64,000 nt of DNA from Poritiphilus flavus. Its GTDB lineage: Bacteria; Bacteroidota; Bacteroidia; Flavobacteriales; Flavobacteriaceae. How positions within the stretch are numbered: position 1 is the stretch's first letter; each line of letters starts with the position of its first letter. A program made the translations under genes and the position numbers. A model generated the notes under the pieces. That model searched no databases, had not been told where the DNA came from, and worked only from the letters and a program-made list of their open reading frames with translations. The stretch is taken from NCBI RefSeq assembly GCF_009901585.1, contig NZ_WXYO01000007.1:62001-126000 (forward strand), read 5' to 3'. Shown one piece after another: positions 1-64,000 of this stretch.

Positions 1-483
1 GACTCCATAGCCGCTGTTCGCGAGCAGGAAGCCATAGCCTCAGCCCGTAAAGAACGGGAAGACCGTAGAAGAGATTCAATAGCCGCGGTTCGACAACAGG
101 AAGCGCTGGCGGAGGCCAGAAGGGTGCAGGAACAAAAAAGACAGGACTCTATCCAGGCTGCAAAACTGGCAGAAGCAGAAAAAGAGGAGGTAAAACCAAA
201 AGCCGGTGAAAAATACGAAGAGGTGGCAAACGCTGATGGCCTGCAACCAGGGTATTACCTGATAGCCAATGTCTTCGGAACCAAAAAATACTTTGAACGC
301 TTTATGAAGACCCTTTCCGATCAGGGACTTGAGCCCAAGTCGTTCTACAGAAGTCTCAATAAATACAATTACGTTTACTTAAGGCGTTACAACACCATCG
401 GAGAGGCAAGAAGGGCCAGGGACAGCAAATTTGGCGGAAGATATCCGGACAAGACCTGGATCTTCAGGGTAGTGGGCGACTAA
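1..483 (+). CDS. C-terminal part of a probable PorP/SprF-type protein with SPOR-like tail (5' end outside window)
   Basis: The reading frame is open from base 1, so the gene starts upstream of the window and the GTG at 124 is internal. The visible part begins with charged coiled-coil repeats of 24 residues, each starting DSIAAVR or DSIQAA. A compact C-terminal domain of about 80 residues follows (GYYLIANVFGTKKYFERFMK through KTWIFRVVGD) and looks SPOR-like. From memory, this tail closes many flavobacterial PorP/SprF-like outer-membrane proteins tied to type IX secretion and gliding. The beta-barrel that would confirm this is not in the window. The gene is convergent with the TetR gene, with only 4 bp between stops. 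The coiled coil plus small-domain architecture is seen; the family assignment is inference. Confidence 0.55.
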   Translation, partial: DSIAAVREQEAIASARKEREDRRRDSIAAVRQQEALAEARRVQEQKRQDSIQAAKLAEAEKEEVKPKAGEKYEEVANADGLQPGYYLIANVFGTKKYFERFMKTLSDQGLEPKSFYRSLNKYNYVYLRRYNTIGEARRARDSKFGGRYPDKTWIFRVVGD

Positions 484-487
484 AGGC

Positions 488-1084
488 CTATTTCTGTATT
501 TCCTTACTGATCAGCAAATTCAAATAGGTAACAGTATTAAGCAGGTACTTACGGTCGTCGGTAATGGTCGCCATTGAAACAGCCCCCTGTAGCATTGTGT
601 AAAGCTGTTTTGCAAATTGAAGTGGTGTAACCGGTAATCTAAGTTCTCCTTTGTTGATACCATCTTCCAGAACCAGGGCTATCTTCCCTTCAATATCTTT
701 TACGGTTTCACGTACGGCAGCCGCCAGCAGCGGATTGTTATACTTACCATCTACCCCTACATTCAGGACAGGGCAGCCTCCCATCTCCTGGACAAATTCG
801 TCATAGTTGCGATAAAAATCCGTCAGGGAATACAATTTCTGAAGTGCGTTTCCCTCATTGTCAAGCTGCTCTTCAATAGCCAGAAGCAATCGCTTGCTGT
901 TGAATTCAAAAGCAGCCAGGGCCAATGCCTCCTTATTCTCAAAATTGCCGTAAAGAGCCCCTTTGGTAAGTCCGGTAGCTTCCGTGAGATCACTCATACT
1001 GGTGCCAACGTAACCGTGCTTGTTAAAAATCGGTGCAACGGTTTCGATGATATAAGCGGTGGTTCTCTCGGCTTTGGTGGACAT
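488..1084 (-). CDS. TetR/AcrR family transcriptional regulator
   Basis: This 198-residue protein has the standard TetR length. An N-terminal helix-turn-helix lies at about residues 28-48 (TSMSDLTEATGLTKGALYGN). The remaining helical domain contains the EMGGCPVLN segment common in the AcrR/YxaF-like branch, where the ligand-binding and dimer core sits. Such proteins usually repress a neighbouring enzyme or efflux gene, but no obvious target adjoins it: clpB is upstream on the same strand behind a terminator, and the probable PorP/SprF gene converges on it. The ATG at 1084 places the HTH at the usual distance from the N-terminus. The ligand and regulon cannot be deduced from the sequence. Confidence 0.88.
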   Translation of the reverse strand: MSTKAERTTAYIIETVAPIFNKHGYVGTSMSDLTEATGLTKGALYGNFENKEALALAAFEFNSKRLLLAIEEQLDNEGNALQKLYSLTDFYRNYDEFVQEMGGCPVLNVGVDGKYNNPLLAAAVRETVKDIEGKIALVLEDGINKGELRLPVTPLQFAKQLYTMLQGAVSMATITDDRKYLLNTVTYLNLLISKEIQK

Positions 1085-1142
1085 AGAAGTGCTATTTTTT
1101 ACGAATATAAAAAAACTAAGTGCTGCATAGAATAGGTTTTAT

Positions 1143-1184
1143 AAAAAAAGCATGTCCAGAGGACTATACCCCGGACATGCTTTT
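1143..1184 (-). terminator. Rho-independent terminator of clpB
   Basis: The arms GCATGTCC (1150-1157) and GGACATGC (1173-1180) form a perfect 8-bp stem, extended by flanking A/T pairs. Read on the minus strand the hairpin ends in a run of seven T. It lies 20 bp past the clpB stop and separates clpB from the TetR gene. Confidence 0.85.
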
Positions 1185-1205
1185 AATAGTCATGAATAAT
1201 TTTGC

Positions 1206-3806
1206 TTATCCTACGAGCTCAGACTGATTTCTAAAGACCAGTTCATCATCAAATGAATCGATCAAAACAATACTGTCTGCCGTGATACGGCCGCTTAATA
1301 GTTCCTTGGACAGTTTGTTCAACACCTCTTTCTGTATTACCCGCTTAATAGGCCTTGCCCCGTATTGAGGGTCAAATCCTTTTTTGGCAAGATAGCTCAC
1401 GGCTTCGTCTGTGGCATCTATAGTGATATGCTGCTTGGCCACCATCTTCTTGAGCTGTTCCAGTTGCAGGCCGACGATCTTGGTGATGTTCTCCTGGCTG
1501 AGCGGAGTAAACATGATGATATCGTCTATCCTGTTCAGGAATTCCGGACGTATGGTCTTGCGCAACAGGCCGAGCACTTCCACCCGGGCTGCTTCTGTAG
1601 CGCTGTGAATATCATTGCTGTCCTCGAACTTTTCCTGAATGATATGGCTGCCCATATTACTGGTCATGATAATGATGGTGTTCTTAAAATCTGCCACCCT
1701 TCCCTTATTGTCCGTTAGCCTGCCTTCATCCAGTACCTGAAGCAGCACATTGAAAGTATCCGGATGCGCCTTTTCAATTTCGTCCAGCAGTACTACGGAA
1801 TAGGGCTTTCTTCGGACGGCTTCGGTTAACTGTCCTCCTTCGTCGTAGCCGACATATCCGGGAGGGGCTCCCACCAGCCTGCTGACTGAATGCCTTTCCT
1901 GGTATTCGCTCATATCAATTCGGGTAATGGCGTTGTCATCGTCAAAGAGGAAGGCTGCTAGCGTTTTGGCCAACTCTGTTTTTCCCACTCCTGTTGTACC
2001 CAGGAACATAAAGGAACCTATAGGGCGTTTGGCATCCTGTAAACCTGCCCTGCTGCGCCTTATGGCATCAGAAACGGCCTCAATGGCTTCTTCCTGGCCT
2101 ACTACCCGTTTGTGCAGTACTTCTTCTAACTGAAGTAGCTTTTCGCGCTCGCTTTGCAGCATTTTGGTAACAGGGATACCGGTCCATTTAGCGACAACCT
2201 CTGCGATATCCTCATTGGTAACCTCTTCTTTGATGAGGGTGCCGGCTTCCTGCTGCTTCAACAGTTCTTTCTGAAGCTTATCCAGGCTTTCCTGGGCTTC
2301 CTTGATCTTGCCGTACCTCAACTCGGCCACCTTTCCATAATCTCCGCTGCGTTCAGCTCTCTCGGCTTCCAACTTGTAATTCTCAATGTCCAGTTTCGTT
2401 TTCTGGATATTGTCCACAACGGTTTTTTCACTTTCCCATTTGGCAAAGATCTCGTTTCGCTCTTCTTTAATATTCGCCAGATCAACGTTCAATAGTTTTA
2501 GCTTAGCCTTGTCATCCTCCCGTTTAATGGCCTCAATTTCGATCTCAAGCTGCATGATCTTCCTGTCCAGAGCATCGAGTTCCTCTGGTTTGGAGTTGAT
2601 CTCCATCCTCAGTTTAGAGGCGGCCTCGTCCATAAGGTCAATGGCCTTGTCCGGAAGGAAGCGGTTTGTAATGTACCTTTGAGAAAGCTCTACCGCCGCG
2701 ATTACAGCTTCATCCTTGATACGCACTTTATGATGTGCTTCGTATTTTTCCTTTAATCCCCTTAGAATGGAGATTGCGCTCTCTGTATCGGGCTCATCCA
2801 CCACAACTTTTTGGAAACGCCTTTCCAGGGCTTTGTCCTTTTCAAAATACTTTTGATACTCATCCAGGGTAGTTGCTCCAATAGCCCTTAGTTCACCTCT
2901 GGCCAGGGCGGGTTTCAATATATTAGCGGCATCCATGGCCCCCTGGCCACCGCCGGCACCTACAAGGGTGTGAATTTCATCAATAAAAAGAACAATGCTA
3001 CCATCTGCCGAAGTAACTTCCTTGATCACAGCTTTTAAACGCTCTTCAAATTCTCCTTTGTATTTCGCTCCGGCAATAAGCGCACCCATATCCAGGGAAT
3101 AAATGACCTTATCCTTTAGGTTCTCAGGGACATCACCCTGAATGATCCGGTGTGCCAGGCCTTCGGCTATGGCAGTTTTACCGGTCCCCGGCTCCCCGAC
3201 CAACATGGGGTTGTTCTTGGTACGCCTGGATAGTATTTGAAGCATTCTCCTGATCTCTTCGTCCCGTCCTATCACAGGGTCCAGTTTCCCGCTATCCGCT
3301 AATTCATTGAGGTTCCTGGCGTATTTGTTCAGTGAATTATAGGTCTCCTCCGCGCTCTGAGAGGTAACTTTACCGCCTTTGCGTAGCTCCTCTATGGCCG
3401 ATTTCAGATCCTTTTCATTCACACCCTGATCTTTGAGAATTTGGCCAATTTTACTTTTGGATTTGAATACCGCGTATAACAAATGCTCAATGGCAACGTA
3501 CTCGTCCTCCATCTTCTTGGCGATCACACTGGCTTCGTTCAGGGTTTTACCGGCTTCCCCGGACAGCATTAATTGCCCTCCGGAAACTTTTGGGAAGCTT
3601 TCCAGTTCTTTTTCCAGGATCTGAGACACCAGATTGCTGTTGACATTGAGCTTCTTCAGAATAAAGGGCAGTACATTTTCATCTACTTCTGATATCGCCT
3701 TGTAGAGATGCTCATTCTCAATCTGCTGGTGCTCCATACTCTGGGCAATTATCTGCGCCTGCTGTATGGCCTCCTGCGATTTTATGGTGAAATTATTTAT
3801 ATTCAT
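1206..3806 (-). CDS. clpB: ATP-dependent chaperone ClpB
   Basis: This 866-residue Hsp100 disaggregase has the full family length. In order it has a Clp N-domain (about 1-145), a first AAA+ module with Walker A GEPGTGKT at 204-211 and Walker B LFIDEIH at 273-279, a coiled-coil middle domain (about 410-530), and a second AAA+ module with Walker A GTTGVGKT at 603-610 and [10 protein letters not shown] near 672. The C-terminal domain carries the usual [10 protein letters not shown] motif. ClpB works with DnaK, also encoded in this window, to pull polypeptides out of aggregates in the cytoplasm. The gene is monocistronic and ends at the hairpin at 1143-1184. A GACA-N3-TGTC palindrome lies about 77 bp upstream of the ATG, and a similar one precedes dnaK. 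Confidence 0.98.
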
Positions 3807-3877
3807 ATCAAATGCTTTTTCAGTTTACCGTACTTTTGATTGGTAATCAGCAAGAATCCTACCAACGGAATCAGCCA

Positions 3878-3888
3878 GACAAAATGTC
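3878..3888. promoter_or_regulatory. Palindrome GACA-AAA-TGTC upstream of clpB
   Basis: This perfect inverted repeat with 4-bp arms and a 3-bp centre lies between the divergent clpB and ytxJ-like genes. Its centre is 77 bp upstream of the clpB ATG. The same arms and spacing occur at 36298-36308 upstream of dnaK. It is a candidate heat-shock operator by analogy only. Confidence 0.35.
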
Positions 3889-3974
3889 GGAAAAATCATC
3901 AAAAATAGAGACATTTCGGCAGTTGTAAGTATTTTGAAAGCTTGCGACTATTAACTCATAATTTAAATACTTAT

Positions 3975-4370
3975 ATGGGTTTATTGGATAGTTTATTCGG
4001 AAAAAAGAATGGGGTGCTTCAGGAGCAAAGGAAGGCGCTTCCCTGGGTTGCACTTACTTCAACTGCTCAGTTAGAAGATATTGTGGAACGGTCTGAACAA
4101 AGGCCGCAAGTGATCTTTAAGCACTCAACCACCTGCGGAATAAGCAGAATGGTGCTACAGATGTTCACTAATGATTATGACCTTTCCGAGAACTCGGTTG
4201 ATCTGTACTATCTGGACCTTCATCAATACCGCGAAGTCTCAAACCAAACAGCAATGCAGTTTGGTGTAATGCATCAATCTCCACAGCTTATTGTAATCAA
4301 GAATGGCGATGTTGTCGTCCACGAATCACATGGAGCGATTACGGACATAGACCTTTCAGACTACCTATAA
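3975..4370 (+). CDS. ytxJ: Bacillithiol-system redox protein YtxJ-like (DUF2847)
   Basis: This 131-residue thioredoxin-fold protein has a single reactive cysteine in the motif KHSTTCGISRMV, which replaces the CxxC of thioredoxin. This single-cysteine arrangement is typical of YtxJ/BrxC-type proteins, thought to reverse S-bacillithiolation of cytoplasmic proteins. The DLHQYREVSNQTAMQFGV and SPQLIVIKNGD stretches match the family's later helices and cis-Pro strand. I chose the ATG at 3975 because MGLLDSLFG is the usual N-terminus; the frame extends 11 codons further upstream without support. The gene diverges from clpB and converges on a lipoprotein gene across a shared terminator. Its presence suggests the organism makes bacillithiol, although no bsh genes are in the window. 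Confidence 0.85.
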   Translation: MGLLDSLFGKKNGVLQEQRKALPWVALTSTAQLEDIVERSEQRPQVIFKHSTTCGISRMVLQMFTNDYDLSENSVDLYYLDLHQYREVSNQTAMQFGVMHQSPQLIVIKNGDVVVHESHGAITDIDLSDYL

Positions 4371-4401
4371 AAAACCCCGACGGTTCTGTCAGGGTCTTTA
4401 T
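4371..4401. terminator. Bidirectional terminator between convergent genes
   Basis: The arms at 4374-4381 and 4388-4395 form an 8-bp stem with one mismatch. It is flanked by A residues on the left and CTTTATT on the right, so it can serve both the ytxJ-like gene and the convergent lipoprotein gene. Confidence 0.7.
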
Positions 4402-4416
4402 TATTAATTGAAGTTC

Positions 4417-5604
4417 TTAGTTGAACTTATGTCGTATTATGATGTCTTTCAGCCGGGCTTTCAGATCCTCACCCGCATCGTAAACCATTTGTTCATTGCT
4501 GGGGAAGGGTACTGCCCTCAGCGTTAACAGGTTTACCAGGTTGCTTTCCAATGCCCTTTTGTCTCCGTCGTAATTCGCGTACACGTGCTCAAAGACAAAC
4601 TCACTGGAAATAGGATAGGAGTTTACAGCCTGCTTGGTCTGTAGATCAATGTATCTCACATTACCGGTTACCTGTGCGGCTTTGTGTTGGGTAAACTGAT
4701 AGAAGTTACACCTTACCGTCTTCAACCGGTCTACTTTGATCTCATTTCCTAAACTATCTTTCACAAGATTACCATTTGCATCCTCAAGATAGGTATAACC
4801 ATCCTTGATCTGTTTCTCCTTGATGATCTGTTGTTCGCTTATCTGCTCCGGTGAAATTAGAATATCCCTGAATGCAACCTGCATTTCATAGTCGTATTTC
4901 ACGTTTTTGAGTGGATTCGCATGATATTGGGTCCAAAGATCGTTCAGTCCAAAGGTGTTGAAGTTCAGTAACTCATCTTCCAAACGCTCAGGAATGATCT
5001 GCTCCGTGTCATTGATAACATGTACCCTTACATAGTCAAGGCCTTTCTCATAAGCCTCTTCCATCTTTAGCTTAGTGTCAGAATAACCGGGATTGATCTC
5101 ATCCAGGTACTTAAAATCATCATATGCTCTGCGGTAATCCTGCTTGTAGGTCGCATTGGTCAACAGATCATTGGCGTTGGCATAGAGGTAATCCGAAAGC
5201 TCTGTTTTAGCAGCAAGTATATCATTGTCGTAGTTCCTGAAGTCGAAATACGCGTCCCTACCTTCATCGTAGATCCTTAAAGGCAGCAAAGGCCTGATAC
5301 GTTGCTGAATGGATTTCAAATGGCTGTAACCTTTGAAGATCGCTTCAAGGTTGGCGGGATTTCCTTCCTTTTGGAGAAATGCTATATGCTGTAACTCCCG
5401 TTCCGCGTTTTTTTGAAAGGCTTCTTCCAGCAACAAAATATAGCGCTGGTGTCCCTTTTTTGTTTTGTTTTCCGACAGGTTTTTTAGGGCCTTAGAGATT
5501 GCCTGGTTGTAGTTCCCTGTATTAATGGCCTCCTGGGTTCTTTTAACCCCTCCACAGGAGATCAAAAAAACCATAACTGTACAAATAAGTAATGCTTTTT
5601 TCAT
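4417..5604 (-). CDS. Conserved hypothetical lipoprotein with helical repeats
   Basis: This 395-residue protein has an N-terminal lipoprotein signal (MKKALLICTVMVFLISCGG, Cys at 17). The next 180 residues are mostly helical and TPR-like, with segments such as AINTGNYNQAISKALKNL and YRRAYDDFKYLDEINPGY. The C-terminal half is more beta-rich and contains the stretch EDANGNLVKDSLGNEIKVDR and a paired-strand region. I do not recognise a named family or an enzymatic motif. It is probably anchored in an outer or inner membrane leaflet facing the periplasm. It is transcribed alone, with fumarylacetoacetase 131 bp upstream on the same strand. A scaffold or envelope-associated role is possible but not shown by the sequence. 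Confidence 0.7.
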   Translation of the reverse strand: MKKALLICTVMVFLISCGGVKRTQEAINTGNYNQAISKALKNLSENKTKKGHQRYILLLEEAFQKNAERELQHIAFLQKEGNPANLEAIFKGYSHLKSIQQRIRPLLPLRIYDEGRDAYFDFRNYDNDILAAKTELSDYLYANANDLLTNATYKQDYRRAYDDFKYLDEINPGYSDTKLKMEEAYEKGLDYVRVHVINDTEQIIPERLEDELLNFNTFGLNDLWTQYHANPLKNVKYDYEMQVAFRDILISPEQISEQQIIKEKQIKDGYTYLEDANGNLVKDSLGNEIKVDRLKTVRCNFYQFTQHKAAQVTGNVRYIDLQTKQAVNSYPISSEFVFEHVYANYDGDKRALESNLVNLLTLRAVPFPSNEQMVYDAGEDLKARLKDIIIRHKFN

Positions 5605-5735
5605 GGCTATTCAATTTATGATTTGGTTGGGTAGGTTCAATTGCTGTGCCAAAACCGACCTAAATCATAACGCAAAACGATAATGTATCGTATAAATCCG
5701 ATGAAATCCGCAAATTGCTATGTATAAAGAATGCC

Positions 5736-7013
5736 CTATTGAATGGCGGGAAGTAACCTGGTACTGACCTCACCAAAGCCTATGCGTACCCCGTTTTTTT
5801 CGCAGTAGCCCTTAAGGGTTACCGTATCATTATCCGCGATGGAAGTCCGGGTTTCGCCATTGCTGAGTGCTACAGGTTTGGTTCCCTGCCAGGCCAGTTC
5901 CAGCATAGAACCGTAAGAATCCGGAGTGGGCCCGGAAATGGTTCCGCTACCCATCATATCACCACTGTTAATTTTGCAGCCATTAACGGTGTGATGGGCC
6001 AGTTGCTGCGCCATGGTCCAGTACATATATTTAAAGTTGGAGCGGGAAACCGTGGTTGGCTCTCCATTTTCAGGGGTGATGGCGACCTCCAGGTGAATGT
6101 CGAAGCTCTTATCTCCATTTTGCCGCAGATAGGGCAGGGGAGCTGGGTCTTGTGCAGGGCTGGCCGTCCTAAAAGGTTCCAGAGCGTCCATAGTCACGAT
6201 CCAGGCCGAAATAGAACTTGCGAAATTCTTTGCAAGGAAAGGCCCTAGTGGCACGTATTCCCATTTTTGAATGTCCCTTGCACTCCAGTCGTTAAACAAT
6301 ACCAGACCAAAAATGTAGTCTTCTGCCTCCTCAACGGATATTGGATCGCCCAAGACATTGGCATCTGTGGTAATAAAGGCCATTTCCAGTTCGAAATCCA
6401 CAATTTTCGAAGGGCCGAAAACCGGCTCTGAAGCCCCCTTGGGAAGCGTTTGGCCTTTTGGCCTCCGTATTGGAGTGCCACTTGGGATTATGGTTGAACT
6501 CCTGCCGTGATAACCCACGGGGATATGCAGCCAGTTGGGAAGTAAGGCGTTTTCAGGATCCCTGAACATCTTTCCTACATTGGTAGCGTGCTCCTTGCTG
6601 GAATAGAAATCAGTGTAATCCCCGATTTGCACCGGAAGCTGCATTTCTATTTCATCCAGGGTGAACAATACTATTTTGCGGTGTTCTTCATGATCTCTCA
6701 GGGCCGGGTTGGAGCTTTCGAACAGCTCGCTAATGCGGTTTCGGACCAGTCGCCAGGTCTTTTTGCCATCGGAGATAAAGTCGTTCAGGCTGTCTTGTAG
6801 AAAAATATCATCCGTCAGCGGAATTCCCTCGAAATACCCCAGTTGATGAAGTGCTCCCAAATCAATAGCGTGATCGCCAATGCGGGTGCCTATTGTTATG
6901 ATATCATCCCTGGTCAGAAAAACGCCAAATGGAATGTTCTGTATCGGAAAATCTGAGTCTTTCGGTACATTTAACCAGGAAGTTCTGGAAGGATCATTTG
7001 TTTTATGAGGCAT
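5736..7013 (-). CDS. fahA: Fumarylacetoacetase
   Basis: This 425-residue protein, close to the family length, hydrolyses fumarylacetoacetate to fumarate and acetoacetate in the last step of tyrosine/homogentisate degradation. The N-terminal SH3-like domain (about 1-110) carries NIPFGVFLTRDD. The catalytic domain has the metal and catalytic region DYTDFYSSKEHATNVGKMF, the GYHGRSS loop, the metal-binding stretch IVDFELEMAF, and the NDWSARDIQKWEYVPLGPF signature. All expected catalytic residues appear intact. The other genes of the pathway (hpd, hmgA) are not in this window, so they must lie elsewhere. It diverges from glyA across a 112-bp promoter region. Start at the ATG 7013, giving the common MPH/N-terminal form. 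Confidence 0.96.
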   Translation of the reverse strand: MPHKTNDPSRTSWLNVPKDSDFPIQNIPFGVFLTRDDIITIGTRIGDHAIDLGALHQLGYFEGIPLTDDIFLQDSLNDFISDGKKTWRLVRNRISELFESSNPALRDHEEHRKIVLFTLDEIEMQLPVQIGDYTDFYSSKEHATNVGKMFRDPENALLPNWLHIPVGYHGRSSTIIPSGTPIRRPKGQTLPKGASEPVFGPSKIVDFELEMAFITTDANVLGDPISVEEAEDYIFGLVLFNDWSARDIQKWEYVPLGPFLAKNFASSISAWIVTMDALEPFRTASPAQDPAPLPYLRQNGDKSFDIHLEVAITPENGEPTTVSRSNFKYMYWTMAQQLAHHTVNGCKINSGDMMGSGTISGPTPDSYGSMLELAWQGTKPVALSNGETRTSIADNDTVTLKGYCEKNGVRIGFGEVSTRLLPAIQ

Positions 7014-7125
7014 GTTCGGATTGTTAATTTTTCTTTGATAAATTCCTGATCAAATATATTATTTTCTTCTTATTAACGGGTGGCAATTTGTACTTTTACG
7101 CCTCATTTAACAGAAACAAAAAATC

Positions 7126-8400
7126 ATGCAAAGAGACCAGCAAATTTTTGATCTGATCGAAGCGGAAAAAACCAGACAGCTCGATGGTATAGAACTAATT
7201 GCCTCTGAGAATTTTACCAGCCCGCAGGTTATGGAAGCCGCGGGGTCGGTGCTTACCAACAAATACGCTGAGGGCTATCCCGGAAAGCGCTATTACGGAG
7301 GTTGTGAGGTGGTGGATCAGGTAGAGCAGCTGGCCATAGACCGGGCAAAGGAGCTTTTCGGCGCGGTTTACGCCAATGTGCAACCACATTCCGGCTCCCA
7401 GGCCAATGCGGCTGTGTATCACGCCTGCCTGCAGCCCGGAGATACCATATTGGGCTTCGATCTATCCCATGGTGGGCATCTTACGCATGGTTCCCCGGTA
7501 AATTTTTCCGGGAAGTTATATCGCCCGGTTTTTTACGGTGTTGATGAAGAGACCGGAGTGCTCAATTACGACAAGATCCAGGAAATTGCCACCAAAGAAC
7601 GCCCAAAGCTGATCATTGCAGGTGCTTCTGCCTACTCCCGGGATATGGACTTTGCTAAATTCAGGGAGATTGCCGATAGTGTGGACGCCTTTTTGCTGGC
7701 TGATATCGCGCATCCGGCTGGTCTTATTGCCAAGGGGATACTGAATGATCCCATTCCACATTGCCATTTTGTAACTACGACTACCCATAAGACCCTTAGA
7801 GGCCCGCGGGGCGGTCTCATCCTGATGGGACAGGATTTTGACAACCCTTTTGGGATTCGTCTCAAGAACGGAAACCTTCGAAAAATGTCTGCACTTATAA
7901 ACCTGGCGGTATTCCCCGGTAACCAGGGAGGGCCCTTAGAGCATATCATTGCAGCTAAGGCTATCGCATTTGGCGAAGCCCTGTCCGATGAGTTTCTGCA
8001 TTATATGCTACAGGTTAAAAAGAACGCCGCAGCCATGGCCGCAGCATTTGTAGAAAGAGATTACAAGATCATCTCCGGTGGTACGGATAACCATATGATG
8101 CTGATAGACCTGAGAAATAAAGGGGTTACCGGGAAAGATGCAGAAAATGCACTGGTTAAAGCGGATATCACCGCTAACAAGAATATGGTACCCTTTGATG
8201 ATAAATCGCCTTTTGTTACTTCAGGAATCCGATTCGGAACGGCCGCGATCACGACCAGGGGATTGAAAGAGGATGATATGGGCACTATCGTTTCTTATAT
8301 TGACGAGGTACTCAGCGCACCGGAAGATGAAGGGGTGGCAGAAGAAGTTCGTAAAAAAGTAAATGCACTAATGGCGGGTAGGCCGCTCTTTGCAGGATAG
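7126..8400 (+). CDS. glyA: Serine hydroxymethyltransferase
   Basis: This 424-residue PLP enzyme interconverts serine and glycine with tetrahydrofolate, feeding the one-carbon pool. Diagnostic segments include [17 protein letters not shown], the [17 protein letters not shown] substrate loop, [11 protein letters not shown], and the PLP-lysine motif [14 protein letters not shown]. The C-terminal domain holds [11 protein letters not shown] and [15 protein letters not shown]. Length and all active-site residues are normal. A near-consensus -7 box TACTTTTA lies at 7091-7098, 27 nt before the ATG. It is monocistronic, and a strong hairpin follows at 8414-8451. Confidence 0.98.
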
Positions 8401-8413
8401 TTACAATGCCGTC

Positions 8414-8451
8414 AATGGAAAACCAATAGCCCTATTTATCGGTTTTCCATT
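8414..8451. terminator. Bidirectional terminator between glyA and the convergent hypothetical gene
   Basis: The arms AATGGAAAACC (8414-8424) and GGTTTTCCATT (8441-8451) form a perfect 11-bp stem with a 16-nt loop. It sits between two convergent stop codons at 8400 and 8456. Confidence 0.75.
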
Positions 8452-8455
8452 ATAT

Positions 8456-9130
8456 CTAATGATTGAGCAGATATAGATCGCCTGAAACAATAGATTTGTT
8501 GCTCAGATCATAGATTACGGCATCATCTTCTGAGTCAAAATATAAGCCCCAGAATCCAAAGTAATCCTTAGTTTGATTATCCGCTTCCCTGATTTTAGAA
8601 AGCGTATAATCATTTTCAGGTATAGTATCTTCAAAGACTGGGACGTAGATCTCAAACGGCGTTTCGGAGAGCCCTTTGGTGAAATAAACATAATGTTCGG
8701 CAATAGTACTCAGAATACTTCCTAGCTGGTCCTTGATACTATTGCTATATATTTTTTTGACAATGATGGAGCAATCGTTCAGAAACAAACTGAACTCCTC
8801 CACGTCTATTGAAATCTCATTTAATTCCTGAAGCTGATCCAGAGCTCGTGCAAAGGAAGAGTTGGGTGGCAGGTCTTCCTCCTCAGATAAATTACCTCCC
8901 CAGGTTCCTTTCTGCAGATGATACAACATTTCCAACAGGTCCAGATTGCAATCCATCTCAATGACCAGATTTTCAGTCTTCGCGGCTTCCTTGAAACAAA
9001 TCCTGATAGACACTTCCGAAAAATAGTCGCGCTCTAATGTCTTCTTGAAGGTTTGAAAACCGTGAAGCTGTGGATTATCATCCAACCTCAGTTTGAGATT
9101 ATTTTTGAAATTTTCTAGATGTATTGACAT
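8456..9130 (-). CDS. Hypothetical protein, 224 residues
   Basis: I do not recognise this gene. The protein is acidic and soluble, with no signal peptide or membrane segment. The N-terminal third mixes helix and strand (FKNNLKLRLDDNPQLHGF). The middle carries EIDVEEFSLFL-like amphipathic pieces. The C-terminus has PFEIYVPVFEDTIPENDY and an acidic FWGLYFDSEDDAVIYDL segment, resembling small proteins that pack a beta-sheet against helices. It is monocistronic. A perfect -7 box TAATTTTG on the minus strand (9169-9162) gives a leader of about 25 nt. Its stop lies just past a shared terminator with glyA. Codon use is like its neighbours. The function is unknown, and no partner gene suggests one. 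Confidence 0.7.
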   Translation of the reverse strand: MSIHLENFKNNLKLRLDDNPQLHGFQTFKKTLERDYFSEVSIRICFKEAAKTENLVIEMDCNLDLLEMLYHLQKGTWGGNLSEEEDLPPNSSFARALDQLQELNEISIDVEEFSLFLNDCSIIVKKIYSNSIKDQLGSILSTIAEHYVYFTKGLSETPFEIYVPVFEDTIPENDYTLSKIREADNQTKDYFGFWGLYFDSEDDAVIYDLSNKSIVSGDLYLLNH

Positions 9131-9161
9131 AGCAATCCAGAAGTTAAGGATTAGGTTTTTT

Positions 9162-9169
9162 CAAAATTA
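9162..9169 (-). promoter_or_regulatory. Bacteroidetes -7 box for the gene starting at 9130
   Basis: TAATTTTG on the minus strand matches TAnnTTTG perfectly, 32 nt before the ATG. No clear TTTG -33 element is visible at the expected distance. Confidence 0.45.
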
Positions 9170-9194
9170 CCTTTAAAAAGTCATAGGGAGTTAT

Positions 9195-9225
9195 AGAAAA
9201 ACCTTAGAATTACTATGGTTTTTCT
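9195..9225. terminator. Hairpin downstream of the response regulator gene
   Basis: The arms AGAAAAACC (9195-9203) and GGTTTTTCT (9217-9225) form a 9-bp stem with a 13-nt loop. It lies about 70 bp past the stop of the regulator gene on the minus strand. It may end that operon or act as an operator for the next gene. Confidence 0.4.
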
Positions 9226-9295
9226 CTGGATTTTAATCTGGTCTAAGGCCTCCGGGGAAGGGCAAAGAGAGAGGGATGGCCTTGATTTTCAGGAG

Positions 9296-9967
9296 TTAAA
9301 TGAAGCCTCTGTTCCTGGATTCGGTGATCAAGGCCTGGTCATTTTGTTTCTCTACACCAAAAAGCGCTTTTAAATGACGCTTGCGATTTTCAATGCTTGG
9401 GAGTGATAGGGAGATATGATTTACCATGTCCTTGGTTTTTGTGCCAATGGAAAGATGATAGAGGATCTTTTTGTCGTTCTCATCCAGGTTAATATCGTTA
9501 GCCATCTTCTTCCTGATGGCAGCCAATGCCTTTTGAGTATAGTAAGGTGGATTGGTAAGTACGGTCCTTACCATGGCCTGGAGGGATTTCTGGTCTATCT
9601 CTGTTTTTACCATATATCCATCGGGGTCTACCGATTTCATGATACTGTTGATACGATAGTTATCGCTGAAGGACGACATAAATACAATTTTGGATTCCGG
9701 GGAGATGTCCCGGGCCAATATCCCAAGGTCTTCCCCGGACTTGGCCGGGCCTCCGCCATTAGATTGCGCCAGCTGAATATCCAGCAAAAGGATATCGTAT
9801 TTAAAGGACTTTAAGGAGCTTTCCAGTTTTGCCTTGGCCTCCTCAAAGGTCTTGGCCGTATCCATATGAACCTGGTAATCCTCAAAATCAGTATCCTCCA
9901 GGATAAACTTGTATCCCAGGGTGGTCATTTCATGATCGTCTACGGCCAATATTCTAATAATACTCAT
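9296..9967 (-). CDS. Response regulator, NarL/LuxR-type
   Basis: This 223-residue protein has an N-terminal receiver domain with acidic pocket VDDHE, phosphoacceptor D63 in YDILLLDIQ, the Thr/Ser switch in VFMSSFS, and the conserved Lys in GYMVKTEID. A C-terminal helix-turn-helix of the LuxR/FixJ type runs from about residue 160 (DENDKKILYHLSIGTKTKDM). An insertion rich in Gly after D63 (QSNGGGPAKSGED) lengthens the loop that usually carries the first helix. The gene starts 11 bp after the stop of a HisKA_3 histidine kinase, the kind that normally pairs with NarL-type regulators, so the two should form one two-component system. Its targets are unknown. Confidence 0.9.
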   Translation of the reverse strand: MSIIRILAVDDHEMTTLGYKFILEDTDFEDYQVHMDTAKTFEEAKAKLESSLKSFKYDILLLDIQLAQSNGGGPAKSGEDLGILARDISPESKIVFMSSFSDNYRINSIMKSVDPDGYMVKTEIDQKSLQAMVRTVLTNPPYYTQKALAAIRKKMANDINLDENDKKILYHLSIGTKTKDMVNHISLSLPSIENRKRHLKALFGVEKQNDQALITESRNRGFI

Positions 9968-9978
9968 CCTTTTTTAAT

Positions 9979-12057
9979 TTATGCTTCCTGTAAAACGGCA
10001 TCTTCAAACGGATCCATTTCCTGACCCGAAGCCTGAATCTCATAGGGCACTTTTACTGACACTGTGGTGCCCGCTCCAATAGCGCTGACTACATCCCAAC
10101 TTCCCCGTAGTTTTTCTACCCTGGACCTGATATTCTTATGACCTATTCCCTTTTTGCCTTTTTTGGTGTCAAATCCCTTTCCATTATCCCGAAGTTTTAC
10201 CAGTATATGGTTTTCATCCGCATCAAAACTGAGTTTTACTTCAGTAGCCTCCGCATGTTTGATACAATTCTGAAGTCCTTCCTGAACAATGCGGTAGAGG
10301 TTGATCTTTATATCTCCCCGGATGGCGTCCCATTCCAGGTCTCCGTTGTGATCAAAGGTGTAATTCAGGCCTGCGGGGCTGGCAATGGATTTGAGGAGAT
10401 CTTCAATGGATAATATAAAGTTATGGAATTTTTGATAAGCTGAATCGTTCAATTCATGAGAAATGGTCCGTATTTCTTCCTGAACCTGTTGCAGTTTTTC
10501 TATGGCCTGAGACCGCATGGAGACCGCGCTGTCGTCCGTCTTCTTATTCAGGCCCAGTAAGACCATGCGAATGCCGTTCATCTGGCCTAGTATACCATCG
10601 TGCAACTCCTCAGAGATCCTTTTTTGTTCAGATTGTTTACCCTCTTCGATCTTTTGGTTTTGGGATAACATCAGGTTAAAGATCTCTTCGTTGTTCTGCT
10701 GTTGCTGTTGCTCAAACTTTAACTTCTGGTTCCGTACTCTCTGGCGGATGATCACAAAGACCAGCACTGCCAGTATGAACAACCCCAGCGCGATCCCGAT
10801 CCACATTTGCCTTTGCCTGGCCAGAAGCTCGTTTTCCGCAATGAACTCATCCGTCTCAAAACGGATACGGGCAAATTTGTTCCGCATTTGGCGTTCTACC
10901 TGTTGCAGGCTGTCGTTTAGGGTAATGTATTCCCGGGTATGGGCGGTTGCATTCTCCGGGTCTATACGCGTAAGCAGTTGCAGGGTTTCCAGCAGCCGTT
11001 TGTTATTGGAGCTTTGAAGTGCATACTCTTTGGCTTCCAAGGCATAGGCTAAGGCCGCTGCCGTATCCTCCTGTGCCAGGCCGAATTCCGCGAGATGGTA
11101 TTTGCTGCGGGCCAGCCCTATATAATCCGCAATGCTGTCCCTTACCTGTCTTGCCTCCTCCAGGTCCGCTTTAACTCGGGTCACTGCACCATTCTTAAAG
11201 CGGCTATAGGCCAGATTGTCTAAAGTCCGCGCGTACAATTGCGGCTTTTCTGCACGTAGTTCCGGATCCTTTAGGACTTCTTCAAAATAGGAAATCGCTT
11301 TGGAATGCTGGCCCTGTTGCTGGAATACCAAGCCCAGATTGTTTAATGTACCCAGGTATTTGGTTCGGTCACCCGGGCTGTTGTCCAGATAAGACAAGGC
11401 CTGACCGTAATAGTCAGCAGCGCGTTCGTAATCCTTTAATTCTGTCGTAATCAAACCCAGGTTGTTATAGCAATTGTAGAGCTGTTGCTTCTTATTTAGG
11501 GGTTTGAGTAATTCTATGGCCCGGATGGTAGTGATCTCACTGCCGGTATAATCCTTTACCCGACCCTGCTCTACAGCCATATTATAGAGCATTCTTCCCG
11601 AGAAATATTCATTACCCTGGGCCTCAAAGATCCGTTGTGCTTCGGCATAATTGAAATAGGCACTATCAATAATAGAGTTGCGGGAATAAAAGGAAGCCAG
11701 GTCCCAATAGGAAGTCCCCAGAACGGTGGAATCCGAAATTTGTAAGGCTACTGCCAGGGCCTGTTGGTTAGATTTGCGGAACTGGGCGGAGTCGTTCAGC
11801 CGGAGGAAGGCCAGGGATACATCGGACAGCAGTTTGGTTTTTACGGTATCATTCGGCCTGTTTTGCACTTCGTCAAAAGCTTTAAGTAGCAGGGACCTTC
11901 GGATGACCACATCAATGGAATTGTCCCTTCCCTTGGCTACCCATGCCTGTATACTGTCAACCCGGGAATCCGCTTGTTGGGGTGTATTTTTGGTACTTTC
12001 TTTACAACCCAGGACCAGGAGACAGCAAAATGCCAGGCATGTAACAAATTGCTTCAA
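9979..12057 (-). CDS. TPR-containing sensor histidine kinase (HisKA_3)
   Basis: This 692-residue kinase begins with a lipoprotein-like signal (lipobox LVLGC, Cys18). A long periplasmic TPR array follows (about 60-380, for example YERAADYYGQALSYL), then one transmembrane segment (about 419-437), a short coiled coil and the HisKA_3 phosphoacceptor box KRISEELHDGILGQMNG with His486. The C-terminal HATPase_c has an N-box near QEGLQNCIKHAEA and a DNGKGFD G-box. The start is TTG at 12057; it gives a complete signal peptide, and no in-frame ATG lies nearby upstream. The architecture is typical of Bacteroidetes sensor kinases that read envelope state through TPRs. It is co-transcribed with the NarL-type regulator downstream. 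The signal sensed is unknown. Confidence 0.92.
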   Translation of the reverse strand: MKQFVTCLAFCCLLVLGCKESTKNTPQQADSRVDSIQAWVAKGRDNSIDVVIRRSLLLKAFDEVQNRPNDTVKTKLLSDVSLAFLRLNDSAQFRKSNQQALAVALQISDSTVLGTSYWDLASFYSRNSIIDSAYFNYAEAQRIFEAQGNEYFSGRMLYNMAVEQGRVKDYTGSEITTIRAIELLKPLNKKQQLYNCYNNLGLITTELKDYERAADYYGQALSYLDNSPGDRTKYLGTLNNLGLVFQQQGQHSKAISYFEEVLKDPELRAEKPQLYARTLDNLAYSRFKNGAVTRVKADLEEARQVRDSIADYIGLARSKYHLAEFGLAQEDTAAALAYALEAKEYALQSSNNKRLLETLQLLTRIDPENATAHTREYITLNDSLQQVERQMRNKFARIRFETDEFIAENELLARQRQMWIGIALGLFILAVLVFVIIRQRVRNQKLKFEQQQQQNNEEIFNLMLSQNQKIEEGKQSEQKRISEELHDGILGQMNGIRMVLLGLNKKTDDSAVSMRSQAIEKLQQVQEEIRTISHELNDSAYQKFHNFILSIEDLLKSIASPAGLNYTFDHNGDLEWDAIRGDIKINLYRIVQEGLQNCIKHAEATEVKLSFDADENHILVKLRDNGKGFDTKKGKKGIGHKNIRSRVEKLRGSWDVVSAIGAGTTVSVKVPYEIQASGQEMDPFEDAVLQEA

Positions 12058-12093
12058 GAATTTTCCGTATTTACGTACTGTATTATGGTATAA

Positions 12094-12134
12094 AAATAAA
12101 AAAAGAGCCTTAAATAGGATGTACTTAAGGCTCT
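12094..12134 (-). terminator. Terminator of the small lipoprotein gene
   Basis: The arms AGAGCCTTAA (12104-12113) and TTAAGGCTCT (12125-12134) form a perfect 10-bp stem. On the minus strand it is followed by a T-rich tract. It lies 35 bp past the stop of the 53-residue lipoprotein, and ends that transcript before the kinase gene. Confidence 0.82.
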
Positions 12135-12168
12135 AAGAGGTGTTTTTATTTTAGATTAGCCGTGACAA

Positions 12169-12330
12169 TTAGTCTCTATCATCATTGTCAACCTGACCGC
12201 CATCCGTGGCGTCCGAATCGCTAAGATTCTCATAAAGTGCCTGAGTTTCTTCTATACTGCTATCATCTTCGCATGAAAATAAACCTACACACATTACTGC
12301 TACTGCAAAAATACTCAATACCTTTTTCAT
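12169..12330 (-). CDS. Small secreted lipoprotein, 53 residues
   Basis: A short open frame of 54 codons runs from an ATG at 12328-12330 to a TAA at 12169-12171. It encodes a signal MKKVLSIFAVAVMCVGLFSC with a lipobox ending at Cys20, then a 33-residue acidic tail (ETQALYENL, SDATDGGQVDNDD). It is too short for usual gene finders, but a lipobox, a strong terminator 35 bp downstream and a 155-bp leader support it as a real gene. Similar tiny lipoproteins with ETQALYENL-like tails and C-terminal RD are, from memory, common in Flavobacteriaceae beside sensor-kinase genes. Its position between a LytTR gene and a sensor kinase suggests a signalling or regulated envelope role. That is inference. Confidence 0.8.
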   Translation of the reverse strand: MKKVLSIFAVAVMCVGLFSCEDDSSIEETQALYENLSDSDATDGGQVDNDDRD

Positions 12331-12434
12331 AATTTGAAAGTTTAAGGGGGATTAGTTGTTGTTTTTGATTGTTTGTTTGCTATCGCTAAGCTAGAATTCG
12401 CGTTAGCCATTTGCACCGGAAAGAAAAAAGTTTT

Positions 12435-12463
12435 AGTATTTGCCCCTTTTTTGCGAGTATTTG
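12435..12463. repeat. Phased direct repeat AGTATTTG, candidate LytTR operator
   Basis: AGTATTTG occurs at 12435-12442 and again at 12456-12463, exactly 21 bp apart, that is two helical turns. The pair lies between the LytTR gene and the small lipoprotein gene, 105-133 bp upstream of the lipoprotein ATG. LytTR regulators typically bind paired 9-bp direct repeats with about this phase, so this is a candidate operator. Confidence 0.4.
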
Positions 12464-12485
12464 TACTTTTTTTAAGAGGATTTTA

Positions 12486-13217
12486 CTAGTTGAGGGTAGA
12501 AATGGTGTTTTTTGAAAGGTTCCTCTTAAGACCGTCTATGTTGGCCCGGTAGGATTTTGAAAAGGGCAATTGGGTGTTGTCGGTTTTTAATGCACATATG
12601 GATTTCCCATAATTGATCCTGGAAACATAATTGATGTTCAGGATATAACTCTGGTGCACTCTGACAAAATTATCCGGAAGCTGTTTTTCGAATGTTTTGA
12701 GGGTTTTAAAAGCACTGATCACCCTGCCATCTTTCATAATAAAATCAGTGGCATTGTTATCCGCCTTCAGGTACAGTATCTCATCGGTATCCAGGTAATG
12801 GAAATCCTTATAAGACTTAAGGCAAATGGTTTGGGAGGTTGCCTCCTTGGGCATTTGCTTCTTTAACCTTAAGATGGTTTTGCGAATGTCAAACTCATTA
12901 TAGGGTAGTAACCAGTAATCAAAAAAGTTGTTCTTGATGGCTTCGTAGGCGTATTCTTTGCTTTTAGAAATGCCAATTAAGACAGGAATGTCCTGAACAT
13001 ACTGATGTAATTCCTTTACCATACTGAAATAGGAAAAGGCCTTATCATTCAGATTTACAAAAACAATATCGGGACTAAATTTCAGGATAGCATTAAGGCC
13101 GTCATCGGCATTTTTGGCTTCACCTACACATGTGAAATCTCCGTAACCTTCCAGGTAGTGCTGTAGTTGCAGATTGGAGGCAGCATCGGAATCTATTATG
13201 TTGTAGGTATATTCCAT
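12486..13217 (-). CDS. LytTR DNA-binding protein with degenerate receiver domain
   Basis: This 243-residue protein has a receiver-like N-terminal half and a LytTR DNA-binding domain (about 135-235) with FHYLDTDEILYLKADNN and the RVHQSYILNINYVSRI signature. In the receiver, the phosphoacceptor Asp is replaced by Asn55 (DIVFVNLND), and the conserved Lys before Pro is Leu104 (YWLLPYNE). The fold may be kept, but normal Asp phosphorylation is unlikely. I chose the ATG at 13217; the frame extends seven codons upstream. The small lipoprotein gene lies downstream in the same direction, and a 21-bp-phased repeat sits between them. It may act as a constitutive or protein-protein-controlled regulator of that gene. 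This is inference. Confidence 0.88.
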   Translation of the reverse strand: MEYTYNIIDSDAASNLQLQHYLEGYGDFTCVGEAKNADDGLNAILKFSPDIVFVNLNDKAFSYFSMVKELHQYVQDIPVLIGISKSKEYAYEAIKNNFFDYWLLPYNEFDIRKTILRLKKQMPKEATSQTICLKSYKDFHYLDTDEILYLKADNNATDFIMKDGRVISAFKTLKTFEKQLPDNFVRVHQSYILNINYVSRINYGKSICALKTDNTQLPFSKSYRANIDGLKRNLSKNTISTLN

Positions 13218-13367
13218 TGCTAGTTTTGTTGGGCACAAATTAGGAATACAAATTGAGAAAGTATTATAGATTTACCATAGAAAAACTAAGGTTTTCGTTA
13301 TAATTCACTGAAAATGAGCATTCTTTGAGCGAAAAATCCTTCACCCGTCCGTCGAAGTGCAGATTTC

Positions 13368-14921
13368 TTAGTTGTCTGGTACGTACTGAAATGCGCCCAG
13401 GTCCGGCGGGCTGGGGCGATCCACGCCTAAAAGGTCCAGCGGAACGGCTAAGCTTCCCTGTGGGTCACCAGCGCCAATAGCGGCGGAATTTTCCCCGATA
13501 CGGAAGTCGTTTTTCGCGGTGCTTAGAAATTCAGCCTCGGCGTTGAGGATGAGCCCGGAATACAGGCTGTTATCTGTAAAGTCGTATAAAGGGTTTCCCG
13601 TAAACTGCTCACCGGTATCCCGGAATTGCAGCATACAATTAAGAAAGCTGAAATTGAAGGTATTATTTCCATTTGCCTGAAGCGCTAATTCAAGCGAGGT
13701 ATTTCCATCTATAATGCAGTTGAGAAACTCTGCTCTTGTGAGATCCTCATCCAAAGTTCCGCCACCGGAAACATTTTCAGTATTGCTCAGTTGCAGTGCT
13801 GCCCCTATTCGGAAACCGTTGCTCCAATAGTTGGCAATCGTACTGTGAATAAAAACATAGTCTCCTCCTAAGCTACAGGAAAGGGATGCATTTCCCGCGT
13901 TTCCCAGAACCAGATTGCTGCCTTCAATGACGCTCGTCCTGGCCCAGAGATTTGTGGTGGCACTGTTGTGGATCTGGCTGTTGGAAATACTGAGCGTGGG
14001 TTGGGGGTTACCCATACCTCCTTCAACCAGCATTCCAACGGTAGCGTTTTTTATGGTGAGGTAATTGACAGTGTTCGCGGCACTGCCCGGGGCAAGCCAT
14101 ATCGTGCCCCACTGGCCAGAAATATTGGCAAAATCGGGTTCCAGGCGGTCGCCTTCAAATATTACCTCGTTTTCCAAAAGCTCCTGGTCCGCACTGAGGC
14201 TTCCGTTGACTTGCAAGCTCCCCCCTGAGCCGACCAGCAAACCGGAATTCTCGTGAAAATGTACCCTGGCACCGGCATTTACGACCAGGGTTTTACCATC
14301 GCCTATTGCGGCATAACCGTAAATTACGTAGGGTTTCTCATTGGTAAACAGAAGCTCCTCATCTTCCAGAAGAAAGCCTTCGATCCGAATTTCATTCCCC
14401 TGCTCATCTATTCCCAATAACAGACTTTCCTTGCTACCGTTAGACAGCGTCCCTGGAAAAAGGAAAACCGCATCCTTAATCAGGGTTACCAGAGGTACCT
14501 GCTGCTCGTTAACACCAGAATCAAAAACAATGGCGTCCGTGTAGAGGAATTCGTTCTGATTTTCCGAACTGACGTCAAAGGTAGTTTCAATAAAAATGAA
14601 CAGACTGTCCCTTGCGAGTATGGGAACGTCCGTGAAGGTCTTACCGGCCTCCCCGTCCACATTTAAGCGGTAATTGCTGGCAGTTCCCTGCCCGAGTCCC
14701 ACGCTGGGTATCAGGATATCGTTCCCGGTGCGGTTATAGACCTTAAGGCTGTAAGTGCTGCTGCCTATGTTGGTAAAGACAGTGTCCAGGAAGACAGTAT
14801 CTTTTGAGAATTCCAGCCTTCCAATATTCGGGGCGTATTCGAAATCCTTCCGACAGGAAAACCACAGCATTGCCAGCAACAGGGCTAAGAGTGGAACAAT
14901 GTAAGATCTTGCTTTGCGCAT
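13368..14921 (-). CDS. Lipoprotein with right-handed parallel beta-helix
   Basis: This 517-residue protein has an N-terminal lipoprotein signal (LLALLLAMLWFSCRKDFEY, Cys23). After an N-terminal beta domain (LEFSKDTVFLDTVFTNIGSS, an immunoglobulin-like strand pattern), the middle and C-terminal parts have repeated short strands typical of right-handed beta-helix proteins: ANTVNYLTIKNATVGML, SNSQIHNSATTNLW, GGDYVFIHSTIANYW, NCIIDGNTSL. It ends in DLGAFQYVPDN, a common tail of such lipoproteins. No carbohydrate-lyase catalytic residues can be assigned with confidence. It starts 2 bp after the thioesterase stop, so it is the last gene of a three-gene operon with glutaminyl cyclotransferase. It probably sits on the cell surface or in the periplasm. 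The ligand is unknown. Confidence 0.8.
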   Translation of the reverse strand: MRKARSYIVPLLALLLAMLWFSCRKDFEYAPNIGRLEFSKDTVFLDTVFTNIGSSTYSLKVYNRTGNDILIPSVGLGQGTASNYRLNVDGEAGKTFTDVPILARDSLFIFIETTFDVSSENQNEFLYTDAIVFDSGVNEQQVPLVTLIKDAVFLFPGTLSNGSKESLLLGIDEQGNEIRIEGFLLEDEELLFTNEKPYVIYGYAAIGDGKTLVVNAGARVHFHENSGLLVGSGGSLQVNGSLSADQELLENEVIFEGDRLEPDFANISGQWGTIWLAPGSAANTVNYLTIKNATVGMLVEGGMGNPQPTLSISNSQIHNSATTNLWARTSVIEGSNLVLGNAGNASLSCSLGGDYVFIHSTIANYWSNGFRIGAALQLSNTENVSGGGTLDEDLTRAEFLNCIIDGNTSLELALQANGNNTFNFSFLNCMLQFRDTGEQFTGNPLYDFTDNSLYSGLILNAEAEFLSTAKNDFRIGENSAAIGAGDPQGSLAVPLDLLGVDRPSPPDLGAFQYVPDN

Positions 14922-14923
14922 TT

Positions 14924-15322
14924 TTAGGCCTTAGCTTCAAATACCTCACGGATCAGGTCGGAGATGCGCATAGGTCTTTGAGTTTTTGCGTTCAGAAGAC
15001 ACCATTTGGTCTTTGAGGATACTAACGGGGTATTTGTGCTTTCATTGTGCATTTCTACCGCCCGTATTGAGGTTGCTCCGGTACTTTCCACCACAAAGGT
15101 CTTTATTCGGATCCGGTCTCCCAATCTGGCCGGATTCCGGTAATCCACATTGTGATTAAGCACAACCCAGACCACCTGCTCCCTGAGTTGCTTCGGGGCC
15201 CTTTTTTGCCAGTGTTCCTCAGAAATATCCTGGATCCACTGTATATATCGCACATTGTTCACGTGGTCCAGGAAATCCAGATCATCTGCGGTGACCTCAA
15301 TGAACTTTTCATAGATCTCCAT
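14924..15322 (-). CDS. Acyl-CoA thioesterase, 4HBT/YbgC-FadM-like hotdog
   Basis: This 132-residue single hotdog domain protein has the YbgC/4HBT signature ADDLDFLDHVNNVRYIQWI, in which the Asp/His-Asn region forms the active site. NHNVDYRNPARLGDRIRI and TSIRAVEMHNE lie on the hotdog strands. It probably hydrolyses a short- or medium-chain acyl-CoA in the cytoplasm. I chose the ATG at 15322, which overlaps the stop of the upstream cyclotransferase gene by 14 bp and suggests translational coupling. A second, different hotdog thioesterase lies in the menaquinone locus at 40656-41078. The substrate cannot be told from the sequence. Confidence 0.88.
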   Translation of the reverse strand: MEIYEKFIEVTADDLDFLDHVNNVRYIQWIQDISEEHWQKRAPKQLREQVVWVVLNHNVDYRNPARLGDRIRIKTFVVESTGATSIRAVEMHNESTNTPLVSSKTKWCLLNAKTQRPMRISDLIREVFEAKA

Positions 15323-16358
15323 CTTCCTTTTTCTTGATCCTGACTTCAAACAATTTGTCCCAATTCTTACCAGTTACAAAGAATGTACCCCTTTCCGGGT
15401 GGTAGGCGACTCCGTTGAGTACATCGAGCTTGTCATGCTGTTTTACGCGCTTTTTGAGTCCACCGAAATTAATAACCCCTTCAATAGCACCGCTTTTGGC
15501 ATCGATGATCATCATGCTTTCTTTCTGCCAGACATTGGCGTAGATCTTTCCGTCGACATATTCCAATTCATTGGCTTTGTTGAAAATAGACTTATTGGTA
15601 ACCGTCTGGATATATCCTTCTTCTACCAGGGTTTCCGGATTGAGGATCCATATCTTTTCAGTACCGTCGCTCTTATAGAGTTTTTTTCCGTCGTTGCAAA
15701 GGCCCCAACCTTCTTTACTTTCCCCGTACTGAAAACTATCCGATCTTTTCAGGCTGCTGAGATCGTAAATAAATCCCATTCTTTTCTGCCAGGTTAGCTG
15801 ATAAACCTTGTCGTTCAATATGCTTATTCCTTCACCGAAATATTCCTTTTCCAGATCCGTCTGTTGCAAAACCTTTCCTGTCCGGTAATCTATTTTTCTC
15901 AGGAAGGATTTCCTGCCTTTACCGGAACCTGTTCCTTCGTAAAGCGTATCATTGTGAAATTCCAACCCCTGAGTAAAGGCCTCAATATCATGTGGGTATT
16001 CCTGAATCACTTCGTAAGTATAGATCTCCGGAGGCATTTTGGCCAGTACCTTTATTTTTTTGTCTATGGCGATGGAATTCCCTTCGTATGCTATTTTGGC
16101 TTCCAGTAGTTTGTTGCCCAGTTTTTCAATGTCCAGTACTATTTTGCCCGACTGGAAGGGCAATTCCTTTCCGTCAATAAAATAGCTGACATGGTCTATG
16201 GTCTTACCTTTTTTGTTTTGGATGGAAACACCAACGCTTTCTCCCTGCTGGAGCTGTTTCCTGTTTCCCTCAATTTGGATATCGAAAAGGTTCCTGGGGT
16301 TGGTTTCGCCCCCGCAGGCCAGGAAAAAGATGAGGATGCTACAACTAAAGAATTTCAT
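15309..16358 (-). CDS. Glutaminyl-peptide cyclotransferase, lipoprotein (beta-propeller type)
   Basis: This enzyme converts N-terminal Gln to pyroglutamate. The ATG at 16358 gives 349 residues with a lipoprotein signal (FFSCSILIFFLACGG); two upstream in-frame ATGs are possible. An N-terminal immunoglobulin-like segment (about 25-105) precedes the plant-type five-bladed propeller: YPHDIEAFTQGLEFHNDTLY, GTGSGKGRKSFLRKID, FGEGISILNDKVYQLTWQ, GWGLCNDGKKLYKSDGT, NELEYVDGKIYANVW and LNGVAYHPERGTFFVTGKNW. All canonical blades are present. It fits the Bacteroidetes Q-rule, in which signal peptidase I products begin with Gln and are cyclised outside the inner membrane. In this window at least eight secreted proteins show that pattern. 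It is first in an operon with the thioesterase and the beta-helix lipoprotein. Confidence 0.92.
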   Translation of the reverse strand: MKFFSCSILIFFLACGGETNPRNLFDIQIEGNRKQLQQGESVGVSIQNKKGKTIDHVSYFIDGKELPFQSGKIVLDIEKLGNKLLEAKIAYEGNSIAIDKKIKVLAKMPPEIYTYEVIQEYPHDIEAFTQGLEFHNDTLYEGTGSGKGRKSFLRKIDYRTGKVLQQTDLEKEYFGEGISILNDKVYQLTWQKRMGFIYDLSSLKRSDSFQYGESKEGWGLCNDGKKLYKSDGTEKIWILNPETLVEEGYIQTVTNKSIFNKANELEYVDGKIYANVWQKESMMIIDAKSGAIEGVINFGGLKKRVKQHDKLDVLNGVAYHPERGTFFVTGKNWDKLFEVRIKKKEDGDL

Positions 16359-16579
16359 TAAACCCATCGGATGTTTCATTTGATTTCTGGATTGCTCCGC
16401 ATTTTAACTTTTAAAAATCGCCAGGCGATCATGCTGTTTTTGTACAGGGCTAAAATACTAATGTAAGCTGAGATAAGACAAAATTTGACTTTTTTTTACC
16501 AGTATTATAAACGGCCCAAATTTTAATTCATGCTATGAATAATTCCTGTGGAAATGATTTCTCTTCAAGGAAAAGGTTG

Positions 16580-16587
16580 TATCTTTG
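16580..16587 (+). promoter_or_regulatory. Promoter -7 box of the SRP RNA gene
   Basis: TATCTTTG matches the Bacteroidetes TAnnTTTG -7 consensus and ends 4-5 nt before the first paired base of the SRP RNA, as expected for a stable RNA promoter. Confidence 0.7.
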
Positions 16588-16591
16588 CAGT

Positions 16592-16690
16592 TGGCAAGTC
16601 CTACACGACCAGCTCCTGCAAAATCCCCCAGGGCGGGAACGCAGCAAGGGTATGCGGTCGTAGCGGTGCGATGTAGGTAGCTTGCCTTTT
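16592..16690 (+). ncRNA. ffs: Signal recognition particle RNA (4.5S, bacterial small type)
   Basis: This 99-nt region folds into one long hairpin, as in small SRP RNA. GGCAAG (16593-16598) pairs with CTTGCC (16681-16686), CCTACA with TGTAGG, and CGACC with GGTCG. The apical domain has the conserved asymmetric loop sequence GGGAACGCAGCAAGGG, which binds the M domain of Ffh. The 3' side reads GATGTAGGTAGCTTGCC, as in other SRP RNAs. A T-run follows at 16687. A perfect -7 box lies just upstream. The gene stands alone in a 400-bp gap upstream of a short-chain dehydrogenase. The ends are estimated to within a few nucleotides. Confidence 0.94.
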
Positions 16691-16761
16691 TTTGTACCCG
16701 GAATTCAACGCTTCGTTCGTTGGATTTAGAATTTCCCTCTTTATTCGTTTCTTTGTGACCA

Positions 16762-17571
16762 ATGGACAGCAAGGTAGTTTTAATCACCGGCGGATCTTCT
16801 GGTATAGGCAAGGCCATAGGCCAATACCTGAATACCAAGGGATACAAGGTTTACGGCAGCACCAGGTCTTTGGAGAAGCACGCGGATTTTAAAGACTTCC
16901 GACTGCTGGAACTGGATGTCAGAGAAGCTGCCAGTATAGGTAAAGCTGTAAATCAAATTATTGATCTTGAAGGCAGGATAGATATTCTGATCAACAATGC
17001 AGGCGTTGGCATCACCGGACCGGTTGAGGAAACGCCCAGAGAAGAGATCCAAAAGGTTTTTGATACGAATTTCTACGGTCCACTAGGAGTAAGCAGAGCG
17101 GTACTACCGATCATGAGAAAACAGGGTGGGGGATTCATTATCAATATCACTTCTCTGGCCGGTTTTATGGGGCTCCCGTTCCGCGGATTTTACTCCGCTT
17201 CTAAAGGAGCCCTGGAGTTAATGACGGAAGCTCTTCGGATGGAAACCCGGAGTTTCGGTATAAAGATCGCAAATTTAGCGCCTGGAGATATCGCCACGAA
17301 CATTGCCGCGGGCAGGTATCACGCTCCTTCCAAACCCGGTTCACCCTATGAATCTACTTACGGAATGTCTCTGGAGCTGATGAATGAGCATGTAGACCAG
17401 GGAATGGATCCCAAACGGGTGGCGGTGAAGGTCCACAAGATCCTGAATACCGCAAACCCCAAAGTACACTATACCATAGGCAGCCCTATGCAAAAGTTTT
17501 CCCTGATCTTAAAGAAAATTTTACCGGACAAAGTGTATGAGAGGCTACTTTTAAACCATTATAAGTTGTAG
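16762..17571 (+). CDS. Short-chain dehydrogenase/reductase (SDR)
   Basis: This 269-residue classical SDR has the N-terminal NAD(P)-binding motif TGGSSGIGKAIG, the NNAG motif in DILINNAGVGI, the catalytic Ser in NITSLAGFMGLPF, and the YxxxK pair in FYSASKGALELM. The C-terminal half includes PGDIATNI and a helical extension (KFSLILKKILPDKVYERLL) that is common in SDRs acting on lipids or retinoid-like substrates. The Rossmann motif with downstream Arg suggests NADP preference, but this is not firm. It is read alone, 70 bp after the SRP RNA terminator. The substrate is not evident. Confidence 0.92.
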   Translation: MDSKVVLITGGSSGIGKAIGQYLNTKGYKVYGSTRSLEKHADFKDFRLLELDVREAASIGKAVNQIIDLEGRIDILINNAGVGITGPVEETPREEIQKVFDTNFYGPLGVSRAVLPIMRKQGGGFIINITSLAGFMGLPFRGFYSASKGALELMTEALRMETRSFGIKIANLAPGDIATNIAAGRYHAPSKPGSPYESTYGMSLELMNEHVDQGMDPKRVAVKVHKILNTANPKVHYTIGSPMQKFSLILKKILPDKVYERLLLNHYKL

Positions 17572-17633
17572 TTTTGTGATCTCAGAAAATTGCTTTATTA
17601 ACCGCGTTTTAAGGCGCAAAATTCGCATCAACT

Positions 17634-18287
17634 ATGAAGTTCTTTATCGATACAGCCAATCTTGACCAGATCCGGGAAGCTCAGGAATTAGGAGTTTTAG
17701 ACGGTGTCACAACTAATCCGTCCCTTATGGCCAAGGAAGGGATCACTGGAAGAAATAATATTCTAAAACATTACGTGGATATCTGCGAGATCGTAGATGG
17801 TGATGTTTCCGCTGAAGTGATCGCTACAGACTTAAAGGCTATGATCAAAGAAGGTGAGGAACTTGCAGACCTGCATGAGCAGATCGTGGTTAAAGTTCCT
17901 ATGATAAGGGATGGTGTTAAGGCATTGAAATATTTCTCGGACAAGGGGATAAAAACAAACTGCACTCTGGTGTTTTCGCCGGGTCAGGCACTACTTGCAG
18001 CTAAGGCTGGAGCCAACTATGTCTCTCCCTTCCTCGGTCGCTTAGACGATATCTCTACGGATGGTCTGAACCTGATTTCCGAAATTCGCCTGATCTACGA
18101 TAACTACGCTTTTGAAACGGAGATCCTGGCTGCCTCTATCCGGCATACCATGCACGTTATAGACTGCGCCAAACTGGGAGCGGATGTCATGACCGGACCT
18201 TTGTCCGCTATTGACGGACTCCTTAAACACCCACTGACGGATATCGGACTGGAGAAATTCCTGGCAGATTACCAGAAGGGAAACTAA
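17634..18287 (+). CDS. Transaldolase / fructose-6-phosphate aldolase family protein
   Basis: This 217-residue protein belongs to the short transaldolase group (TalC/FsaA-like). The barrel starts with [18 protein letters not shown] and has [12 protein letters not shown] and the Schiff-base Lys region [10 protein letters not shown], followed by [22 protein letters not shown]. The [11 protein letters not shown] and [21 protein letters not shown] segments complete the active site. Short enzymes of this type may be true transaldolases in the non-oxidative pentose phosphate pathway or fructose-6-phosphate aldolases; the sequence alone does not settle which. It is monocistronic, and a hairpin follows at 18319-18357. 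Confidence 0.92.
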
Positions 18288-18318
18288 GGGTTCCTTTACA
18301 CGTTCCATAACAACGAAT

Positions 18319-18362
18319 ATAGCCCTGCTTTGGTTAGTTAGTCCGGATCAGGGTTATCTTTT
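18319..18362 (+). terminator. Terminator downstream of the transaldolase-family gene
   Basis: The arms ATAGCCCTG (18319-18327) and CAGGGTTAT (18349-18357) form a 9-bp stem with one G-U wobble, then a T-rich tail. Confidence 0.7.
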
Positions 18363-18390
18363 TCAATACCAAAATGGATTTTGAGGAAAC

Positions 18391-19770
18391 TTAGAAGGAG
18401 GTATAGACATTCGCAAAAGCATCCACTATACGACCGTCTTTTGCGATGATACTTTTAAAAGGATCATAGACGATCAGGGTATGGGCAACATCTTCAAAAT
18501 CACCAGCCCAGAACTGTTCCGTTTTGTCCAGATTATGGGCTTCTACGAGGGTCTTCCAACGAAGTTTGTCCGTCCTAAGGTTGATCCCCACGAAAGTGTA
18601 TTCCGGGTGCTTTTTCTTAAGTTTCGCAACCCGCTTCTTGATATTTTTAAAATGCCCCAGTTCTACCCCGGACCAGAAGTAAAATACCACCTGACGGCCA
18701 TTGGCTATGTCCTTAAGAGAAACCTGATTGTCTTCGGAATCCGTCACCAAGACATCCGGAATTTCCTTGTTGGGTTGTATTTTCTTAATACCCTCGTAGA
18801 GATTATTGATCTCCTCAATATGTTTGTTGTTTCCGGAAAGTTGATGGAATTCGTCAATGAAGGCTTTGATATTATCTTCGCAATCCGGTTTCAGGAGATA
18901 GTCTACGGCTACATTCCTAAAGAGGTTATCTCGTAATTCCTTTTGTTTGATCAGGGTATCTATGCACTTTAGTTTGTGCCGGTTAAAATGTAATTGATTG
19001 TGAGCAACTGAAACGCTACCTCCACAGTCTTTCCTGCAGGCCATATAAGAGAGGTTGCCCACGTGATACTTCATAAAATTATAGTAGGGCCTCAGGTAGG
19101 TGAGATGTTCGTTCTCAAAGTCAATCTGTTTGCGATAGTCGTAAAAACCTTCGGGAAGCACGTGAAAGTCTTTGTCTCCGGATTTCTTTTTGTGATAAAA
19201 GGGATAGGCTTCCCTGCTGATATAGTTTGTATAAGTAATCCCGGATCGGGCAATTTCATAGGCCCCGTCGGATAACCTGGACTCCGCATTGAGATCATTC
19301 AGTAATTGAAGTTTATCGTCCTTCAGGGAATCTATGCTCTTTATAAAATCTTCGGGTTCCAGCTTGTAAAGGGAATACACATGTTCCTCTTCGCTTTCGT
19401 TGATAAGAAACATTTCTAGAAGGAAGTTATTGACTTCTTCTCCTTTACCGGAAAACACCAATGACTCGTCAAACTCGGTAGTATTCAACCTTGCCTGAAG
19501 ACTATCTCCCTTTTCAAAATAAATGTATTGAAGTTCCGGATGGTGATAAAAATGGTGTAGCCCTTCGCTAACGGAGTCTAGCGAGAAGCTGAACCTGTTA
19601 TTGGCATCCAGTCGGGCAGAATCAATAACCTGGTCTCCCTTGTACAGGACGACATAATCGTTAGTAGGATTTATGATTTCACCTGCGAAAAACACAGTAG
19701 GGGACATCTTTTCTTTTTCTCCACATGACGCCAACAAGAAAAGAGCAATACAAACTATAATTTTATTCAT
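18391..19770 (-). CDS. Lipoprotein with thioredoxin-like fold lacking CxxC
   Basis: This 459-residue lipoprotein (signal MNKIIVCIALFLLASCGEK) has an N-terminal beta domain resembling DUF4369 of TlpA-like Bacteroidetes proteins (VFFAGEIINPTNDYVVLYKG), a long helical middle, and a C-terminal thioredoxin-like domain from about residue 350. There the region VVFYFWSGVELGHFKN aligns with the usual WCxxC site, but both cysteines are gone. The following strand YTFVGINLRTD and helix resemble TlpA, and IAKDGRIVDAF sits where the usual DKDGKIV lies. So the fold seems kept without thiol chemistry, perhaps as a binding or scaffold domain. I chose the ATG at 19770, since it gives a perfect signal. Contrast the CPNC-containing homologue at 26818-28038. 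Confidence 0.8.
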   Translation of the reverse strand: MNKIIVCIALFLLASCGEKEKMSPTVFFAGEIINPTNDYVVLYKGDQVIDSARLDANNRFSFSLDSVSEGLHHFYHHPELQYIYFEKGDSLQARLNTTEFDESLVFSGKGEEVNNFLLEMFLINESEEEHVYSLYKLEPEDFIKSIDSLKDDKLQLLNDLNAESRLSDGAYEIARSGITYTNYISREAYPFYHKKKSGDKDFHVLPEGFYDYRKQIDFENEHLTYLRPYYNFMKYHVGNLSYMACRKDCGGSVSVAHNQLHFNRHKLKCIDTLIKQKELRDNLFRNVAVDYLLKPDCEDNIKAFIDEFHQLSGNNKHIEEINNLYEGIKKIQPNKEIPDVLVTDSEDNQVSLKDIANGRQVVFYFWSGVELGHFKNIKKRVAKLKKKHPEYTFVGINLRTDKLRWKTLVEAHNLDKTEQFWAGDFEDVAHTLIVYDPFKSIIAKDGRIVDAFANVYTSF

Positions 19771-19916
19771 AGAATAATTTATGCCGTAATGCAACAAAAC
19801 TACGGAAACCACTAGGCTTCACTTGTTAATGGGGCGTTAAAAAAACCTAAGGGAAGTTAATAAATCGACCATTTGTAGGAGTTTTAAGATTATTGGTGCA
19901 AGGCTATTATTTTCAC

Positions 19917-19924
19917 TATTTTTG
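19917..19924 (+). promoter_or_regulatory. Promoter of the ABC-F gene
   Basis: TATTTTTG is a perfect -7 box, 21 nt after a TTG (19893-19895) that can serve as the -33 element. The ATG follows 21 nt downstream. Confidence 0.6.
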
Positions 19925-19936
19925 CCGAAATTTTAA

Positions 19937-21574
<1,638 letters not shown>

Positions 21575-21600
21575 CCGGCAGACACCCAAATTGTATCAGC

Positions 21601-22734
21601 ATGAAAACCTACAGTTATTGGCTGGCCCTATTGGCCATGCTCGTTCTCGCCTGCGATTCCGGTGAGGAACCTACGGGCGATGAAAAAGAGACGGAGAGTG
21701 TGGATGCAGACTATTCCGTACTTCTTACAACAGATGAGATCCTATCCAGTGCACTTTTGAACGCGAATGCGGAGAGCATCGGGATTAATCCGGGTACAAT
21801 TCCTTTTAGCAATTCCGCAGCTCCCGAATTGAGCTATAAAGAAGAAAAACTTTGGGGTTTTCTTACCGCCGATTCGGATTGCAGCGCGATTATCCGAAAA
21901 TACGATTTCGAAACCTTTGAATCCGAAAGCCATTCGGTTTTTACCGACCCCTTAAACTGTAACCTACAAACAAGGGCACTGGCCTTTGGAGGTTCCGATT
22001 ATTATATCGCCTATGAAATACCCGGGGCGGGAGTAGGGGAGAAAGACTACTTTATTCGCGCTTTGGATACCAGTGGCAGCGATAATACATTCCAGGACAT
22101 TGAAACCGAGGATGCTCCTCTCCAAATGGTGGTTTCAGGCAGTAGAGTATTTGTATTGTCTCAGGAGGAGACCGATGATTTTTCACTAGCTGTTATTGAC
22201 CGGAATACCAACGCCTTCGTACATGAGATTAACCTGGATTCGTCCGTTCTGAAATTGTTCAAGAATCCGGATGGGGACATCATGGTAAGCTATCCCAGCC
22301 AGCATCTCATTGTAAACAGTCAGAGTATGGCTATCACCAGTACCGTACGCTACGACGACGGGAAAGAACCTAAATTTGGCTATAAGGATGGTAGTTTTTT
22401 CGACCTTCCCGGCAATCTCTATTACCGCATGCCAACAGATCTGGATGGTACTGCATACCCCAGTATACCTGGAGTGTATGACTTTGAGAACAATACCGCC
22501 GTGCTGTATTTCTATGAGAACTTTTTAACCGAGGAGGAGCGGCTGTTTGAATTTGAAATTGAAGACACGCGGACCATCGGTTATGATCATAAGAATAACC
22601 TGATCCTGATTGGTTATCAAAAAAGTTCGGATCAGAGCAAAGGCGGTATATTAAGGATAAAACCGGTTCCGGACCCTGCCTTTATAGACAACATTGATCT
22701 CCCCGGGGTACCACTGGAAATATTTATCGACTAG
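21601..22734 (+). CDS. Hypothetical lipoprotein, 377 residues
   Basis: I do not recognise this family. It has a lipoprotein signal (SYWLALLAMLVLACDSGEEP, Cys18), then an acidic spacer (EEPTGDEKETESVDADYS), then a beta-rich region with repeated strands (YYIAYEIPG, FSLAVIDRNTNAFVHEINL, FFDLPGNLYYRMPTDLDG, KNNLILIGYQKS). The pattern of alternating strands and DG/GD turns resembles a beta-propeller or similar repeat fold. It likely sits on the periplasmic or surface side. It starts 26 bp after the ABC-F gene on the same strand, so it is probably in the same operon. No enzymatic motif is visible. Confidence 0.72.
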   Translation: MKTYSYWLALLAMLVLACDSGEEPTGDEKETESVDADYSVLLTTDEILSSALLNANAESIGINPGTIPFSNSAAPELSYKEEKLWGFLTADSDCSAIIRKYDFETFESESHSVFTDPLNCNLQTRALAFGGSDYYIAYEIPGAGVGEKDYFIRALDTSGSDNTFQDIETEDAPLQMVVSGSRVFVLSQEETDDFSLAVIDRNTNAFVHEINLDSSVLKLFKNPDGDIMVSYPSQHLIVNSQSMAITSTVRYDDGKEPKFGYKDGSFFDLPGNLYYRMPTDLDGTAYPSIPGVYDFENNTAVLYFYENFLTEEERLFEFEIEDTRTIGYDHKNNLILIGYQKSSDQSKGGILRIKPVPDPAFIDNIDLPGVPLEIFID

Positions 22735-22779
22735 TAATAGCTGGGCTATCGGACATGATTATCCGGGTATTCCTTTGCG

Positions 22780-23499
22780 TCAGGCATTAAAATATTTGCT
22801 GTTCCAGATCGCGTGGTTGAAATTCTTGCCCAACGCGAAGCCATAAAAGATCACTATGGCGGCAACGGATTTGAACATAAAGAAAAATATGATCCAAAAC
22901 TCTCCCGTAGAATTATTCTTTGAAAAGAGTCCCTCCGGCACCATAAGTGTGAACAGATAACTCATCAACAGCACCAGCAGGCTTAGGTTGATGATATTTT
23001 TAAATGGCCATACAAAAAGCCGGCGCAGCGGATGCAGATCATTCCCCCAATGGTGGATAAGGTAGAAATAATCATTCCCTATGGGAGCAAAGAGCAAAGG
23101 ATCGTTCTTATCTTCCAGTTTGAAAAGTTTGGAAGGCGCTACTATTTTGAAACCTTTTAAGCTTGTATCGTGCTGGGTCTCCAGTCTTTTGATCCTGCTT
23201 AAGGCTTCCACCGGGATCTCACCTTTAAAGTATCTGGAATCCAAAAAACGAAGCCGGTATTCGATACAGATCTTTTTGATCTGCTCTTTGTGGAAGATCC
23301 GCCCGGTCTCCAGCTGATCAAAATCAAAAGAGTTAGTGAGTGTGCCTTTTCCCTTTGAAAGGGTTTCGAGAATTTCGGAATCCTTGGCTTCCTCTTTTCG
23401 GAGTATTTCCTTAACTTCCCGAAGAAGTACTTCTTCATTCACTTCCCTGTCTCGCAGGGCTGATAATTTTTCTGGAATGTTAGTGGTTTTCAGTCTCAT
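22780..23499 (-). CDS. Hypothetical membrane protein with two C-terminal TM helices
   Basis: This 239-residue protein has a charged, coiled-coil-prone N-terminal half (residues 1-90, KEILRKEEAKDSEILETL), a middle soluble part with NDYFYLIHHWGNDLHPLRRL, and two hydrophobic helices near the C-terminus (INLSLLVLLMSYLFTLMV and FFFMFKSVAAIVIFYGFAL). No signal peptide is present, so the N-terminus is probably cytoplasmic. I do not recognise a named family. The gene converges on the 21601-22734 lipoprotein gene and diverges from the fasciclin gene. No function is suggested by its context. Confidence 0.7.
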   Translation of the reverse strand: MRLKTTNIPEKLSALRDREVNEEVLLREVKEILRKEEAKDSEILETLSKGKGTLTNSFDFDQLETGRIFHKEQIKKICIEYRLRFLDSRYFKGEIPVEALSRIKRLETQHDTSLKGFKIVAPSKLFKLEDKNDPLLFAPIGNDYFYLIHHWGNDLHPLRRLFVWPFKNIINLSLLVLLMSYLFTLMVPEGLFSKNNSTGEFWIIFFFMFKSVAAIVIFYGFALGKNFNHAIWNSKYFNA

Positions 23500-23711
23500 T
23501 TTTTTCTTTTTCTAGCAATTCCTTCAAAAATACGGAATAGCTGAATCTATATCAATCCTTAAGGTATGAATCAGACTGTTAATATTTTGTTAATTTCTAT
23601 GAACTGCATTTTGGACTTAGGGAATTTTCAGGCTGAAATTGTATATTGTCGATGAAAGTATGCAGTTTATCGATACTTTTATATAACACGAAACTTAAAA
23701 CCAGTTCCCCT

Positions 23712-24266
23712 ATGAAATGCATGGCTGCCCCACTCGCCTTAATGCTCTTTCTCTCTGTCTCTGTTACCCAAGCCCAGTATCGCCCTGTAATGGATTACGA
23801 CTCGAACAGTCAGCAGAACACAATCATTGAAACGACCCAGGAATCTCAGAACCACAAGACCTTATTAGCTGCGGTACGCGCGGCAGACCTGGAGGAGACT
23901 TTAGGCAGTGCCGGTCCTTTTACCGTTTTTGCACCTTCAGACGTGGCTTTTGAACAACTTTCCGCCAGTCAAATTGACCGCTTACTCCATCCGGAAAACA
24001 AAAAAGAGTTGAAAGCCATGCTTACCTATCATATAGTGGCGGGCAACCTGACTGCCTCTAAGATCCTTAAGGCCATGTGCCGTGGAGCAGGTACAGCCAC
24101 CTTTACAACGGTTAATGGTGATGAGCTTACCGCCAGTATGGACGGTATAGATATCGTTCTGAGGGATTGCTACGGAAATACCGCGAGGATTACCACTGCT
24201 GATGCCGGTCAGAAGAACGGTGTGATCCATGTCATTGACCGGGTGATCTTACCAGCACAAATGTAA
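23712..24266 (+). CDS. Secreted fasciclin-domain protein
   Basis: This 184-residue protein has a signal peptide ending TQA followed by Gln (the Q-rule), and one fasciclin (FAS1) domain. Diagnostic segments are LLAAVRAADLEETLGSAGPF, TVFAPSDVAFEQLSA, YHIVAGNLTASKIL, the TVNGDELTASMDG strand and GVIHVIDRVILPAQ. FAS1 domains mediate adhesion or protein contact on the cell surface. I chose the ATG at 23712 (MKCMAAPLALMLF...); the longer frame opens with a TTG at 23646 and would bury the signal peptide. It converges on pheT with a single base between stops. Confidence 0.9.
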   Translation: MKCMAAPLALMLFLSVSVTQAQYRPVMDYDSNSQQNTIIETTQESQNHKTLLAAVRAADLEETLGSAGPFTVFAPSDVAFEQLSASQIDRLLHPENKKELKAMLTYHIVAGNLTASKILKAMCRGAGTATFTTVNGDELTASMDGIDIVLRDCYGNTARITTADAGQKNGVIHVIDRVILPAQM

Positions 24267-24267
24267 A

Positions 24268-26691
24268 TTACCGCAGTTCCGCACCCAGTTCAGACTCGTA
24301 CTGCTGCTGTAATTTGTTCATGATTTTGTCTATCTGCTTGTCGGTAAGCGTCTTTTGCTTATCCTGAAGGGTGAAGCTCACAGCATACGATTTTTTGCCT
24401 TCCGGGAGGTTCTTACCGGTATAGACATCGAACAAGGACACATTTTTTAAGAGTTTACGCTCAGACCGCAACGCGATATCGTGAATTTGCCTGAAGGTCA
24501 CATGATCATCGATCAACAGGGCGAAGTCTCTTTTAACTTCCGGGTATTTGGGAATTTCATCAAAAACGATGGAAGTGGTTCCGGCAAGCCGGACCAGATG
24601 ATCCCATTCCAGGTCTGCATATAGCACTTCCTGTTTGATATCAAAAATCTGTAGCACAGCAGTTTCGACAACACCAAGTGAAGCCAGTCGGGTTTTACCT
24701 TTGAATAAGGCAAGTCCCTCAGAGACTAATTCGCTCTCCAAAGGTTCGCTGCTCAATCCGGAGATGCCCAGGCGCGCAATTACGGCTTCTACTATGGCTT
24801 TAAGGAAATAAAAATCCGACTTCCTGTTCTCCAGGATCCAACTGTCCGAATGGCGGTCTCCACTGATCAGTACGGACAAGTGGGTGTTTTCCTGTCGGCC
24901 TTCATCTGCCTGATGATAGGTCTTACCAAATTCAAAAAGCCTCAGGTTGGATCTTTTTCTGTTAATGTTGTAAGCCACTGCTTCCAGACCCGAAAACAGC
25001 AAAGATTGTCTCATCACTGAAAGTTCTCCGCTCAACGGATTGAGGATACTCACCTGTTCCGAATTGGAAATGGACAAGATCTCCTCGTATTTCGGATTGG
25101 TCAGGCTATTGGAAAGAATCTCAAAAAAGCTTTTGGAAGCCAGAAAGTCGCCCACTACATTTTGCAGGCGATAGTCTTCATACCTGGAACTTGGGGCCAC
25201 AGAGGTATTGAATTTATCATCAAAGTGAACATTGTTATATCCGAAAACCCTGAGGATCTCTTCAATCACATCCACCTCCCTTTCTACGTCTACCCTGTAG
25301 AACGGTATTTCCAGGCCCAGTCCGGATTCCGTGACACTTTTCACCTGAATATCCAGTGAAGCCAGTATAGACTTAATAGTGTCTTTCGGTATTTCCTGAC
25401 CTACCAGGGAATTGATCTTTTCGAAGGTCAGAAAGACCTGCTGGTTAGACTTCTTTTTAGGGTAAAGGTCTACAATATCAGAAGTGATATCCCCTCCGGC
25501 GATTTCCTTGATCAAGAGCGCGGCCCTTTTAAGGGCATATTCCACATTGTTGATATCCACTCCTCTTTCGAACCTGAAAGAGGCGTCAGTACTCAGGCCA
25601 TGTCTCTTTGCGGTACGCCTGACGCTCACCGGATCAAAATAGGCGCTTTCAAGGAAAATGGAGGTGGTATCTTCTGTAACTCCGGTATTGATGCCTCCGA
25701 AGATCCCGGCAATACACATGGGTTTTTCCCCATCACAGATCATAAGATCATCCTCGTGTAATTCGCGTTCCTCTCCGTCCAGGGTCATAAACCTGGTGCC
25801 TTTTTTCGCATTCCTAACCACGATCTTTTTATCGTAGATGCGGCTGGCGTCAAAAGCGTGCAGGGGTTGCCCTAACTCGTGGAGCACGTAATTCGTTACA
25901 TCAACTATATTGTTTATCGGTTTCAGACCTATGGCTTTGAGGCGGTTTTTAAGCCAGTCCGGGGAGGCCTGTACAATAAGATTGCTGATGGTAAGGCCAC
26001 AGTACCGCGGTGCCAGGTTGTGGTCTTCCACGTCTACATCCAATTTTAAGGAGCGATTGTCTATTCTGAAATTGCTGACAGATGGCGTATTCAACTGAGG
26101 CTGAAGCTCGCGTTGGATAAGGCCTGCTTTGAGATCCCTGGCCACACCAAAATGGCTCATGGCATCAGCACGGTTGGGAGTCAACCCGATCTCAAAAACC
26201 TGGTCGTTCTCAATATCAAAGATCTCTTTACACGGGGTGCCGGGCTCAAAATGATCGGCAAGGACCATAATGCCATCGTGATCCTCTCCCAATCCAAGTT
26301 CGTCTTCGGCGCAGATCATGCCATGACTCTCTTCCCCTCTGATCTTACCTTTTTTGATCTTCCATGGCGTTCCTTCGGCGTCATATAGGGTAGTGCCAAT
26401 GGTAGCGACCGGAACTTTCTGTCCCTTATCCACATTGGGAGCTCCACAAACGATCTGCACTGGCTCTCCTTCGCCAATATCTACTTGAGTTAATTTTAGT
26501 TTATCCGCATTGGGATGCTTTTCACAGCTCAGTACATGGCCTACGACCACGCCTTCCAGTCCGCCCTTAACAGACTCAAAAGAACTGATACCCTCAACTT
26601 CTAAACCCAGATCTGTCAGTAGTTCGCCGGTTTTCTCCGCTTCCCAGTCTATTTGGAGAAATTGCTTTAACCAGTTATACGAAATGTTCAT
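24268..26691 (-). CDS. pheT: Phenylalanine--tRNA ligase beta subunit
   Basis: This 807-residue beta subunit has the full domain set: an N-terminal B1 region (ISYNWLKQFLQIDWE), the tRNA-binding OB fold (GVVVGHVLSCEKHPNADKL, IVCGAPNVDKGQKVPVA), the B3/B4 editing domain (NNIVDVTNYVLHELGQPLHA), the B5 domain near residue 400-470, the catalytic-like core (DVIEEILRVFGYNN) and a C-terminal ferredoxin-fold anticodon-binding domain (PKYPEVKRDFALLIDD to KLQQQYESELGAELR). It pairs with PheS, which is not in the window, to charge tRNA-Phe and edit Tyr-tRNA-Phe. It diverges from the thioredoxin lipoprotein gene. Nothing is missing. Confidence 0.97.
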   Translation of the reverse strand: MNISYNWLKQFLQIDWEAEKTGELLTDLGLEVEGISSFESVKGGLEGVVVGHVLSCEKHPNADKLKLTQVDIGEGEPVQIVCGAPNVDKGQKVPVATIGTTLYDAEGTPWKIKKGKIRGEESHGMICAEDELGLGEDHDGIMVLADHFEPGTPCKEIFDIENDQVFEIGLTPNRADAMSHFGVARDLKAGLIQRELQPQLNTPSVSNFRIDNRSLKLDVDVEDHNLAPRYCGLTISNLIVQASPDWLKNRLKAIGLKPINNIVDVTNYVLHELGQPLHAFDASRIYDKKIVVRNAKKGTRFMTLDGEERELHEDDLMICDGEKPMCIAGIFGGINTGVTEDTTSIFLESAYFDPVSVRRTAKRHGLSTDASFRFERGVDINNVEYALKRAALLIKEIAGGDITSDIVDLYPKKKSNQQVFLTFEKINSLVGQEIPKDTIKSILASLDIQVKSVTESGLGLEIPFYRVDVEREVDVIEEILRVFGYNNVHFDDKFNTSVAPSSRYEDYRLQNVVGDFLASKSFFEILSNSLTNPKYEEILSISNSEQVSILNPLSGELSVMRQSLLFSGLEAVAYNINRKRSNLRLFEFGKTYHQADEGRQENTHLSVLISGDRHSDSWILENRKSDFYFLKAIVEAVIARLGISGLSSEPLESELVSEGLALFKGKTRLASLGVVETAVLQIFDIKQEVLYADLEWDHLVRLAGTTSIVFDEIPKYPEVKRDFALLIDDHVTFRQIHDIALRSERKLLKNVSLFDVYTGKNLPEGKKSYAVSFTLQDKQKTLTDKQIDKIMNKLQQQYESELGAELR

Positions 26692-26817
26692 CCCCCCGTT
26701 TTAAGCCCCCAAAGATAAAACAATGCTTCCTTACATTCAACCACCCGCTATTGAATTGCTGCGTTTTTTGTCGTAAGTTCCACTCGCTAATTCTGATTTA
26801 TCAAAGATCCTTAAATT

Positions 26818-28038
26818 ATGAGAACAGTTCTATGTCTGGCTATTGTAATGCTGCTCTTTTGTGGTTGCGGGGAAAGACAGCATGCCGAGATGAAGCAAGG
26901 TGACTGGCTGGGCAAACTCTATCTGATGGACGATCAGATCTTACCTTTCAATTTCAAGCTAACTAAAAACGGAGACGCCTATTTCATGGAAGTTTACAAT
27001 GCAAATGAAGTGGTCACTATCGATGAGATCTCTGTGGATGCCGACTCAATTCACATTAAAATGCCGGTCTTTGAAGGTTATATTGCCGGGCGATTTGGAG
27101 AATCCAGCATTACCGGCGATTTTATTAAGGAAAGTCTTAAAAGGGTAGTGCCATTTAAGGCCACCTATGGTAAAAAACCTCGTTTTGAGCAGTTAAGGCC
27201 CGCAGAAGTGAATGTTTCCGGGATCTGGGAAGCGGAGTTTAGCGCGAATACCGAAGACAGCTACATGGCCAAAGGTATCTTTACTCAAAATGGGGATAAG
27301 GTAACAGGCACTTTCAGAACCACTACAGGAGACTATCGCTATCTGGAAGGAGTAGTAGATGCAGACTCCCTTAAGCTCTCCACTTTTGACGGAGCTCATG
27401 CATTCTTGTTCGCGGCTAGCATATCAGACAGTACCCTTAATGGCACTTTCTATTCAGGTAACCATTTCAAGGAACCTTTTACGGGCAAACGCAATGAGGC
27501 ATTTGAATTACCGGATGAGGATTCCCTTACTTATCTAAAGGAAGGTTTTGACCGCCTTGAATTCTCTTTCCCGGATGCCTCTGGTAAAAATGTTTCCCTC
27601 AGCGATACCCAATTCAAGGATAAGGCGGTTGTGGTTCAGATCATGGGCACCTGGTGCCCCAATTGTCTGGATGAGACTAAGTTTTTGGTGGAATACCTGG
27701 AGCAGCATGATCATCCGGACTTTCAGGTAGTAGCACTTGCCTTTGAATATGCAAAAACCCCGGAAAAAGCTTTTGAAGGGATCTCCAGGTTACGCGAGCG
27801 CATTGGAGTTCCCTACCCCATATTGCTGGCTCAGTTTGGTACTTCTAACAAAGTTAAAGCTAATGAGAAATTACCTATGTTAAACCATGTTTTGTCTTAT
27901 CCCACCACAATTTTTTTGGATAAAAGCGGGGCTGTAAGAAAGATACACACGGGTTTTAACGGTCCGGCAACAGGATCCAAATACACTGAATTCAAAAAGG
28001 AATTCGGCGATTTTGTCGAAGTTTTGCTTAGTGAATAA
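26818..28038 (+). CDS. TlpA-family thioredoxin lipoprotein with CPNC active site
   Basis: This 406-residue lipoprotein (signal ending LLFCGCGE) has an N-terminal beta domain of about 200 residues, an extended middle, and a C-terminal thioredoxin fold. The active-site segment is MGTWCPNCLDETKFLVEYL, so the redox pair is Cys-Pro-Asn-Cys, and the cis-Pro strand is SYPTTIFLDKSGAV. It is expected to act as a periplasmic thiol-disulfide reductase, possibly in cytochrome c maturation or in reducing surface proteins. It is the catalytically intact counterpart of the cysteine-less homologue at 18391-19770. It diverges from pheT and ends at a strong bidirectional terminator. Confidence 0.9.
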   Translation: MRTVLCLAIVMLLFCGCGERQHAEMKQGDWLGKLYLMDDQILPFNFKLTKNGDAYFMEVYNANEVVTIDEISVDADSIHIKMPVFEGYIAGRFGESSITGDFIKESLKRVVPFKATYGKKPRFEQLRPAEVNVSGIWEAEFSANTEDSYMAKGIFTQNGDKVTGTFRTTTGDYRYLEGVVDADSLKLSTFDGAHAFLFAASISDSTLNGTFYSGNHFKEPFTGKRNEAFELPDEDSLTYLKEGFDRLEFSFPDASGKNVSLSDTQFKDKAVVVQIMGTWCPNCLDETKFLVEYLEQHDHPDFQVVALAFEYAKTPEKAFEGISRLRERIGVPYPILLAQFGTSNKVKANEKLPMLNHVLSYPTTIFLDKSGAVRKIHTGFNGPATGSKYTEFKKEFGDFVEVLLSE

Positions 28039-28056
28039 GGGATGTGAAATAAAAAA

Positions 28057-28081
28057 ACCTTCCAGCTAAGGAAGGTCTTTT
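28057..28081. terminator. Bidirectional terminator between the TlpA gene and leuB
   Basis: ACCTTCC (28057-28063) pairs with GGAAGGT (28070-28076) around a 6-nt loop, with A-rich and T-rich flanks on the two sides. It sits between convergent stop codons. Confidence 0.8.
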
Positions 28082-28100
28082 AGGCGAAAAAAAAATGTAA

Positions 28101-29219
28101 TTAAATGATAGTGGATTTTCCCAATCCGATGTTTTCCTTGTTCATACTCTGGTAATCGTCCGAATCTACGATATTGCTTGCTACAAACTCCCCAACTTCG
28201 TCCGTGCCGTATTTGCTCTGTGCATCCAGGTCTTCCGTTACTATGCCTTTTTTCATAGACTTGTTTATCGCTGCAACAACCGCTTGAGCTTCTTCAGTTA
28301 ACCCAAAATGATCCAATAACATGGCTGCTGAAAGTATGGACGCCACAGGGTTGGCCATGTTCTTTCCCTTAGCCTGTGGGTAGGAGCCGTGAATGGGTTC
28401 AAACAATGCGTGCTGCTCTCCTACCGAAGCTGAAGGTAAGAGGCCAATCGATCCGCCTATTACACTTCCTTCATCCGAAAGGATATCCCCAAACAGATTG
28501 TCGGTAAGAATGACATCAAACTGCCTGGGATTCAATATGATCTGCATGGCGGCATTGTCTGCAAACAGGAAATCGAGTTTTACTTCAGGGTAACTTTCCG
28601 CGATCTTTGAAACAACCCTGCGCCACAACCTGGAAGATTCCAATACATTGGCCTTGTCCACAAGGGTTAGCTTTTTCTTTCTTCCTTTGGCGGCTTTGAA
28701 AGCCAGATGCGCAATTCTACTGATCTCTTTTTCCGTATACACACAAAGATCCGAAGCCCGTGTACCATCCTCGCTTAATGTCTTTTCTCCAAAATAGATC
28801 CCTCCGGTGAGCTCGCGATAGATTACAAAATCCGTTCCTTTGATTATCGATTTACGCAGCGGGGACTGGTCCAGCAAAGAAGGAAAAACCTGTACCGGTC
28901 TTATATTGCTGAACAGCCCTAACTCCTTGCGAAGTCTTAGCAGGCCTTGTTCCGGCCGTACCTTGGCATCTGGTTGATTGTCGTATTTAGGATCTCCGAT
29001 AGCCCCGAACAACACGGCATCTGACGCTTTGCACAGGTCCAATGTGGCTTCTGGTAGGGGGTCTCCGGTTTCTTCAATAGCAATGGCGCCTACAGAGGCA
29101 GAAGTAAATGTAAATTGATGTCCAAAGGTCTCCTCAACCGCCTGAAGGCATTTTACGGCCTGTGCGGTTACCTCTGGGCCGACCCCATCTCCGGATAGCA
29201 GGGCGATCTTCAAATTCAT
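28101..29219 (-). CDS. leuB: 3-Isopropylmalate dehydrogenase
   Basis: This 372-residue enzyme oxidises and decarboxylates 3-isopropylmalate in leucine synthesis. Typical segments are LLSGDGVGPEVTAQAVK, AVLFGAIGDPKYDN, LLRLRKELGLFSNIRPVQVF, the Arg-rich TDFVIYRELTGGIYFGE, and the metal-binding VDKANVLESSRLWRRVV with the Asp in DNLFGDILSDE. GSIGLLPSASVG and HALFEPIHGSYP complete the active site. Length and motifs are normal. It starts one base after the leuA stop, so the two are coupled in one operon (leuA-leuB). leuC and leuD are not adjacent here. Confidence 0.97.
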   Translation of the reverse strand: MNLKIALLSGDGVGPEVTAQAVKCLQAVEETFGHQFTFTSASVGAIAIEETGDPLPEATLDLCKASDAVLFGAIGDPKYDNQPDAKVRPEQGLLRLRKELGLFSNIRPVQVFPSLLDQSPLRKSIIKGTDFVIYRELTGGIYFGEKTLSEDGTRASDLCVYTEKEISRIAHLAFKAAKGRKKKLTLVDKANVLESSRLWRRVVSKIAESYPEVKLDFLFADNAAMQIILNPRQFDVILTDNLFGDILSDEGSVIGGSIGLLPSASVGEQHALFEPIHGSYPQAKGKNMANPVASILSAAMLLDHFGLTEEAQAVVAAINKSMKKGIVTEDLDAQSKYGTDEVGEFVASNIVDSDDYQSMNKENIGLGKSTII

Positions 29220-30392
29220 TTAAGCAATGCTTTCGATATTGACCTTGCTGGCAATTACGATCTGATGGATATCCTCATCCAAAATCTCCTTTTTGCGATC
29301 TGCAAACTTCAGGAATTCATCGTAGACGCTGTCCAGCTGAACCTTGGTAAGCTCATAACCCACTTTTTTGGCCCGATAGGCCAGGGCAGCCCTTCCGCTT
29401 CTCGCGGTCAGCACTATAGAAGATTCATTGACTCCTACATCCTCAGGATCAATGATCTCATAAGTCTCCCTTTTCTTGATTACCCCGTCCTGGTGTATTC
29501 CGGAGCTGTGGGCAAAGGCATTGGAACCAACGATAGCTTTGTTGGGCTGCACAGGCATACCCATTTTTTGAGAAACCATCTGGCTTGTACTGTACAACAA
29601 CTTGCTGTTAATCCCCGTATCCAGATTGAGATCCGGGTGCTGCCGCAGTATCATCACCACCTCTTCAAGGGAAGTATTGCCGGCACGCTCTCCAATACCA
29701 TTGATGGTACATTCAATTTGCCTTGCCCCGTTTATTACCCCTGAAATGGAGTTGGCGGTGGCCAGGCCAAGGTCGTTGTGGCAATGACAGGATAAAATAG
29801 CTTTTTCTATCCCTTTAACATTCTCTTTCAGATACTTCATTTTGGCTCCATACTCTTCAGGAAGGCAGTATCCCGTAGTGTCAGGAATGTTCAGAACAGT
29901 GGCGCCGGCTTTGATAACCGCCTCACATACCCTTGCGAGGTATTCGTTATCGGTTCTTCCCGCGTCTTCAGCATAGAATTCGATATCCTCTACGAATGAT
30001 TTCGCATACTTTACTGCTTCTACCGCTCTTTCCAGGATCTTTTCTCGAGTGGAGTTGAATTTAAATTTGATGTGTGAGTCCGAAGTTCCGATTCCGGTGT
30101 GAATTCTGGGTATCCTGGCAGATTTAAGCGCTTCCGCCGCGACTTCAATGTCTTTTTTAACCGCTCGGGTCAGCCCGCAAACTGTAGCCTCTTTGACCAC
30201 TTTGGCAATTTCGGATACCGATTGGAAATCCCCAGGGCTTGAAATGGGAAATCCGGCTTCTATGATATCCACTCCCAACTGGTCCAGACGTTCTGCAATG
30301 ACCAGCTTCTGGGACGTGTCTAACTTACAGCCGGGAACCTGCTCCCCATCCCTTAAAGTGGTATCAAAAATGTGTACCTTATCTTTACGCAT
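29220..30392 (-). CDS. leuA: 2-Isopropylmalate synthase, short form lacking the regulatory domain
   Basis: This enzyme condenses acetyl-CoA with 2-oxoisovalerate in the committed step of leucine synthesis. The catalytic TIM barrel ([72 protein letters not shown]) is followed by the linker and helical subdomain ([19 protein letters not shown]). At 390 residues it lacks the C-terminal LeuA allosteric dimer domain that in long enzymes of over 500 residues confers leucine feedback inhibition. Shorter enzymes are known in Bacteroidetes, so this looks natural rather than truncated. An inverted repeat (30446-30451 with 30460-30465) lies about 55-75 bp upstream of the ATG and may be regulatory. It overlaps nothing and is followed at one base by leuB. 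Confidence 0.93.
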
Positions 30393-30445
30393 TATATTTA
30401 CATTCTTTATGTCACCTATACGAATATATACTTAGCTTATCGAAC

Positions 30446-30465
30446 ACCCTGAAAGTAAACAGGGT
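30446..30465. promoter_or_regulatory. Inverted repeat in the leuA upstream region
   Basis: ACCCTG (30446-30451) and CAGGGT (30460-30465) form a 6-bp inverted repeat with an 8-bp centre, located between divergent leuA and the gene at 30539. It may be an operator or a leader hairpin. No leucine-rich leader peptide is visible. Confidence 0.3.
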
Positions 30466-30538
30466 ATTTACAATGTTAAGTTACATTTAAGGTTATGTAA
30501 TTTACTGGTAAACAATTATTTAAATTGTATTTTTTACG

Positions 30539-32083
30539 ATGACAAATACCCATAAAGATGCCTTGTTTGTCTTGGTCAAGTCGCTTTCCAAATCCGAAAA
30601 ACGTCAGTTTAAGTTGTACGTCGGGCGGCTTGGGGTAAATACTGATGCCAAATTTCTTGCCCTATTCAATTTACTAGACAAGATGAGGGCTTATGATGAA
30701 GGGATCATCATAGAAAGCGGGATCGTAAAAAAGACCCAACTCTCCAATCTCAAAGCCCATTTATACAGGCAGATCCTGGTTAGCCTTAGGCTAAATCCTG
30801 TTAACCAGAATATCCGTGTACAGATCAGGGAACAACTGGATTTCGCGACCATCCTCTATCAAAAAGGCCTTTACAAACAAAGCCTCAAGATCCTGGACAA
30901 AGTGAAGGCGACAGCGATAGAAAACGAAGAAAAGAATATTGCTTACGAGATCGTGGAGTTGGAAAAGATCATTGAGACCCAGTATATCACCCGAAGTATT
31001 CCAGACAGGGCAGATGAATTGGCGGTTCAGGCAAAAACGCTTTCGGAGCAGAATGTGATGACCAGCAAGCTTTCCAATCTTTCACTTCAGTTATATGGTA
31101 TGATGCTAAAGGTTGGGTATGTCCGAAATGATGAGGATTTTCAGAAAGTACAGCGCTACTTTGATGCCCATTTGCCAAAATACCAGATCGAAGATCTGGG
31201 TTTCCGGGAAAAACTGTGGCTTTATAAGGCACACCTTTGGTACAGTTTCCTGATCCAGGATTTCTTGTCGTGCTACAAATACGCCAACAAATGGGTAGAT
31301 CTTTTTTACGAACAGAAAGAGATGATCTACCTGAATCCCGTTTTTTTTCTAAAGGGAAATCATTATTTGTTAGAGTCTTTGTTTTTTGTAAAATATAGCA
31401 CTCAATTTAAAGTGACACTTGATAAGCTTGAGGCCATTGTCAGTGAACCCAATTTTCCTAAGAACGACAATATTGCCTCCCTGGCTTTCCTGTATATCAA
31501 TGCCAACAAACTGAACCTTCACTTCCTTGAAGGGACTTTTGAGAAAGGCCTGTACCTGGTCAAGATCATTGAGTACGGGATCGCAAAACACAAAGACCGG
31601 ATCGATGCCCATCACGTTATGGTATTTTATTACAAAATAGCCTGTCTGTATTTTGGTGTTGGCGACAACAAAATGTGCATACAGTATTTGAAACGCATCA
31701 TCAACAATAAGAACCTTAAAATGAGGGAAGACCTCATGTGTTTTGCCAGGGTGCTGAGCCTGGTAGCTCACTATGAAGCCGGAATGGATTATCACCTGGA
31801 AGTGCAGCTAAAAAGCACTTACAAATTCCTGCTTAAAATGAATGATCTCCATGAAGTCCAGAAAGAAATGATTCGCTTTTTGAGAAACCTGGGAGACATT
31901 TATCCACATGAATTGAAACAGGAATTCCGGAAGCTCTACGACCGCTTAAAAAAGTACGAGAATCACCCTTATGAAAAGAGGGCTTTCCTCTATCTTGATA
32001 TCTTGTCATGGCTGGAAAGCCATTTACAAAATAAGCCTGTAGCCCAGATCATAAGGGAAAAGGCTATGGTACTTACTCGTTAA
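30539..32083 (+). CDS. Conserved hypothetical alpha-solenoid protein, 514 residues
   Basis: This soluble, nearly all-helical protein has repeated paired helices that look TPR-like, for example QLDFATILYQKGLYKQSLKIL, IAYEIVELEKIIETQ, HHVMVFYYKIACLYFGVGDN and AGMDYHLEVQLKSTYKFLL. No signal peptide, membrane helix or catalytic motif is present. It opens with HKDALFVLVKSLSKSEKRQF, which I have seen as a conserved N-terminus of an uncharacterised Flavobacteriaceae family. The gene diverges from leuA and its last 11 bp overlap the convergent DUF4252 gene. It may act as a scaffold for protein complexes. That is inference from fold only. Confidence 0.75.
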   Translation: MTNTHKDALFVLVKSLSKSEKRQFKLYVGRLGVNTDAKFLALFNLLDKMRAYDEGIIIESGIVKKTQLSNLKAHLYRQILVSLRLNPVNQNIRVQIREQLDFATILYQKGLYKQSLKILDKVKATAIENEEKNIAYEIVELEKIIETQYITRSIPDRADELAVQAKTLSEQNVMTSKLSNLSLQLYGMMLKVGYVRNDEDFQKVQRYFDAHLPKYQIEDLGFREKLWLYKAHLWYSFLIQDFLSCYKYANKWVDLFYEQKEMIYLNPVFFLKGNHYLLESLFFVKYSTQFKVTLDKLEAIVSEPNFPKNDNIASLAFLYINANKLNLHFLEGTFEKGLYLVKIIEYGIAKHKDRIDAHHVMVFYYKIACLYFGVGDNKMCIQYLKRIINNKNLKMREDLMCFARVLSLVAHYEAGMDYHLEVQLKSTYKFLLKMNDLHEVQKEMIRFLRNLGDIYPHELKQEFRKLYDRLKKYENHPYEKRAFLYLDILSWLESHLQNKPVAQIIREKAMVLTR

Positions 32084-32600
32084 CCAAACCCGGAGTTTTG
32101 ACGTTAAAGTGCTGGATGAGGCCTTCATCCAGGTTCTCAAAGTGTTTACTTTGAGCCATTTGTTTGATTTTAACCGGATCGAAATTCCCATTGAAATAGA
32201 TGAAGGAGCCACTGCGTTTGTTGTTGTTGTAGATCAGGATCTCCTTAACCGTATTTCGCCTTTCCCGAATAGAGACCACATGCCTCTTGAGCTCGTCGTT
32301 ATTTCGGAAGACTTCAATAAAGGAAGTCCCGGTTATATTGTTCATTTGGGAATTAAGGAACCTGGTCTGGGAATCTGTTGTGCTGGGAAAAGACATAAAT
32401 CTGAGGTCTTTTGTATTCCCGACCAATGAGCCCATTTCCGGGGAACTACCGGCTATCATGGACAGCAAGAATTGTGGGACCCGGATCGCGGTTACCTTGT
32501 CATCGTTCTTATGGGCCTCATAAAAGCGATCTATAGAGTTGTAACTGCCACAACTCACCAGAAGGAGCAGGCAGCAAATGGATAGTGTTTTTTTGAGCAC
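32073..32600 (-). CDS. DUF4252-family lipoprotein
   Basis: This 175-residue lipoprotein (signal LSICCLLLLVSCGSYN, Cys17) has the DUF4252 pattern: YEAHKNDDKVTAIRVPQFLL, MSFPSTTDSQTRFL, and the C-terminal IYNNNKRSGSFIYFNGNFDP. DUF4252 proteins are common Bacteroidetes lipoproteins, often in ECF sigma factor operons, and have no firm function. Here it stands apart from sigma or anti-sigma genes, and its stop overlaps the convergent solenoid gene by 11 bp. Its codon use is like its neighbours. Confidence 0.85.
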   Translation of the reverse strand: MLKKTLSICCLLLLVSCGSYNSIDRFYEAHKNDDKVTAIRVPQFLLSMIAGSSPEMGSLVGNTKDLRFMSFPSTTDSQTRFLNSQMNNITGTSFIEVFRNNDELKRHVVSIRERRNTVKEILIYNNNKRSGSFIYFNGNFDPVKIKQMAQSKHFENLDEGLIQHFNVKTPGLVNE

Positions 32601-32648
32601 GGTATAGTGTTTTGTCTTGGCATCAAGCCTTCTAAAGGTATAAAAAAA

Positions 32649-33335
32649 TCAAATGCAGGAGGCCCAGATCGGGTCAGCGGGAGGAGGAGCTACGATCTGT
32701 AGCGGAGTTTTTTTAACGGGATGTACAAATGAGATACTCCTGGAATGTAATGAAATACTACCGTCCCTGTTGCTCCTCGGGGCACCGTATTTCAGATCAC
32801 CCCTTATCGGGCTACCAATAGCGGCAAGTTGGCAGCGTATCTGATGATGTCTTCCTGTTTCCAGTTGGATCTCCAGCAAATAATAATTGTCTAGCTTCTG
32901 CCTTAAGCTGTAATTGAGGATGGCCTGCTTACTATCCGGTACTTCCTTGGGATAGGCATAGGATTTATTTTGACGGGGATTCCGCTTTAACCAGTGGATC
33001 AACTTCCCGTTTTCGGCCTCGGGTTTATTCTGCACTAGCGCCCAATAGGTCTTTGTAACGGTTTTCGCAACAAACATCTTATTCAATCTGGGTAAAGCCT
33101 TAGAGGTTTTTGAGAATATTACGGCGCCTGTAGTTGGCCTGTCTAACCGGTGAACCACTCCCAGGTAAACGTTACCTTCTTTTTTATATTTCGCTTTTAG
33201 AAACCGCTTAACGATCTCACTCAAGGGAATATCTCCGGTCTTATCGCCCTGAACAATATCACCGGATCGCTTATTGATCGCGATTAAGTGATTGTCTTCG
33301 TATAATACTTCCAGATTTGAAGGGTTAGATCGCAA
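32649..33335 (-). CDS. RluA-family pseudouridine synthase with a TTG start at a repeat array
   Basis: This 228-residue RluA-type enzyme converts uridine to pseudouridine in rRNA or tRNA. It has the catalytic Asp motif HRLDRPTTGAVIFSKT and the RluA terminal ETGRHHQIRCQLAAIG. No S4 domain precedes the catalytic domain, so it is the short form. The start is unusual: the frame opens at a TTG (33335), with TAA-TAG stops 12-13 codons upstream and no ATG, GTG or other TTG between, and the octamer array begins 3 bp upstream. It may have lost its native start region to the array. Which RNA it modifies cannot be read from the sequence. panB lies upstream on the same strand, beyond the island. Confidence 0.85.
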   Translation of the reverse strand: MRSNPSNLEVLYEDNHLIAINKRSGDIVQGDKTGDIPLSEIVKRFLKAKYKKEGNVYLGVVHRLDRPTTGAVIFSKTSKALPRLNKMFVAKTVTKTYWALVQNKPEAENGKLIHWLKRNPRQNKSYAYPKEVPDSKQAILNYSLRQKLDNYYLLEIQLETGRHHQIRCQLAAIGSPIRGDLKYGAPRSNRDGSISLHSRSISFVHPVKKTPLQIVAPPPADPIWASCI

Positions 33336-33337
33336 GG

Positions 33338-33505
33338 TTTTGGAGGTTGGGAGGGTTGGATTATTAGACTATTAGATTTTTAGACTGTTGGATTTCTGGA
33401 CTTTTAGATTTTTAGACCGTTGGACCATTAGATTATTGGATTATTGGATTGTTAGACTGTTTGACTGTTGGATTTCTGGACTTTTAGATTTTTGGACTTA
33501 CGGAT
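33338..33505. repeat. Octamer array A (21 units, NNTTRGAY on the + strand)
   Basis: Twenty-one consecutive 8-bp units (such as TATTAGAC, TGTTGGAT, TTCTGGAC, TTTTAGAT) fill exactly 168 bp. On the minus strand the unit reads CYAANNRT, the same family as arrays B and F. A four-unit block at 33386-33417 recurs at 33466-33497, exactly ten units later, with one mismatch, showing higher-order duplication. The array starts 3 bp upstream of the rluA TTG and ends 27 bp before the stop of the four-helix-bundle gene. Confidence 0.9.
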
Positions 33506-33531
33506 CACTATATTCGTTTGGCAAACCTTTC

Positions 33532-33882
33532 CTATTTCATCGTGGACTTGAACTTAGATGTCATTTTTATGATTGATTGCAAATCCGAATTTATGGTATT
33601 AAAGATACTGCTGTCAATATAATTCAGGTCTTGGGCGATCAGGAGCTGTGTTTCGATTTCATATAAGGATCCGATGGCAAAGTCAAGAAACCTTCTAAAA
33701 TCTTTCTTAGTCCTTCTTGAAGTTCCTTCAGCAATATTTGAGGGTACGGAAACCGCCGCTCTCCTCAATTGAACTACAAGCCCGAATTTTTCAGTATCTG
33801 GAAAGTCGTTCGTCAATCGATAAATTGATGTACAAAAAACTCTGCTCCTTTTCCAAATATCAAGCTTTTTAAAGCTATGCAT
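33532..33882 (-). CDS. Four-helix-bundle protein, S23/IVP family
   Basis: This 116-residue protein has the family hallmarks: KLDIWKRSRVFCTSIYRLTN as first helix, the LRRAAVSVPSNIAEGTSRRT segment linking helices, and FRRFLDFAIGSLYEIETQL for the third helix. The fold is that of IVP proteins found in 23S rRNA intervening sequences and of Avd, the accessory protein of diversity-generating retroelements. No reverse transcriptase is nearby, so an Avd role is not supported. I chose the ATG at 33882 (MHSFKKL), the usual family start; the frame runs 18 codons further. The gene lies between oppositely oriented octamer arrays A and B, inside a 1.47-kb repeat island between rluA and panB. Its link to the repeats is inference. 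Confidence 0.9.
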   Translation of the reverse strand: MHSFKKLDIWKRSRVFCTSIYRLTNDFPDTEKFGLVVQLRRAAVSVPSNIAEGTSRRTKKDFRRFLDFAIGSLYEIETQLLIAQDLNYIDSSIFNTINSDLQSIIKMTSKFKSTMK

Positions 33883-33977
33883 CTTCGCTGAAATTAATCC
33901 ATCCCATGGATTCACAAAAAAGCAATTATTTTGCATTCCAGCCCTCTAAAGACCCAAATGTCAAGAAATCTATACTT

Positions 33978-34057
33978 CCATCCGTCTAGCCGTCTAATCA
34001 TCGAACCATCCAACTATCCAACCCTCCAATCATCCATCCGTCTAACCATCGAACCGC
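33978..34057. repeat. Octamer array B (10 units, CYAAYCRT-like)
   Basis: Ten consecutive 8-bp units (CCATCCGT, CTAGCCGT, CTAATCAT, CGAACCAT, CCAACTAT, CCAACCCT and others) form an array oriented opposite to array A relative to the four-helix-bundle gene. A 45-bp stretch (34012-34056) recurs in array F at 34638-34681 with one base missing and one change. Confidence 0.88.
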
Positions 34058-34076
34058 CTATCAATTTAGTTGATAG
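34058..34076. repeat. Short hairpin after array B
   Basis: CTATCAA (34058-34064) and TTGATAG (34070-34076) form a perfect 7-bp stem around a 5-nt loop directly after the last octamer of array B. Confidence 0.5.
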
Positions 34077-34112
34077 TTAACCGTTGGTAGTTTTCTGGCT
34101 TCAAAACTTGAA

Positions 34113-34232
34113 ATCCTCAATTTCACAGTTTCACAATTTTACACTTTCACAACTTCCCGATTTCTCATTTTCAAATTTTCAAATTGTCAAACCTTCAAAT
34201 TGATTCATTGTTACATTTCCAAATGTTCAAAT
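34113..34232. repeat. Octamer array C (NTTCANAN, 15 units)
   Basis: Fifteen consecutive 8-bp units such as TTTCACAG, TTTCACAA, TTTCTCAT, TTTCAAAT, TGTCAAAC and CTTCAAAT show a period of 8 but a different consensus from arrays A, B and F. The units are degenerate, more so at the right end. Confidence 0.8.
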
Positions 34233-34261
34233 AAAGTCTTAGCCTTTCTGCTTTCGAATTG

Positions 34262-34307
34262 CAGTAATCAGTGAACAGTGAACAGTAAACAGTGAACAGT
34301 AAACAGT
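34262..34307. repeat. Heptamer block D (CAGTRAA)
   Basis: Six 7-bp units (CAGTAAT, CAGTGAA, CAGTGAA, CAGTAAA, CAGTGAA, CAGTAAA) are followed by a partial unit CAGT, for 46 bp. A copy of the same length occurs as block E. Confidence 0.88.
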
Positions 34308-34415
34308 CTCCCTTACAAATTGAACCGGATCTTAAGCTTACGCTTTGACTTGGACTTAGTCTTCGTATTTCCTGCTTTTGAATTGCAGTCAAATCAGCTA
34401 ACTTGAGATTGGGGA

Positions 34416-34430
34416 GGGGTTTAGAACCCC
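34416..34430. repeat. Small hairpin GGGGTT-TAG-AACCCC
   Basis: GGGGTT (34416-34421) and AACCCC (34425-34430) form a perfect 6-bp stem with a 3-nt loop, located between heptamer blocks D and E. Confidence 0.45.
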
Positions 34431-34442
34431 GAGTTCAGTTGG

Positions 34443-34488
34443 CAGTGAACAGTGAACAGTAATCAGTAAACAGTGAACAGTAATCAGT
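34443..34488. repeat. Heptamer block E (CAGTRAA)
   Basis: Six 7-bp units (CAGTGAA, CAGTGAA, CAGTAAT, CAGTAAA, CAGTGAA, CAGTAAT) and a partial CAGT make 46 bp, the same length and design as block D 181 bp upstream. The unit order differs. Confidence 0.88.
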
Positions 34489-34806
34489 TTACCGTCTAAC
34501 CATCGAACCATCCAAACGTCTAACCATCTAGTTATCCACCCATCCATCTAATCGTCCATCCGTCTAACCGTCTACCCCTCCAACTATCTAACCGTCTAAT
34601 CATCCAATCATCCATCCGTCTAACCATCCATCCGTCTAACTATCCAACCCTCCAATCATCATCCGCCTAACCATCGAACCGTCCAAACGTCTAACCATCT
34701 AGTTATCCACCCATCCATCTAATCGTCCATCCGTCTAACCGTCTAGCCCTCCTTCTACTCGTCCAACCTTCTAACCGTCTAACCATCCATCCGTCTATCC
34801 TTCTAA
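34489..34806. repeat. Octamer array F (CYAACCRT-like, about 40 units)
   Basis: About 318 bp of 8-bp units (CTAACCAT, CGAACCAT, CCATCCGT, CTAACCGT, CCAATCAT and others) in the same orientation as array B. An 88-bp block at 34494-34581 recurs at 34665-34752 with three mismatches. The 171-bp offset is 21 units plus 3 bp, reflecting a slip at CATCATCC near 34656. The array runs up to the panB stop codon. Confidence 0.88.
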
Positions 34807-34809
34807 CAC

Positions 34810-35628
34810 TCAATACTGCTCCTCGTCACTCGGGAAATCCTGACTTTTTACATCGTTCACATAACTGGAAATGGCATTCCCCATATCTTCGTATAGATTC
34901 ATATAACGCCTCAAAAATCTCGGATTGAATTCGTGGGTCATACCCAGCAAATCATGAATGACCAGTACCTGCCCGTCCGCGTATTTACCACCGCCGATAC
35001 CAATTGTTGGAATGGAAATACTTTCGGAAACCTTTTTGGTGAGTTCGGCCGGAATTTTCTCCAACACTATACCAAAACAACCCAGTTTCTCCAGCATTTT
35101 GGCATCGTCCATCAGCTTGTCCGCTTCATCTTTTTCCTTGGCCCTAACGGTATAGGTCCCAAACTTGTAAATGGATTGAGGTGTTAAACCCAAATGCCCC
35201 ATTACCGGTATCCCGGCATTTAGGATCCTTTTTACCGATTCCTTTATTTCCACACCCCCTTCAACTTTAACCGCATGAGCTCCGCTTTCCTTCATGATCC
35301 TTATTGCGGATCGAAGCGCTTCTTTGGGATCGCTTTGATAACTGCCAAAAGGAATATCCACCACTACAAGAGCCCTTTTCACTGCTCTTATCACCGAGGA
35401 GGCATGATAGATCATTTGGTCCAGGGTGATAGGTAAAGTAGTCTCATGACCGGCCATGACATTACTGGCTGAATCACCGACCAGGATCACATCCACTTTG
35501 GCGTTATCTACGATTTTAGCCATGGAATAATCGTAGGCGGTGAGCATGGAGATCTTTTCACCCTGCTGCTTCATTTCAACGAGCGACTTTACCGTCACGC
35601 GTTTGTACTCTTTTTTTGCGGTAGACAT
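34810..35628 (-). CDS. panB: 3-Methyl-2-oxobutanoate hydroxymethyltransferase
   Basis: This 272-residue enzyme makes ketopantoate from 2-oxoisovalerate and methylene-THF, the first step of pantothenate synthesis. Diagnostic segments are [79 protein letters not shown], and [18 protein letters not shown] with HDLLGMT near the C-terminus. Metal and substrate residues appear intact. The stop at 34810 lies directly at the end of octamer array F, so any downstream co-transcription with rluA now crosses 1.47 kb of repeats. glyA, which links folate supply, is elsewhere in the window. Confidence 0.97.
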
Positions 35629-35715
35629 CTTAGAATGGTTTAGAGGGCTAAATGTAAGGAGATTTGTTGGAATGCCACCGCGACTATTTAAACAGCCATA
35701 TTAGATGTTTTAGGC

Positions 35716-35723
35716 TATATTTG
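35716..35723 (+). promoter_or_regulatory. -7 box of the NTF2-like gene
   Basis: TATATTTG matches TAnnTTTG perfectly, 20 nt upstream of the ATG at 35744. A clear -33 TTTG is not visible. Confidence 0.5.
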
Positions 35724-35743
35724 GACAAAGCTAAAACCCGGAT

Positions 35744-36196
35744 ATGAAAAACATTACCCTCTTAGTTATTTTGCTTTTGTCTCTGCATGTCGCTGCCCAG
35801 TCCGAGGAAATGGCAGTTCAAAAGACCATTGAAGCTTTTTTTGACGGTTTCCACAAACAGGATTCCATCATAATGAAGCAAACGGTTTCTGAAGAACCTA
35901 TTTTACAAACGATAGGAAAAAATAAAGAGGGTGAGACCCTGGTACGGACGGAGAAATTTGAAAAGTTGATCAAGTCGATTGTTTCTATTCCCGACAGCGT
36001 TAAATTCCAGGAAAAACTACTTTCCTTCAATATCCAGATTGACGGAGCCATGGCCAATGCCTGGACCCCATATGAGTTCTGGTTAAATGACAAATTCCAT
36101 CATTGCGGGGTAAATTCTTTCCAGCTTTTCAATGACGGTTCCGGTTGGAAGATCATCTATCTAATCGATACACGAAGGCGCGAAGGCTGCCAGTAA
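35744..36196 (+). CDS. Secreted NTF2-like (SnoaL/DUF4440-type) protein
   Basis: This 150-residue protein has a signal peptide ending VAA followed by Gln (Q-rule). It has the cone-shaped NTF2-like fold pattern: helix QKTIEAFFDGFHKQDSIIM, strands MANAWTPYEFWLNDKFHHCG, and the terminal DGSGWKIIYLIDTRR. Proteins of this class bind small ligands or act as enzymes of many kinds. The exact function is not visible. It has its own -7 box and lies 191 bp upstream of dnaK, with palindromes between them that could regulate dnaK. Confidence 0.85.
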   Translation: MKNITLLVILLLSLHVAAQSEEMAVQKTIEAFFDGFHKQDSIIMKQTVSEEPILQTIGKNKEGETLVRTEKFEKLIKSIVSIPDSVKFQEKLLSFNIQIDGAMANAWTPYEFWLNDKFHHCGVNSFQLFNDGSGWKIIYLIDTRRREGCQ

Positions 36197-36296
36197 ATCA
36201 GCAATTCAATACTTCACTACTGAGCTGATTTTTGCCAGATCCCACTAGAAACACTTGAAATTACAGGGCTAAACAGGCCTACAGTCATAATTGCAA

Positions 36297-36309
36297 TGAC
36301 ATCATGTCA
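36297..36309. promoter_or_regulatory. Palindrome TGACAT-C-ATGTCA upstream of dnaK
   Basis: Perfect 6-bp arms with a 1-bp centre, which contain GACA-N3-TGTC as found upstream of clpB. Its centre is 84 bp upstream of the dnaK ATG. Confidence 0.4.
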
Positions 36310-36332
36310 GTTTTGCTGTATTGGCATATTGT

Positions 36333-36345
36333 TTGACACTGTCAA
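36333..36345. promoter_or_regulatory. Palindrome TTGACA-C-TGTCAA upstream of dnaK
   Basis: Perfect 6-bp arms with a 1-bp centre, located 36 bp downstream of the other palindrome and about 48 bp upstream of the dnaK ATG. Confidence 0.4.
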
Positions 36346-36386
36346 GTTGATTTAAACTGAGAAACACGAATTTAAAACAACATATA

Positions 36387-38294
36387 ATGAGTAAGATAAT
36401 TGGAATAGATTTAGGAACAACAAACTCTTGCGTTTCAGTGATGGAAGGTAATGAGCCCGTTGTGATCCCTAATGCGGAAGGAAAGCGCACCACACCCTCC
36501 GTAATTGCGTTTGTAGAGGGTGGTGAGATTAAGGTGGGGGATCCGGCTAAGAGACAGGCGGTAACGAATCCGCATAAGACCATTTATTCCATAAAACGCT
36601 TTATGGGGAACAAGTACTCTGAATCTCAAAAAGAGGCAGACAGGGTACCATATAAAGTGGTAAAAGGAGATAATAACACTCCCAGGGTAGATATTGACGG
36701 ACGTTTGTACACTCCTCAGGAATTATCAGCCATGATCCTTCAGAAAATGAAGAAAACCGCGGAAGATTACCTGGGGCAGACAGTGAGCCAGGCAGTGATC
36801 ACGGTTCCTGCTTATTTTAACGATGCTCAAAGACAAGCTACAAAAGAGGCGGGTGAGATTGCCGGACTTAAGGTTGAGCGAATCATTAACGAGCCTACTG
36901 CGGCTTCCCTTGCGTACGGACTGGATAAAAAAGATACAGATCAAAAAATAGTGGTCTTCGATTTTGGAGGGGGTACACATGACGTTTCCATCCTGGAACT
37001 GGGTGATGGTGTATTTGAGGTATTGGCCACGGACGGTGACACTCACCTGGGTGGTGACGATGTAGATCAAAAAATAATTGACTGGTTGGCGGATGAGTTC
37101 AAAAAAGATGAGGGAATAGACCTTAGAGATGATGCTATGGCCTTGCAGCGCCTGAGAGAGGCTGCTGAAAAGGCAAAGATTGAATTGTCTTCCTCTGCCC
37201 AGACTGAGATCAACCTGCCCTATGTTACGGCTACGGCTTCAGGACCTAAACACCTTGTAAGGACCCTGGCAAAGTCTAAGTTCGAGCAGTTGATCGCTGA
37301 TCTTGTTAAAAGAACTATCGAACCTTGTGAGACCGCTTTAAAGTCTGCCGGACTGTCTAAAAGCGATATCGATGAGATTATCCTGGTAGGAGGTTCCACC
37401 CGGATCCCTGCTGTTCAGGAAGCCGTTGAGAAATTCTTCGGTAAGAAGCCGTCAAAAGGGGTAAACCCTGATGAGGTGGTTGCTGTTGGTGCCGCAATTC
37501 AAGGTGGGGTACTTACGGGAGATGTGAAAGACGTATTGCTTTTGGATGTAACACCTTTATCCCTTGGTATTGAAACTATGGGCGGTGTAATGACGAAATT
37601 GATCGATGCCAATACGACAATCCCAACAAAAAAGTCTCAGATATTTTCAACCGCGGCAGACAATCAACCCTCAGTGGAAATTCACGTGCTTCAGGGAGAG
37701 CGTCCGATGGCAGGAGACAATAAGACCATAGGAAGGTTCCATCTGGATGGGATCCCTCCTGCACCTAGAGGTACTCCTCAGATTGAGGTAACCTTTGATA
37801 TTGATGCCAATGGTATCATCAAAGTATCTGCCACAGATAAGGCTACAAATAAAACCCAGGATATCCGTATCGAAGCTTCTTCAGGACTTACAGAAGAGGA
37901 GATCGAAAAGATGAAAGCCGAGGCCGAAGCCAATGCGGAAGCTGATAAAAAAGCCAAAGAAACAGCAGATAAGCTCAACGAAGCGGATAGTATGATCTTC
38001 CAGACCGAGAAGCAACTTAGCGAGTTTGGAGATAAGCTGTCTGAAGACAAAAAGAAACCTATCGAAGACGCGTTGGAAGAGCTGAAAAAGGCATACGAAT
38101 CCAAGGATCTGGCAGTGATCAGCCCTGCGCTGGAGAAGATCAACGAAGCCTGGAAAGTTGCTTCTGAGGAGATGTATAAAGCACAGGCTGAAGCCCAGCA
38201 GGCCACTTCTTCAAACGGAAGCGATACCGCATCCCAGGATCAGTCTAAAGAAGGAGATAATGTAGAAGACGTAGACTTCGAAGAAGTGAAATAA
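36387..38294 (+). CDS. dnaK: Chaperone protein DnaK (Hsp70)
   Basis: This 635-residue Hsp70 opens with [20 protein letters not shown] and has the ATPase motifs [27 protein letters not shown] and [16 protein letters not shown]. The substrate-binding domain includes [16 protein letters not shown] and [17 protein letters not shown], and the C-terminal lid ends in an acidic tail ([14 protein letters not shown]). It binds unfolded segments and, with DnaJ, GrpE and ClpB, refolds proteins. dnaJ and grpE are not beside it here. It is monocistronic with a strong terminator, and two palindromes precede it. Confidence 0.98.
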
Positions 38295-38320
38295 GAATAA
38301 CTAAGTTTATGCGTTAATAA

Positions 38321-38347
38321 AAAGGCGGGTTTTTCCCGCCTTTTTTT
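38321..38347 (+). terminator. Terminator of dnaK
   Basis: AAAGGCGGG (38321-38329) and CCCGCCTTT (38335-38343) form a perfect 9-bp stem around a 5-nt T loop, followed by a T-run. Confidence 0.92.
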
Positions 38348-38356
38348 GGTATACAT

Positions 38357-38390
38357 TTTGTTCTAGTTGAAGGAGAATAAAGTAATTTTG
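38357..38390 (+). promoter_or_regulatory. Promoter of the gene at 38396 (possible leaderless start)
   Basis: TTTG (38357-38360) is followed after 22 nt by a perfect -7 box TAATTTTG (38383-38390). The ATG at 38396 lies 6 nt past the box, about where transcription should start, so the message may be leaderless. Confidence 0.6.
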
Positions 38391-38395
38391 TGTAT

Positions 38396-39337
38396 ATGAT
38401 AAAAAACTACTCTGATACATTTTGTAAGATTTTATCCATTAGCTGGCTGATACTGGGTGCAACTTTGTTGCGAGCACAGGAACCCAAAATCTTTAGCAGG
38501 GCGGACTTTGATCTGAAGGGAAGAGTAAAATCCTGCCTTGTTATTACTGATTACGGTAAAGAAGAATTCGAATTTAACGAAGCCGGTCTGCTGACAAAAT
38601 CCGTGACGCGGTTCAATGAAAAAGACTACGATGTTACCTACTACAAATATCAGGGAGATGAATTGATTGAACGCCGAAATGAAAACTATCGGGACGGACT
38701 TTTTGACAAGTATACCTCAATAGCCCATATTTACGAAATAGATACCCTGGAGAACAGGAAGGTAACAGAAAGAATTCTTTCCTACGCCAAAGAATTCCTG
38801 GATCAATACGAATATTTGTACGACGAAGAGAACCGCCTGGTCAAAATAACCCGTTCTAATAACGAAGGAATAGACGAAACCAAAATAGAATACACTACCT
38901 ACAAGGACGAGAACACCCAATCCACCTACCTCAACGGTAGTCTTTTAAGATCTGTCAGAACTTCGGCAAAGAAGAAAAAAGGCATTGATTACAAATTGGT
39001 GCTGACCAAAGATTTTATTCAGGGAATTCCCAGTAAAGCTGTGGAGGCCCTATACGATAAGGAAGGAAAGTTGATCTCTGAACAGGAGTTTCAGTATGAC
39101 GAATCCAAGAAATCTTTTAAGCCTTCCAGCCTTATAAATTATAGTTACAACGAAAACGGTTTGCTTAGTGCAACCGCCCGAACCTCTGGATCCCTTGAAG
39201 AACGCAAGGAATACATCTACCAGTTTGACGGAGGGGCAGACGGGAACTGGATCAAGCAGATCATCACTCCTGAAAATTCCTATACCACCAGACGGATCGT
39301 TTATTTTGAACCCCTGGAGGCAGAGGTAGAAGAGTAG
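38396..39337 (+). CDS. Hypothetical secreted protein with RHS/YD-like strand pattern
   Basis: This 313-residue protein has a signal peptide ending LLRA followed by Gln. The rest is beta-rich with YD-like repeated pieces: YQGDELIERRNENYRDG, EYLYDEENRLVKITRSNNEG, ALYDKEGKLISEQEFQYDES, INYSYNENGLLSATARTSG. Such EFxFNExGLL-type patterns resemble short wall-associated or RHS-like repeats seen in many Bacteroidetes proteins of unknown role. No toxin C-terminal domain is visible. I chose the ATG at 38396 rather than the GTG at 38390, which is part of the -7 box. It is monocistronic, after dnaK. Confidence 0.75.
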   Translation: MIKNYSDTFCKILSISWLILGATLLRAQEPKIFSRADFDLKGRVKSCLVITDYGKEEFEFNEAGLLTKSVTRFNEKDYDVTYYKYQGDELIERRNENYRDGLFDKYTSIAHIYEIDTLENRKVTERILSYAKEFLDQYEYLYDEENRLVKITRSNNEGIDETKIEYTTYKDENTQSTYLNGSLLRSVRTSAKKKKGIDYKLVLTKDFIQGIPSKAVEALYDKEGKLISEQEFQYDESKKSFKPSSLINYSYNENGLLSATARTSGSLEERKEYIYQFDGGADGNWIKQIITPENSYTTRRIVYFEPLEAEVEE

Positions 39338-39395
39338 GGGGTACAGATCCCAACCCCAGAAATGTTGAAGCCACTTACGGCATAAATGAGAGAAA

Positions 39396-39944
39396 CTATT
39401 TATCCCATTCCTCTTTAAGGATTCCGTAGCAACAGGTATTCCTTTTGAAGCCATCGGTCAGATAGATGTTCTTCCTCAAAATACCTTCAAGTACGGCCCC
39501 GAGCTTTTCCACGGCTTTACGGGACTGAATATTGCGTTCATCCACCCGGAATTCCACTTTTTCCATCCCCATTTCCTCAAAAGCATAGTCGATCATCAGC
39601 TTTTTCATATGGGTATTCAGACCACTGCCGTGAAATTCCCTGCCTATCCAGGTGGAACCAATCTCTACGGTTTTATTTCTCCCGTCGATATGCATATAAC
39701 GACTGCTTCCGGCATATTTGGAAGAGCGTTTGTCAAAGATGATCAGCGGTAAAGCGCTGCCCTGGTCTTGCAGTTTGAGGGCCCTGATCACATATTGCTC
39801 CAGGGCTGATGACGTACTGATTTCTGAAGGAGAATACTGAATGAGTCTTTCCTGGGAGGCTACTTCCAAAAGATGATGATAGTTATCCAGGGTCAATGGG
39901 GATAAAAGCACTACTTCATCTTCCAGTATCAATGTTTTGCTCAT
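39396..39944 (-). CDS. GNAT-family N-acetyltransferase (RimJ/RimL-like)
   Basis: This 182-residue protein has the GNAT fold: an N-terminal helix-strand region (VVLLSPLTLDNYHHLLEV), the acetyl-CoA-binding segment EFHGSGLNTHMKKLMIDYAF and the following KVEFRVDERNIQSRKAVEKLGAVLEG typical of RimJ/RimL proteins that acetylate protein N-termini or small molecules. The substrate cannot be told. Its first 4 bp overlap the stop of the upstream esterase gene on the same strand, so the two are co-transcribed. Confidence 0.9.
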   Translation of the reverse strand: MSKTLILEDEVVLLSPLTLDNYHHLLEVASQERLIQYSPSEISTSSALEQYVIRALKLQDQGSALPLIIFDKRSSKYAGSSRYMHIDGRNKTVEIGSTWIGREFHGSGLNTHMKKLMIDYAFEEMGMEKVEFRVDERNIQSRKAVEKLGAVLEGILRKNIYLTDGFKRNTCCYGILKEEWDK

Positions 39945-40588
39945 GAGATAAGTTGTTGAATGATGGATTTTTGTATTTCGTGACCTCCTTCGAAAGTGAT
40001 GGCATCAACTTTTTGCGGAAACAGGCTTTGTAACCTCACTAACTCCTGCTGATATCTTTGTGGTGTTATGAATTCATCCTCTGTGCCTGCAATCACCGTG
40101 ACGCGGATATCGGCATTTTCCAAAAACCTGAAGTCCTCCTCGCTCAATTCCTTGGGAACACCACCCGCATAGAGTATCAACCTGTCGCACTTGGGCCTTC
40201 TTAAAGCCAGCCATCTCAAGGCGATAGACACTCCTTGTGAAAAACCGAATAACAGTCTTTCCACATCATCGGGCAGATCTTCAGCCTGGTAAACCTCGTC
40301 CAGGTAATTCATCACGTTTTCAATTTCCTCGGCGGTATTTTCACGCGTCAGCCAGCTGGCACCTACATGTTTATAGGCATTGCCAAGATAATACTTGGCA
40401 GGTGCCTGTGGTGCGATGAAATAGTTCGCTTTGGGATCAAGATCTTCAAAGTACCTTAGAAAGTAACGACTCAGGTAGCCTATTCCATGAAAGACCATCC
40501 AGATATTCCGGGTTTCAGGAGTTATGGCATTTAAAGTGGCATAGGTGTTGGAGGCCTTGTAGTGCACTCTCTTCTCACTTGAATTCAT
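39941..40588 (-). CDS. Alpha/beta hydrolase, phospholipase/carboxylesterase-like
   Basis: This 215-residue alpha/beta hydrolase has the nucleophile elbow FGFSQGVSIALRWL (GFSQG), an oxyanion-region WMVFHGIGYLSRYF, the Asp near AGTEDEFITPQRY and the catalytic His in FEGGHEIQKS. The short form is like YpfH/phospholipase-carboxylesterase proteins. The likely substrate is a small ester. It is first in a two-gene operon with the GNAT gene and diverges from the MenI-like thioesterase. No signal peptide is present. Confidence 0.88.
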   Translation of the reverse strand: MNSSEKRVHYKASNTYATLNAITPETRNIWMVFHGIGYLSRYFLRYFEDLDPKANYFIAPQAPAKYYLGNAYKHVGASWLTRENTAEEIENVMNYLDEVYQAEDLPDDVERLLFGFSQGVSIALRWLALRRPKCDRLILYAGGVPKELSEEDFRFLENADIRVTVIAGTEDEFITPQRYQQELVRLQSLFPQKVDAITFEGGHEIQKSIIQQLIS

Positions 40589-40629
40589 AAATCAAATATA
40601 AGGCAATAGGCATTCTTATTCGTATGGCT

Positions 40630-40637
40630 TAGCTTTG
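40630..40637 (+). promoter_or_regulatory. -7 box of the MenI-like gene
   Basis: TAGCTTTG matches TAnnTTTG, 18 nt upstream of the ATG at 40656. The box also contains a TTG in the frame of the gene, which is not the start. Confidence 0.6.
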
Positions 40638-40655
40638 CAAAAAAAAATAGACTTT

Positions 40656-41078
40656 ATGAACGAATACAAGGAAAAGATTCTCAGTGTTTGCAATGAGATT
40701 TGCAAGGGGACCCTAATGGAAACCCTGGAAATTGAATATATAGATGTGGGCGAGAATTTTCTTGTGGCCAGGATGCCGGTGAGCCCTAAGGTTCATCAAC
40801 CGGATGGCGTACTTCACGGAGGGGCCACCGCAGCACTTGCCGAGAGTGTTGGCAGTGCGGCCTCTTACGTATTTCTGGATGGAAAGAAGTTCTTTGTGCG
40901 GGGCATAGAGATCTCTGCAAATCACGTAAAAAGCATCAAAGAGGGTGACGTTTTTGCCCGGGCTACCTTGCTCCATAACGGACGCACAACGCAACTGTGG
41001 GATATCAGAATAACAGATAAGGATGAACAACTGATCTCCTTATGCAAGTTAACGACAATTGCCCTGCCCAGGGAGTAA
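40656..41078 (+). CDS. menI: Hotdog thioesterase, probable 1,4-dihydroxy-2-naphthoyl-CoA hydrolase
   Basis: This 140-residue PaaI-type hotdog protein has PKVHQPDGVLHGGATAALAE, in which the HGG motif and Glu form the active site, plus SAASYVFLDGKKFFVRGIEI. In menaquinone synthesis such a thioesterase hydrolyses DHNA-CoA to DHNA before MenA acts. The assignment rests on context: menF starts 1 bp after its stop and menD follows. I chose the ATG at 40656; an upstream TTG falls inside the -7 box. Other CoA esters remain possible. Confidence 0.8.
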   Translation: MNEYKEKILSVCNEICKGTLMETLEIEYIDVGENFLVARMPVSPKVHQPDGVLHGGATAALAESVGSAASYVFLDGKKFFVRGIEISANHVKSIKEGDVFARATLLHNGRTTQLWDIRITDKDEQLISLCKLTTIALPRE

Positions 41079-41079
41079 G

Positions 41080-42138
41080 ATGGATTTTGAAAATTTCTTA
41101 CTGAAAGCTGAGGACCATCTCACTCGTAAAATTCCTTTCGTTCTCTACAGAAAGCCTTCTGATCCTTTGGTAAAAGGTATTTTTCAAAGGGATGAGCATT
41201 CCTTCTTCCTCAGTGACTTTACAGAAAGAGGTTTTGTTTTTGCTCCTTTTAATTCGAACAAACCAGCGTTGTTATTGAGGCCGGACGAACAAGTCAGCAC
41301 ATCTTACCAGCATGGCGCGAATAAGACTGGTCAACTCACCGAGCCTCCAGCGGCTGATACCCAAGCTCAGCAGTTCCATCTGGATCTGGTCGCTAAAGGC
41401 ATTGCTAAAATTAAGGCCGGGGACTTGGAGAAGGTTGTGCTTTCCAGAAACATCGAGGCCAGGGGTCATCATTCCCCTTTAAAAGTATTCCAAACTCTGC
41501 TAAATAAGTACATTACCGCATTTTGTTATTTATGGTACCATCCGGTTTCAGGCCTTTGGATGGGAGCCACGCCAGAAACACTAGTGTCCATTCGTAAAAA
41601 TGAGCTGACTACCATGTCCCTTGCTGGCACATATTCCTATCAGGATGGAAAGCCACCGGTTTGGACCACCAAGGAAAGGAAAGAACAGGGTTTAGTGACA
41701 ACTTATCTTTTGGATAAACTTAGACCATTTACCACGGCGCTGGAACTAACCGAAGAAAATGCGGTAAGGGCTGGACAACTCTGGCATTTGATGTCCCAAA
41801 TAAGGGGTAGGTTAAAAAAGAATGAATTGGGTGAGGTGATCAGGGCATTACATCCGACTCCGGCGGTTTGTGGTATCCCTTTGGAGGTAGCCAAAGATTT
41901 TATCCTGGAAAAGGAAGGATATGACAGGGAGTTTTACACCGGCTATCTCGGGGAATTGGGCTTGGATGGCGAGTCTGATTGTGACCTTTACGTGAATCTT
42001 CGGTGCATGCAACTGGTCAATGATATGGCCCTTGTTTATGTTGGTGGTGGGATCACCGCTGAGTCTGATCCGCAAAGTGAATGGGGGGAAACTGTGGCCA
42101 AGAGTAATACTATGCTAAAAGCCCTATTTAATTCATGA
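41080..42138 (+). CDS. menF: Isochorismate synthase, menaquinone-specific
   Basis: This 352-residue chorismate-binding enzyme converts chorismate to isochorismate at the head of menaquinone synthesis. It carries IAKIKAGDLEKVVLSRNIEA, LWMGATPETLVSIR, SLAGTYSYQ, and the metal and substrate motifs HPTPAVCGIPLEVA and EGYDREFYTGYLGELG. The ATG at 41080 lies one base after the MenI-like stop, so translation is coupled. Siderophore or salicylate roles are possible for this family, but menD 46 bp downstream decides for menaquinone. The N-terminal half is shorter than in E. coli MenF, as in other Bacteroidetes. Confidence 0.93.
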   Translation: MDFENFLLKAEDHLTRKIPFVLYRKPSDPLVKGIFQRDEHSFFLSDFTERGFVFAPFNSNKPALLLRPDEQVSTSYQHGANKTGQLTEPPAADTQAQQFHLDLVAKGIAKIKAGDLEKVVLSRNIEARGHHSPLKVFQTLLNKYITAFCYLWYHPVSGLWMGATPETLVSIRKNELTTMSLAGTYSYQDGKPPVWTTKERKEQGLVTTYLLDKLRPFTTALELTEENAVRAGQLWHLMSQIRGRLKKNELGEVIRALHPTPAVCGIPLEVAKDFILEKEGYDREFYTGYLGELGLDGESDCDLYVNLRCMQLVNDMALVYVGGGITAESDPQSEWGETVAKSNTMLKALFNS

Positions 42139-42144
42139 GAATTA

Positions 42145-42175
42145 TTGGGAAGAAGTTAGTTGCGTTGTATTTTTG
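42145..42175 (+). promoter_or_regulatory. Internal promoter before menD (possible near-leaderless start)
   Basis: TTG (42145-42147) is followed after 20 nt by a perfect -7 box TATTTTTG (42168-42175). The menD ATG at 42185 is only 10 nt past the box, implying a leader of a few nucleotides. Confidence 0.6.
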
Positions 42176-42184
42176 AATGTTTTT

Positions 42185-43930
42185 ATGAAATATTCCAATA
42201 TTCCCGCTGCACAATCTGTAGTTTATCATTGCAAGGCCCGAGCTGTAAAAGATATTGTGATATCTCCGGGTTCCAGAAATGCCCCACTGACCATTGGTTT
42301 TACGGAAGATCCATTTTTTAATTGTTACAGTATTGTGGATGAGCGATGCGCGGCTTTTTTCGCCCTGGGAATAGCACAACAGACCGGGCGGCCCGTGGCT
42401 GTTGTATGCACTTCCGGTAGTGCGGTGTTGAACTACTTCCCGGCAGTTTCTGAGGCTTTTTACAGCGATATTCCTATGCTGGTAATTTCTGCGGACCGCC
42501 CCCCAAAAAAGATCGATATAGGGGATGGGCAAACCATAAGGCAGGAAAACGTTTTTGGCCATCTAATAGGATACTCGGCAAATCTGAAATTGGATTGTCG
42601 CGCTGAGGAATATTCAGAGGAAACGCTTTCAAACCCGGAAATCTCCAAAAAGCAGGAAGAGGTGCAACATCATAATGATGGTGAATTGAATAAGGCTTTC
42701 AACATCGCGATAAAGGATAAGTGTCCGGTTCATATCAACGTTCCTTTTGAAGAACCGCTTTACGAAAAGTTTACGGAAATGTCAGTTTCGCCTGTGGTAT
42801 TGGAATCCGATGAGGTGTCAGGCCAACGGGATTCACTTTCAGACCTGGATCAGTTCGCGGAGATCTGGAATTCGAGTTCCAGGAAAATGATCCTGGTTGG
42901 GGTTTCATCACCGGGAGCCCTGGATCAGGATGTGCTGGACGCTTTGGGAAATGACCCGACGGTGCTGGTGTTGACCGAAACCACCTCGAACCTGCATCAC
43001 CCCAATTTTTTTCCCAGCATTGACAGCATCGTTGCGCCCATAGAAAAATCAGAAGATAAAGACGGTTTATTTTCCGATCTTCAGCCGGAAGTACTGCTTA
43101 CCTTTGGTGGAATGATCGTTTCCAAGAAGATAAAGGCCTTCCTGAGAAATTACCAACCCAGCCATCACTGGCATATAGATACTAAAAAAGCCTACGATAC
43201 TTTCTTCTGCCTTTCAAACCATTTTGTATCAGGAGCCAATGACTTTTTTAAAGCCTTTCTTCCCCTATGTAAGACTTCCGAAGAGGGCTATTATAGCCGG
43301 TGGGAATCGGTAAGGCAGCGGTATCTCGCAAAGCGATCTGAATACCTCGGGCAGATCCCTTTTTCTGATCTGAAGGTGTTTCAGCACATTCAGGGCACCA
43401 TCCCTAAAGGCTACCAGGTTCATTTGGCCAATAGCTCAACAGTGCGATATTCTCAACTAATGGATATGGACGCCTCCCTGAGGGTTTTTAGCAACCGGGG
43501 AACCAGTGGGATAGATGGCAGTACCTCCACCGCTATTGGCGGGGCCTTGTACGATACTAATCCTACACTTCTCATCTCAGGGGACCTCAGCTTCCTTTAC
43601 GACAGCAATGCACTTTGGAATAATTATATACGTGCGGATTTCAGGATGATCGTCATCAATAACGAGGGAGGTGGTATTTTCAGGATACTACCAGGCAAAG
43701 AAGAAACGAATAACTTCAAGGACTATTTTGAGACTGTTCATAAACTGGATTTTGCCAGGCTCTGTGCACTTTATAACATCGATCATTCACTGGTGACCGA
43801 TGAGGAGGGACTAAGCCGGGAACTCTCTGGCTTTTACGAGCCCTCGCATACCCCTAAACTTCTGGAGATTAGGACTCCCAGGGATCAGAATGACAAAATT
43901 TTGCTTACATATTTTGATTTTCTATCTTAG
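42185..43930 (+). CDS. menD: SEPHCHC synthase (MenD), TPP-dependent
   Basis: This 581-residue protein uses thiamine diphosphate to add the succinyl semialdehyde carbanion from 2-oxoglutarate to isochorismate. The N-terminal domain has IVISPGSRNAPLTIGF and CAAFFALGIAQQTGRPVAV, and the C-terminal TPP domain has NRGTSGIDGSTSTAIGGAL and GDLSFLYDSNALWNN followed by VINNEGGGIFRILPG. The ATG at 42185 gives the standard N-terminus; a TTG upstream is inside the -7 box. Family residues are intact. It is 46 bp after menF and probably has its own promoter. Confidence 0.95.
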   Translation: MKYSNIPAAQSVVYHCKARAVKDIVISPGSRNAPLTIGFTEDPFFNCYSIVDERCAAFFALGIAQQTGRPVAVVCTSGSAVLNYFPAVSEAFYSDIPMLVISADRPPKKIDIGDGQTIRQENVFGHLIGYSANLKLDCRAEEYSEETLSNPEISKKQEEVQHHNDGELNKAFNIAIKDKCPVHINVPFEEPLYEKFTEMSVSPVVLESDEVSGQRDSLSDLDQFAEIWNSSSRKMILVGVSSPGALDQDVLDALGNDPTVLVLTETTSNLHHPNFFPSIDSIVAPIEKSEDKDGLFSDLQPEVLLTFGGMIVSKKIKAFLRNYQPSHHWHIDTKKAYDTFFCLSNHFVSGANDFFKAFLPLCKTSEEGYYSRWESVRQRYLAKRSEYLGQIPFSDLKVFQHIQGTIPKGYQVHLANSSTVRYSQLMDMDASLRVFSNRGTSGIDGSTSTAIGGALYDTNPTLLISGDLSFLYDSNALWNNYIRADFRMIVINNEGGGIFRILPGKEETNNFKDYFETVHKLDFARLCALYNIDHSLVTDEEGLSRELSGFYEPSHTPKLLEIRTPRDQNDKILLTYFDFLS

Positions 43931-43966
43931 GCCATCTGTTATAAAAACTATATAAACACTAACGTT

Positions 43967-44311
43967 ATGAGCAGTAAAAGAGATGAATTGATCGAGCAGT
44001 ACGCCGCCGACATCCAGACAAAATTTGACCAGAGTCCGGACATGGATCTTCTAACTAAAGTGACTATTGGCCTGGGTCCGGCAATCTACAATCTTGATGC
44101 TTCCAAAGTATCCGGTTCCGATGAGGGCGAACTTGAAACCGTGAAAAACAATTTCCTCATTAAAAAGCTGGGTCTTGCGGATTCCCCGGAGCTTATGGAA
44201 GCCATAAAAAGCGTTATCAATACTTATGGCGCTTCCGAAAGAAATAAACACCGAGCGGTGGTGTATTATATGCTCGCCAGGCATTTTAACAAGGAAGCTG
44301 TTTACAACTAA
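43967..44311 (+). CDS. DUF2853-family protein
   Basis: This small soluble protein of 114 residues matches the DUF2853 pattern: ELIEQYAADIQTKF near the start, VTIGLGPAIYNLDASKVS in the middle, and YYMLARHFNKEAVY at the C-terminus. It is mostly helical. No function is established for the family that I know of. It sits 36 bp after menD on the same strand and ends at a strong terminator. menB, which often follows menD in Bacteroidetes, is not here. Confidence 0.85.
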   Translation: MSSKRDELIEQYAADIQTKFDQSPDMDLLTKVTIGLGPAIYNLDASKVSGSDEGELETVKNNFLIKKLGLADSPELMEAIKSVINTYGASERNKHRAVVYYMLARHFNKEAVYN

Positions 44312-44333
44312 TCCGAAGTAAAAATAGGATCAG

Positions 44334-44357
44334 GCCGCCATTTACTGGCGGCTTTTT
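44334..44357 (+). terminator. Terminator of the menF-menD-DUF2853 transcript
   Basis: GCCGCCA (44334-44340) pairs with TGGCGGC (44346-44352) around a 5-nt loop, followed by TTTTT. Confidence 0.92.
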
Positions 44358-44368
44358 ACTTTTAAACC

Positions 44369-44376
44369 TACCTTTG
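44369..44376 (+). promoter_or_regulatory. -7 box of the CvfB-like gene (possible leaderless start)
   Basis: TACCTTTG matches TAnnTTTG perfectly. The ATG at 44381 is 5 nt past the box, so the start codon would lie at or within a few nt of the transcription start. Confidence 0.6.
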
Positions 44377-44380
44377 CAAT

Positions 44381-45211
44381 ATGGTTGAAATTGGCAACTA
44401 CAACAGCCTGAGTATTCTGAGAAGTACAAGGGTAGGCTTGTTTCTGGGCGATGAGGATGTGGATGACCTTCTGCTCCCGACGAAATATGCTCCTCAGGAC
44501 TTTGCGATTGGTGATACTTTGGAGGTATTCTGTTATCTGGATCACGAAGAAAGGCCGATCGCTACAACTTTAGATCCCTTTATCAAACGCAACGATTTTG
44601 GTTACCTGCGAGTGGCCGAGGTGAACGAGACCGGCGCTTTTTTAGACTGGGGTCTGGAAAAACACCTCCTGGTGCCGTTCAGGGAACAGCCCGTTCGAAT
44701 GGAAGAGGGAAAGTGGTATGTGGTTTTCTGTTATTTGGATGAGAAATCTTTCCGGCTGGTGGCCAGTGGAAGGGTGGAAAAGTTCCTTTCCAACAACAAT
44801 CTGGATGTAAAGCAAGGCGAGGAAGTGCAGCTACTGGTTAACAGGAAAACCGATCTGGGCTGGGATCTTATCGTAAACAATCGCCACCGGGGCCTGGTTT
44901 ATGCCAATGAGGTTTTTAAAAAGCTTGAGGTGGGCGACCGGATCCAGGGCTTTGTAAAGCAGATCAGGCCGGACAATAAACTGGACATTTCCCTGGAACC
45001 TTTGGGTTTTGACAGACTGGAACCTGCAGCACAAATGATTTACGAACAACTGCTTCAGGCTGATGGTTTTTTGGGAGTCCATGATAAAAGTTCCCCGGAG
45101 GAGATAAAGAGCTTGTTCCAGATGAGTAAGAAGACCTTTAAAAAGGCCATCGGGACACTTTACAAAGCGAGAAAAATTGAGATCAGACCTGATGGGATCT
45201 ACAAAGTGTAG
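44381..45211 (+). CDS. cvfB: CvfB/YitL-like S1 RNA-binding protein
   Basis: This 276-residue protein has successive S1-type beta-barrels: FIKRNDFGYLRVAEVNETGA then FLDWGLEKHLLVPFREQ, and another in GDRIQGFVKQIRPDNKLDI. The C-terminal winged-helix-like domain contains SPEEIKSLFQMSKKTFKKAIG. This order is that of CvfB, a post-transcriptional regulator in Gram-positive bacteria that binds RNA. In this organism its role is unknown. It starts 69 bp after the DUF2853 gene, past its terminator, and has a probable leaderless promoter. A membrane protein gene and menA follow. Confidence 0.9.
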   Translation: MVEIGNYNSLSILRSTRVGLFLGDEDVDDLLLPTKYAPQDFAIGDTLEVFCYLDHEERPIATTLDPFIKRNDFGYLRVAEVNETGAFLDWGLEKHLLVPFREQPVRMEEGKWYVVFCYLDEKSFRLVASGRVEKFLSNNNLDVKQGEEVQLLVNRKTDLGWDLIVNNRHRGLVYANEVFKKLEVGDRIQGFVKQIRPDNKLDISLEPLGFDRLEPAAQMIYEQLLQADGFLGVHDKSSPEEIKSLFQMSKKTFKKAIGTLYKARKIEIRPDGIYKV

Positions 45212-45305
45212 AGAGACATCCTAAGTAAGCGAAAAGCAGGTTTTTAAACTTAACGTACTGAAACAGAATCCTTACCACTAACTACTTCAAACTCACAACA
45301 TTTAT

Positions 45306-45337
45306 TTTGTTGATTTTAAGGTTTTTATTTACTTTTA
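45306..45337 (+). promoter_or_regulatory. Promoter of the gene at 45366
   Basis: TTTG (45306-45309) is followed after 20 nt by TACTTTTA (45330-45337), one mismatch from TAnnTTTG. The ATG is 28 nt downstream. Confidence 0.55.
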
Positions 45338-45365
45338 GCGACAAATCCCCTAAACCCAATTAATT

Positions 45366-45962
45366 ATGCCATTTATAGAGGAAAGTGATTTGCTGGAACT
45401 GCACAAAGACATCGATAAGGCCCAGATCATTAACGAGCGTCTTTTAGATCAAATCAAGTTCAAGAACAAGGAACTTAAGCGCAGTAAGATCCAGCGTAAT
45501 GTCCTGGCCGGGTTTACCGCGGTCTTCCTCATCGGCGCGCTTGCGCTTTTCTCATTTACCGCAGGCCTTAGTAGTTCAAAAGGGTTGGAGAATCAAAGTC
45601 TTTTAGTATCCATTGACAGCCTGGACGCTGTTAAATCAAGAATAGATAACCTCAGTCAGCAAAACGAAGAATTAAGCCTGGTCAAGGAATTCTACCTGGC
45701 TAAAAGCTTTTTGGAAAAGGAGAAAGTGTATTCCGTTCAGGTAAAATCCTTTGTTGAAAATAATGTTACCCTGGCTTCTGAGGCACTTACCAACACCATG
45801 TTTGTAAAGACCAATCCTTTTTATTCCTATTCTTTAGGGAATTTTGAAACCCTTCAGGAAGCCCAGAAATTCCGTGCTCAGTTAGTGGAAATGGGATTCA
45901 AGGATGCTTTTGTGGCTTCTTATAAGGACGGTAAACGCATTAAGATAGAGGACCCTTACTAA
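45366..45962 (+). CDS. Hypothetical bitopic protein with coiled coil and SPOR-like C-terminus
   Basis: This 198-residue protein has a charged cytoplasmic N-terminus (LLELHKDIDKAQIINERLLD), one transmembrane helix (VLAGFTAVFLIGALALFSFTA, about 47-67), a coiled-coil stretch (SLDAVKSRIDNLSQQNEEL), and a C-terminal domain with VYSVQVKSFVENNV and YSYSLGNFETLQEAQKFRAQ that follows the SPOR beta-alpha-beta pattern. SPOR domains bind denuded peptidoglycan at division sites. The assignment is by pattern only. It is followed by menA after 7 bp, so the two are likely co-transcribed. Confidence 0.7.
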   Translation: MPFIEESDLLELHKDIDKAQIINERLLDQIKFKNKELKRSKIQRNVLAGFTAVFLIGALALFSFTAGLSSSKGLENQSLLVSIDSLDAVKSRIDNLSQQNEELSLVKEFYLAKSFLEKEKVYSVQVKSFVENNVTLASEALTNTMFVKTNPFYSYSLGNFETLQEAQKFRAQLVEMGFKDAFVASYKDGKRIKIEDPY

Positions 45963-45969
45963 ACACGTT

Positions 45970-46878
45970 TTGCCAAAATTCAAGGCATGGCTCAGCGCAG
46001 CCCGCTTGCGCACATTACCCCTTTCAATTTCCGGGATACTGGTAGGTACAGCCCTGGCTAATCACAACGATTACCACAACTGGCGAATACTGGTTTTGGC
46101 TTTACTCACTACGGTGGGATTTCAGATTACTTCTAATTTTGCGAACGACTACGGCGACGGGGTCAAAGGTACAGACAATGAGGACAGGATAGGGCCACAA
46201 CGGGCATATCAGAGCGGAGCTCTGAGCCGCAAGGAACTCAAGTCGGGCATCCTCATTTCAATTGTAATAAACCTCTTTCTGATAGCAGCCTTGTTAGTGG
46301 TCTCCTTTGGACAGGAAAATCTGGTGTATATACTGTTGTTCTCTTTCCTTGGCTTGTTGAGCATCTGGGCAGCGATCCGGTATACCGTAGGAGAAACGGC
46401 ATATGGTTATCAGGGCCTGGGCGACCTGTTTGTCTTTTCTTTTTTTGGATTGCTTTCCGTAATCGGATCTCAGTTCTTGTACGTAAAGCTCATTGTACCC
46501 AATGCCATATATCCTGCTATCACCATAGGATTATTGAGTACTGCTGTGCTTAACCTGAACAACCTAAGGGATCAGGAAAATGACAGGAAAGCCGGTAAAA
46601 ATACGCTCGTTGTACAATTGGGTTTTAAGAACGGCAAGCGATATCATATGCTTTTGATCGTAGTTGCATTTCTCAGTATGCTGCTTTTTGGCATTCTTGA
46701 ATTTGAAGGCTGGAAGGACTGGATCTGCATGTTGGCCTTTCTTCCAATATTTATACATCTGAGAAGGGTGCTGAAGGTAAAGGACCCCGCATTTTTTGAT
46801 CCTGAACTCAAGAAAATAGCATTGAGCACCTTCCTGCTGGCCTTGCTAATTTATATAGTGTTCAATAATTTTTTGTAA
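45970..46878 (+). CDS. menA: 1,4-Dihydroxy-2-naphthoate octaprenyltransferase
   Basis: This 302-residue integral membrane protein of the UbiA superfamily joins DHNA and a polyprenyl diphosphate to form demethylmenaquinone. The Mg-diphosphate motif is in NFANDYGDGVKGTDNEDRIG, and the second Asp-rich motif in NNLRDQENDRKAGKNTLVVQ. About eight transmembrane helices are visible. The start is TTG at 45970, 7 bp after the SPOR-like gene; no ATG fits the family N-terminus. It links the menI-menF-menD genes to menC-menE later in the locus. Confidence 0.95.
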   Translation: MPKFKAWLSAARLRTLPLSISGILVGTALANHNDYHNWRILVLALLTTVGFQITSNFANDYGDGVKGTDNEDRIGPQRAYQSGALSRKELKSGILISIVINLFLIAALLVVSFGQENLVYILLFSFLGLLSIWAAIRYTVGETAYGYQGLGDLFVFSFFGLLSVIGSQFLYVKLIVPNAIYPAITIGLLSTAVLNLNNLRDQENDRKAGKNTLVVQLGFKNGKRYHMLLIVVAFLSMLLFGILEFEGWKDWICMLAFLPIFIHLRRVLKVKDPAFFDPELKKIALSTFLLALLIYIVFNNFL

Positions 46879-46936
46879 ATTTGATTCGTTATAACTACTA
46901 ACAGACAGGCATATAACCATCTAAACCACTCTTACC

Positions 46937-47689
46937 TTGGAACAACCTATTAGAATATTAATCGTTGAAGACAATGTCATCATTGCAGACGATATGCAGT
47001 CCATGCTGGAAGAAATCGGGTATGAGATTGTAGACAATGTGATCGTTTATGAACAGGCAGAGGAAGTGCTTAAAAATGAGCATGTTGACCTTGTTCTCAT
47101 TGATATTATCCTGGCTTCGGATAAAACCGGAATAGACCTCGGAAAGCATATCCGGGAGAATTATAACATCCCATTTATTTTTGTTACGTCTAACTCAGAC
47201 CGGGCTACGGTTGAGAACGCCAAAACCGTAAAACCAAACGGATATCTGGTAAAACCTTTTGAGCAACAGGATCTGTATACCTCAATTGAGATCGCCCTGT
47301 CTAATTTTGATTATTCAGAGAAATCCAATGGGGGTTCGGCAGATTCGGCCGAGGAGAAGGTAGTGTCCAATTCCGTACTGAAGGATTCCATTTTTGTCAA
47401 AAAACAGCATTTGTATTATCGTATCCAGTTTGGAGATATTCAATTCATAAAGGCGGATAATGTTTATCTGGAGGTTAACACCGTAGACAAAAAATTCCTG
47501 GTAAGATCTCCCTTAAAGGATTACCTGGAGAAACTGCCAAAAAATAAGTTCTACAGGGCGCATAAGTCTTATATCGTTAATGTGGATCATATTGATGCCA
47601 TCAACTCAAAGGATATTATGATTAATAATACATTGATTCCGATATCCAAGGACTTCAAAGAGTTCATCATCTCCGCGATGAATTCCTGA
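46937..47689 (+). CDS. LytTR-family response regulator
   Basis: This 250-residue protein has a receiver with intact residues: acidic pair VEDN, phosphoacceptor D56 in DLVLIDIIL, TSNSDRA, and K106 in GYLVKPFEQ. The C-terminal LytTR domain carries DIQFIKADNVYLEVNT and FYRAHKSYIVNVDHIDAINS. It has a TTG start at 46937, after which the usual RILIVEDN follows. It lies 741 bp upstream of a HisKA_2 histidine kinase on the same strand, the class that normally pairs with LytTR proteins, so they are probable partners despite the gap. Compare the degenerate receiver at 12486-13217. Confidence 0.92.
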   Translation: MEQPIRILIVEDNVIIADDMQSMLEEIGYEIVDNVIVYEQAEEVLKNEHVDLVLIDIILASDKTGIDLGKHIRENYNIPFIFVTSNSDRATVENAKTVKPNGYLVKPFEQQDLYTSIEIALSNFDYSEKSNGGSADSAEEKVVSNSVLKDSIFVKKQHLYYRIQFGDIQFIKADNVYLEVNTVDKKFLVRSPLKDYLEKLPKNKFYRAHKSYIVNVDHIDAINSKDIMINNTLIPISKDFKEFIISAMNS

Positions 47690-47721
47690 TACAACTATAA
47701 CATTCGAAAAAATTGTAAAAG

Positions 47722-47744
47722 ACACCCCTAGGGGTGTTTTTTTA
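47722..47744 (+). terminator. Terminator of the LytTR regulator gene
   Basis: ACACCCCTAGGGGTGT (47722-47737) is a perfect 16-bp palindrome, followed by a T-run and preceded by A/G. It is 32 bp past the stop codon. Confidence 0.9.
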
Positions 47745-47801
47745 TTATTCCCTTTCTGTTTTTGCAGATCACAACACTTTTGGGCACCTTCACAACATTA
47801 T

Positions 47802-47832
47802 TTTGGCAGTGGAAGAGGTCTGCCGTACTTTG
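47802..47832 (+). promoter_or_regulatory. Promoter-like element of the candidate short RNA
   Basis: TTTG (47802-47805) is followed after 20 nt by TACTTTGG (47826-47833), one mismatch from TAnnTTTG. The spacing is ideal. Confidence 0.45.
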
Positions 47833-47838
47833 GTATCA

Positions 47839-47921
47839 GAATTAGGAATTAATTTTTTTCATTTTCATATAGTGTTCTCGTAAAAGAGTCTTACAACAAA
47901 GCGTAAGGCTCTTTTTTTATG
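47839..47921 (+). ncRNA. Candidate short RNA between the LytTR and kinase genes
   Basis: A promoter-like element (47802-47833) and a terminator (AAAAGAGTCTTAC at 47882-47894 pairing with GTAAGGCTCTTTT at 47902-47914, one G-U, then T-run) bound about 83 nt with no open frame of note. The LytTR terminator lies upstream at 47722, so this hairpin is not needed for that gene. No known RNA family is recognised. Confidence 0.3.
47882..47921 (+). terminator. Second terminator after the LytTR gene
   Basis: A 13-bp stem with one G-U wobble is followed by seven T. The loop contains one of the ACAACA motifs. It ends the candidate short RNA. Confidence 0.85.
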
Positions 47922-48429
47922 GGGTGATTTCAGCCGTCCGGGATCGAAAAGTTTTCAAGTGAAAACGCCTTTTCCATGAAATGCACAAAAATCCGATGAA
48001 ATGCAGTTTGCAACGCTGAATGTAGTTTTCACAACAAAAATCAGCACTTACACAACAAACTTCTCAAACAAGGGTTTCTGCATACTATTTTTGAAGCGTT
48101 CCCCATGTCTTACCATTTACTTACCTTCTTTTCTGAGGAATAGACCCCATTTTAAAAAGTCCTTTTAGTAACCCCTAATCTGTTTTCTGCAGATCGGATA
48201 CAACAGAAGGCCTGGTGTTTTTCAAAGGATGTTATGGTGTCACAAACTCCGCTTACATAATAAGTTAGGTGGGAGGTGACAAGAAGAGGCGAAAAACGCT
48301 CACCACAGTTTCAATCTGCTTGACAACAAAAATTTAGCGGAATCGGCTATTTGTGGTATGTTTAACGCCCGTATAACACGGCATTTAAGACTTGGCGTAA
48401 AATTGAGCAAATAGATTTCTAAGCATGTT

Positions 48430-50388
48430 ATGGCAAATCCGCTTGGCAAAATTTTTTATGTAATATTCCTCATCGCTTCGCTTCAGGGTTTGGCTCAGGA
48501 ACTCAGTTCCGGCGAGGTCAACATCTTGAAAAAATTCGAGAATACCTCAGATATTTCCGAAAAGTTCAGCTTCTTTTTCGGTACCCCGAACCGATACGGG
48601 GAAAACTCTGCTTACGATTGGCTGGATACTGTAAATGACTATTTGAACAATGCCAGCCAGTCTGGCGATTCTGCAGCAATCCAAAAATTCCAGCTAATAC
48701 AATCCCAAATTTACTTTGATCTTGGTGATTATGAGAAAAGTGTGGCCCTGGCCAACGAGCTATACGCAGACAAAGCCAAACTGGACGGCGGCCTTACGGA
48801 GGTTATGCTCAACCTGATCGACGAAAACTACGCTCAACTGGAGCTTTACGAAAAACAGATCGAGATCAGGCAGGAGAAAAGGGATCTCGGTATCACGGAG
48901 AACATCGCATTCTACGATATTTATTCTAACCTCGGGATGCACCGAAGGGCGATGCGAGATTATATTATGGACGTAAAAAAGAACATAGATGACAGTGATC
49001 TCTATGGTCTTGCGGAGTACCACAACAATGTTGGAAGGTACCTGTTACTGGATAAGTCCGCGTCTGTAGCCCTCAAGAATTTCAAGACAGCCAAGGGCTA
49101 TGTAGACGTATATCTAAACGATCTCAGCAAAGTAAAAACGGAAAAGGAGATCCAGGAAGCTAACCTGCTTAAGGGGATCGTAGAAGGAAACATCGGAAAG
49201 GCCCATATCCTGTTACGCCAATATGAAGAAGCCCTGCCTTACCTGGAGAATAGTGTCGGGATAATACAGGAATACAATATAGGACGCTACTCTAATGATG
49301 TGGTGGAAAATAACCTCGCCATTGCGGAATCTCATTTGCAACTGGAAAATTTTGCCAAAGCCAAGGAGTATTTGGATACGGATCTGACACTGATCAAAAC
49401 AGATCATATCATTAAAAAGAACAAATTGCTGGCTTCATACTACGACAATGTGGAAGACTACAGGAATGCTGTGTACTACTTGAAAAAGAATGCCAAGATC
49501 GCGGATTCCATAGATACGAACGACACCTCCTTAAAGACACAGCAGCTGGCTACGATTGCCCGTTTCGACCTGGATAATTCCAGAAGGATGATCGATGAGC
49601 AGAAATTGGAAATGGAACGCGCCAGGAGTGAAATGCAGGCAAAGGATGAGCGGATCAACCTGGTTTTCATTTCGCTGATCTTTACTTTGCTGGGATTTGC
49701 CGGACTGGTTTACGCCTACCTCAAAAGTATCAAGAATCAACGCTTGATCGCGGAGCAAAAACACATTATTGAAAATTCACTGGTAGAGAAAGATTCCCTA
49801 CTCAAGGAAATTCACCACAGGGTTAAGAACAACCTCCAGATGGTCTCCAGCTTGTTGAGCTTACAAACAAAGAATACTCGTAGTAAAGCGGCAATAGAAG
49901 CCCTGGAAGAAGGGAAGACCAGGGTAAAGGCCATGGCCCTGATCCATCAGAAACTCTACCAGAACGACGATCTGTCCGTTATTGAAATGCAGGGGTATAT
50001 AGAAAGCCTTATCAACAGCGTGCAGTCTGTGTTCAAAAAGGGCGGCCACAATATCAACGTCACCATTGATGCCGAAGGCGTGGAGCTCGATATTGACCGC
50101 GCTATCCCTTTCGGGCTCATTCTGAATGAGTTAGTTTCCAATTCTTTTAAATATGCCTTTCCGGAGGATGATGACAACGGCAAGATCTACATTCACCTCA
50201 GGAAGAATGGCGAACACGGATTTTTTGAGTATACTGATAACGGGATTGGGCTTCCGGATGATTCAGAAGAAAGGGTTAACTCTTCCATGGGAATTCGCCT
50301 GATGAACCGCCTGGTGAATCAGCTACAGTCCACCTTGAATATTGACAAAACCTCTGAGGGCGTTCGTTTTTGGTTTAACTTTAAGTAG
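48430..50388 (+). CDS. TPR-containing sensor histidine kinase (HisKA_2)
   Basis: This 652-residue kinase has a signal peptide ending GLA followed by Gln (Q-rule), a long periplasmic TPR-like region (about 60-380), one transmembrane segment (about 410-431), and a HisKA_2 box KEIHHRVKNNLQMVSSLLSL with the phosphoacceptor His near 462. The HATPase_c domain has GLILNELVSNSFKYAF and a Gly-rich YTDNGIGLPDD. HisKA_2 kinases usually pair with LytTR regulators, here at 46937-47689. The 740-bp upstream region has many ACAACA motifs. A metal-dependent hydrolase gene starts 22 bp downstream and may be co-transcribed. Confidence 0.92.
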   Translation: MANPLGKIFYVIFLIASLQGLAQELSSGEVNILKKFENTSDISEKFSFFFGTPNRYGENSAYDWLDTVNDYLNNASQSGDSAAIQKFQLIQSQIYFDLGDYEKSVALANELYADKAKLDGGLTEVMLNLIDENYAQLELYEKQIEIRQEKRDLGITENIAFYDIYSNLGMHRRAMRDYIMDVKKNIDDSDLYGLAEYHNNVGRYLLLDKSASVALKNFKTAKGYVDVYLNDLSKVKTEKEIQEANLLKGIVEGNIGKAHILLRQYEEALPYLENSVGIIQEYNIGRYSNDVVENNLAIAESHLQLENFAKAKEYLDTDLTLIKTDHIIKKNKLLASYYDNVEDYRNAVYYLKKNAKIADSIDTNDTSLKTQQLATIARFDLDNSRRMIDEQKLEMERARSEMQAKDERINLVFISLIFTLLGFAGLVYAYLKSIKNQRLIAEQKHIIENSLVEKDSLLKEIHHRVKNNLQMVSSLLSLQTKNTRSKAAIEALEEGKTRVKAMALIHQKLYQNDDLSVIEMQGYIESLINSVQSVFKKGGHNINVTIDAEGVELDIDRAIPFGLILNELVSNSFKYAFPEDDDNGKIYIHLRKNGEHGFFEYTDNGIGLPDDSEERVNSSMGIRLMNRLVNQLQSTLNIDKTSEGVRFWFNFK

Positions 50389-50410
50389 TTTTAACCTAAA
50401 ACTTAAAAGC

Positions 50411-51091
50411 ATGCGACTTACATTTTTGGGCCATGCGTCCCTTCTCATTACAACTGCGGATCACAGTCTGCTCGTGGATCCATTCATTTCCGGGAATGAT
50501 AAAGCCAGTGGATTGGTCAAATTAGACGATTTGGATCCGGATTACATATTACTGACACATGCCCATCAGGATCATACCCTGGACGCGGAGAGCATCGCCA
50601 AAAGAAGCAATGCCACCATTGTGAGTAATTATGAGATCGCCATGTATTATCAGCAGAAAGGACTGAATATACATCCCATGAATCACGGAGGTAATTGGAA
50701 ATTTGATTTTGGAAACCTAAAGTACACCCCGGCCATACACACCTCCTCATTTCCCGATGGCACTTATGGCGGGCAACCCGGTGGTTTTCTGATCTCTACT
50801 GAAAACAAACAATTATACATTGCCGGTGATACCTCCCTGACCATGGATATGAAATTGATAGGTATGTCCTCCAAACTGGATCTGGCTGTGCTACCTATTG
50901 GGGATAATTTCACCATGGGTATAGATGATGCGATACTGGCAGCGGAATTCGTAGGTTCTAACCGCATTATGGGCTATCATTACGACACTTTTGGATATAT
51001 TGAAATAGATCATAAAGAAGCTGTAGAAAAATTTAGGGTATCCGGCAAAGAATTATTACTTCCTTCCATTGGTGAATCTATTGAAGTTTGA
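50411..51091 (+). CDS. UPF0173 metal-dependent hydrolase (MBL fold)
   Basis: This 226-residue metallo-beta-lactamase-fold protein has RLTFLGHASLLITTADHSLL, the metal-binding motif ILLTHAHQDHTLDA, the NHGGNWKFD and TSSFPDGTYGGQPGGF segments of the UPF0173 group, and the C-terminal GYHYDTFGYIEID. UPF0173 proteins are conserved in many bacteria, with no firm physiological substrate. I chose the ATG at 50411; a longer frame begins inside the kinase gene. It precedes menC by 75 bp on the same strand. Confidence 0.92.
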   Translation: MRLTFLGHASLLITTADHSLLVDPFISGNDKASGLVKLDDLDPDYILLTHAHQDHTLDAESIAKRSNATIVSNYEIAMYYQQKGLNIHPMNHGGNWKFDFGNLKYTPAIHTSSFPDGTYGGQPGGFLISTENKQLYIAGDTSLTMDMKLIGMSSKLDLAVLPIGDNFTMGIDDAILAAEFVGSNRIMGYHYDTFGYIEIDHKEAVEKFRVSGKELLLPSIGESIEV

Positions 51092-51166
51092 TTACTGCCA
51101 GTTAGCTGCAGTTCGATCCCGGATGATTTTATCATCGAAAATATCCTTAAGTTTGGGTACTATCCG

Positions 51167-52219
51167 ATGAAAGCACATTACAAGAAACACATCCTTCAAT
51201 TCAAAAGACCCAGCGGCACTTCCCGTGGCATTTTGACCGAAAAAGAGACCTGGCTTTTAATACTGGAAGATCAGGGGAAGTTCGGTATTGGAGAGTGCGG
51301 CTTGTTAAGGGGACTCAGTATAGACGATCGCCCGGATTACGAAGAAAAACTGAAATGGATTTGCGATCAGATCGCCCTTGGAAACATAAACCTAAGAGGT
51401 CAGCTGCAAGAATTCCCAAGCATTCAATTTGGCCTGGAACAGGCCCTTCTCTCCCTGAGAGCGGAGGATCCGTTCCTGCCCTTTCCGTCAGATTTCACTG
51501 CTGCCAAAGCCAATATACCTATCAATGGCCTTGTCTGGATGGGGGACGAAGCTTTTATGCGGGAACAGATCGCGGAGAAGCTTGCCGCGGGATTCCATTG
51601 CGTTAAAATGAAGATAGGAGCTATCGATTTCAATCAGGAGTTGGATCTAATTGCGTCGATTCGTAAAACCTACTCCGCAGACATGATAGAGCTACGGGTA
51701 GATGCCAATGGAGCATTCCCGGCTGAGGAAGCCCTGGAGAAACTCGAACGTCTTGCGGCCTACGATATCCACTCTATTGAACAACCGATTAAGCCTGGAA
51801 TGAGAGAGGAAATGGCGTCCCTTTGCTTAGAAACTCCAATTCCAATCGCCCTGGATGAAGAACTTATCGGCATATTCGATGTAACAGAAAAGGAAGAATT
51901 GCTACAAACCCTTAAGCCGCAATACATCATTCTTAAACCCAGTTTAATAGGTGGGTTTGAAGGATGCCGGGAATGGATTATCTTGGCCGAAAAATACGCG
52001 GCCGGCTGGTGGGTCACCAGCGCACTGGAAAGCAATATAGGGCTGAATGCCATCGCGCAATGGACTTTTACACTTAACAGCCGAATGCCGCAGGGTCTGG
52101 GTACCGGAGGGCTTTATGAAAACAATTTTGACAGCCCTTTAACCGTAATTGAGGGAACCCTGAAATACGATACTAATAAAATGTGGAAAGCTAATCTAAT
52201 CGAAGAATTATGTATATAG
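51167..52219 (+). CDS. menC: o-Succinylbenzoate synthase
   Basis: This 350-residue enolase-superfamily enzyme dehydrates SHCHC to o-succinylbenzoate. It carries the Lys of the KxK motif in FHCVKMKIGAIDFNQEL, metal ligands in ELRVDANGAF and SIEQPIKPG and IALDEELIG, and the second Lys in YIILKPSLIGGF. The GWWVTSALESNIGLNAIA loop completes the site. Assignment as MenC rests on these plus menE downstream and menI-F-D upstream; mandelate-racemase-like enzymes of other function look similar. Its last 10 bp overlap the CPBP gene. Confidence 0.93.
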   Translation: MKAHYKKHILQFKRPSGTSRGILTEKETWLLILEDQGKFGIGECGLLRGLSIDDRPDYEEKLKWICDQIALGNINLRGQLQEFPSIQFGLEQALLSLRAEDPFLPFPSDFTAAKANIPINGLVWMGDEAFMREQIAEKLAAGFHCVKMKIGAIDFNQELDLIASIRKTYSADMIELRVDANGAFPAEEALEKLERLAAYDIHSIEQPIKPGMREEMASLCLETPIPIALDEELIGIFDVTEKEELLQTLKPQYIILKPSLIGGFEGCREWIILAEKYAAGWWVTSALESNIGLNAIAQWTFTLNSRMPQGLGTGGLYENNFDSPLTVIEGTLKYDTNKMWKANLIEELCI

Positions 52220-53148
52220 AACAAGGATATAAAGGGGATATCGGATTGTGGAAGTTTTGGGTACTTCCCCTGGGGTTTATCGCTTTCATGGTGTTTAATT
52301 ACATCTCCCTGATATACTCACCTGTGGACGTTAACGTAATGATGGCCAACATGATCGAGCAACTCGGGTCAAATGTGGTTTTTGTACTGCTCGTAGGTCC
52401 GCTTGCGGCTTTTTTGTTTATCGTATGGGGCTGGGTAAAACTGGTACATCCTCAGCCGATCAGGGCCTTAACCACTTCCAGGGCGAAAGTAGACTGGAAA
52501 AGGATCTTCTTCGCATTTTTCCTTTGGGCTATTGTCACGGTTGCGATCACGGGTATAGATATCCTTGTCTCCCCTAAGGACTATGTGTTTAATTTTCAGC
52601 CAGTGCCATTCTTTGTACTGGCTATAATCGCCATTATACTGATCCCGTTGCAAACCAGTTTTGAAGAATATTTATTCAGGGGGCATATGATGCAGGGACT
52701 TGGGTTGACCTTTGGCAACCGATGGGTTCCACTGGTAGTAACCTCTGTGCTGTTTGGCTTAATGCATTTGGGCAATCCTGAAGTCAGTCAGTTGGGCTAC
52801 GGCATCATGGTTTATTATATAGGAACAGGCTTCTTTCTCGGGATCATTACTTTGATGGACGAAGGCCTTGAACTGGCCCTGGGATTCCATGCCGCGAACA
52901 ACCTGATCACCGCGCTGCTGGTAACATCGGATTGGACCGCTTTTCAGACCAACTCCTTATTTAAAGACGTTTCGGATCCCGTACTGGGATGGGATATTCT
53001 GATTCCGGTGCTGGTGGTTTACCCTATCTTACTTTGGGTGTTCAGCAAAAAGTACGGTTGGAAGAACTGGAAGGACAGGTTGGCCGGAAAAGTACTTTCC
53101 AGGGAAGCCATTGCAGACATAGAACAAAATGGTACAGGAGTTAGTTAA
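52210..53148 (+). CDS. CPBP-family intramembrane metalloprotease
   Basis: This 312-residue membrane protein has about seven or eight hydrophobic helices and the CPBP/Abi signature: EEYLFRGHMMQGL (EExxxR), then the His in FGLMHLGNPEVS, and the third-motif His in LGFHAANNLITAL. These form the membrane-embedded metal site. It overlaps menC by 10 bp and menE by 20 bp, so it is tightly coupled within the menaquinone operon, although proteolysis has no known part in that pathway. It may process a membrane partner. The coupling is seen; a role is unknown. Confidence 0.9.
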   Translation: MYIEQGYKGDIGLWKFWVLPLGFIAFMVFNYISLIYSPVDVNVMMANMIEQLGSNVVFVLLVGPLAAFLFIVWGWVKLVHPQPIRALTTSRAKVDWKRIFFAFFLWAIVTVAITGIDILVSPKDYVFNFQPVPFFVLAIIAIILIPLQTSFEEYLFRGHMMQGLGLTFGNRWVPLVVTSVLFGLMHLGNPEVSQLGYGIMVYYIGTGFFLGIITLMDEGLELALGFHAANNLITALLVTSDWTAFQTNSLFKDVSDPVLGWDILIPVLVVYPILLWVFSKKYGWKNWKDRLAGKVLSREAIADIEQNGTGVS

Positions 53149-54208
53149 GGTACACCCGGAGTTCAGGTTTAACGGAATACATTTTTCTGAAAGCGAGCTT
53201 GCAGAAGTCGCGTATAGCCTGATCAAAGAGGGGGAGGATTTTGAGATAGCCATAGGTGATTTTATCCTGGATTGGTTGTCAGATTCGGATGAGATCGCGG
53301 TAAAGACCTCAGGATCTACGGGTGCTCCTAAGAACATATATTTGAAGAAGCAGCATATGGTAAATTCTGCCATGGCCACTGCAAGCTTCTTTGAATTAAA
53401 GCCTGGTCATACAGTGCTTTTGTGCTTACCCGCCAATTATATAGCCGGTAAAATGATGTTAGTGCGGGCAATGATACTTGGCTTGGACATAGATTGCATC
53501 CGACCGGAATCAAACCCCCTGGCCCATACTGGCAAATCTTATGAGTTTGTGGCCATGGTTCCTTTGCAATTGACGAATTCCTTAGGTCAACTTAATAGGG
53601 TAAAAAAACTACTTGTAGGAGGTGCCCCCCTGGGAGATCGCATAAAGGAGGCCCTGGATAAAGAGGGTACTTTGGTCTATGAGAGTTACGGAATGACTGA
53701 GACCATTACGCATATAGCCCTAAAAAAGGTCAATCACAATTTACCGGGTACCGTTGCCGCCTTTGAGACCCTCCCCGGAGTCAAAATATCAAAGGATAAC
53801 AGAGGTTGTCTGGTCATTGAGGCCCCTGGAATAAGCTCTTCAAGAGTCATCACAAACGATCTTGTAGAATTGACAACAGAATCATCTTTCCAATGGCTAG
53901 GACGTTTTGACAATGTGATCAATTCCGGAGGGGTAAAGCTGATCCCGGAACAAATTGAACGAAAGCTCAAGTCCATATTAGAGAATCGTTTCTTCGCCTA
54001 CGGGGTGCCGGACGATAAACTGGGAACGAAGTTAGTACTCTTTGTTGAAGGTGAAACGGATGTCAAAAAATTGATGTCCGATATTAAGTTGCTCAAAACC
54101 CTTTCCAAGTACGAAGTACCGAAGGAGATCCTGCAACTATCTGTTTTTGAAGAGACGCCCGCCGGCAAGCTGGACCGGGCTAAAACCGCGAAACTCAAAA
54201 CTACCTAA
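53129..54208 (+). CDS. menE: o-Succinylbenzoate--CoA ligase
   Basis: This 359-residue AMP-forming ligase activates o-succinylbenzoate with CoA. It is shorter than E. coli MenE at the N-terminus, as in other Bacteroidetes. The motifs are VKTSGSTGAPKNIYLKK (P-loop), YESYGMTETITH, the hinge LGRFDNVINSGGVKLIP, and the catalytic Lys in TPAGKLDRAK. It overlaps the CPBP gene by 20 bp. In the pathway MenB then closes the ring, but menB is not found in the window. Confidence 0.93.
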   Translation: MVQELVKVHPEFRFNGIHFSESELAEVAYSLIKEGEDFEIAIGDFILDWLSDSDEIAVKTSGSTGAPKNIYLKKQHMVNSAMATASFFELKPGHTVLLCLPANYIAGKMMLVRAMILGLDIDCIRPESNPLAHTGKSYEFVAMVPLQLTNSLGQLNRVKKLLVGGAPLGDRIKEALDKEGTLVYESYGMTETITHIALKKVNHNLPGTVAAFETLPGVKISKDNRGCLVIEAPGISSSRVITNDLVELTTESSFQWLGRFDNVINSGGVKLIPEQIERKLKSILENRFFAYGVPDDKLGTKLVLFVEGETDVKKLMSDIKLLKTLSKYEVPKEILQLSVFEETPAGKLDRAKTAKLKTT

Positions 54209-54273
54209 GGTTCCCTTATTTCTATCTACAGTTTTTCTGTGTTTAAATTGTATAAAAGGCGTATTTTCAGCTC

Positions 54274-55635
54274 ATGAAGATCACTATAAAGAATGCCCGC
54301 TTACTTTTTGTATTTCTATTGTTTACCATTCCTGTGATATCCCAGGATATCCTCCCTGAGAACGAAAGAGCCGAAGTAGTGGACCAGCTCCTGGCGGAAC
54401 GCTTTAATGAATTGCTTCCGGATTTGATGGATAGATCGGGAATAGATATGTGGATACTCATCTCACGGGAGTATAACGAAGACCCTGTTCTAAGAACGAT
54501 GCTTCCGGCAACCTGGCTCAATGCCAGAAGACGTACCATCTTGCTTTTCTACCGAAATAAGGCCGAAAAGACCATTGAGAAATTGGCTGTGGCTCGATAT
54601 GATGTGGGAAAGAATATAAGCTCAGCCTGGGATAAGGAAAAAGAACCGGACCAATGGAAAAGGTTAATGCAACTGATAGTGGAAAGAGATCCTTCCAAAA
54701 TAGGGCTTAATTTTTCTAAAGATCACAACATAGCAGACGGGCTGGACAAGACGGATTACGAGGAATTCATGGAAAACCTACCTAAAAAATATCACAAGCG
54801 CGTAGTTTCTGCGGAACAACTGGCAGTTCGCTGGATAGAAACCCGTACCGATCGGGAAATGGTCATATATAGGCAGTTGGTCTCCATTACACGTAATATC
54901 ATTTCCGAAGCTTTTTCGGAGGAAGTGATCACTCCGGGTGTCACCACAACATCCGAGGTAGAATGGTGGATGCGTCAAAAAGTTACTGATCTCGGTCTGG
55001 AAACCTGGTTTCATCCTACGGTAGACATTCAAAGGACCAGTGAAGAGCTCGTAAGCCATTTGTATTCCTTTTCCGGTAGGCCTGAAGACATGGTTATACT
55101 CCCGGGAGACCTGCTGCATTGCGACTTTGGTATCAGCTATCTCAGATTGAATACCGATTGTCAGCAATTGGCTTACGTATTAAAACCAGAAGAAACTGAA
55201 GCTCCTGATTTCCTGAAGAACGCCTTTCTTGACGGGAATAAGGTACAAGACCTTCTGACCAAAAATATGCGAGAGGGGAGAACCGGTAACGAGATTTTGG
55301 CCTCCGCCTTGTCCGACGCCAGGGAAGCAGGCCTGCGACCCGCGATCTATACCCACCCCCTCGGTACTTATGGGCATTCCGCAGGTACTACCATAGGCAT
55401 GTGGGACGCTCAGGGGGGCGTGATGAAGGACGATGGTGAGAATTATCCCCTTAACCCAAATACGGTTTACGCCATTGAATTGAATACTACGGTACATATT
55501 CCGGAATGGAAACGGGATATCCGAATTATGCTGGAAGAAGCCGGTTTTTTTGGCAGTGAAGGATTCCGCTACGTGAATGGAAGACAAACGGAATTCCTAT
55601 TGATCCCCCGGGTAAATGATCGTTTGGGGAATTGA
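54274..55635 (+). CDS. Secreted M24-family metallopeptidase (aminopeptidase P-like)
   Basis: This 453-residue protein has a signal peptide ending PVIS followed by Gln (Q-rule). Its N-terminal non-catalytic domain includes IDMWILISREYNED and FSKDHNIADGLDKTDYEEF. The C-terminal pita-bread fold has the metal ligands in HCDFGISYLRLNTDCQ, the His in HPLGTYGHSAGT, the Glu in VYAIELNTTVHIPEW and a final Glu in RQTEFLLIPR. These match the five-ligand set of M24 enzymes such as Xaa-Pro peptidases. It probably acts in the periplasm on peptides. It stands 65 bp after menE. Confidence 0.9.
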   Translation: MKITIKNARLLFVFLLFTIPVISQDILPENERAEVVDQLLAERFNELLPDLMDRSGIDMWILISREYNEDPVLRTMLPATWLNARRRTILLFYRNKAEKTIEKLAVARYDVGKNISSAWDKEKEPDQWKRLMQLIVERDPSKIGLNFSKDHNIADGLDKTDYEEFMENLPKKYHKRVVSAEQLAVRWIETRTDREMVIYRQLVSITRNIISEAFSEEVITPGVTTTSEVEWWMRQKVTDLGLETWFHPTVDIQRTSEELVSHLYSFSGRPEDMVILPGDLLHCDFGISYLRLNTDCQQLAYVLKPEETEAPDFLKNAFLDGNKVQDLLTKNMREGRTGNEILASALSDAREAGLRPAIYTHPLGTYGHSAGTTIGMWDAQGGVMKDDGENYPLNPNTVYAIELNTTVHIPEWKRDIRIMLEEAGFFGSEGFRYVNGRQTEFLLIPRVNDRLGN

Positions 55636-55793
55636 CACTTCGATTTGACTTCAATCGTATTATTCCGTAACTTATCGTAGCTAATTCAGAGGTCTAATTG
55701 AGCCCTGACAAGGCTGTTCCCTACCAGTTAATAAACAACTATTTCAGTGTAATTGCTTATCTTTAAGTGAGTTATTGAAAAATACATTTAGTT

Positions 55794-57644
55794 ATGAAAA
55801 GATTTGTGTTTCTATTGCTTTGTTTCCCACTAGTTGTCTTATCGCAAAATAGCAGAAGTATTTCCGGGAAAATCACGGATGGCCGGAACGCCATTGATAA
55901 TGTTAATGTATCTGTGGTGGATAAGGATGTCAGCACTGCTACAGGGCAGGACGGAGTTTATAAAATAGATGCTGAGATTGGAGATATATTGCAGTATAGT
56001 TATACCGGAATGAAGACTCTTCGGATCCGTGTTGAGGACGTTACTCGCATTCTGAACCCGGTAATGACACCTGATGTGGAAGCTCTGGACGAGGTAGTGG
56101 TTTTTGGAAGTAATCGCAAATCCCAGAACGAACTGGCCCAGGAATATACGATCAATAAGCGATTGATCCGGACCGCTTATGGTATTTTAGATGCCGATAC
56201 CGCACCTGGACGGATCCGCTTCTTACACGAGGAAAACATAAACCCTGTGGGTCTTTGTATTCTGGACATGCTCAAGGCGCGCTTTGCAGGTGTACGTGTT
56301 GTAGGTGGTTGTATTGGTGCCACAGGCCCTACTCTGGAGCAAAGCAACACCAATCTCACAGGAAATGACGCAGATAATTCAGGAAACGCGATTGGCAGAA
56401 CACTTGCATCGGAAAGAAACGAGATTGGCGGCCTCGGCAAAGTATTTATAAGAGGTGCAAATTCAATTACAAATCAGCGTTCAGCAATCTTCGATGTTGA
56501 TGGGATAATTTTTGAAGATGCCCCCATTTGGCTCGATATTAAGAATATAAAAAGACTGGCTATTCTAAACAATTTTGCCACGACCACCATGTATGGCAGT
56601 GCCGCGGCCGGGGGTGTTGTGGTAATTAACACACACAACGGCTCTCCCAATATTGGAAAGATCGTAGATCAGGCCCGTTTGAGGAATAATTATGCCAGCG
56701 GACCCTTGCTTACACAAGAACAAGTTCGGGCAAACGGTCCTTCTTATTTGCAGGAACTAAGAGGAAGCGCAAGCAGGGATGCGGCTATGGCCGCCTATGA
56801 CAAATACAGCAAGGCCTATGCCAGTTCTCCTTATTTCCATATGGATGTCGCGGAATACTTCTCAGATAGATGGAATGACCCGGGTGTTGGTGATGCTCTT
56901 ATAGAAAAGAAAGCCTATCTGTTTGAAAACAACGCGGTTTTATTAAAAGCTCTGGGGTATCAGTATCAGGAAGAAGGGCGTTTTGAAAAGGCCCATGAGA
57001 TATTCCAGAAAGTGCTCAAATTAAGACCAAATTATGCGCAGTCCTATATGGATGTAGCCAATAGTTACAGGGATTTGGGTAAGAACAAGCAAGCCGCTTC
57101 CATCTACACCAGGTACGAATACCTTGTAAACGAAGGAATGATGCCAAGTGATAGCGCAGGCTTTGGTACCATTATTGAAAGGGAATATAACAATCTGCTC
57201 ATGTTGAATAAAAGTGAGGTGGTACCGGTTACCAATGTTAAATCCCTATATATTGCCCAGGAGGATTTTCAGGGTACCCGTCTGGTCTTTGAATGGAATG
57301 ACAGCGAGGCAGAGTTCGAATTACAGTTCGTAAATCCCGGGAACCAGTATTTCGTATGGAAACATACGCTGGCAGACACTGATGAGTTGATCATGAAAGA
57401 AAAGGATCTGGGATATGCATGCACGGAATACCTGATAGACGAATCCCTACCAGGAGAATGGCAGATAAATATCAAATATTTGGGGAATAAGAGTCTTACC
57501 CCAACCTATTTAAAAGCAACTATTTACGACAATTACGGCAAAAGGTCGCAACGCAAGGAAGTCAGGGTTTTTAAACTTACCCTAAAAGGAACGAATCAGG
57601 AACTGTTCACCCTGGCGAAGTCAGCGGCAGTAGTATCCAGATAG
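55794..57644 (+). CDS. Barrel-less SusC-type plug protein, paralogue 1
   Basis: This 616-residue secreted protein has a signal peptide ending VVLS then Gln. In order: a CarboxypepD_reg-like domain (about 21-95; ISGKITDG, TGQDGVYKIDA), a TonB/SusC-type plug (about 96-282, ending YGSAAAGGVVVINT), a helical linker, a TPR-like stretch (about 378-442), and a C-terminal beta domain (about 493-600) with LVFEWNDSEAEFELQF and YLGNKSLTPTYL that resembles DUF2135. No beta-barrel follows the plug, so it is not a transporter of the usual kind. It has a Gly/Asn-rich insertion in the plug (about 173-214) absent in its paralogue at 57683. It lies 38 bp upstream of that paralogue on the same strand. Confidence 0.85.
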   Translation: MKRFVFLLLCFPLVVLSQNSRSISGKITDGRNAIDNVNVSVVDKDVSTATGQDGVYKIDAEIGDILQYSYTGMKTLRIRVEDVTRILNPVMTPDVEALDEVVVFGSNRKSQNELAQEYTINKRLIRTAYGILDADTAPGRIRFLHEENINPVGLCILDMLKARFAGVRVVGGCIGATGPTLEQSNTNLTGNDADNSGNAIGRTLASERNEIGGLGKVFIRGANSITNQRSAIFDVDGIIFEDAPIWLDIKNIKRLAILNNFATTTMYGSAAAGGVVVINTHNGSPNIGKIVDQARLRNNYASGPLLTQEQVRANGPSYLQELRGSASRDAAMAAYDKYSKAYASSPYFHMDVAEYFSDRWNDPGVGDALIEKKAYLFENNAVLLKALGYQYQEEGRFEKAHEIFQKVLKLRPNYAQSYMDVANSYRDLGKNKQAASIYTRYEYLVNEGMMPSDSAGFGTIIEREYNNLLMLNKSEVVPVTNVKSLYIAQEDFQGTRLVFEWNDSEAEFELQFVNPGNQYFVWKHTLADTDELIMKEKDLGYACTEYLIDESLPGEWQINIKYLGNKSLTPTYLKATIYDNYGKRSQRKEVRVFKLTLKGTNQELFTLAKSAAVVSR

Positions 57645-57682
57645 CACTGCTATCTACCAAAAACGATCTTAATTTATTAACT

Positions 57683-59461
57683 ATGAAAGAGAAAGTATTG
57701 GGGCCAGGCCCCCTGACCAAAGTATGTTTCAGTGTATTTTTTGTGCTTTGTTTCCTACAAAGCTATGGTCAACAGCGCATCATCCGGGGGGTAGTTACTG
57801 ACGGTATAAATCCATTGCCAGATGTAAATATCAGCCTGGTTGGGGAGGAATCCTCTGTGGTTTCTGGCGCCGATGGCACTTATAGCATTAATGCTAACAC
57901 CGCAGACCTCATACGCTTTAGCAGGCAGGGACTTAAAAAGATGGATATCGTGGTAGAGGATGTGACCAGATATCTCAATATTACCATGGTTCCAGATGTA
58001 CAGGAACTTGAAGAAGTTACGGTGGTGGGCAGCAATCGAAAATCCCAACAAGACCTGCAACGGGAGTACGCTACCAACAAAAACCTGATCAAAACGGCAT
58101 ACGGCATTCTTAATGCCGATACTGCCCCTGGAAATATTCGGTTCTTATATGAAAACGAGATCAACGACGTAACTATCTGTATCCTGGATCTGGTGCGAAA
58201 TCAGTTTCCGGGAATGAGAACAGTGGGCAACTGCAGCCAGGGCGGTTCCATATTTATCAGAGGAATAGGATCGGTTCAAAATCCCAGAAGCGCGATCTAC
58301 GACGTGGATGGTATGATCTTTACAGACACCCCGCTATGGATAATTCCATCAACCATCCATCGCATTGCAGTACTGGGCAGTCTTAACCTGACCACGACTT
58401 ACGGTAGCCTGGGTGCCGGAGGTGTTATAGTTATAAATACCAAAGTTGCCGGAACACAAAAGGATCCCGATACCGGTAAGCCTTATGATTTTGCAAAACT
58501 TCGCAATAACGTTTATCAAAACGATGCGGTAACCTCTGAATCACTTGCCAAGGACAGGCCGGCATATATTAAGGAACTTCAGGAAGCAAAGAGCCTGGAA
58601 GAAGCAAAATCGGCCTATCAACGCATGGAAATGGTTTATGGGAATTCTTTCCACTTTGCACTGGACGCCTATACCTTTTTTGTAGACAAGTGGGACGATT
58701 TCGACTATGCGGACCAGATCATTTCGGAAAACACCCAGCTTTTTGAGAGCAATCCTTTGGCGCTAAAAGCCCTGGCTTACAGTTATGAAAGTCAGGAGAG
58801 GTATGAAAAAGCCAATGAGACCTATAAAGAGGTCTTCGTTCTGAGACCAAATTACGCCCAGTCTTACCGGGACCTCGCTCAAAGCAGCCTTAATCTGAAT
58901 GACCCACGTAGGGCGGCTGGACTTCATGCCAGATATTATCATTTGATCACACGTGGATTCATCAGAGCGAGAGATAGTGGATTTACCAAGATCATCGACA
59001 GGGAATTTCAGAATGTTTTGTTGAGAAACGGCAAAGAACTGGACCAAAAAAACTCTAATATTAAAAAGATGTCTGCTGAAGCCTTTAAAGGTGTTCGACT
59101 AGTGTTCGAATGGAATGACAGTGAGGCGGAGTTTGAACTGGAATTGGTCAACCCTGAAAATCATTATTACTTATGGAAGCATTCTCTGGCCGGAAGTCCT
59201 GAACGCATCATGGATGAAAAGCTCAAAGGGTATTCCTGTCAGGAGTACCTGATAGATGATTCCATGAGGGGAATTTGGAAAGTTAACGTGAAGTATCTCG
59301 GGAACAAGAGTCTAACACCTACCTACCTTAAGGCTACCATTTATCAAAACTATAATACAAGGGATCAGTCTAAGGAGACCAAGGTATTCAAGCTGCGTAT
59401 TAAGAATCTTAAACAACAGTTATTTACCTTATCTAATGCGGGCACGAAAATTACTTATTAG
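57683..59461 (+). CDS. Barrel-less SusC-type plug protein, paralogue 2
   Basis: This 592-residue protein has the same architecture as its neighbour: a signal peptide (Gln at +1 in SYGQQRI), a CarboxypepD_reg-like domain (RGVVTDGINPLPDVNISLVG), a plug (SNRKSQQDLQREYATNKN and TTYGSLGAGGVIVINTKVAG), a TPR-like part (SYESQERYEKANETYKEVF) and a DUF2135-like C-terminus (RLVFEWNDSEAEFELELVNP). The plug lacks the 40-residue insertion of paralogue 1. Its stop overlaps the next gene by 26 bp. Close similarity, notably in the C-terminal domain and NADTAPGNIRFLYENE, points to tandem duplication. Confidence 0.85.
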   Translation: MKEKVLGPGPLTKVCFSVFFVLCFLQSYGQQRIIRGVVTDGINPLPDVNISLVGEESSVVSGADGTYSINANTADLIRFSRQGLKKMDIVVEDVTRYLNITMVPDVQELEEVTVVGSNRKSQQDLQREYATNKNLIKTAYGILNADTAPGNIRFLYENEINDVTICILDLVRNQFPGMRTVGNCSQGGSIFIRGIGSVQNPRSAIYDVDGMIFTDTPLWIIPSTIHRIAVLGSLNLTTTYGSLGAGGVIVINTKVAGTQKDPDTGKPYDFAKLRNNVYQNDAVTSESLAKDRPAYIKELQEAKSLEEAKSAYQRMEMVYGNSFHFALDAYTFFVDKWDDFDYADQIISENTQLFESNPLALKALAYSYESQERYEKANETYKEVFVLRPNYAQSYRDLAQSSLNLNDPRRAAGLHARYYHLITRGFIRARDSGFTKIIDREFQNVLLRNGKELDQKNSNIKKMSAEAFKGVRLVFEWNDSEAEFELELVNPENHYYLWKHSLAGSPERIMDEKLKGYSCQEYLIDDSMRGIWKVNVKYLGNKSLTPTYLKATIYQNYNTRDQSKETKVFKLRIKNLKQQLFTLSNAGTKITY

Positions 59462-60611
59462 CAAACTGTGTGTTCAGCTAATTCTGTTATTAATGACCCT
59501 GCCTCTGGCAGCGCAAAAAGACTACAAGGGCTTTTTATATGACACCGCTTCCGGCGAACCTATTCCCTATGCCAATATTGGTGTTTTGAATAGGGGAGTG
59601 GGGACTGTAAGTGATGAAGCCGGATTATTCCATCTGCCATTGGATCCAAGTGAATATGCAGCTTCAGACACCCTGCAAATCTCATCCCTGGGATATCGCA
59701 CGATAAAAAAAGCGGTATCCGACCTGGTCTTCCAATACAATGAGTATCCCAAAATAGCTATGGTACCCGTGGCGGTTGAACTACAGGAAGTGGTCTTAAC
59801 CAACAGGGTATTGTATGAATTCGAGGATATCATAGGCTACAAAAATGTAGGTGAAAAGATGTTCGGATATTGGAAGGACGACATAGCTCTTGGGGGTGAG
59901 CTTGCTACCAAAATTAAGATACGTAAAGAACCGCACCGGCTAGACGAACTCACTTTCGAAATCTGGGATAATCGATCGGACAGCGTATTGATCCGGGTGA
60001 ATTTCTACAAACCGGACGGGGAAAGGGGTTTCCCAAAGACCAATATTAACGGCTCAGGGAAGAACATATATCATTTGATTAAAGGTAAAAGTAGCGTGGC
60101 GTTGATAGACCTCAGACCCTACAAATTGTTTGTAGAAGGCCCATTTATACTAAGCCTGGAGCTGATTAAGGTCTACGGCAATAAACCCATTAGCCTGGTT
60201 TTACCAGCCTCTGCCCAGGGGAAGTATACGCATTCCTATAAAAAATATGCCAGCCAGGACGAATGGAAGCTACTTGAGAACACCGCAATGGCATATACCC
60301 TGAAATGCACGCGCTATTCAGAAAAGGAAAAGCGCAGAACCAGAATAGGGAAAGTTCAAAATGAAAGAAGAAAGGAAAAGCAGATTAGCGGGATGGTCTT
60401 TTTTGCGAATAAACCCTTGGAGGGAGTACTTGTTACTAACCTTGAAACCAGCACTACGGTAACTACTAATGCTCAGGGAAGGTTTAGTATTTCAGGCAAA
60501 AAAGGAGACAAGATCTCTTTTGAATCCTCCGGAAAACAAAAACTGTTTATAGAGCTGGATAAAACGTTTACGATCAATATTCAGATGGAGCGCGACCTCG
60601 GAAGCAACTAA
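59436..60611 (+). CDS. Secreted protein with N- and C-terminal carboxypeptidase-like regulatory domains
   Basis: This 391-residue protein has a signal peptide ending LAA then Gln. Its N-terminal CarboxypepD_reg-like domain (about 28-110) has DTASGEPIPYANIGVLNRGV and SDEAGLFHLPLD. The middle is a beta-rich region of unknown type with WDNRSDSVLIRVNFYKPDGE and IYHLIKGKSSVALIDL, and a second CarboxypepD_reg-like domain closes the protein (about 322-385; ISGMVFFANKPLEGVLVTNL, TNAQGRFSISGKKGD). It overlaps the upstream paralogue by 26 bp, so it is translationally coupled. Its own last 4 bp overlap the convergent carboxylase gene. It likely acts with the two plug proteins at the cell surface. This is inference. 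Confidence 0.82.
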   Translation: MRARKLLISKLCVQLILLLMTLPLAAQKDYKGFLYDTASGEPIPYANIGVLNRGVGTVSDEAGLFHLPLDPSEYAASDTLQISSLGYRTIKKAVSDLVFQYNEYPKIAMVPVAVELQEVVLTNRVLYEFEDIIGYKNVGEKMFGYWKDDIALGGELATKIKIRKEPHRLDELTFEIWDNRSDSVLIRVNFYKPDGERGFPKTNINGSGKNIYHLIKGKSSVALIDLRPYKLFVEGPFILSLELIKVYGNKPISLVLPASAQGKYTHSYKKYASQDEWKLLENTAMAYTLKCTRYSEKEKRRTRIGKVQNERRKEKQISGMVFFANKPLEGVLVTNLETSTTVTTNAQGRFSISGKKGDKISFESSGKQKLFIELDKTFTINIQMERDLGSN

Positions 60612-62236
60612 ACTTGCAAAACACCCATATTAAAGGGTTTTTCAATCGGTGCCTGATTGGCCGCTTCAATGCCCATAGAGATCCATTTCCTGGTTTCCAG
60701 GGGATCGATTACGGCGTCGGTCCACAAGCGGGCGGCCGCATAGTATGGGGATATTTGAGAGTCGTATCGCTTTTTGATCTTGTCGAATAGCTCCTTTTCT
60801 TTCTCCGAAGTGATTTCCTCTCCTTTTTTCTTCAAAGAGGCGGTTTCTATCTGCAGCAACACTTTGGCAGCCGAGTTACCGCTCATCACAGCCAGTTCCG
60901 CGCTGGGCCAGGCAACTATCAACCGCGGATCATAAGCTTTGCCACACATCGCATAATTACCGGCGCCATAACTGTTGCCAACCACCACCGTAAATTTGGG
61001 AACTACTGAATTGCTAACGGCGTTAACCATTTTAGCCCCGTCCTTAATTATTCCACCGTGTTCACTTTTACTACCAACCATGAATCCGGTAACGTCCTGC
61101 AAAAAGACCAGGGGAATTTTCTTCTGATTACAATTGGCGATAAACCTTGTGGCCTTGTCCGCGGAGTCGGAATAAATAACCCCTCCAAATCGCATTTCTC
61201 CTTTCTTGGTTTTTACCACTTTACGCTGATTAGCCACAATACCGACAGCCCATCCGTCAATGCGGGCATATCCCGTCAATATTGTTTTTCCATAGCCCTC
61301 TTTGTACTGGTCAAACTCAGAATTATCCACCAGTCTTTTGATGATCTCCAGCATATCGTACTGTTCTGTCCTCAAATGCGGAAGTATCCCATAGATATCT
61401 TCCGGATTTTCCGAAGGTTTCTTAGCTTCACTGCGATTGAAACCGGCTATATCAGGACTACCCAGTTTGTCTATCAGTCCTTTTATGGTATCCAGTGCAT
61501 GTTGGTCGTCTTTGGCTTTATAATCGGTAACCCCGCTAATTTCGCAATGAGTTGTCGCTCCCCCAAGGGTCTCATTATCCACATCTTCGCCTATGGCAGC
61601 CTTTACCAGATAACTTCCGGCCAAAAATATGCTGCCGGTTTTATCTACGATCAATGCCTCGTCACTCATAATGGGTAAATAGGCCCCTCCGGCCACACAG
61701 CTTCCCATAACTGCAGCAATCTGAGGGATACCCATACTACTCATTACGGCGTTATTTCTGAATATCCTTCCAAAGTGTTCCTTATCCGGGAAAATTTCGT
61801 CCTGCATAGGCAGATATACCCCGGCACTGTCTACGAGGTAAATGATCGGAAGCCTGTTTTTCATAGCGATCTCCTGCGCCCGCAGGTTTTTCTTCCCGGT
61901 TATGGGGAACCAGGCGCCGGCTTTTACCGTAGCGTCATTAGCCACGATCATGCAAAGTCTTCCGGAGACGTACCCCATTTTTACCACCACCCCGCCTGAG
62001 GGGCACCCTCCGTGCTCGGCATACATACCATCTCCGGCAAAAGCTCCGATCTCGATAGATTTTTTTGGGTCGTCCAGCAGGTAATCAATACGGTCACGGG
62101 CGGTCATTTTACCGCTGGCGATATGTTTTTCTATACGCGACTTTCCACCTCCCAATTTTACCTGGGCCAGCTTCTTTTTAAGATCGGAAAGTTGCAATTT
62201 GTTGTGGTCTTCGTTTTTGTTGAAGGTAATATCCAT
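60608..62236 (-). CDS. Acyl-CoA carboxylase, carboxyltransferase (beta) subunit
   Basis: This 542-residue carboxyltransferase transfers CO2 from biotin to an acyl-CoA. It has the N-terminal KKLAQVKLGGGKSRIEKHIA, acyl-CoA and carboxybiotin regions (GGCPSGGVVVKMGYVSGRLC, VAGGAYLPIMSDEALIVD, GVIYSDSADKATRFI, FLQDVTGFMVGSKSEHGGI) and the C-terminal ARLWTDAVIDPLETRKW. The pattern fits methylcrotonyl- or propionyl-CoA carboxylase beta subunits; the SEHGGI form is closer to the methylcrotonyl type. The biotin-carrying alpha subunit is not in the window. The ATG at 62236 gives the standard N-terminus; the longer frame adds 21 residues. It converges with the plug operon. Confidence 0.92.
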   Translation of the reverse strand: MDITFNKNEDHNKLQLSDLKKKLAQVKLGGGKSRIEKHIASGKMTARDRIDYLLDDPKKSIEIGAFAGDGMYAEHGGCPSGGVVVKMGYVSGRLCMIVANDATVKAGAWFPITGKKNLRAQEIAMKNRLPIIYLVDSAGVYLPMQDEIFPDKEHFGRIFRNNAVMSSMGIPQIAAVMGSCVAGGAYLPIMSDEALIVDKTGSIFLAGSYLVKAAIGEDVDNETLGGATTHCEISGVTDYKAKDDQHALDTIKGLIDKLGSPDIAGFNRSEAKKPSENPEDIYGILPHLRTEQYDMLEIIKRLVDNSEFDQYKEGYGKTILTGYARIDGWAVGIVANQRKVVKTKKGEMRFGGVIYSDSADKATRFIANCNQKKIPLVFLQDVTGFMVGSKSEHGGIIKDGAKMVNAVSNSVVPKFTVVVGNSYGAGNYAMCGKAYDPRLIVAWPSAELAVMSGNSAAKVLLQIETASLKKKGEEITSEKEKELFDKIKKRYDSQISPYYAAARLWTDAVIDPLETRKWISMGIEAANQAPIEKPFNMGVLQV

Positions 62237-62317
62237 CGCTATGAGGCAGTTTCTTTTGTGATGATAAATATAAGGAGTAATATTGACTAACATTAACAAA
62301 TTTGAAGCAACAAAAAA

Positions 62318-63301
62318 ATGAGTGAATTAGTACGTTGGGGAATAGCCGGATTAGGAAATATTGCGTCAAAATTCGCCGAGGACCTGGAGTTGGTAAAGGG
62401 GGGTGAACTGGCCGGTGTAGCCTCAAGAAGTCTGGAAAAGGCCGAAGAATTCGGGAAGAAATTCAATGCATCTCACTGCTTTGGTAGTTATGAGGAGATG
62501 TTTAAGTCGGATAAGGTGGACGCCATTTATATCGCTACTCCTCATACTTCGCATGAAGCCCTTGCCGTACAGGCGATGGAACACGGTAAGCACGTTTTAT
62601 GCGAAAAACCTTTTGGCATCAATTCAGCTGAAGTTCAGGCCATGATCGCTGCCTCTGAACGAAATAATGTCTTTCTGATGGAAGCCATGTGGAGCAGATT
62701 TAATCCCAGCATACGCAAAGTGAAAGCCCTGGTAGACTCAGGGGATCTTGGCGCAATACGTTACCTGCATGCGGATTTTGCATTTTACGCCCTAAACAAG
62801 GCAGAAGATGGAAGACTGTTGAATCCCGAACTGGCTGGGGGTTCTTTGCTGGATATCGGGATTTACCCCATCTTTCTGGCCTACCTGATGCTTGGAAGGC
62901 CCAAAAGCATACAAGCTGTCTCTCAGTTTTACCACACAGGTGTAGAGATCCAGACTTCCATGATATTTGATTATGAGAAAGCTCAGGCGCTCCTATTTAG
63001 CGGACTAAATTCTAAATCCGAAATGAAGGCGGAAATTTCCTGTGAGCAGGGATCAGTCTTTATTCATCCTAGATGGCACGAAACCCAAGGTTTTAGTGTA
63101 GAACAAGGCGAAGAAATGAAACATTTCGATCTGCCCACCTTAGGCCGGGGATACAGCCACGAAATCGAAGAGGTGCACTCCTGTCTGGCAAAGGGAGCAA
63201 CTCAAAGTAGTTTATGGTCACATCAGAACAGCATTGATCTTATGCAACTACTGGATACGGTAAGGCAAAAGTCCGGTATCCGCTTTCCCGCTGAGTCTTA
63301 A
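62318..63301 (+). CDS. Gfo/Idh/MocA-family oxidoreductase
   Basis: This 327-residue NAD(P)-dependent dehydrogenase has an N-terminal Rossmann domain (RWGIAGLGNIASKFAEDL, AGVASRSLEKAEEFGKKF) and the signature EKPFGINSAEVQAMI with its catalytic-region Lys. The C-terminal alpha/beta domain has SLLDIGIYPIFLAYLMLGRP, placing the conserved Asp and a Tyr in the usual positions. These enzymes act on sugars or related compounds, and the nearest look is the dihydrodiol dehydrogenase or 1,5-anhydro-D-fructose reductase group. The substrate is not clear from the context. It is monocistronic between the carboxylase and a small membrane protein gene. Confidence 0.9.
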   Translation: MSELVRWGIAGLGNIASKFAEDLELVKGGELAGVASRSLEKAEEFGKKFNASHCFGSYEEMFKSDKVDAIYIATPHTSHEALAVQAMEHGKHVLCEKPFGINSAEVQAMIAASERNNVFLMEAMWSRFNPSIRKVKALVDSGDLGAIRYLHADFAFYALNKAEDGRLLNPELAGGSLLDIGIYPIFLAYLMLGRPKSIQAVSQFYHTGVEIQTSMIFDYEKAQALLFSGLNSKSEMKAEISCEQGSVFIHPRWHETQGFSVEQGEEMKHFDLPTLGRGYSHEIEEVHSCLAKGATQSSLWSHQNSIDLMQLLDTVRQKSGIRFPAES

Positions 63302-63375
63302 AGTTTAGATAACATAGGTTTGAATTCTTCCAAAATTTACGATATTTGAGATTCAACCAAACTAAACCAATAAAT

Positions 63376-63558
63376 ATGGGAATGAACAAGAATACCGTTC
63401 TGGCCTGGGCTACATTCATTATGATCAGTGTTGGATGCGCTCTGATTGCACTTGGGGCCTTCCGCTATGATGATGTAGCGGGTTGGGGTTTCGCCGCAGT
63501 AGGGATAGGTTTTTTTGCGATTGCCTGGGTTTTTAACGCCTTAAAAGGACGAGTATAG
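63376..63558 (+). CDS. Small membrane protein, CAL67264-like
   Basis: This 60-residue protein has two transmembrane helices: the first in TVLAWATFIMISVGCALIAL and the second in GWGFAAVGIGFFAIAWVF. The ending FNALKGRV and the whole pattern match, from memory, the short CAL67264-type family of Flavobacteria. I chose the ATG at 63376; two further ATG codons (63376 and 63382) are in frame and both plausible. Its function is unknown. A possible promoter lies at 63319-63348. ettA follows 106 bp downstream. Confidence 0.75.
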   Translation: MGMNKNTVLAWATFIMISVGCALIALGAFRYDDVAGWGFAAVGIGFFAIAWVFNALKGRV

Positions 63559-63664
63559 TATTTAATTCGTTCAGAATTTCACACTTTTATCGAATTTCTC
63601 AAGTCAATGTCACCTAAATTTTTAGGCTATTGACGAACTGGAACAACTAACAATTCAACTACCA

Positions 63665-64000
63665 ATGTCGGACGACAAGAAAGTTATTTTCTCCATGTCC
63701 GGGGTTAGCAAAACTTACAAAAATGCAAACACCCCGGTATTAAAGAACATCTATCTCAGCTTCTTCTACGGAGCCAAAATAGGAATCCTTGGCCTCAACG
63801 GATCAGGTAAATCGACCTTGCTGAGGATCATTGCAGGGCAAGACAAGAATCATCAGGGAGATGTTGTTTTCTCTCCCGGATACGAAGTAGGATACCTGGA
63901 ACAAGAACCAGTTCTCGACGATTCCAAGACGGTTTTGGAAGTAGTAAAGGAAGGGGTTGCGGAGACCGTGGCAGTCCTGGACGAGTACAATAGTATTAAC
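63665..64000 (+). CDS. ettA: Energy-dependent translational throttle protein EttA (5' part, runs off the window)
   Basis: The frame starts with the ATG at 63665 and is open to the window end (112 codons). It encodes the first ABC-F ATPase domain: IFSMSGVSKTYKNANTPVLK, with Walker A LGLNGSGKSTLL, then VGYLEQEPVLDDSKTVLEVV. The early VFSMSGVSK start and the FSPGYEVGYLEQEP segment are typical of EttA. EttA binds the ribosomal E site and gates initiation by energy charge. A second ABC-F gene, YbiT-like, lies at 19946-21574. Confidence 0.93.
   Translation, partial: MSDDKKVIFSMSGVSKTYKNANTPVLKNIYLSFFYGAKIGILGLNGSGKSTLLRIIAGQDKNHQGDVVFSPGYEVGYLEQEPVLDDSKTVLEVVKEGVAETVAVLDEYNSIN

Follow-up and report, generated by a model that had tools for sequence, protein, structure and literature searches.

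An S23 gene between inverted arrays of 7- or 8-bp tandem repeats suggests a minimal mobile element

The region examined here, positions 33338-34807 of a 64 kb stretch of Poritiphilus flavus DNA (hereafter the window), lies between panB (34810-35628, minus strand; PF02548, E 1.8e-114), the upstream neighbour, and an rluA-like RNA pseudouridine synthase gene (32649-33335, minus strand; PF00849, E 6.4e-34), the downstream neighbour, which are separated by 1474 bp and which we take as the boundaries of the element. The only plausible gene inside is encoded on the minus strand at 33532-33882 (116 aa; an alternative start gives 33532-33936, 134 aa) and belongs to the S23/23S_rRNA_IVP family (PF05635, E 1.8e-38, 131.4 bits against a cut-off of 33.8; TIGR02436, E 1.3e-36), known previously mainly from inserts in bacterial ribosomal RNA. 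It is flanked downstream by array A (33338-33505, minus), a degenerate 8-bp tandem array that is C-rich on the gene strand, and upstream by array B (33978-34057, minus), a G-rich 8-bp array of the TTRGAYNN family on the gene strand. The earlier note had described these two arrays as members of one unit family in opposite orientation with the S23-like gene as the only gene between them, and this observation was confirmed: both arrays are in 8-bp register and mutually inverted, with an inverted-match score of 54 against a cross-locus 99% level of 39, although the units are degenerate rather than exact, as Tandem Repeats Finder (TRF) reported 72-73% matches.

The same intergenic region holds four more arrays, namely an 8-mer array of CAATTTCA type (34118-34178, no strand assigned), which resembles the arms of another S23 gene of this genome (locus L005), two 7-mer CAGTNNN arrays (34262-34307 and 34443-34488, both plus), the first of which resembles the arms of S23 gene L006 of this genome, while 31 bp of the second match L006 beside its S23 gene at 97%, and a long further 8-mer array of the same family as array B (34491-34807, minus), apparently separated from it by the other arrays, a nesting that is inferred. 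A folding statistic placed every period-7/8 array of the window (z>9) between 33333 and 34841.

The AlphaFold model of the S23 protein (pLDDT 96.6) is a four-helix bundle that matched 2GSC with a TM of 0.97, 2RLD and, weakly by E-value (0.033, 11% identity) but with a TM of 0.80 in Foldseek, the Avd structure 4DWL. Both 2GSC and 2RLD have five chains, and the title of the paper on the 2GSC protein speaks of five four-helix bundles. The protein matched no nuclease or recombinase family in Pfam or NCBIfam, and neither it nor the three neighbouring proteins scanned had a transposase match in Pfam. An alignment of 151 S23 proteins (those of 90-170 aa among 158 loci) revealed a near-invariant polar set, Q38, R41, S45, N49, E52 and E75, suggestive of a binding or catalytic site, and the median dN/dS was 0.10 in the 46 of 65 pairs with dS<3, indicating purifying selection; the protein therefore probably works.

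The genome (5.0 Mb, 19 contigs) carries nine S23 genes, six of which have period-7/8 arrays beside them and seven of which have mutually inverted flanks above the cross-locus 95% level. Their units differ, being TTRGAYNN at the window locus (L001), AATTGTGA-like at L005, CAGTNNN at L006 and GATATNN-like at L009. In 864 kb sampled, many arrays were also found far from any S23 gene, and hence array and gene are not always together. However, 40 solo arrays from 800 kb of this sample (z>9, more than 3 kb from S23) matched the arms of the genome's own S23 genes with a mean best score of 71.4, whereas 30 random sets of nine foreign S23 loci averaged 34.6 with a highest set mean of 50.0, and 22 of the 40 exceeded the foreign 95% level. 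An S23-less relative of the composite in the window lies in pieces at about 260.1-265.9 kb of the window's own contig.

To test whether such arrays are associated with S23 genes in general, as the earlier note had proposed, we examined a named set of 80 loci, the best 80 of 568 relatives. Arrays of period 7 or 8 (z>8) lay within 500 bp of 27 of 80 S23 genes, but of only 25 of 702 other ORFs in the same contigs, and period 8 alone was found at 9 of 80 against 1 of 702. Period 6 (5 of 80 against 15 of 702) and period 12 (2 of 80 against 0) showed a smaller excess, and periods 5, 9, 10, 11 and 13 showed at most one S23 locus. Period-7 arrays near control genes lay mostly on the 3' side (19 of 24 sides). 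We then added 78 loci from this and other genomes of its family; the family set comprised 69 of the 200 matches outside the own genome, 29 of them the best matches and 40 picked by us, partly from genomes rich in CAGTNNN arrays. Of the resulting 158 loci, six, all from the named set, lacked 150 bp on one side and were left out, and in L122 the ORF taken lies 533 bp from the original match; orthologous loci in these sets are not independent. The inversion of the two flanks, likewise named beforehand as a criterion, was observed (score >28) in 103 of 152 S23 loci against 42 of 698 control ORFs, and at a score >36 in 62 of 152 against 6 of 698, leaving 49 of 152 loci without inverted arms above the threshold. 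Outside Bacteroidota, 10 of 16 loci with enough flank showed inverted arms, among them Acidobacteria, Ignavibacteria, Gamma- and Betaproteobacteria, Gastranaerophilales and Thermodesulfobacteriota. Of 24 plasmid records with S23, nearly all cyanobacterial, 20 were opened and 16 scored for arms, 9 of which exceeded 28; L299/L300 and L301/L302 are near-duplicates, and the arms of L301/L302 overlap the ORF end and so were missed by the score. Chance or ordinary microsatellites were thus rejected by the per-gene controls.

CAGTNNN arrays were found in 21 of 45 genomes with S23 genes and in 1 of 15 without (one-sided p 0.004; with at least five matches, 12 of 45 against 0 of 15, p 0.02), a result that is not corrected for relatedness or genome size and for which loci L229-L258 were not read. 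Samples of 400 kb from four S23-bearing genomes held no period-7/8 arrays (z>9), nor did 400 kb from three S23-free ones, against 43 in 800 kb of genome G000. This sampling was uninformative for the general question, but S23 genes evidently do not always bring many solo arrays.

On the gene strand, arrays with z>7 were G-rich upstream (G>C in 38 against 4) and C-rich downstream (C>G in 35 against 9). Among the 121 of 158 loci with a predicted neighbour on both sides, S23 pointed in the same direction as the upstream neighbour in 117 and as both neighbours in 103, whereas control ORFs, whose neighbours were predicted mechanically in the same way, did so for both in 372 of 740. Three plasmid loci, L305, L306 and L308, lie antisense to both neighbours, and in L304 (1869-2476) the arms, AGCTAAA and AGCCAAA, are in direct rather than inverted orientation, the clearest exception to the rule.

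Arm similarity rose with protein identity, far more in the same orientation than in the opposite one; protein comparisons used the 151 of 158 loci with proteins of 90-170 aa. In 47 pairs with at least 65% protein identity and unrelated outer flanks (synteny threshold 75), 77% had an arm score of 36 or more and none in the opposite orientation, while the respective values were 44% and 11% of 176 pairs at 55% identity or more, and 6% of 500 distant pairs. Examples of a shared protein clade and unit with unrelated flanks are the clade of the window (L001, L081, L085 and L088, including the pair L081/L088), Pedobacter (L096, L103, L110 and L114 against L119 or each other), the CAGTNNN loci L006 and L269, and Vreelandella (L142 and L156). 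The array unit therefore differs between loci but follows the protein clade.

In order to look for presence or absence of the element at its own site, as had been suggested beforehand, the panB loci of 29 relatives were compared. The rluA match started 3-75 bp after panB in 16, farther away in 6, and was not found within 1.5 kb in 7. The window genome, genome G019 (locus L163, S23 59% identical, TTRGATNN units upstream) and, judged by eye from the translations, Flagellimonas L080 have S23 at this junction, whereas genome G013 has a CAGTNNN array without S23. In L160 and L161 an ORF that looks like lspA, recognized by eye without a family search, lies between panB and rluA. Part of the distribution at this site is vertical inheritance.

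A reciprocal case was found on Nostoc plasmids, where L301 has S23 at a junction that is empty in L312, and L312 has a different S23 at the next junction, which is empty in L301, in DNA 89-99% identical; the empty junctions hold no array. No clear target-site duplication was seen: one junction showed none and the other showed ATG on both sides, which may only be the start codon, so that this comparison does not settle whether a duplication accompanies insertion. A search of plasmids with the L301 element (about 418 bp from its match ends) gave nearly the same ends at other places (L309; L311 and L315), an internally deleted copy (L319) and end fragments. In L316 the S23 gene, 97.5% identical to the L301 element, is interrupted by a 182-bp S23-less element (L316:2175-2356) with inverted arms of similar heptamers, matches to which lie at 98 places in 43 plasmid records (listed organisms Nostocales), 28 of them with one place covering at least 80%. 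This 182-bp element has ends of its own, and GATAA follows all four copies aligned (a fifth row, from L302, is not a true copy), so that another enzyme may move it. L299 and L300 initially looked like a transposition inside one strain, but the S23 gene and three flanking genes have the same sizes and spacing in both records and a fourth differs by 3 bp, and we therefore read them as a duplicated segment. In L137 (9989-11981), two S23-like genes, the second recognized by eye from its translation, lie at two junctions of one operon, about 1.3 kb apart.

Folding the window element as RNA paired the two arms (z −2.41 from 20 shuffles). Across the 153 loci with 130 bp of flank, however, predicted pairing was not clearly stronger for sense than for antisense RNA (79 against 68), and only 54 of 153 same-locus duplexes passed the 5% level of cross-locus duplexes; pairing in RNA is plausible, but was not separable from pairing in DNA.

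Taken together, we consider it more likely than not, with moderate confidence, that the S23 gene and its two inverted arrays are one small mobile element, of the same kind as the S23-bearing intervening sequences of 23S rRNA but inserted between protein genes and with 7/8-mer arrays as ends. The data themselves demonstrate that S23 genes of several phyla carry mutually inverted flanks built of degenerate 7- or 8-bp tandem repeats, that the unit goes with the protein clade to unrelated loci, that the gene nearly always points the same way as its upstream neighbour, that filled and empty operon junctions exist, and that internally deleted and S23-less relatives with the same repeats occur elsewhere. 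What we infer beyond this is that the S23 protein, a pentamer in its solved relatives, binds its own repeat unit at the element ends, as DNA or RNA, and brings host enzymes to copy or insert the element, that S23-less arrays are mobilized in trans or are leftovers, and that in the transcript the arms pair around the ORF, as in rRNA intervening sequences, which would let the element sit inside operons at low cost; that S23 moves or writes the arrays is likewise an inference. The interpretation of the earlier note, that gene and repeats may form one unit that generates, moves or maintains the arrays, is consequently supported in part. The single unit is supported by the array enrichment, the inverted flanks, the clade-specific units and the filled and empty plasmid sites, and neither lack of enrichment nor equal abundance away from S23 genes, the outcomes named in advance as refuting, was obtained, despite the many distant arrays of the window's own genome. 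Generation or maintenance of arrays is not shown, and rests on the resemblance of solo arrays of this genome to its own S23 arms and on the distribution of CAGTNNN arrays.

Other explanations were considered less likely. The arms could be kept as a stem in operon transcripts and cut by RNase III, as described for an rRNA intervening sequence (PMC4990558), with S23 as a resident RNA-binding protein regulating its operon and with movement being ancient and not a present function. The strong sense-orientation bias, the low dN/dS and the retention of S23 plus arms at one junction with homologous outer flanks in different genera (e.g. L057/L067/L113/L120) would fit this view, but the same clade and unit at unrelated loci, the reciprocal junctions on related plasmids and the absence of a clear sense-strand advantage in predicted pairing do not, and we regard it as unlikely. 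Somewhat less likely still is that the arrays are recombination or slippage hot spots between which S23 genes ride as cassettes by array-array recombination, with no role in the process. The composite multi-family arrays and common S23-less arrays of this genome are compatible with such a passenger role, in contrast to the coupling of unit and protein clade, the strand rule of the inverted arms and the array-free empty junctions of L301 and L312. Very unlikely, in our view, is that S23 acts like Avd with a reverse transcriptase supplied in trans and the element moves through RNA. Despite the Avd-like predicted fold and the orientation bias, 28 of 45 S23-bearing genomes of the family sample had no RVT_1 match at E 0.001, among them G007 with 16 S23 genes and G006 with 11, making this route unlikely as a general rule.

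Compared with the 23S rRNA intervening sequences carrying an S23 ORF, such as the 428-nt sequence of Coxiella, which has been called selfish with mobility among the hypotheses discussed (PMC4990558), the window element shares the protein family, a similar size (for the L301 element) and an ORF between complementary ends, but it is not inserted in a 23S rRNA gene, its arms are degenerate tandem arrays, and solo and internally deleted relatives occur; excision by RNase III was not examined, no RNA data being included. Occurrence of the domain in CPR rRNA inserts has been reported (PMC11270868), and a four helix bundle gene has been listed between guanylate kinase and nicotinate-nucleotide adenylyltransferase genes (PMC5524665). 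The resemblance to Avd of diversity-generating retroelements was noted previously (PMC10053308), yet the window protein scored 21.4 bits against the cut-off of 80 of the curated Avd model, and the only RVT_1 match of the genome lies on another contig (C13, the window being on C16); a template/variable repeat pair was not searched for. MITEs and minimal insertion sequences share inverted ends, S23-less or deleted copies, dispersal in many records and occurrence of the same element at unrelated sites, but no transposase gene is present here and the ends are tandem arrays; no clear target-site duplication was seen, although the L301/L312 junctions do not settle this point. Intergenic period-7 direct repeats have been described as orphans, namely TAACTGA of Beggiatoaceae, Cyanobacteria and Bacteroidetes (PMC4679880), for which horizontal transmission was suggested but no mechanism was evident, and GGGAATC of Xanthomonas and GGGGA(T/C)T of Nostoc (PMC4692102). 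The term S23 occurs in neither main text, whether those units flank S23 genes was not tested here, and no paper that we recognized in the open-licence PMC literature, to which our searches were confined to the exclusion of subscription papers and preprints outside PMC, links S23 genes with tandem arrays. The combination of the S23 protein and paired ends of an intervening sequence with tandem-array arms outside rRNA is what appears to be new.

A farther-reaching reading, which is possible but tentative, is that S23/IVP proteins are the dedicated, sequence-specific proteins of a widespread class of minimal mobile elements whose ends are 7/8-bp tandem arrays, each clade recognizing, spreading and perhaps writing its own unit, also in trans. 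This would make them the source of many orphan heptamer and octamer arrays of bacterial genomes, with rRNA intervening sequences as a special case and the near-invariant polar set as the recognition or catalytic site. Two old puzzles meet here, i.e. what the S23 protein does and where dispersed heptamer and octamer arrays come from, and a clade-specific pairing of protein and repeat makes both testable. The findings also suggest that PF05635 alone is a poor marker for diversity-generating retroelements, and that S23 genes noted in cas loci (PMC3936711) are inserted elements rather than cas genes, as in L303, L304 and L307, where S23 genes with flanking repeats lie inside cas operons of cyanobacterial plasmids (cas6-S23-cas4 twice and cas10-S23-cmr3).
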